In this document: positions 1 to 20,071 of the stretch, piece by piece
Numbering within the stretch: position 1 is the first letter of the stretch
Layout: each line of letters starts with the position of its first letter
Virus record (IMG/VR): IMGVR_UViG_3300027976_001012
Coordinates: 1-20,071 of that record
Direction: 5' to 3' (one strand)
DNA length: 20,071 nucleotides
DNA from: a virus
Translations under genes and position numbers: made by a program
The notes under the pieces: model-generated
Database searches by the model: none
Told to the model about the DNA's origin: nothing
The model's input: the letters and a program-made list of their open reading frames with translations, nothing else

Positions 1-452
1 TACATGCCCAATCTTACCCACGAAAACATATGCCAGGTTTTTATTTTCTTAAGTAGTGAACCGTTTGTACATATTCCAATCTTCATGCCTTTATTATAAG
101 CATACTCTACGACTTCATCTAAATTTGGATGAAGAGTCGGTTCACCACCGCCAGTAAATTCTAATCCCTCTGCACCAAGAGCGTGAAATTGGTCAATCGC
201 AGACTTCATCTGGTCAACCGTAAGCATTTCTTTCATTGCTCGATTAGCAAAACAACAGAATGAACATGTGAGATTACAAGGATTACATGGCGACATATGA
301 ATCATTATTGGTTTTGGTTTCTTACCTTGTTGTAAGTCAACTAACCTATCCATATGTTTTAGTAATTTACTTGTATTACTAGAATAACTCCGCCCCTTAA
401 TCTGAGCATCAGTAGCTGTTTTTTTCTTTATAAAATTTATTGGTTGTGTCAA
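1..452 (-). CDS. Radical SAM enzyme, N-terminal part (C-terminus outside the window)
   Basis: The frame is open from 452 to the left edge of the window. It carries the radical SAM cluster motif C-x3-C-x2-C (CNLTCSFC, codons at 255-278), where the three cysteines bind a [4Fe-4S] cluster that cleaves S-adenosylmethionine. About 35 residues later comes FTGGGEPTLHP, the GGE segment that binds the SAM amino group, and then ICTNGSLL, also typical of the family. The likely start is TTG at 450-452, preceded by AGGA six bases upstream and lying just past the stop of the preceding glycosyltransferase-like gene. An in-frame TGA further upstream rules out a much longer protein. The first in-frame ATG (about 352-354) would remove some 30 residues that look coding. 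The substrate cannot be read. Its neighbours are two glycosyltransferase-like genes, which hints at sugar or glycan modification. A PqqE-like role is possible but unproven. Confidence 0.85.
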   Translation of the reverse strand, partial: MTQPINFIKKKTATDAQIKGRSYSSNTSKLLKHMDRLVDLQQGKKPKPIMIHMSPCNPCNLTCSFCCFANRAMKEMLTVDQMKSAIDQFHALGAEGLEFTGGGEPTLHPNLDEVVEYAYNKGMKIGICTNGSLLKKIKTWHMFSWVRLGM

Positions 453-460
453 GTTATATC

Positions 461-1264
461 CTAATTGTCTTCCATTCTTAAACCATCAACTTCTCTAAGT
501 GTAACTTCGTGTAATTTATATTCTGGTACAAAACTTTCAATATCTTCATCATAAACATCTTTCATAAATTTAGGATAAATGTCAGAGAATATATGTGCCA
601 TTTCTTTATTTGCATCTTCAACATCATAGGTTGTGTGTCTACCTGGATGATACATTGAAGCTGCATGTATTACACCACATTTCTCTTTAGTTATTGCAGA
701 TAATATCCAATCAAATCCATATCCACTTTTAACATCATGATATTCCATAAACTTTAATATTTTAGGTATCAGTGACGAATGAATAAACACTCCCATGCCT
801 TCATTAAAATTGGTTAGACTATACTTCATTGTATTATCTTGATGAAGTATTCTATGACTCGATTCTGAACCATATAGTGTAGATAACTGGAAGATTTTAA
901 TATTTTCTTTTTTTGCAATCTCTAGACCACGATTTACATTTTTAATATCAGTAACTAAATCATCGTCCCAAAAACCAATATATTCATAGTCACGATAATC
1001 ATAAGTCTCAAGAAAATGTTTTACCATTTCCCACTTAAATCCTTTATCTTTTTGTATTATATCATAAGTGTCTTCTTCAATGTGGTAATCATTAAAACTA
1101 TAAGCTATAGTTGTATAGTTTCTTTCTGGTTTTGTTTTACGCCAATGATTATCTTTATCATAATTCTCATGATAGTTTAATGGTATTCCTATAGGACAAA
1201 AAATTACATTTGTAGCATTTATAAATGTTTCCATACCTGGTTTAGGCCTCGTCTGCTTGTTCAT
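461..1264 (-). CDS. Glycosyltransferase-like protein with WDDDL motif (DUF707-like)
   Basis: A protein of about 267 residues. It has the segment YEYIGFWDDDL (WDDDL at about residues 99-103 from this start), which looks like the acidic metal and nucleotide-sugar binding motif of GT-A glycosyltransferases and resembles the DUF707 group. A preceding NYTTIAYSFNDY strand and a later GMGVFIHSSL plus SGYGFDWILS region fit a Rossmann-like sugar transferase, so the likely reaction is transfer of a sugar to phage or host glycans. The start is uncertain: ATGs lie at 1294, 1264 and 1234. Those at 1294 and 1264 both follow CGGAAAAA-type weak ribosome sites, while 1234 would just clear the stop of the upstream gene. 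The gene overlaps the end of the upstream glycosyltransferase-like gene, which suggests translational coupling. Acceptor and donor are unknown. Confidence 0.6.
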   Translation of the reverse strand: MNKQTRPKPGMETFINATNVIFCPIGIPLNYHENYDKDNHWRKTKPERNYTTIAYSFNDYHIEEDTYDIIQKDKGFKWEMVKHFLETYDYRDYEYIGFWDDDLVTDIKNVNRGLEIAKKENIKIFQLSTLYGSESSHRILHQDNTMKYSLTNFNEGMGVFIHSSLIPKILKFMEYHDVKSGYGFDWILSAITKEKCGVIHAASMYHPGRHTTYDVEDANKEMAHIFSDIYPKFMKDVYDEDIESFVPEYKLHEVTLREVDGLRMEDN

Positions 1265-2210
1265 TGTTTTTTTCCGATAGTTTATCGTCTTCATTTTCTT
1301 TTTCCGATACGCCAGATGGTAATTCAGATAATCTATGCAATTCTTCTATATCATCTTCATATTTTTTCTCAATTATTTCTTTCCATTCTGGTACTCGGTC
1401 ATATTGGTGTACTAATGCAAAAGGTTTTCCCTCTGAAGTACAAACCATTCCATCTTTCATAATAGGAGATTGTTCAAGAAGTTTATCACCATATTCTTTT
1501 GATATTTGTGGTCCTGTTGTGCCTAATTGTGCAGCCCAACCATCTTCACTATTTGCAAAATTGGTAACATCTTGATATGTCTTCATTTGTAATAATACAT
1601 TTAATGCAGCTTGGTCTGGACCTCCACCACCTTCTATATTATGTGTAGTGCTATTTGATAACATGTATATGTTTAAAAACAAATCAACCATAGTGTCAAA
1701 TTTACCAGAGATTGTACCTGCATTATAAATAGGACGATTGACACACTCTTCATGTACTAATGCACCAAAAGATTTCATTAGATTATTTGTTCCCCATGCT
1801 TCATCTTTATATAGAATAGATTCACAAGCAACATTAATTTCTTTATCACCAAGATTCTCATCTAACCAATCTGACGGATTAGTTTGAAAGATAACATCTT
1901 TAACATCAGTTGTAATGATTCGATTGTATTGACCTTTCATTCTTTTGAGTAGATACCATAGATGCAAGAATCGTTCTACAACAATAGAAAATTCTTCTTT
2001 TGGATATTTGAATGTTTGTGCTTTTTCGTCTTTGCCAAATGCGAGAATTGAATAATCTCTTTTGACTAGTTCGTCCACGGTTTCATAATCTATATTATAA
2101 CATATCATAGCCTTTGTTCCTGTAAAACCGGAACGGTCTAAAGAATTGACCCAAGGTTTAATTTTCTCAAAATTGTATCCTGTGATACAACCAATCACCA
2201 TATCTTTCAT
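1242..2210 (-). CDS. Glycosyltransferase-like protein with acidic C-terminal tail
   Basis: A 322-residue protein starting MKDMVIGCITGYNF, with GGAAATTTAT before the ATG at 2210. TDVKDVIFQ (101-109), preceded by hydrophobic RIIT, looks like the Asp-rich GT-A motif. YNAGTISG (162-169) and GPDQAALN (197-204) match the layout of GT-A families in which an NAG strand and a DQ pair line the acceptor site. FALVHQYDR (264-272) supplies a late histidine, as in retaining GT8-like enzymes. The last 45 residues are highly charged and acidic and look unstructured. It forms a pair with the following WDDDL glycosyltransferase-like gene, with which it overlaps, so both probably act in one glycosylation pathway. 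The family assignment rests on motifs only. Confidence 0.6.
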   Translation of the reverse strand: MKDMVIGCITGYNFEKIKPWVNSLDRSGFTGTKAMICYNIDYETVDELVKRDYSILAFGKDEKAQTFKYPKEEFSIVVERFLHLWYLLKRMKGQYNRIITTDVKDVIFQTNPSDWLDENLGDKEINVACESILYKDEAWGTNNLMKSFGALVHEECVNRPIYNAGTISGKFDTMVDLFLNIYMLSNSTTHNIEGGGGPDQAALNVLLQMKTYQDVTNFANSEDGWAAQLGTTGPQISKEYGDKLLEQSPIMKDGMVCTSEGKPFALVHQYDRVPEWKEIIEKKYEDDIEELHRLSELPSGVSEKENEDDKLSEKNNEQADEA

Positions 2211-2248
2211 ATAAATTTCCTTATTTAATAAATTTTAAAACGTCACGT

Positions 2249-3061
2249 TTAAAGACTGCCAGCTCCATCTGGATGGTGGCCTGAACCAGCGTCTTGAATT
2301 GCTCGTCCGTCTTTCCCTACTTTTATTTTCTTAGCAATCTTTTTCCAAGTTTTAACACTTGAGAAAGGAGTGTCTTTCATGTATTTATTCACCAACTCCG
2401 TAGTACCAAATTCTCCAGCGCCATACTCTTCTTTGATTGTTCTTACTGTACCATCTTTCTTAGCAAACCAAGCTTCAAATTTAATCTCTGGAAACATTCT
2501 TTGTAATTTTAGGAATTCACTTAGATTAGGTAAACTATCATCAAACAATCTTACACGACTAAACTCACCGGTCTTTAAGTAATTATGTATGATAATTGCT
2601 TTTGCTCTAGGTGTTGATACATCCTTTATTTTGCCAGCTCTTTCAACTCGAACCTTATCAATATCAAAACCATGTTTTCTGAAAGTATCTAAAAACACTT
2701 TCTTATTATTCATATCTTGTCGAGCTGTCACGATGATAACTTTACTTTTTGGTGTAGATAAAGCATTCTTAAGAATAATCTTAGCTTTTGCCATCATTCT
2801 TTTAATTGGTCTAGATTCTTTGTTAAACTTTTCCGAATCTTTCATTTCAGAGAAATCAAATGACTCGCCAGCTTTTAATCTATATTTAGAATAAGTGCCA
2901 GTCTCTAATCTTTTCACTAATTTCTTACCCTTGCGTACTATTATTTTAGCTGTAGTTTCAAACAGAGTATCGTCTATATCAAATATAGTCAGCCCGCCTA
3001 AAACGTCAGCTTTTTCTGCTAATAGATTTTCTGTTAAAAAGGCGTCAAATTTAAGCAACAA
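2249..3061 (-). CDS. HAD-superfamily phosphatase-like protein
   Basis: A 270-residue protein. HAD motif I is FDIDDT (Asp28-x-Asp30-Asp31-Thr32), giving the nucleophile and the acid/base. VIIVTARQD (about 108-116) is motif II with Thr112, a lysine near 154 can serve as motif III, and RLFDDSLPN (171-179) with Asp174/Asp175 is motif IV for Mg2+. The enzyme should hydrolyse a phosphate monoester, substrate unknown. The start is TTG at 3061: CGAGGATAG ends the upstream gene and places GAGG five bases before the TTG, with no nearby in-frame ATG. It follows the small protein gene and a ligase-like gene. That context suggests nucleic-acid end processing, as in the HAD phosphatase half of T4 polynucleotide kinase, but this is inference. 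Confidence 0.8.
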   Translation of the reverse strand: MLLKFDAFLTENLLAEKADVLGGLTIFDIDDTLFETTAKIIVRKGKKLVKRLETGTYSKYRLKAGESFDFSEMKDSEKFNKESRPIKRMMAKAKIILKNALSTPKSKVIIVTARQDMNNKKVFLDTFRKHGFDIDKVRVERAGKIKDVSTPRAKAIIIHNYLKTGEFSRVRLFDDSLPNLSEFLKLQRMFPEIKFEAWFAKKDGTVRTIKEEYGAGEFGTTELVNKYMKDTPFSSVKTWKKIAKKIKVGKDGRAIQDAGSGHHPDGAGSL

Positions 3062-3062
3062 A

Positions 3063-3371
3063 CTATCCTCGTGTCAACGTTAGTATTTTTTGTATTTGTT
3101 GTTCAACGGCTTCTTTACGATTCGGCCAATAGATATATTCCTTATCGGCAGTTTTAAGTAGTTTACTAAAGAATGGTAATGTTAATTTCTCTAGTTCTGA
3201 TAACTTAACTTCATATTCCTCAACTGTTGAATTCTTTTCTCTTTGTGCCTGTGTACCTACATCTTCAATTACTTTTTTGTAATCTTTTTCTGATACAGTA
3301 TCAAACACTGAACTGAAGCCGAAATCATCGTCTCCATATTCTGCTATAATTTTATTAATATCATATGCCAT
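3063..3371 (-). CDS. Small acidic hypothetical protein
   Basis: A 102-residue protein beginning MAYDINKIIAEYGDDDFGFSS. The frame is open further upstream (to 3446), but only the ATG at 3371 has a good ribosome site (GGGGAAATAAAG) and avoids a long overlap with the ligase-like gene that ends at 3385. The N-terminus is acidic (GDDDFGF), and the rest is predicted helical with several lysine/glutamate stretches. I do not recognise a domain. It sits between the ligase-like protein and the HAD phosphatase, and its last codons (CGA GGA TAG) supply the Shine-Dalgarno of the HAD gene. This suggests co-expression in fixed proportion and perhaps a shared complex. The type of N-terminus is familiar from T4-like marine phages, but no function can be given. 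Confidence 0.7.
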   Translation of the reverse strand: MAYDINKIIAEYGDDDFGFSSVFDTVSEKDYKKVIEDVGTQAQREKNSTVEEYEVKLSELEKLTLPFFSKLLKTADKEYIYWPNRKEAVEQQIQKILTLTRG

Positions 3372-3384
3372 CTTTATTTCCCCT

Positions 3385-4641
3385 TTACTTCGACCAGTTT
3401 TTGGCAGAATTAAAATTATCTTGGCTGAAGACCATGCGGTCCACAAGCTTCACGGCGTTACCTTTTAGGTGGTCAACTGCAACGAAACCTTCTGGTGCAG
3501 TTATTCTATATCCCGAATCTGTTTTAATAAATGTTCTTGCTACTTGGTCTACTGATTGAAGTTTGTTAATTATCATTAGTTTAGCTTCAGTCACGCCATT
3601 TTGTATATCAAATATTCTTTTTAATTCACTTGCAGAGTTACGGAAGAAACGCATCACTTCAGATTTCTCTAACTGGCGGTTTCTTTTTGTTTCTGCTCGT
3701 TTAGCATCTAATATATTATCATTCATTTGTTTTTCAACATCTAAAATGAGTTGTCTAGTATGTTGTGTAGTATCTCGAATCGTTTCGCCTTCTCTAACTT
3801 TTTTATTATTGAATACTTTAATGTATTGTCTTATTACTGAATTATCTTTAATTCTATTCATTACTGATGGACTTGCCTGTCTAAACAATAGACCAACATC
3901 AGACAATATTCTAGTGATTGCTTTAGTTTCTTGTAATGTAAATGTAGCTGTACCAGATGTATCGGTGAAGTCTGCATCACGGAACCAAACATCTTTGGTT
4001 GTATTCAAATTTTTAATATCAATATTGAAACTTGCTTTCATTTGTTCCATTGTTTGGCCTGCATATGAAGTATGAAATACAATTCCTACATGAGCAGCTC
4101 TCATGCTATCGGCTAGTTTTGAATCAAAAGGCACAGCATATGTAATAGTATTCGGTGTAAATGTAATAAACTTCTCGCCTACAATTGATTCACTCTTTAT
4201 ATCACCTTTAGTAAACATCATATCACCTTGTAAGATGCCTTTGATACCAAGTTTTGGTAAATATCTTAATGATGTTTTTAGTTTCCTATTGAGGCCTTCA
4301 GCAGGATGATTTTTATCTATATCTGCATTTGTGTAATTTAGTTTAGCGTTCTTTGTAAAGACACTCTTTGTTCCAACAAAAAACCTTTTATTCTCTGGAT
4401 TAATACCAACAAATATTGCAGGGGCACCGTCCCATTTTGTAGTAACATTAACTTTTGATGTAGAGTTACCTGCCAACATATCTCTTAATGATTGTAAGAA
4501 GTTAATAGCTTCACGAGTACCTGCTACTCCATTATCTAATACGATATCTTCAAGATGTTCAAGATGTAAATTCTTACCTGAACTAGCTTCAGTAAGAACT
4601 TCTCTTCTATTTTGTTCCATCTTATCTTTAAATTTAAACAT
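3385..4641 (-). CDS. Nucleotidyltransferase/ligase-like protein (KWDG adenylylation motif; DUF6267-like)
   Basis: A 418-residue protein. TTKWDGAPAIF carries KWDG at 69-72, matching motif I (KxDG) of ATP-dependent DNA/RNA ligases and capping enzymes, where the lysine takes the AMP. Further elements occur in the canonical order: GTKS (90-93), GILQGDMMF (135-143, motif III-like), IVFHTSY (187-193, IIIa-like), EGFVA (384-388, motif IV-like) and VKLVDR (397-402, motif V-like). Between IIIa and IV lie about 190 largely helical, charged residues, much longer than in standard ligases. The N-terminal HLEHLED and INFLQSLRDML segments are typical of a conserved marine T4-like phage family. Activity is not shown, and the motifs may be a divergent or structural descendant. 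The ATG at 4641 has a weak ribosome site, and ATG 4620 is an alternative. A GATAAATA box lies about 30 bases upstream. Confidence 0.65.
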   Translation of the reverse strand: MFKFKDKMEQNRREVLTEASSGKNLHLEHLEDIVLDNGVAGTREAINFLQSLRDMLAGNSTSKVNVTTKWDGAPAIFVGINPENKRFFVGTKSVFTKNAKLNYTNADIDKNHPAEGLNRKLKTSLRYLPKLGIKGILQGDMMFTKGDIKSESIVGEKFITFTPNTITYAVPFDSKLADSMRAAHVGIVFHTSYAGQTMEQMKASFNIDIKNLNTTKDVWFRDADFTDTSGTATFTLQETKAITRILSDVGLLFRQASPSVMNRIKDNSVIRQYIKVFNNKKVREGETIRDTTQHTRQLILDVEKQMNDNILDAKRAETKRNRQLEKSEVMRFFRNSASELKRIFDIQNGVTEAKLMIINKLQSVDQVARTFIKTDSGYRITAPEGFVAVDHLKGNAVKLVDRMVFSQDNFNSAKNWSK

Positions 4642-4671
4642 ATATTATCTTGTACTCTTTATAGTTGGTTC

Positions 4672-4679
4672 TATTTATC
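4672..4679 (-). promoter_or_regulatory. Possible T4-type late promoter (GATAAATA)
   Basis: On the minus strand the octamer GATAAATA, seven of eight matches to the T4 late box TATAAATA, lies 30 bases before the ATG of the ligase-like gene in the short gap after the 364-residue gene. A similar octamer followed by the same GA sits before that gene as well. In an AT-rich genome such matches occur by chance, so this is tentative. Confidence 0.3.
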
Positions 4680-4683
4680 TTAC

Positions 4684-5778
4684 TTATCGGTAGGTAAAAT
4701 CACCCATTATTCTTGTAGGATATCCGTCAGTACCTTGTGTATCTCTCATGTTTATTTTAAACATATATTTCGGCGTTTGCACCTCAATATCAACTCTTTT
4801 GCCTTTACCAGTTTTGCCACCATAAAACACAGTACAACTTTGGGGTGTTGCAGCTGATTTCATATATGCTTGGTCTATTTTAAAAACTTTAGTTTCGCTG
4901 GCGTTTATCTTATGCACAACTGTAAAACCATAACCTATACCAGACTGTAGAAACTTATTCAGATGTTGAATGTTAATTTTATTAAAAGTATTTACTTTAA
5001 TTCCTTGCTTTAATTCCCCATTGAACACTTCACTAAAAGTCGAATCATCAATACCAAACATAGCTAAAAGTTTTAATCCATCTCTATTTGTAATACTGCC
5101 TTTCTGAATCTCATTCTTTGTTAGTATTGTTTTAATACCTACATTAAAGAATGTTGTTGTACCACCTAGTTTTAAACTAAGATATGAAACAACTTTATTA
5201 GCTGCTTTTTTTGATGCATTAACCACTTCATATAATGTTAGGTCTGTAACTGCAGGTCCTATATCTAAAGAACCCGTAGGCGATGTTATGATTGGTCCTG
5301 GTTGAAACTTTAAGGGCCTTTTAGTATTCTGAGCACCTTCTTCAACTACTGTTAATGCTTTTAGTGATTTAAAGTTTTCTAGTTTAGCCAATGTATCAAT
5401 TGCTTTATTCAGTGATAAGTCATTAGAACTATTTTCGCCATTCCAAAAGTTTTGAACTCCAGTTGCAAAAATAGATTCATAAAGGTTACCTCTATTTTTA
5501 ACTCCTCTGTTGCCAGATGAACCGGAACCAAACTTTATTTTTACTTCACTTATTGATGTATCTTTAATGATATCTTTTATTTCAACTAGGCCTTGAAGTT
5601 CTCTACTTATATTTACAGTGCCTAGAACTTTAACATCTATATTAATAGGCGTCTCTACTTTACTAAACTTATTCTTAAGATATGTAAACAAACTTACTAT
5701 ATCCGCAGTTCGTTTAGGTTGCGTAGAACAATTCTTTATAATCTCTGTAGTATTCTTTGGGAATAAAGTATATGCCAT
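4684..5778 (-). CDS. Conserved-looking hypothetical protein, 364 residues
   Basis: A protein starting MAYTLFPKNTTEIIKNC. The frame is open to 5823, but ATG 5778 is preceded by AAGAGATAAA and the upstream codons overlap the promoter-like CATAAATA, so this start is preferred. The protein is soluble and rich in lysine and asparagine. It contains a glycine/serine stretch FGSGSSGNRG (about residues 82-91), a middle region with VVNASKKAANKVVSYLSLKLGG, and a C-terminal beta-rich end (DIEVQTPKYMFKINMRDTQG, then GDFTYR). No catalytic motif is evident. It is followed by the ligase-like gene with its own promoter-like box and preceded by the DUF4338-like gene. I do not recognise the family with confidence, and a structural or nucleic-acid-binding role cannot be separated from the sequence alone. 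Confidence 0.7.
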   Translation of the reverse strand: MAYTLFPKNTTEIIKNCSTQPKRTADIVSLFTYLKNKFSKVETPINIDVKVLGTVNISRELQGLVEIKDIIKDTSISEVKIKFGSGSSGNRGVKNRGNLYESIFATGVQNFWNGENSSNDLSLNKAIDTLAKLENFKSLKALTVVEEGAQNTKRPLKFQPGPIITSPTGSLDIGPAVTDLTLYEVVNASKKAANKVVSYLSLKLGGTTTFFNVGIKTILTKNEIQKGSITNRDGLKLLAMFGIDDSTFSEVFNGELKQGIKVNTFNKINIQHLNKFLQSGIGYGFTVVHKINASETKVFKIDQAYMKSAATPQSCTVFYGGKTGKGKRVDIEVQTPKYMFKINMRDTQGTDGYPTRIMGDFTYR

Positions 5779-5801
5779 TTTATCTCTTCTTTGTATTAGT
5801 C

Positions 5802-5809
5802 TATTTATG
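5802..5809 (-). promoter_or_regulatory. Possible T4-type late promoter (CATAAATA)
   Basis: The minus-strand octamer CATAAATA lies 23 bases before ATG 5778 in the gap after the DUF4338-like gene. It shares ATAAATAGA with the box before the ligase-like gene. It matches seven of eight positions of the T4 late consensus. Evidence is limited to similarity and placement. Confidence 0.35.
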
Positions 5810-5825
5810 CTATAGCTTAACACAC

Positions 5826-6944
5826 TTACCTGATGATGTCAATCTCTTTTTCGCCTGTCCATACTTCTATGTCAGTTCTTAATCTATCATCTTTCTTTAG
5901 ATTATCATAACGATTACTAGCTTTCTTCTTCCACCATTCAATGATATTTTCTAGATTATGTTTTTCATAATTTTCTTTATCTTTGATTATCTTATCAGTT
6001 TTGCCTGTAACGATATCTATGAAGTTCTTGATACCATAATTTGAGACATAGTATCTTTTCTTTTCAGTTAGATTCAATGCGTTCTTAATAGTATTCTCGA
6101 AGCCTTCATATTCTGGTGTGCCTTTAAGTGCAACTTTCGTTAATGACATTATCTTATTTGATATCTTCAATTTACGAGATGTAGCATCAGCTGGCACCAA
6201 AGGTTCGCCAATGGCAGCTTCAACATATTTCTTTAAATCTTCATATATTGGTCCATGCATCATGGGAAGAAAAGCAGAATCAGTCAAACCTTTGAATCTT
6301 ATTAATGGTTTCATACCATCATACTGTGAGGACGCCTTGGAACTGCCATACAAACTTGTTGTTTCAAACATACAGGTGTTCATTTTATATTTGGCGTTAA
6401 GCCTTTCACGAACCCAATGCGAACAACATATAGCGGCCAATAATTTGCCACCAAGATAATTAAAACCAAATGGTTGCGATGGCACAATCACAAAACCCAT
6501 CATAGTGGTTTTATTAAATGCTGAAGCTCCTTCTGCAGTCTGCGAGAAGACCGACTCCAACATCTGGTTTCTTGGTTTCATATTAATTACTGGAGAACCA
6601 AGGCGTATAAACCCGACCCATTTCTGAGTATTTTTTTCTAATACAGCCAACCTTAAACATCTACCAGGAATACTGGTCATATTAGAATGAGACGAAATCA
6701 TATTGAGATAGATGTCCCATTTGTCTTGTGGTAATTTCACAATTTCTAAATCCATATCTCTTGGATGAATACTAAAATCAGAAAACAAATCTTCTTCTGG
6801 TCCCATTCCTGGTAAAACAAAAGGTCTATCAGCTAAAGAGTTTAGTTTCTGGTCACGAATGTAATCATCGATTCTTTCAAATCGGTCAAAGTAATCTGAA
6901 TAAACTTTTGCACAATGAATTGCCTGTTCTTTAGTTAAACTCAT
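5826..6944 (-). CDS. DUF4338/DruA-like protein
   Basis: A 372-residue protein. The central part reads FIRLGSPVINMKPRNQ (112-127), then GFVIVPSQPFGFNYLGGKLLAAICCSHWVRERL (about 150-182), then MFETTSLYGSSKASSQYDG (192-210) and LIRFKGLTD. This series of a beta strand with SPVIN, a leucine-rich helix and a C-terminal TTSLYG...S..YDG element resembles the DUF4338 fold found in DruA of Druantia defence systems and in T4-like marine phages. The C-terminal 100 residues are lysine-rich and charged. The biochemical activity of DUF4338 is not settled. In a phage it might act in DNA metabolism or counter-defence. Its ATG overlaps the last codons of gp41 in an ATGA junction, so it is probably translated together with the helicase. 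Confidence 0.55.
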   Translation of the reverse strand: MSLTKEQAIHCAKVYSDYFDRFERIDDYIRDQKLNSLADRPFVLPGMGPEEDLFSDFSIHPRDMDLEIVKLPQDKWDIYLNMISSHSNMTSIPGRCLRLAVLEKNTQKWVGFIRLGSPVINMKPRNQMLESVFSQTAEGASAFNKTTMMGFVIVPSQPFGFNYLGGKLLAAICCSHWVRERLNAKYKMNTCMFETTSLYGSSKASSQYDGMKPLIRFKGLTDSAFLPMMHGPIYEDLKKYVEAAIGEPLVPADATSRKLKISNKIMSLTKVALKGTPEYEGFENTIKNALNLTEKKRYYVSNYGIKNFIDIVTGKTDKIIKDKENYEKHNLENIIEWWKKKASNRYDNLKKDDRLRTDIEVWTGEKEIDIIR

Positions 6945-8335
6945 ATTTTGAAATCGCCATACCCATTTTTACTTTCACGACTGCCAAATGTATTTAATGG
7001 TTTATCTGACTGAGTGCCAGTATCTAATAGTTCAAGTTGAGCTGATGGTTCTGCATCATATAATCTCATTTTAGCTCTGTCGATGCCTACAACGAATCTC
7101 TTATAATAAGACGGGTCGTTATATCTATTCTTCAATTGTTTAACCATAATTTGACCAAGGCCTTCAAGTTCTTCATTATTAATTAAAGCAAACATGAAGT
7201 CAGCTGTTGCTGGCAAACCAAATGATTCTGATGTGTCTTCTAGACCAGGGTCTGAACTAGTAAATCCACCTCTTGTGGTTTGTGTAGCAGACATTATTGG
7301 AACATTTGCCTCTACAGCCAACCCTCTTATTTCTTCTGCAATTGATTTAATATATGAATAACTATTCACATTAGAACCAGGTCTTATACGAGCAGATGTA
7401 CATATATTTAAATAATCAATAAAGATAATTTCTGGTTTAAAACTCTTCTTCAAAGCAAGTTCATTGATAAGAGCTCTAAAGTGTAATGCAGAAGCAGCTG
7501 CAGTAGGATATTCTTTGATGATTAGTTTACCATGTGTTTTACTTTTTAAGTTCTCAAATTTAACATTAAAATCTTTCTTACTTAATGTATGCAATTCTGT
7601 CATTGTAACATCTAATAAATTAGCATCAATTCTTTCTGCAATCTTTTCTTCTGACATTTCTAAGGTAATATATAAAACATTTTGACCTTGTGATAAACAA
7701 TTTGCAGCCATGTGACACATGAATAATGATTTACCAACACCAGTGCCAGCAAGAGCAATATTTAAAGTCTTAACTGGAAGTCCACCTTTAGTAATCTTAT
7801 TGAATAAGTCTAAATCAAATTTAACTTTGTTTTCTACTTTATGCATCATCTCAAACCTAGCTTCTTGGTCTTCTGTATAATCGTGGCCGACATGGTTATC
7901 AAAAGATACACCAAGGGCATCTGATAGTAGTTTTGGTATTTCACCTTTTGATTTTTTGTGTTCTTTGTCATCAAGTATTTGAACGGAATCCATAATAGCA
8001 TTATAGATTGCTTTGTCTTGGCAGAACTTTTCAGTCTCATTGATTAACCAGGCTGTATCGGTTGGTTCATTCTTTGTGAGATGAATTTGTTTTAGAAGTT
8101 CAATAGATTCAGAAACTTGAGTTTCATTCAAGTCCTTCTTCTCTGTAAAATTAATTACAAGAGCTTCATGTGTTGGTGGATTTTTGTACTGTTGAATAAA
8201 ATCAAAGACCTCTTTGAAGACTATCTTTTCAGAATTGTCAGCAAAGTATTCAGGTCTTATGAATGGTAAAACTTTTCTTGCATATTCATCATTGTATATC
8301 AGGTTCTTCAGTATTGTCGATTCTAGTCTGTTCAT
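6941..8335 (-). CDS. 41: Replicative DNA helicase (T4 gp41-like, DnaB family)
   Basis: A 464-residue hexameric helicase that unwinds the fork 5'->3' and, with primase, drives lagging-strand synthesis. The N-terminal 150 residues are helical, as in gp41/DnaB. The RecA-like core has Walker A GTGVGKS (197-203), Walker B IIFIDYLNI (near 303) and a DnaB-type LYITLEMSEEKIAERI block. SATQTTRGGF supplies the sensor glutamine and arginine region, and KNRYNDP is the usual C-terminal element. Length is close to T4 gp41 (475). The order uvsX - small gene - helicase is the same as T4 uvsX-40-41. The start at 8335 overlaps the end of the preceding small gene by about 47 bases, and its own end overlaps the DUF4338-like start by four bases. 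Confidence 0.95.
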   Translation of the reverse strand: MNRLESTILKNLIYNDEYARKVLPFIRPEYFADNSEKIVFKEVFDFIQQYKNPPTHEALVINFTEKKDLNETQVSESIELLKQIHLTKNEPTDTAWLINETEKFCQDKAIYNAIMDSVQILDDKEHKKSKGEIPKLLSDALGVSFDNHVGHDYTEDQEARFEMMHKVENKVKFDLDLFNKITKGGLPVKTLNIALAGTGVGKSLFMCHMAANCLSQGQNVLYITLEMSEEKIAERIDANLLDVTMTELHTLSKKDFNVKFENLKSKTHGKLIIKEYPTAAASALHFRALINELALKKSFKPEIIFIDYLNICTSARIRPGSNVNSYSYIKSIAEEIRGLAVEANVPIMSATQTTRGGFTSSDPGLEDTSESFGLPATADFMFALINNEELEGLGQIMVKQLKNRYNDPSYYKRFVVGIDRAKMRLYDAEPSAQLELLDTGTQSDKPLNTFGSRESKNGYGDFKI

Positions 8336-8645
8336 GTTGTTTTTGTGCCATTATAATGTCGGATAGAATTTCTCCCATAATTTCTTGAAATTCTCCGTCT
8401 TTCTGTAGGTCATCTATATCATGTGTGCCTGGGGATAATATAGTAAAACCAAATTGTAGTCGGGCTCCTTCGCCTTCTTCGACTACCCTTGCTTTGTGGT
8501 AATGATATAGAACACCTTCATATTCTGGTATCATCAAACCAACTGCTGTCACAGGTGCATCTTCAAAATTGTAATCATCTGGATTGACATATTGCCAATC
8601 CTCATCCTGTTTATACTTTGATTGTTTCTGTTTTTTTGGAGTCAT
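8289..8645 (-). CDS. Small acidic protein in the T4 gene 40 position
   Basis: A 118-residue protein from the ATG at 8645 (MTPKKQKQSKYKQDEDWQYV), chosen because TTGGACAACA precedes it. The frame extends to 8711, but that start would overlap uvsX by 100 bases and encode an N-terminus that reads poorly. After a lysine-rich start come a predicted beta region (PVTAVGLMIPEYEGVLYHYHKARVV) and an acidic helix (FQEIMGEILSDIIMAQK). In T4 the gene between uvsX and 41 is 40, a 114-residue head-assembly factor. Size and place agree, but I see no sequence similarity I could defend, so the symbol is withheld. It overlaps both neighbours, which points to coupled translation with the recombination and helicase proteins. 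Confidence 0.75.
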   Translation of the reverse strand: MTPKKQKQSKYKQDEDWQYVNPDDYNFEDAPVTAVGLMIPEYEGVLYHYHKARVVEEGEGARLQFGFTILSPGTHDIDDLQKDGEFQEIMGEILSDIIMAQKQHEQTRIDNTEEPDIQ

Positions 8646-9702
8646 TGTTGTCCAAAACATCTGGAGATAATAAGCTATTCTCTCCCATAATGTTAGAATA
8701 GGCAATTTCATATTTTTTCTTCACATAGTCTGAGAACTCAGGATTATCTAAAATAGGTTTCATGAACTCATCTGTTTGAGTATCAGCCAATCTTACCTTA
8801 TCTTGGATTTCACCAGTCGCTCGGTCAATTTTAGCATACCATCCTGGACTTGGTTTAGAAACAAACCCACCTTCTACTGCTAGAGGGATTATACCAGAAT
8901 ATTTTTGTATACCGCCTTCCCACGATACTGTTATAGGAATCTTACTCTTCTCTTTTACATATCGGGATTTTTCTACATTGATAATAAAGTTATATCCTGT
9001 AACTTCTTTTCCGTCCTTTTCTTGTTGACGCCCAACAATGTATATACTATCAGCTGAGTAATAAGAACCTGTACCACCACCAACAATATCTTTAGGGAAC
9101 ATACCAATTTCTTTGTAAGTATGATTAACTACAACCATAGGAATATCTTTAAGATTTAAATGTGGAGTAATCATTCTGAATAGAGACTTAACTTGTTTAG
9201 CACGAGACATATCTGCTACAGATTTGCCATCCATTGCATCATCAACTTCTTTCTTCGAAGCAAGATTACCAATAGAATCAATTAGAATAATGATTTTATC
9301 ACCACGCTCAATCGCCTCTAGTTGTTTCATAATATCAAACTTGAGTTCTTCAATATTAGTTAAAGGAGTATGTAACACTCTTCCCATATCAATGTTAAAT
9401 GTTTCAAAGTATTTCTTTGGTGTACCAAACTCTGAATCATAAAACAATAATACTGCATCAGGATATTTGTCCAAATATGATTTAGCCATCAATAAACTAA
9501 ATGCAGTTTTAAAATGTTTAGATGGACCGGCCCACATTGTAAGACCCGGCGTTAATCCTCCATCTAGTCTACCAGAAAGTGCCACATTAACCATTGGTAT
9601 TTCAGTAGGTATCATATCTTTTTCGGTAAAGAATTTAGACATAGAAAGAATAGAACTTTCTTTGATGGTCGAATTATTTTTTATTTTATCAAGTATATTC
9701 AT
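8611..9702 (-). CDS. uvsX: Recombinase UvsX (RecA family)
   Basis: A 363-residue strand-exchange ATPase that coats single-stranded DNA and starts recombination-dependent replication. The Walker A element has the phage-type form GPSKHFKT (59-66), as in T4 UvsX, rather than the GPESSGKT of RecA. LLFYDSEFGTP (85-95) holds the catalytic glutamate region, IIILIDSIGN (137-146) is Walker B, and VVVNHTYKEIG with IVGGGTGSYYSAD is the DNA-binding loop L2 region. The C-terminus is acidic, as usual in UvsX. The ATG at 9702 is preceded by GGAG five bases away and by a strong promoter at 9729-9757. T4 UvsX is 391 residues, so the length is normal. The end overlaps the next gene by 35 bases. Confidence 0.96.
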   Translation of the reverse strand: MNILDKIKNNSTIKESSILSMSKFFTEKDMIPTEIPMVNVALSGRLDGGLTPGLTMWAGPSKHFKTAFSLLMAKSYLDKYPDAVLLFYDSEFGTPKKYFETFNIDMGRVLHTPLTNIEELKFDIMKQLEAIERGDKIIILIDSIGNLASKKEVDDAMDGKSVADMSRAKQVKSLFRMITPHLNLKDIPMVVVNHTYKEIGMFPKDIVGGGTGSYYSADSIYIVGRQQEKDGKEVTGYNFIINVEKSRYVKEKSKIPITVSWEGGIQKYSGIIPLAVEGGFVSKPSPGWYAKIDRATGEIQDKVRLADTQTDEFMKPILDNPEFSDYVKKKYEIAYSNIMGENSLLSPDVLDNNDSKKTETIKV

Positions 9703-9728
9703 TTGAACTCCTATTCAATATAAATCAT

Positions 9729-9757
9729 ATTATACATCATATTTGGTTGGTTGTCAA
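9729..9757 (-). promoter_or_regulatory. Consensus sigma70 promoter of uvsX
   Basis: On the minus strand TTGACA (9757-9752) and TATAAT (9734-9729) are separated by exactly 17 bases. Both hexamers are perfect matches to the bacterial sigma70 consensus. Transcription would start near 9722, leaving a leader of about 20 bases with a GGAG ribosome site before the uvsX ATG at 9702. The site lies in the only sizeable gap between the hydroxylase-like gene and uvsX. It is expected to be active from host RNA polymerase early in infection. Confidence 0.85.
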
Positions 9758-9776
9758 GCGGATTATAATTATTTGC

Positions 9777-10322
9777 CTATGGGTTACTCTTGTGATGGGG
9801 TACATCAAATACAAAAGTTATTCTAGTACAATCTCCAACATTATGTGTTCCATGTGGCAATTTATTATTAAACCAAAGAAGTGTTCCTGGCTCAACAACC
9901 ACTTCTTCATCACCACAATGATACTTATATCGTCCTTGTATTGAAAGATGATATCTATCTTTGGTTAAATAATATGTGCCTTGGTCTATATGTGTTCCCA
10001 CCACACCGGCAACAGGCAGTGATAGAAAACCACATCGGTTAAATTTACGAAAGTGCCTTTTAAGAAAACGAATAATCTCAGTGTGTCGTTCATACGCTGG
10101 AGTGTTAATGCACATTTCAGTATTATAAACAAATTCATCCGGATGACTAATCCCGCCCATTACTAATTGTAACACATCAGCTGTAATAATATACTCTTGT
10201 GAATCCAATTGTTTTATGTTTTCTAAATCTTTTTGGTTATTCCAATCATCAGAATATTGTTCTAATTGGGCTTTAATTTTTGATACATTAATGCCTGTTT
10301 TGATGATTCGTAAATTATTCAA
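9777..10322 (-). CDS. Aspartyl/asparaginyl beta-hydroxylase-like Fe(II)/2-oxoglutarate dioxygenase
   Basis: A 181-residue protein with the double-stranded beta-helix signature. THIDQG gives His111-x-Asp113 as the first iron ligands, and YHLSIQG (124-130) is the typical strand with a His that binds 2-oxoglutarate in AspH-type enzymes. EVVVEPGTLLWFNNKLPHGTHNVGDCTRITFVFDV (140-174) supplies the distal histidine (157 or 160) and Arg167 for the co-substrate. It should hydroxylate a protein or small-molecule side chain, target unknown. Translation probably starts at TTG 10322 with GGAG seven bases upstream, and no ATG lies nearby in frame. It is placed between a membrane protein and uvsX, within the replication genes. 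Short 2OG oxygenases of this kind are common in marine T4-like phages. Confidence 0.75.
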   Translation of the reverse strand: MNNLRIIKTGINVSKIKAQLEQYSDDWNNQKDLENIKQLDSQEYIITADVLQLVMGGISHPDEFVYNTEMCINTPAYERHTEIIRFLKRHFRKFNRCGFLSLPVAGVVGTHIDQGTYYLTKDRYHLSIQGRYKYHCGDEEVVVEPGTLLWFNNKLPHGTHNVGDCTRITFVFDVPHHKSNP

Positions 10323-10340
10323 AGAACGTCTCCAATGTTA

Positions 10341-11249
10341 TTACATTTTCATAATTGATGATTTAGGAATAAGTTTATTGTTCTTATCAATGGTATATGG
10401 TACTACATTTTGGTGGTCTTTGTCAAGGCCTTCTTGGTTCTTTGCCTGTCTATATGACATATTTGATGCTACCAGTAATAGTACAGCCAAAGGGTCAAAA
10501 ACAAAAATGATAATAAGAATAACAAGTCTTACCGCCTTATCAATGATGTCTTTATCAGAATATCCATAAACCAATTCTGCCACATATTTAATAGGACCAA
10601 TTTCGGCAGATAGTTTATTTTCTTCAGATAATAGTGGAAGTCTTTCGTTAATAAGAACTTCGAGTTCTGATTGTGTTGATAATACAAGTGCGTTAGTTTT
10701 TCTACTGATTTTCTCGGGGTCATCACCTGCTTTTTTAAGCAAGTATTGAAGCTTATTATTTAGTAGATATTCTCTCTGGTCAAGCATCTGTATTTTAACT
10801 TGATTAGAACCTATCATTATATTAGTATCAATATGGGCCTTTGATAGAAAACCAAAAATGCCCATGGACGTGATTAACATAAGCAACACAATGGCTACTA
10901 AGAAATATGTCTTCATGAGCAATGCAGTTTCTTTCCAGTTATTATATACCCATGATGCAGTTACCAATTTAGCAATCTCTAATGCACCACCCATAATAAC
11001 TATTGGCCAAAAAGCACCAGGAAAGATTTGGGCTAAACCAATAATAGAATAATAAGCAGCTATCGATGATAGGCCTATTGCTGTGAAAAATGGTATTAAA
11101 TAATTTGTTTTCATTGGAGTTTTCTCTGGCAAACTCTTAAATATTTCTGGTATCTCTGGCACCGTATCTATGTTGCTAAACATTTTAGGCTCTTCTGTAT
11201 GGGGTTCTTGAACTTTATCTTTTGGTTGTAGTATATTTTTAAATAACAT
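10341..11249 (-). CDS. Four-helix inner-membrane protein, hypothetical
   Basis: A 302-residue protein. Residues 1-48 are polar and proline/glutamate-rich. Hydrophobic segments lie at about 50-72, 76-96, 113-135 and 240-262. Between the third and fourth is a charged helical stretch (about 145-215) that could form a coiled coil. The short tail after the last helix is polar (YRQAKNQEG...). This layout fits an inner-membrane protein with a large cytoplasmic or periplasmic helical loop. A similar protein beside the DNA polymerase occurs in marine T4-like phages, as far as I recall, but has no known role. It could be a holin-like, exclusion or replication-anchoring factor. A TATAAATA sits four bases before the ATG, too close to serve this start unless translation begins at ATG 11183. 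Confidence 0.75.
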   Translation of the reverse strand: MLFKNILQPKDKVQEPHTEEPKMFSNIDTVPEIPEIFKSLPEKTPMKTNYLIPFFTAIGLSSIAAYYSIIGLAQIFPGAFWPIVIMGGALEIAKLVTASWVYNNWKETALLMKTYFLVAIVLLMLITSMGIFGFLSKAHIDTNIMIGSNQVKIQMLDQREYLLNNKLQYLLKKAGDDPEKISRKTNALVLSTQSELEVLINERLPLLSEENKLSAEIGPIKYVAELVYGYSDKDIIDKAVRLVILIIIFVFDPLAVLLLVASNMSYRQAKNQEGLDKDHQNVVPYTIDKNNKLIPKSSIMKM

Positions 11250-11264
11250 CTATTATTTATACAC

Positions 11265-13808
11265 TCAACCGAAGAACGATTCTAATGAGTTTGATTTCTC
11301 TACTTCCCATCCAATTGAGTCTAGAATAATCCTAAGTGGGTCGACAAATGATTTCTGAAATTGTAATTCATAATCCACATACTCTTCAATATTAAATTCT
11401 TTTGGACAACTATTAGTGAATGATATAACATCAGTATGAAAGTTGTTTGGTTGTTTGAGATATATGAATTTAATCTTCTCGCCTTCTTGGATTCTTTGAT
11501 GTCTTTTCTTGAGTCCTAGTTTATCAAGTTGATGATTATATACTAATGCACCACGAACATGAATAGGTGTTCCTTTACCCCATATAGATTTATTACAACT
11601 ATATTGTTTGAGGCCATTCATTGACCTTGGAAAAGCAATATCTTCTACGGGTAGTTTTTTGAATTCATCTTTGAACGCAGCTATATAATCTTGAACCCGT
11701 TCTTGTTCGCCAAGTACGAGAAGTTTTAATGCAGACTTAATCTTTTCACGACAAGCGCCAGGTGTAGATGATTTAATCGCTTCTAGACCTTGAATCTTCA
11801 TTTGAGGTTCAGTGTATTGAACTCCTTCTGAATTATAAACATTAAGAATATATCTTTTCTTGGCAGTCCAAATTGCTTTATCAGCCAAGACTTCTCTTTT
11901 CATTACCATCTTTTGTGAATATGAATTAAGATAAGTTGCAAGTTCACTATAACTTTCATCGATAAAAGGTTGAAGTTTTTCTTCACAGAATTTATCCATG
12001 ACTTCAATTGCTTTTTGTTTAGTGTATTCTTTTTCACCAAACACTTTATTGATAAGAAATTCAAGGTTGAGATATACTGAATCGGTATCTGATGCTATAA
12101 CATAATCAAAGGAGGTTGTCTGTAATACTTTATTTAGATATTGATTTAGTTTCTTTTCAATCCATCGAATAGATAATTGTCCTGCCATTGTAATGCCTTC
12201 TGCTTGTCTCACATCAAAGAATCTAAAGTATTGATTACCTAAAGCACCATAAGCTGAGTTCAGACATTCCTTTTTAGTTAGTTGTAAGTTTGCAAATCGA
12301 GATACAAGAGCCGCATAATTACTCTTTTCCTCTGGCGTAGTTGCATCTTCAAACTTCTGTTGAGCATCAAGCATTTTCTTTTTATATACAGTTCTATCAT
12401 TATACATCTTCTCAAGAATCTCTGGTAAGAAACCTTGTTTAGTTTTCTTGAAGAATTGTCCGTTTGGAGTAAATGCAACCTCTGTTACTTTAGTTAAGTC
12501 AACTTCTTTAGCAATTAACTTATCAATGGTTACTCCATTATTAAGAACATCACGCATATCTTTTGTATATTTGTCAGGTTCAACAATCGTATCTGGTGAT
12601 ATATTAAAACCCATCATCAAATGTGGATATAGTGAGTTTAAATCAAACGATGCTACCCAATTAAACATTCCAATTTGAGGACTTTTTACATAAGCGCCTT
12701 CATAGGCTGCAGTTTTACTTGAGAAACTTTTAGGTGGAATTGCAATCTTCTTTTGATACAAATAATTATGTACAATTGTGTCCCACATACGAACTTGTGT
12801 GAATATCTCATCATAGTTTACTTTTGAATCATAAGCAATTGTAATTGCCATTTCTAACAATCGACCTTTCTGATTCAACTTTTCTACAAGTTCTACATCT
12901 CGAATATTATACTCAATGAATAGTTGATGATTCTTTTTATATAAATCAAACAGGCCATCATATTCAGAATAGGCTATCTTTTTACCAACGCCTTCTGATT
13001 GAGCAATTGTATCTAATCGATAATTATCTTGTGAACGACTTGTTGAGAATCTTCTGAACAATCTCATATAATCTAGGGTTGCAACACCTGATATGTTACC
13101 AATTTGTATCGCACGACCATAGAATGTTTCATCTTGAATCGAAACATATCCCCAAGGAGATAGTTTCTTCATTGTATCTTCACCTGCTATTTTAGCGAAT
13201 CTATTAATGATGTAAGGTATATCAAAACCATAAACATTCCAACCAGTGATTGCATCAGGATAATTATTTGTCCAGATTTGCATGAACATTTTAATTAAAT
13301 GATACTCATCTTCACATTGAAACCATTCAACATCTTCTCTATGCTTTTTATAATCACCAATACCAAACACATAATACTTATCTTTGTTTGAGAATTTTAT
13401 AGTGATTGCGGTGATAGGTTCAGCCGCGGCTCTTGGTTCTGGAAATCCATTCTCAGAACCAACTTCGATATCGATATTGGCAATGCATAAGTCTTTATAG
13501 TCCCATGCAATTACTTCTTCTGGATTGTTTTCTGCGATAAATGGATATTCGAATCTATCATTACCATAGACTTTGAAGTTACTGACATCTTTATATTTCT
13601 TAAGAAAGTCTTTAGCTTCTCGAATTGAATTAAACTTCATAGGGTCGAGTGACTCTCCATGAAATGTTTTCCATTCAGTTTGTTTATTTGATGGAACAAA
13701 TAATGTTGGCGAGTATGTTATCTTTTCACGATGTCTTACACCGTTTTTAACACCTCGATAATATATATTGTTTCCTACAACTCTTACATCAGTATAATAT
13801 TTTGACAT
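11265..13808 (-). CDS. 43: DNA polymerase, family B (T4 gp43-like)
   Basis: An 847-residue replicative polymerase with proofreading. Exonuclease motifs are NIDIEVG (Exo I, Asp113/Glu115), GWNVYGFDIP (Exo II, 189-198) and YNIRDVELV (Exo III, 300-308). Polymerase motif A is FDLNSLYP (388-395), motif B is KKECLNSAYGALGN (about 511-524) and motif C is ASDTDS (572-577), with Asp574 and Asp576 as metal ligands. All catalytic residues are present, so it should be active. The C-terminus NSLESFFG looks like a sliding-clamp-binding peptide. T4 gp43 is 898 residues. No intron or split is present, unlike in some T4-like phages. The ATG at 13808 follows AGGT closely, and a TATAAT overlaps the end of the preceding gene (13815-13820), so a very short leader is possible. 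Confidence 0.97.
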   Translation of the reverse strand: MSKYYTDVRVVGNNIYYRGVKNGVRHREKITYSPTLFVPSNKQTEWKTFHGESLDPMKFNSIREAKDFLKKYKDVSNFKVYGNDRFEYPFIAENNPEEVIAWDYKDLCIANIDIEVGSENGFPEPRAAAEPITAITIKFSNKDKYYVFGIGDYKKHREDVEWFQCEDEYHLIKMFMQIWTNNYPDAITGWNVYGFDIPYIINRFAKIAGEDTMKKLSPWGYVSIQDETFYGRAIQIGNISGVATLDYMRLFRRFSTSRSQDNYRLDTIAQSEGVGKKIAYSEYDGLFDLYKKNHQLFIEYNIRDVELVEKLNQKGRLLEMAITIAYDSKVNYDEIFTQVRMWDTIVHNYLYQKKIAIPPKSFSSKTAAYEGAYVKSPQIGMFNWVASFDLNSLYPHLMMGFNISPDTIVEPDKYTKDMRDVLNNGVTIDKLIAKEVDLTKVTEVAFTPNGQFFKKTKQGFLPEILEKMYNDRTVYKKKMLDAQQKFEDATTPEEKSNYAALVSRFANLQLTKKECLNSAYGALGNQYFRFFDVRQAEGITMAGQLSIRWIEKKLNQYLNKVLQTTSFDYVIASDTDSVYLNLEFLINKVFGEKEYTKQKAIEVMDKFCEEKLQPFIDESYSELATYLNSYSQKMVMKREVLADKAIWTAKKRYILNVYNSEGVQYTEPQMKIQGLEAIKSSTPGACREKIKSALKLLVLGEQERVQDYIAAFKDEFKKLPVEDIAFPRSMNGLKQYSCNKSIWGKGTPIHVRGALVYNHQLDKLGLKKRHQRIQEGEKIKFIYLKQPNNFHTDVISFTNSCPKEFNIEEYVDYELQFQKSFVDPLRIILDSIGWEVEKSNSLESFFG

Positions 13809-13820
13809 GTACCTATTATA

Positions 13821-14141
13821 CTATTTTTTATTTTTAAAAGAGGCAAGGTCCGTAACTGATGCTGTTTGAATGCCTGAACCAAAAGCTGTATTGTATTGGT
13901 TTAGAACTTCTTTAACAGGCGTTGTTAAACATAGAACTGTATCCATGTCAAATTCAAATCCTGTTCTAAACTCTTCTGCAAATTCTAAGAATGGAGCAAA
14001 ACCCACATTAGAAGTTCCGTCCTTTTGCATTTCTGAATATAGTTGTACTGGTTTTTTCACATGATATTTTCCATCTTTCAATTCAATCTGTCCTATGATT
14101 GTTTGATTAGTTTTAAACGTCAATAATTTTATATCTGCCAT
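13821..14141 (-). CDS. Small hypothetical protein, possibly Sm-like
   Basis: A 106-residue protein beginning MADIKLLTFKTNQTIIGQIEL, with AGCGGAGAAATACAAC before the ATG at 14141. Short alternating hydrophobic strands (TIIGQIELKDGKYHVKKPVQL, VGFAPFLEFA) followed by FDMDTVLCLTTPVKEVLNQYN suggest a small beta barrel, as in Sm/Hfq-like phage proteins, with a C-terminal tail (TDLASFKNKK). That fold is a guess from the strand pattern and general likeness to marine T4-like phage proteins. It lies directly before gp43 with 12 bases between the genes, so it is probably part of the same message. No catalytic residues are apparent. An RNA-binding or regulatory role for replication genes would fit but is not shown. 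Confidence 0.65.
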   Translation of the reverse strand: MADIKLLTFKTNQTIIGQIELKDGKYHVKKPVQLYSEMQKDGTSNVGFAPFLEFAEEFRTGFEFDMDTVLCLTTPVKEVLNQYNTAFGSGIQTASVTDLASFKNKK

Positions 14142-14169
14142 GTTGTATTTCTCCGCTAATTAAGTGTTT

Positions 14170-14175
14170 ATTATA
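14170..14175 (-). promoter_or_regulatory. Possible -10 box before the small gene and gp43
   Basis: In the 63-base gap before the 106-residue gene, the minus strand reads TATAGTATAATAAAC with a perfect TATAAT. No good -35 hexamer stands at 16-18 bases: TTGCCA is 20 bases away. The same TAGTATAATA occurs just before gp43. A middle or activator-dependent promoter is possible. Confidence 0.3.
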
Positions 14176-14204
14176 CTATATTTGGTGTTAAAATGTGGCA
14201 ATTA

Positions 14205-14738
14205 TTAAAACAAATCGCCGATGCCACCAGTTTGCCCAGGTTTTAATTCTGGCTCAACAGGCTGTGGTGCTGGTTTAGGTCCACTTCCCATAGAATAACC
14301 ACTATCATCAGTTACCGGATATGAAGGTTGTGCTACTGGTTTGGCAGTAAATTCCCAGCCTTCTTTTACAAATTGTTGGAAGTTTGGTGGTGTCCAAGTT
14401 TCTGGTTTTAGAATCTTACCATCAGCTCTCTTTGTTACCAATCCAGTTTCTTTATCAATCTTAATCAAATTATTGGCTGCACCTTCTTTCCAGATGCCAT
14501 CAACATCTAATCCTAACGAATTCATGTAACCAAGAATAACCCATATTGAATCAAAACAAGCATCAATGATTTCTGGTTTATCTCCAATATCCATACTTGT
14601 GTGTAATTCTGCAATCTCTTCTTTTATAAGATTATAATATAGGTCAGATTGAGGTTGGTTAACTTCTGTTGTTGTTTGTCCTGCAGCTTTCATAAAGGTC
14701 TTTACATCTTTATTAAAGTTTGTGATTGCTTTAGTCAT
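14205..14738 (-). CDS. MazG/HisE-like nucleotide pyrophosphohydrolase
   Basis: A 177-residue protein. The all-alpha NTP pyrophosphatase pattern is visible: KEEIAEL with Glu40, Glu41 and Glu44 (EExxE), then DACFDSIW with Asp59 and Asp63, which together bind Mg2+. ANNLIKIDKETG and KRADGKILKPETWTPPNF match the C-terminal segment of phage HisE/MazG-type enzymes. Such enzymes hydrolyse (d)NTPs or alarmone-like nucleotides to monophosphates. The last 45 residues are a proline-rich linker ending in GGIGDLF, which could be a protein-docking peptide. ATG 14738 is chosen because GGAG lies six bases before it; an ATG at 14750 is itself part of that ribosome region. The start overlaps the end of the HNH gene by eight bases. 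Confidence 0.8.
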   Translation of the reverse strand: MTKAITNFNKDVKTFMKAAGQTTTEVNQPQSDLYYNLIKEEIAELHTSMDIGDKPEIIDACFDSIWVILGYMNSLGLDVDGIWKEGAANNLIKIDKETGLVTKRADGKILKPETWTPPNFQQFVKEGWEFTAKPVAQPSYPVTDDSGYSMGSGPKPAPQPVEPELKPGQTGGIGDLF

Positions 14739-15255
14739 ATGTTTCTCCATGTTTTCTAATAATGTGATACGCTAAATTTGAAACGCCCATTGCTTTGTCA
14801 CAATGTGGACACTTCTCTTTAACCTGTTTTTTCATAGTCTCTGAAATCTTAGACTTTGTATTACTGTCATGCCATACTTTGCCATTTGCCAATCTAGAGT
14901 CACGATTGTTTTTGGCATGTTCTGGCGTTCTTACTTTACCACTGGCAGATATAGACATCTTCTTTTTAGTCTCTTCTGATTGGGTTGTACCAAGGCGGTG
15001 TTCCCTTAGTTTTTGTTTAGTTTCTTCAGAGTGTTTTTTGCCTTTCATACCCATGCTTTGTTTTATCCTTAATATTTCTTCTTTGCCTATTCGTCCAGAT
15101 AATGCCTTCCATGCACAATAATCTTGCCATCTATCATGTTCTTCATATAATTTCTTGTGAGCAAGTGCATGGTCTTTAACTGAAAGTTCAATTAAATTTG
15201 AGGCCTCATTTGTGCCACCTATATGTTTTGGTATAATGTGATGTATATGTTTCAT
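14731..15255 (-). CDS. Free-standing HNH homing endonuclease with NUMOD3 repeats
   Basis: A 174-residue protein. The N-terminal HIHHIIPKHIGGTNEASNLIEL followed by HALAH is the HNH nuclease fold (paired histidines 5-6, Asn20, His28/His32). Then come NUMOD3-type DNA-binding repeats (KKHSEETKQKL, TQSEETKKKM, RTPEHAKNN) and a C-terminal zinc-finger-like C-x2-C-x11-H-x4-H. It should cut a specific DNA site and promote its own or a neighbour's transfer. The frame is open to 15315, but that region contains the pqqA terminator, and homologous-looking proteins begin at MKHIHH, so ATG 15255 is used. There is no good ribosome site, which suggests weak expression. It stands just downstream of the group I intron but outside it. 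Its 3' end carries the ribosome site of the MazG-like gene. Confidence 0.85.
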   Translation of the reverse strand: MKHIHHIIPKHIGGTNEASNLIELSVKDHALAHKKLYEEHDRWQDYCAWKALSGRIGKEEILRIKQSMGMKGKKHSEETKQKLREHRLGTTQSEETKKKMSISASGKVRTPEHAKNNRDSRLANGKVWHDSNTKSKISETMKKQVKEKCPHCDKAMGVSNLAYHIIRKHGETYD

Positions 15256-15304
15256 ACATTTATTTATGCCAAAAGTTATCTCAAACCCAAAGATTGCCGT
15301 CAAC

Positions 15305-15327
15305 AAAAAACCCACAGTGAAGTGGGT
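15305..15327 (-). terminator. Rho-independent terminator of the pqqA-like gene
   Basis: On the minus strand ACCCAC-TTCACT-GTGGGT forms a six-base-pair stem, with the terminal T joining a run of T followed by G. It lies 57 bases after the pqqA-like stop codon and before the HNH gene, so most transcripts of the split gene should end here. Confidence 0.8.
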
Positions 15328-15344
15328 CTATTGATTTTACTAAT

Positions 15345-15383
15345 AATGCGTTAGTTTGTAACTAACAATATATATTAGGAATC
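15345..15383 (-). other. Hairpin in the pqqA 3' untranslated region
   Basis: GTTAGTT-ACA-AACTAAC (15366-15350 on the minus strand) forms a seven-base-pair stem between the pqqA-like stop and the terminator. It could protect the short mRNA end or simply be the residue of an AT-rich palindrome. No other signal is seen in this stretch. Confidence 0.4.
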
Positions 15384-15686
15384 TTAACGATTCATAACGT
15401 ACATTGTCACTTCAACGATTGTTATTGATGTGGCTCTTTATCCTCACCTTCTCATAATCACTTATGAGTCCAGACTATATCATCAAGACTTGTTGTCTTG
15501 CCGGGCACTCGTGTCATCTTCATCACTGTTCTAGTGGTATGATGTTAGTCGTTGAACCTTCTCATAATCCCTTATGAGCTTGGATGCTGATTGTCTCGAA
15601 AGATGTCCCAGCAGTTCACCCGGTTTTAATTGGGCCTAAAGAATTAACCCAAAACGCATTTCAGTTGCTGATGGAGTTGTCCACAT
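15384..15686 (-). CDS. pqqA: PqqA-like peptide gene, split by a group I intron (join of 15686-15647 and 15415-15384)
   Basis: Exon 1 (40 bases from ATG 15686) encodes MWTTPSATEMRFG plus the first base of codon 14. Exon 2 (TT GAA GTG ... CGT TAA) completes FEVTMYVMNR. The spliced 23-residue peptide matches PqqA in length and in its core RxGFEVTMY, including the Glu15-x3-Tyr19 pair that PqqE and partners cross-link to form pyrroloquinoline quinone. Unspliced mRNA would stop at TAG 15636-15638 and give only 16 residues without Glu/Tyr. AGGA lies nine bases before the ATG, a promoter-like pair is at 15801-15829 and a terminator at 15305-15327. PqqA-like peptides are annotated in T4-like marine phages, where their function is unknown. 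No other pqq gene is in the window, so a role in PQQ synthesis is doubtful. The exon assignment rests on peptide continuity, terminal G and P1/P10 pairing. Confidence 0.88.
15416..15646 (-). ncRNA. Group I self-splicing intron (subgroup IA-like, 231 nt) in the pqqA-like gene
   Basis: Numbered from the 5' splice site (15646): P1 pairs exon UUGGGU with intron 12-17 GCCCAA, giving the conserved U-G wobble at the cut. P3 is CCGGG 24-28 with CCCGG 142-146, and P4 is UGCUG 34-38 with CAGCA 58-62. P5 is a short stem closed by UUCG, and P6a is CUCAUAA-GGGA-UUAUGAG. P7 is GACUA 97-101 with UAGUC 170-174. P7.1/P7.2-like stems lie between P7 and P3' (CAUC/GAUG, CACU/AGUG), which marks subgroup IA. P8 is CAAGAC-AACAA-GUCUUG, and P9 is CUCAUAA-GUGA-UUAUGAG. 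The intron ends in G at 15416. P10 pairs exon-2 UUGAAG with intron 6-11 (six pairs). The GGGUGAACUGCUGG and GGUUCAACGACUA segments are typical of phage introns. It contains no ORF. All core elements are intact, so it should splice. Confidence 0.92.
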
Positions 15687-15793
15687 AGTATTGATTCCTT
15701 TTTAAAATGTTACATTAAAGAACCAGGTCAACAGAGAGTATTTCTACAAAGTCTGTTTTGAGATTTAACAAATGGGTATTGATTCCTATTTGT
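15687..15793 (-). promoter_or_regulatory. Structured leader of the pqqA-like gene with duplicated ribosome-site sequence
   Basis: The leader contains AGGAATCAATAC twice: at 15699-15688, directly before the ATG as the ribosome site, and at 15787-15776. The upstream copy, plus CC, is exactly the 14-base loop of a seven-base-pair hairpin (AACAAAT/ATTTGTT, 15794-15767). A second weaker hairpin (AACAGA/TCTGTT) follows. The arrangement looks like a binding site for a translational regulator, with one copy in the initiation region and one displayed in a loop. This is inference. Confidence 0.4.
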
Positions 15794-15800
15794 TAGTACT

Positions 15801-15829
15801 ATTATATAATACTTATCAGCTAAAAGCAA
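15801..15829 (-). promoter_or_regulatory. sigma70-like promoter of the pqqA-like gene
   Basis: On the minus strand TTGCTT (15829-15824) and a perfect TATAAT (15806-15801) are spaced by 17 bases. The -35 box is weak. Transcription would start near 15794, just at the first leader hairpin, about 108 bases before the ATG. It lies in the gap after the M15 peptidase gene. Confidence 0.6.
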
Positions 15830-15856
15830 TAGAGAAAATCATTAATATTTTCTAAT

Positions 15857-16321
15857 TTATTTAATTAATCCTACCTTGTATACCGTTTTGCCATTTTCTT
15901 TCATAGCAGTTAAAGCTTTATTACGATTGCTACCATCTGTTTTGTAACTCACATGAACCCAACCAGAATCATCAATACCTGGAGTATAAAACTCCAATAT
16001 CACCTGGTCAAAGTCTAGGTTGTCTACAATGTATTGTGCTAGGTCGGCATTGGCGACACCAGGACACTCTATGTCGGCTGCTTCGCCGTTACAGTGTTGT
16101 GATTTAGATGAACCGCCTACTGCTTTGTTAAGTTCTGGACCACGATAACCTGAATTGATTGTTGTTACACCAAAATGGTCTCTAACCTTTTGCACAACAT
16201 TTTCGAATAGGGCTTTTGCATTTTCTAGATGACCCTCATCTGGAGTATTATCAATATCCATTCGAATGGCTGTTTGACTTTTAGTGAATTCTTGTAGTGT
16301 GAAATTTTTAGATAATTTCAA
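15857..16321 (-). CDS. M15-family peptidase (endolysin-like)
   Basis: A 154-residue protein of the compact M15 type that cuts peptide cross-links of peptidoglycan. SGYRGPELNKAVGG (57-70) is the substrate-binding start of the fold. SQHCNGEAADI (74-84) gives the zinc ligands His76 and Asp83, and GWVHVSY (120-126) gives the third ligand, His123. All three ligands are present. No signal peptide is visible, so release would need a holin or another route. Translation probably begins at TTG 16321: GGGAG in the last codons of the upstream gene lies seven bases before it, and the gap between genes is two bases. The role is host lysis or local wall opening. The gene ends before the promoter of the pqqA-like gene, with no clear terminator except the leader hairpin. 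Confidence 0.85.
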   Translation of the reverse strand: MKLSKNFTLQEFTKSQTAIRMDIDNTPDEGHLENAKALFENVVQKVRDHFGVTTINSGYRGPELNKAVGGSSKSQHCNGEAADIECPGVANADLAQYIVDNLDFDQVILEFYTPGIDDSGWVHVSYKTDGSNRNKALTAMKENGKTVYKVGLIK

Positions 16322-16323
16322 AA

Positions 16324-16515
16324 TTATTCTCCCATTGCCTTAACTTTACGGCTATTGGTACGAACACCGGTAGCAAGTGCATTAATAATTGCGTTTTTAA
16401 AGACGTGGCCATTTGTGCCGGCGCTACTAGCCATAGTTTTAAATTGTTTGTGTAGTTTGAAATTCGGACCAGTTTTCTTGTGTGCTTTCTTTCTGTAATC
16501 TATATCTGCCATCAT
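16324..16515 (-). CDS. Small basic hypothetical protein
   Basis: A 63-residue protein, rich in lysine and arginine. Two ATGs stand together (16515 and 16512) behind GGAGATAC, so either could be used; the second has the better spacing. The sequence (DYRKKAHKKTGPNF, then HKQFKTMASSAGTNGHVFKNAIINALATGVRTNSRKVKAMGE) shows no domain I know. The high charge suggests nucleic-acid binding or a virion-internal peptide. It lies between the hsp20 terminator-like hairpin and the M15 peptidase, and its last codons provide the ribosome site for the latter. The two are therefore likely expressed together. Confidence 0.65.
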   Translation of the reverse strand: MMADIDYRKKAHKKTGPNFKLHKQFKTMASSAGTNGHVFKNAIINALATGVRTNSRKVKAMGE

Positions 16516-16535
16516 GTATCTCCAATGTTAGGAAA

Positions 16536-16557
16536 GTGGGAGTTTAGGAACTCCCAC
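16536..16557 (-). terminator. Terminator-like hairpin after hsp20
   Basis: On the minus strand GTGGGAGTT-CCTA-AACTCCCAC is a perfect nine-base-pair stem beginning four bases after the hsp20 stop codon, followed by TTTCC. The T run is short, so it may be a partial terminator or an mRNA-stabilising hairpin. The ribosome site of the next gene begins about 13 bases further on. Confidence 0.65.
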
Positions 16558-16560
16558 CGT

Positions 16561-17061
16561 TCATTTACCTTCGTTCAGCAATTGAGGCTTAAATAGATTA
16601 AGCTCTTTATCACTGATTTCAATATTGCGTGGTTTCTTATGTTCAGGAATTACATTCTCTAAACCTATTCGTAAGATGCCATCTGTATATTCAGCACCAC
16701 GGACTTCTACCGTATCGGCAATTTTGACTGTTTTTGTGAAAGAACGAAGACCAATACCTCGATGCAAATACGTCACATCTGCTAGTTCAGCATTTTTAGC
16801 TTTGTCTTCTTTGTTGCCCTTGATTATTAAATGTCCATCATCAACAGTGATATCAATCTCTTCTTTCGTATATCCAGCCACAGCGAGTTCTACCACATAA
16901 TGGTATTCATCGACTTTAACGATGTTGTGTGGAGGGAAAGAGGTTTGAGAATTGTTACCAGGTGTTGCTTCTAGCATCCGTTCGACTTCACCGAATAGTT
17001 GTTCAAATCCGAGTGTAGAGTTATATAGTGGGCTAAATGAAAAGCGTTGACTTAATGTCAT
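16561..17061 (-). CDS. hsp20: Small heat-shock protein, Hsp20/alpha-crystallin family
   Basis: A 166-residue chaperone that holds unfolding proteins without ATP. The N-terminal part LYNSTLGFEQLFGEVERML is the IbpA-like segment. The alpha-crystallin domain spans about 44-145: PPHNIVKVDEYHYVVELAVAGYTKEEIDITVDDGHLIIKG, the RSF/FTKTVKI strand, and AEYTDGILRIGL, the classic A-x-n-G-hydrophobic-L motif. IVPEH-like IPEHKKPRNIEI is the C-terminal region that carries the I-x-I anchor (IEI). Phage-borne Hsp20 is common in T4-like marine phages and probably helps capsid or tail protein folding. The ATG at 17061 has AAGGAG eight bases upstream. The leader contains a promoter-like box and a terminator-like hairpin, and may be regulated. 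Confidence 0.93.
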   Translation of the reverse strand: MTLSQRFSFSPLYNSTLGFEQLFGEVERMLEATPGNNSQTSFPPHNIVKVDEYHYVVELAVAGYTKEEIDITVDDGHLIIKGNKEDKAKNAELADVTYLHRGIGLRSFTKTVKIADTVEVRGAEYTDGILRIGLENVIPEHKKPRNIEISDKELNLFKPQLLNEGK

Positions 17062-17152
17062 GTTATTTCTCCTTGTTAAGCGAGTTTCAAAAAGATGACC
17101 CCGAAGGCATCATCAAAGTGGCAGTTTTAAACTGGTCTACCAACCAGATTCT
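17062..17152 (-). promoter_or_regulatory. Structured leader of hsp20 (attenuator and possible fourU thermometer)
   Basis: Two hairpins lie here: CTGGT-TGGTAG-ACCAG (17147-17132) and a strong GATGATGCC-TTCG-GGGTCATC (17114-17094) with a cUUCGg loop followed by five T. The second has the form of a rho-independent terminator. Its U run with the preceding C (CUUUUU, 17094-17089) can instead pair with the ribosome site AAGGAG (17074-17069), four U facing AGGA. The two pairings exclude each other in part. Confidence 0.5.
17089..17114 (-). terminator. Rho-independent terminator between regA and hsp20
   Basis: A minus-strand stem GATGAT/GTCATC plus CC/GG closed by the stable TTCG loop, with TTTTT directly after. 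It would end the gp45-44-62-regA message, or act as an attenuator of hsp20 if transcription starts at the upstream box. Confidence 0.75.
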
Positions 17153-17160
17153 TATTTATA
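17153..17160 (-). promoter_or_regulatory. T4-type late promoter (TATAAATA) upstream of hsp20
   Basis: The exact octamer TATAAATA occurs on the minus strand in the 150-base gap between regA and hsp20, 92 bases before the ATG. In T4 this box is recognised by gp55 with clamp gp45. TTGTAG lies 17-18 bases further upstream, so a weak sigma70-type promoter is also possible. A palindrome TTGTAGTACAA is included in that region. Confidence 0.5.
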
Positions 17161-17212
17161 TAACTATTGTACTACAATACTACAATAAATGCGGCAAAGT
17201 TATATATTATTT

Positions 17213-17620
17213 TTATTCGTGTTCCATAGGTTTTTTGCCTATATTATATTTTGCAATTAATTCCCAATCTTCTTTTTCTTTATATGAGATAATCTTTATT
17301 TGATGTAGAGGTGTCACGTTATCTTCTAACATTTTTGGATTTAGAATCTTAACTAAAGCCCATTCCTCTAATAATTTTGCTATTGCATTTCTTCTTTGTA
17401 TATCATTTTCAGATATGTTGGATGGTTTTCCATCCAGTCCAAACAATTCCTTGAAATGTACAATATAATATCTACCTTGTTTATGTAATATATGACAAGA
17501 TTGATATAGAATCTTTTCTTTACGAGAAGATACACCAATTCGTGTGAGTGTCTCACGAACTTTTAAAAAGTCGTCTTGATGTTTAAGAGTGACCTCAATG
17601 AAGTCATTTAAGTCTACCAT
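17213..17620 (-). CDS. regA: Translational repressor RegA
   Basis: A 135-residue protein that resembles T4 RegA along most of its length: IEVTLKHQDDFLKVRETLTRIGV, KEKILYQSCHILHKQGRYYIVHFKELFGLDGK, RRNAIAKLLEEWALVKIL and a C-terminal KIISYKEKEDWELIAKYNIGKK. RegA binds the initiation regions of early phage mRNAs, including those of clamp-loader and nucleotide genes, and blocks their translation. T4 RegA is 122 residues, so this one carries short extra segments, mainly at the N- and C-termini. The ATG at 17620 follows AAGGGATAAATGT, made from the stop of gp62. The order 45-44-62-regA is that of T4, but polymerase gp43, the next gene in T4, is here displaced by more than 3 kb. Confidence 0.95.
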   Translation of the reverse strand: MVDLNDFIEVTLKHQDDFLKVRETLTRIGVSSRKEKILYQSCHILHKQGRYYIVHFKELFGLDGKPSNISENDIQRRNAIAKLLEEWALVKILNPKMLEDNVTPLHQIKIISYKEKEDWELIAKYNIGKKPMEHE

Positions 17621-17624
17621 ACAT

Positions 17625-18017
17625 TTATCCCTTCTTACCTAAACCGCCAGTGTTGGCAGAATTAGTTAATTCTTCTAGTTGTGTTTTCGTGAGGGTTGAG
17701 AGGACTTCTCTTGCTTTTGAATTTGAGATATTATAGACCTGTTTGATACATTCTATATTTGCAATCTTCTCAGTTTTCACCCACTTAGCAAACGGCCTTT
17801 TGCTTTTCCTTATGATATTTAGTAAAAAGTCATTCTGCAATCTAGAGTCTAGGTGATGATGTTGATTCATCTCATTGGCATAAAATATACAGTCTTTATG
17901 GTAGGATAAAGTCCGATTAATTAAGAATGGTTTATATCCTTTTTCGGTTATATCATCAACAATTAATTGTTTGCCACCGTATAATATTTGAGTTGAGTAA
18001 TCGAATGGGTTGCTCAT
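17625..18017 (-). CDS. 62: Clamp-loader small subunit (T4 gp62-like)
   Basis: A 130-residue protein. RLQNDFLLNIIRKSKRPFAKWVKTEK is the most recognisable gp62 segment, and CIKQVYNISNSKAREVLSTLTKTQLEEL is the C-terminal helical region. It completes the gp44(4):gp62(1) complex that opens and loads the gp45 clamp. It is shorter than T4 gp62 (187 residues), as in many marine relatives. The tail ends in a glycine-rich GGLGKKG. The start codon shares one base with the gp44 stop (TAATG), so the two subunits are translationally coupled, which helps to set their ratio. Confidence 0.88.
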   Translation of the reverse strand: MSNPFDYSTQILYGGKQLIVDDITEKGYKPFLINRTLSYHKDCIFYANEMNQHHHLDSRLQNDFLLNIIRKSKRPFAKWVKTEKIANIECIKQVYNISNSKAREVLSTLTKTQLEELTNSANTGGLGKKG

Positions 18018-18949
18018 TATTTAAAATCACAGTTAGACATCAATTCAGTTAAACATGCAACTAAATTAATTTCTGAATCAGCTACAAAAGCGTTCTTGTA
18101 TTGATAGTCTGCAATAAGTAATACTGCTTGAGGTATCGATTCTTTCTTCATCATATCATAAAGAGCTTCATAAACTTGTCTAAACACCGTATTAGAATCG
18201 ATATCTGTTGTTGCAACCCATTTACGAATTGAATTAAAATCTTTATCTTTTAGATATTTTGTAATCTGCTGAATTTGAACATTACCAATATGTGCCAAAA
18301 TGCCCGTATCGATATTACCAAATTGTGAGTATCTTTGTAACTCATTAATTACTCTTCTGAAATCAGGGAAATGTTTCTTAATCAATTCAGCAATTACAGC
18401 TTTCTCGAATTCAACCTTTTCTGATACTAGAATTGATTCGATTCTCCTCATAAACTGAGATGCCATTTCAGGTTTCTCATTTCCTTTGAGAGAAAATTCA
18501 ATACCAGCACATCTAGAATGTAATGGTTCGATGATGCGGTTTTTATAATTACAAGTGAAGATGAATGAACAGTTTCCTGAGAATTCTTCTATCGCACCAC
18601 GAAGAGCCGGTTGTGTTGATTGTGGATTTAAATAATCAGCTTCATCTAGAATTATAACTTTTCTGCCACCAACAAATGACATAGAAGAAGCATAGTTCTT
18701 AATTTTAACTCTGAATGTATCAATATTACTTTCATCAGAACCATTAATGACTAGATAGTCACATCCAACTTCTTCACACATAGCCTTTGCAACAGTTGTC
18801 TTACCAACACCTGCTCCGCCAGATAAAAGAAGATTGGGAATACTTTTTTGATTGACATACTCTTGAAATGGTTTCTTTAACCTTTCAGGTAATATACAAT
18901 CCGCTATTGATACCGGACGGTATTTTTCCGTCCATAATAAATGTTCCAT
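18017..18949 (-). CDS. 44: Clamp-loader ATPase subunit (T4 gp44-like, AAA+)
   Basis: A 310-residue AAA+ ATPase of the clamp loader. WTEKYRPVSIADCILP is the usual N-terminal box of clamp loaders. Walker A is GGAGVGKTT (44-52), Walker B is VIILDEADYL (98-107), and the arginine finger lies in the SRC motif (145-147, LHSRCAGIEF). Sensor 2 is probably in FPDFRRVINELQRYS. Length equals that of T4 gp44 (319) within a few residues. ATP binding lets the complex open gp45 at primer ends. The ATG at 18949 follows GAGGTGTGTGAACG. It lies 32 bases after the clamp gene and overlaps gp62 by one base. Confidence 0.96.
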   Translation of the reverse strand: MEHLLWTEKYRPVSIADCILPERLKKPFQEYVNQKSIPNLLLSGGAGVGKTTVAKAMCEEVGCDYLVINGSDESNIDTFRVKIKNYASSMSFVGGRKVIILDEADYLNPQSTQPALRGAIEEFSGNCSFIFTCNYKNRIIEPLHSRCAGIEFSLKGNEKPEMASQFMRRIESILVSEKVEFEKAVIAELIKKHFPDFRRVINELQRYSQFGNIDTGILAHIGNVQIQQITKYLKDKDFNSIRKWVATTDIDSNTVFRQVYEALYDMMKKESIPQAVLLIADYQYKNAFVADSEINLVACLTELMSNCDFK

Positions 18950-18981
18950 CGTTCACACACCTCATAATATAATATAATAAA

Positions 18982-19659
18982 TTAAGATTCAAACTTAGAA
19001 CCTTGTTCAGTAGTCACCCAATATTGTAAATCAATATCTTTGTTTTTGAAATGCGAAATACCTTTTGATGATATATTCACATCATAGTTACCTGGTAATA
19101 GTTTAGATAAGTTTTCTGTTTTGAAAATCATTTTATAAACTTTGCCATCACCTTCAGCAATTTCAAGAGTGTTTGTGTGTGAAGAATCGTTAGAAGTATC
19201 TAGGGTAGCAAGATTGATTTTTGTACCATTAGATTCAACTGCGATTTGTGGAGAAGATAGAACTGCAGCTGTTCTCATGATATCACTAAAATCATCAGCT
19301 GTCAATGATATAGAAATCTCTGGTTCAGGCATTACAATTTCTTTTTCTGGAGGAGTAACAATCATTGTTGGTTCACAAAAACGATATTTTGTTTTTGAGC
19401 GACCTTTGTTGCTAACAATTATTACATTTTTATCTTCAAATTCAAATGTTGGGTCAGTGCCTAACGAGATGACGGATAAAAAGTTGTTGAGGTCATAAAC
19501 GCCAAAGTCTGCAGGAACTTCTTCAGTAATATTCACTTGTGCTAGAATATTCTTATGAGAAGATACAGTCTTTAATGTCTTGCCTGCTTTAAATAAAATA
19601 CCTTGGTTAATTGCACCAAAGTTTTTCAATATCGATAATGTTTCATTCGAAAGTTTCAT
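18982..19659 (-). CDS. 45: Sliding clamp, DNA polymerase processivity factor (T4 gp45-like)
   Basis: A 225-residue clamp. MKLSNETLSILKNFGAINQGILFKAG is the characteristic N-terminus of gp45. The remaining sequence repeats the strand-helix pattern of the two clamp domains (LNNFLSVISLGTDPTFEF; SLTADDFSDIMRTAAVL; IFKTENLSKLLPGNYDVNISSKGISHFKN) and ends in DIDLQYWVTTEQGSKFES, as in T4 (228 residues). It forms the trimeric ring that holds gp43 on DNA, and in T4 it also activates late transcription together with gp33 and gp55. The start ATG 19659 follows AAGGTG about ten bases upstream. The 92-base gap before it is AT-rich and probably holds a promoter, though no clear pair of boxes is visible. Confidence 0.95.
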   Translation of the reverse strand: MKLSNETLSILKNFGAINQGILFKAGKTLKTVSSHKNILAQVNITEEVPADFGVYDLNNFLSVISLGTDPTFEFEDKNVIIVSNKGRSKTKYRFCEPTMIVTPPEKEIVMPEPEISISLTADDFSDIMRTAAVLSSPQIAVESNGTKINLATLDTSNDSSHTNTLEIAEGDGKVYKMIFKTENLSKLLPGNYDVNISSKGISHFKNKDIDLQYWVTTEQGSKFES

Positions 19660-19751
19660 AATATAGTTTCACCTTATAATAATAAATTTTGTTTCTTTTA
19701 CTTACTTTAACATCCTACTACAAATATTGATATAAAAGAGGTAAACTTGAA
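19660..19751 (-). other. AT-rich gap before gp45
   Basis: Ninety-two bases between the beta-barrel gene and gp45. The minus strand contains TATTATTATAAGG close to the start and a TTTTATATCAATATTTG stretch, but no convincing -35/-10 pair, MotA-like box or terminator stem was found. A promoter for the replication genes is expected here on context. Confidence 0.3.
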
Positions 19752-20071
19752 TTAAAATTCAAACTTAAGTCCAATACCAAATCCATTTGAATCACTGTCG
19801 CCTCTTTTCCAATCATACCCAGCGCTTAGTGATGTATCTTCGACAATCTTATAACTTAATCCTAACTTGATTGTTTGGTCATTTTGTTTGCGTTCAGTTT
19901 CAAACGCATCACGAAGACGGTAACCAATTTTAGTTGACAACTTATCGTTGATTTTATATTTTATTGTAGGAGTTATTGACCAATAACCAAAGTCATCAGT
20001 GCGTGTGTACTTGTTACCAGCGCCAACTCTAAGACTAGTTGACCAATCATCTGTTAGTTTGTACTTGCCAA
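19752..20071 (-). CDS. Outer-membrane beta-barrel protein, C-terminal part (start outside the window)
   Basis: The frame is open to the right edge, giving 105 C-terminal residues. Alternating polar and hydrophobic residues form strand pairs (TDDWSTSLRVGAGNKY, FGYWSITPTIKYKINDKLSTKIGYRLRDAF, QTIKLGLSYKIVEDTSLSAGYDWKRG, NGFGIGLKFEF) with short turns. The last residue is Phe after alternating hydrophobics, the C-terminal signal recognised by the BAM machinery of Gram-negative bacteria. So the product is probably inserted into the host outer membrane. The TTG at 19940 is inside the frame and is not the start. Phage-borne outer-membrane proteins can change uptake or block superinfection, but its function here is unknown. 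It lies directly before gp45, an unusual place for such a gene. Confidence 0.75.
   Translation of the reverse strand, partial: GKYKLTDDWSTSLRVGAGNKYTRTDDFGYWSITPTIKYKINDKLSTKIGYRLRDAFETERKQNDQTIKLGLSYKIVEDTSLSAGYDWKRGDSDSNGFGIGLKFEF

Follow-up and report, generated by a model that had tools for sequence, protein, structure and literature searches.

A group I intron in a 23-codon phage pqqA gene and its putative collaborative homing with an adjoining HNH/NUMOD3 endonuclease

Results

Layout of the locus

The window (the whole stretch of DNA that was analysed, 20,071 bases) is a complete virus record with T4-like genes on the minus strand and a DNA polymerase that shares ~49% identity with its counterparts in marine Synechococcus phages. 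Its split pqqA gene of 23 codons lies in the interval from an M15 endolysin-like gene to a mazG-like one (Table 1). An earlier note on this DNA had placed the two exons and the intron between them, and its boundaries were found to be exact to the base.

Table 1. Features of the split pqqA locus and its surroundings (window positions)
Feature	Position	Strand	Basis or remark
M15 endolysin-like gene, 5' neighbour of pqqA	15857..16321	-	profile matches
pqqA exon 1 (ATG ... GGGT, 40 nt)	15647..15686	-	Pfam PqqA once joined to exon 2
Group I intron, 231 nt	15416..15646	-	Rfam RF00028, model R1, covariation, ORF list
In-frame TAG ending the unspliced frame after 16 residues	15636..15638	-	translation
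Internal guide GCCCAA, P1 partner of the 3'-terminal six bases of exon 1 (15652-15647)	15630..15635	-	covariation
P7 5' strand GACUA (guanosine-binding helix; pseudoknot with P3)	15546..15550	-	Rfam alignment and covariation
P7 3' strand UAGUC	15473..15477	-	Rfam alignment and covariation
pqqA exon 2 (FEVTMYVMNR and stop, 32 nt)	15384..15415	-	Pfam PqqA once joined to exon 1
Terminator-like hairpin and T run, between pqqA and the endonuclease gene	15304..15329	-	consensus scan only
Partial copy of the pqqA core/intron site, GGGTTTGAGATAACTTTTGG, candidate operator	15269..15288	-	begins 33 nt before the ATG of the endonuclease gene
HNH/NUMOD3 homing endonuclease gene, 174 aa, outside the intron	14731..15255	-	Pfam, phrog_655, alignment, tree
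mazG-like pyrophosphohydrolase gene, 3' neighbour of the insertion	14205..14738	-	profile matches

At window 14731-14738 the endonuclease gene ends in a stop codon that shares bases with the beginning of the mazG-like gene (ATGACTAA); the insertion therefore extends as far as that start codon. Upstream of pqqA, AGGAATCAATAC is present twice on the minus strand, at window 15774-15790 and at 15684-15703. The second copy is the ribosome-binding region of pqqA and the first may be the remnant of a lost small gene.

The joined reading frame

The joined exons encode MWTTPSATEMRFG followed by FEVTMYVMNR, the peptide that the earlier note had derived, and match Pfam PqqA (PF08042) with 41.3 bits (cut-off 21.1; E=1.4e-10). 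The Glu-x3-Tyr residues of this peptide are Glu15 and Tyr19. Cross-linking of the Glu and Tyr of PqqA by PqqE is the first step of PQQ synthesis (PMC10906245). By its Pfam match and its Glu-x3-Tyr the joined product is PqqA; modification by the PqqE and PqqD of a host is inferred only. Without splicing, translation stops at an in-frame TAG and leaves the short stub that had been predicted. An early in-frame stop is found in every intron allele checked, with stubs of 15-16 residues.

Splice sites and structure of the intron

The group I core that had been read from the sequence was recovered by the proposed Rfam check, in which Intron_gpI (RF00028) matched on the minus strand with 65.5 bits (E=1.8e-16) and P3-P9 aligned well. 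Note that this match comes from a scan of 15300-15800 only, at a cut-off of 50 bits. A scan of the entire window at the Rfam gathering threshold gave no match at all, apparently due to its fast filters. RNA model R1 scores the window intron at 366 bits, where the window is one of the model's own rows.

P1 is formed as claimed, by UUGGGU and GCCCAA with a U.G pair at the cut, and this U.G is found at the 5' splice site in 9/9 aligned alleles. The predicted six-pair P10 is present in the window, and five of its pairs are kept in all nine aligned alleles. The last intron base is G throughout the alignment (for most alleles this G was built into the search pattern). Across the nine alleles P7 is invariant, P3, P6a, P8 and P9 covary, and 99.7% of the cells of the drawn structure pair. 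Two-sided changes were seen in 20 base pairs against a shuffled mean of 11.5, a count reached by none of 500 shuffles, and sliding the pairing partners abolished the covariation signal. In P1, changes at the third position of the Gly codon are matched by changes in the guide (G-C, U-A or A-U), so the exon and the intron coevolve. The precursor's folding energy was dropped as evidence because it is unremarkable (z=-0.66); the evidence for the intron is thus the covariance model and covariation.

Within the intron the ORF list shows no coding-strand frame that reaches 40 aa, and the presence of both P7.1 and P7.2 suggests that the intron belongs to subgroup IA. That a group I intron interrupts the 23-codon pqqA at these splice sites, just before the Glu-x3-Tyr core, is confirmed, with splicing in cells inferred; the claim held in every computational test run, including the comparison with intronless homologues described below.

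Split pqqA alleles

Eleven further IMG/VR contigs split pqqA at the identical base. Ten of these loci were found with a degenerate exon-2 pattern in which G replaced the preceding T (all ten of the stretches so found were pqqA, interrupted by 233-278 nt), and L369 is the eleventh. Some of the contigs are nearly identical in sequence, so there are fewer alleles than contigs. Three main allele types were distinguished, whose Gly codon is GGG, GGT or GGA. How well pqqA DNA is conserved near the insertion site was not counted as evidence, because the search patterns bias it. L216 and L217 have a 45-nt insertion near the 3' end of the intron. L217 combines it with the P9 stem of the window, a mixture that suggests recombination within the intron.

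Outside pqqA, the closest intron in the phage collection is that of LR756504.1 (L536), with 70% over 177 nt and an Rfam score of 60.4 bits. It lies at 1372-1651 of an unannotated 636-kb phage record and, unlike the intron in pqqA, directly 5' of a ribonucleotide reductase-like reading frame.

Intact pqqA genes in phages

Intronless homologues exist, and they match exactly exon 1 plus exon 2 (72 nt). Intact phage pqqA is common, with at least 120 stretches and no intron among the matches listed; a further 81 intact phage copies have the FEVTLY form. The earlier note had offered a choice, in which the intron either marked the peptide gene as highly conserved among phages or made its expression depend on splicing. 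The abundance of intact copies bears out the former. For a regulatory dependence, the only supporting fact is that the peptide needs splicing. No split pqqA was found among the matches listed from a pattern scan of bacterial contigs. Matches in Acinetobacter 'phages' were set aside as apparent bacterial chromosome, since pqqBCD and a radical-SAM gene lie next to them.

Named phages with pqqA mostly infect Methylophilales (the exceptions are a phage from a spring-water metagenome and two contigs that appear to be bacterial), from which we infer that the host of the window phage is probably a methylotroph. In the records of methylophage isolates that have pqqA, mostly no gene is called there, or an antisense ORF is. 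The gene is unannotated in most Methylophilales phage isolates (L002, L003, L005, L006, L007), and in Melnitz a short antisense ORF is annotated across it. L385 has two tandem intact copies 134 nt apart (3013-3084 and 3147-3218, minus strand), and this pair adjoins a convergent endonuclease gene of the pqqA type.

Viral PqqA has been reported from Lake Baikal together with methanol dehydrogenase (PMC7678222). Those methylophages resemble the present case in that viruses of methylotrophs carry PqqA, and differ in that the accessible part of the report notes neither a pqqA intron nor an endonuclease. The published OM43 phage literature that was searched does not mention pqqA, our searches found no work linking pqqA with homing endonucleases, and 'pqqA' and 'intron' co-occurred only in one survey of methane oxidation.

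The adjoining endonuclease

The endonuclease matches Pfam NUMOD3 above the cut-off (30.6 bits), HNH slightly under it (20.1, cut-off 21.4) and the phrog_655 homing endonuclease family (E=1.3e-19). H7, H8, N22, H31 and H35 (query numbering) are invariant in the alignment. A location within the intron is excluded, as the gene lies past exon 2 and the terminator-like hairpin. An intron without an ORF and an endonuclease gene outside it, adjoining the host gene, together meet the layout of collaborative homing. Of the first 11 split loci, the window included, eight have the endonuclease 3' of exon 2, and so does L369; it is missing from L210, L212 and L214.

Its nearest relatives also adjoin pqqA genes, but these are intronless, and the endonuclease gene is either in tandem with pqqA or convergent to it. 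Some 16 distinct loci are of this kind, which refutes the idea that the endonuclease occurs only with the intron and means that an intron need not be present. A tree of 34 proteins separates 22 pqqA-linked endonucleases from 12 unlinked relatives (support 99/96). When the intron is mapped as a label on the endonuclease tree, at least three changes are needed, which could also mean one gain and two losses. On the tree, the endonuclease seems to be dedicated to pqqA, and the intron seems to travel with more than one of its branches. The endonucleases of L401, L405, L411, L414, L417 and L422 form a related clade without a pqqA link; this clade shares a conserved upstream sequence of its own, which is GTAGTAGAGACAGCAGCAGTAAGA-like.

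Upstream of every pqqA-linked endonuclease is a stretch like GGTTTTGAARTNAC, which corresponds to the pqqA letters spanning the intron insertion point. This target-like site scores 11-14 out of 17 in 22 linked loci and 8-12 out of 17 in 30 unlinked loci (P=7e-10, a value that overstates independence because some linked loci are close kin). It nearly always stands 30-33 nt before the endonuclease ATG. An in-frame fusion of PqqA with the endonuclease was set aside, since in L133 and L137 the upstream stretch that resembles pqqA does not share the reading frame of the endonuclease.

The form of the pqqA core was compared with the presence of an endonuclease at those intronless loci whose 3' flank is at least 700 nt long. 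An endonuclease was found nearby at none of 111 FEVTMY[VI]M loci and at 11 of 68 FEVTLYVMN loci (Fisher P=1.4e-5). These eleven include duplicates and one weak 30% match, and kinship was not corrected for. L385 and L399 are FEVTMY loci that do have an endonuclease. Both have GTCACG codons, which are absent from the at least 120 FEVTMY[VI]M copies among the matches listed; the proposal that a variant target always explains intronless endonuclease loci is weakened by these two. Target variation as a second form of protection is plausible, and only suggested by these data.

Exchange between contigs

L209 has intron and endonuclease, and L036 has neither. Upstream, the two contigs share 99.7% identity across 602 nt, and downstream they are virtually the same for ~4 kb; their differences are confined to a tract that begins at pqqA exon 1 and ends with the endonuclease gene. 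Within this tract L209 resembles L215 (exon 1, 100%; intron, 99%; exon 2, 97%; spacer, 98%; endonuclease, 90%), while the flanks of L215 are 85-92% identical to L209 and 85-91% to L036. As judged from these identities, exons, intron, spacer and endonuclease were apparently replaced as a unit in this contig pair, leaving a recent homing footprint. The simplest reading would have an L215-like donor giving the tract to an L036-like phage, where the direction of transfer is inferred. The main alternative, a metagenomic chimera in L209, may apply and is not fully excluded because these are metagenomic assemblies. A weaker version of the pattern is seen in L211 and L214, with 95.6% identity in the intron tract and 82-89% in the flanks. 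L212 (intron only) and L216 (intron and endonuclease) have flanks that are 99.7-99.9% identical, so the endonuclease is gained and lost within a single phage species.

Discussion

We consider collaborative homing of intron and endonuclease on pqqA the probable explanation of this locus. The intron would excise itself from the transcript and restore PqqA, and the HNH/NUMOD3 endonuclease would recognise intronless pqqA around the intron insertion site. A carrier would be protected by the intron or by a variant target sequence; both this protection and cleavage at the intron site are inferred. In a co-infecting phage, repair of the cut would copy exons, intron, spacer and endonuclease gene together. 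The presence of the intron at pqqA would then be due to what is found there: an adjacent endonuclease, a pqqA-linked clade and a homing footprint, none of which the earlier note had mentioned.

Intron and endonuclease could instead be independent neighbours, with the endonuclease homing alone on a cut site elsewhere and the intron passed on by descent or occasional recombination. Many endonucleases beside intronless pqqA, in two orientations, and some introns without an endonuclease would be expected from this. We nevertheless regard it as unlikely, because the site upstream of the endonuclease copies the very pqqA stretch that spans the insertion point, one contig pair appears to have exchanged exons, intron and endonuclease as a single tract, and the endonucleases that accompany an intron fall on several branches within the pqqA-linked clade. 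In every allele checked, unspliced RNA would give a mere stub, which might also be taken to mean that the intron regulates PqqA synthesis like a switch, its splicing responsive to infection state or guanosine. Given that most phage pqqA genes do without an intron, that neither an aptamer nor an alternative splice site was found and that mobility accounts for the distribution, such a switch seems very improbable. We give even less credence to a dead intron or an assembly artefact that inactivates pqqA: expression data are absent, but the split gene recurs in twelve contigs from several phage lineages, all with open exons, compensatory changes keep P1 paired with the host codon, and P10 and the last G are conserved.

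What the pqqA-core copy in front of the endonuclease gene does is less easily settled. For I-TevI, a homing-site-like sequence at a late promoter is a proven operator (PMC2988022). The T4 td intron and I-TevI are similar to the present case in that such a sequence lies upstream of the endonuclease start, beside letters like those of a late promoter; they differ in that I-TevI is a GIY-YIG enzyme encoded inside its intron, for which operator binding and repression were shown, whereas here there is only sequence (PMC2988022). Autorepression of the endonuclease through the target-like site is accordingly an inference, with neither binding nor a promoter demonstrated, and the promoter-like letters nearby are weak evidence. 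The copy may be a passive relic of a first insertion in or next to pqqA and no operator at all, which remains quite possible even if we lean against it. It resembles the 3' part of pqqA and is in several loci in frame with the endonuclease, and TATAAATA is not enriched in the window, which has CATAAATA and not the exact motif. A relic does not readily account for a nearly constant distance to the ATG among endonucleases that are only ~50% identical and stand both in tandem and convergently, for copies that are out of frame in some loci, or for L388 and L400, in which the copy stays canonical where the adjoining pqqA has drifted.

Collaborative homing was reportedly described by Bonocora and Shub in 2009 in the DNA polymerase genes of T7-like phages, in work that PMC6083498 cites and PMC3984707 reviews. 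There, as proposed here, a free-standing endonuclease and an ORF-less intron converge on one target; the gene and the phage group are different. In psbA of cyanophage S-PM2, according to the part of the source available, F-CphI cleaves the allele that lacks the intron, and presence of the intron prevents the cut (PMC6083498, which cites Zeng et al. 2009). Both cases have an intron in an auxiliary metabolic gene of a T4-like phage and an adjoining endonuclease outside the intron, which belongs to the Endo VII-like DHHRN family in S-PM2, as far as that source shows, and to HNH/NUMOD3 here (PMC6083498). The pqqA case differs further in that the host gene has only 23 codons, cleavage is inferred, the endonuclease clade is also found beside intronless genes and a natural pair of alleles points to transfer.

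Phage pqqA is thus widespread yet mostly unannotated. The homing mechanism invoked here is known; its proposed placement on a 23-codon gene for a metabolic peptide would be new, with the mechanism itself inferred from sequence. Because the gene is only 72 nt long, the same few codons come under selection for coding the peptide, for serving as endonuclease target, for pairing with the guide and for splice-site function, and P1 couples even the silent position of the Gly codon to the intron. The alleles of pqqA comprise intronless genes, genes with the endonuclease only (in two orientations), genes with the intron only and genes with both. On the most far-reaching reading, which we consider somewhat less likely than not, they would provide a natural series for how composite mobile introns form.
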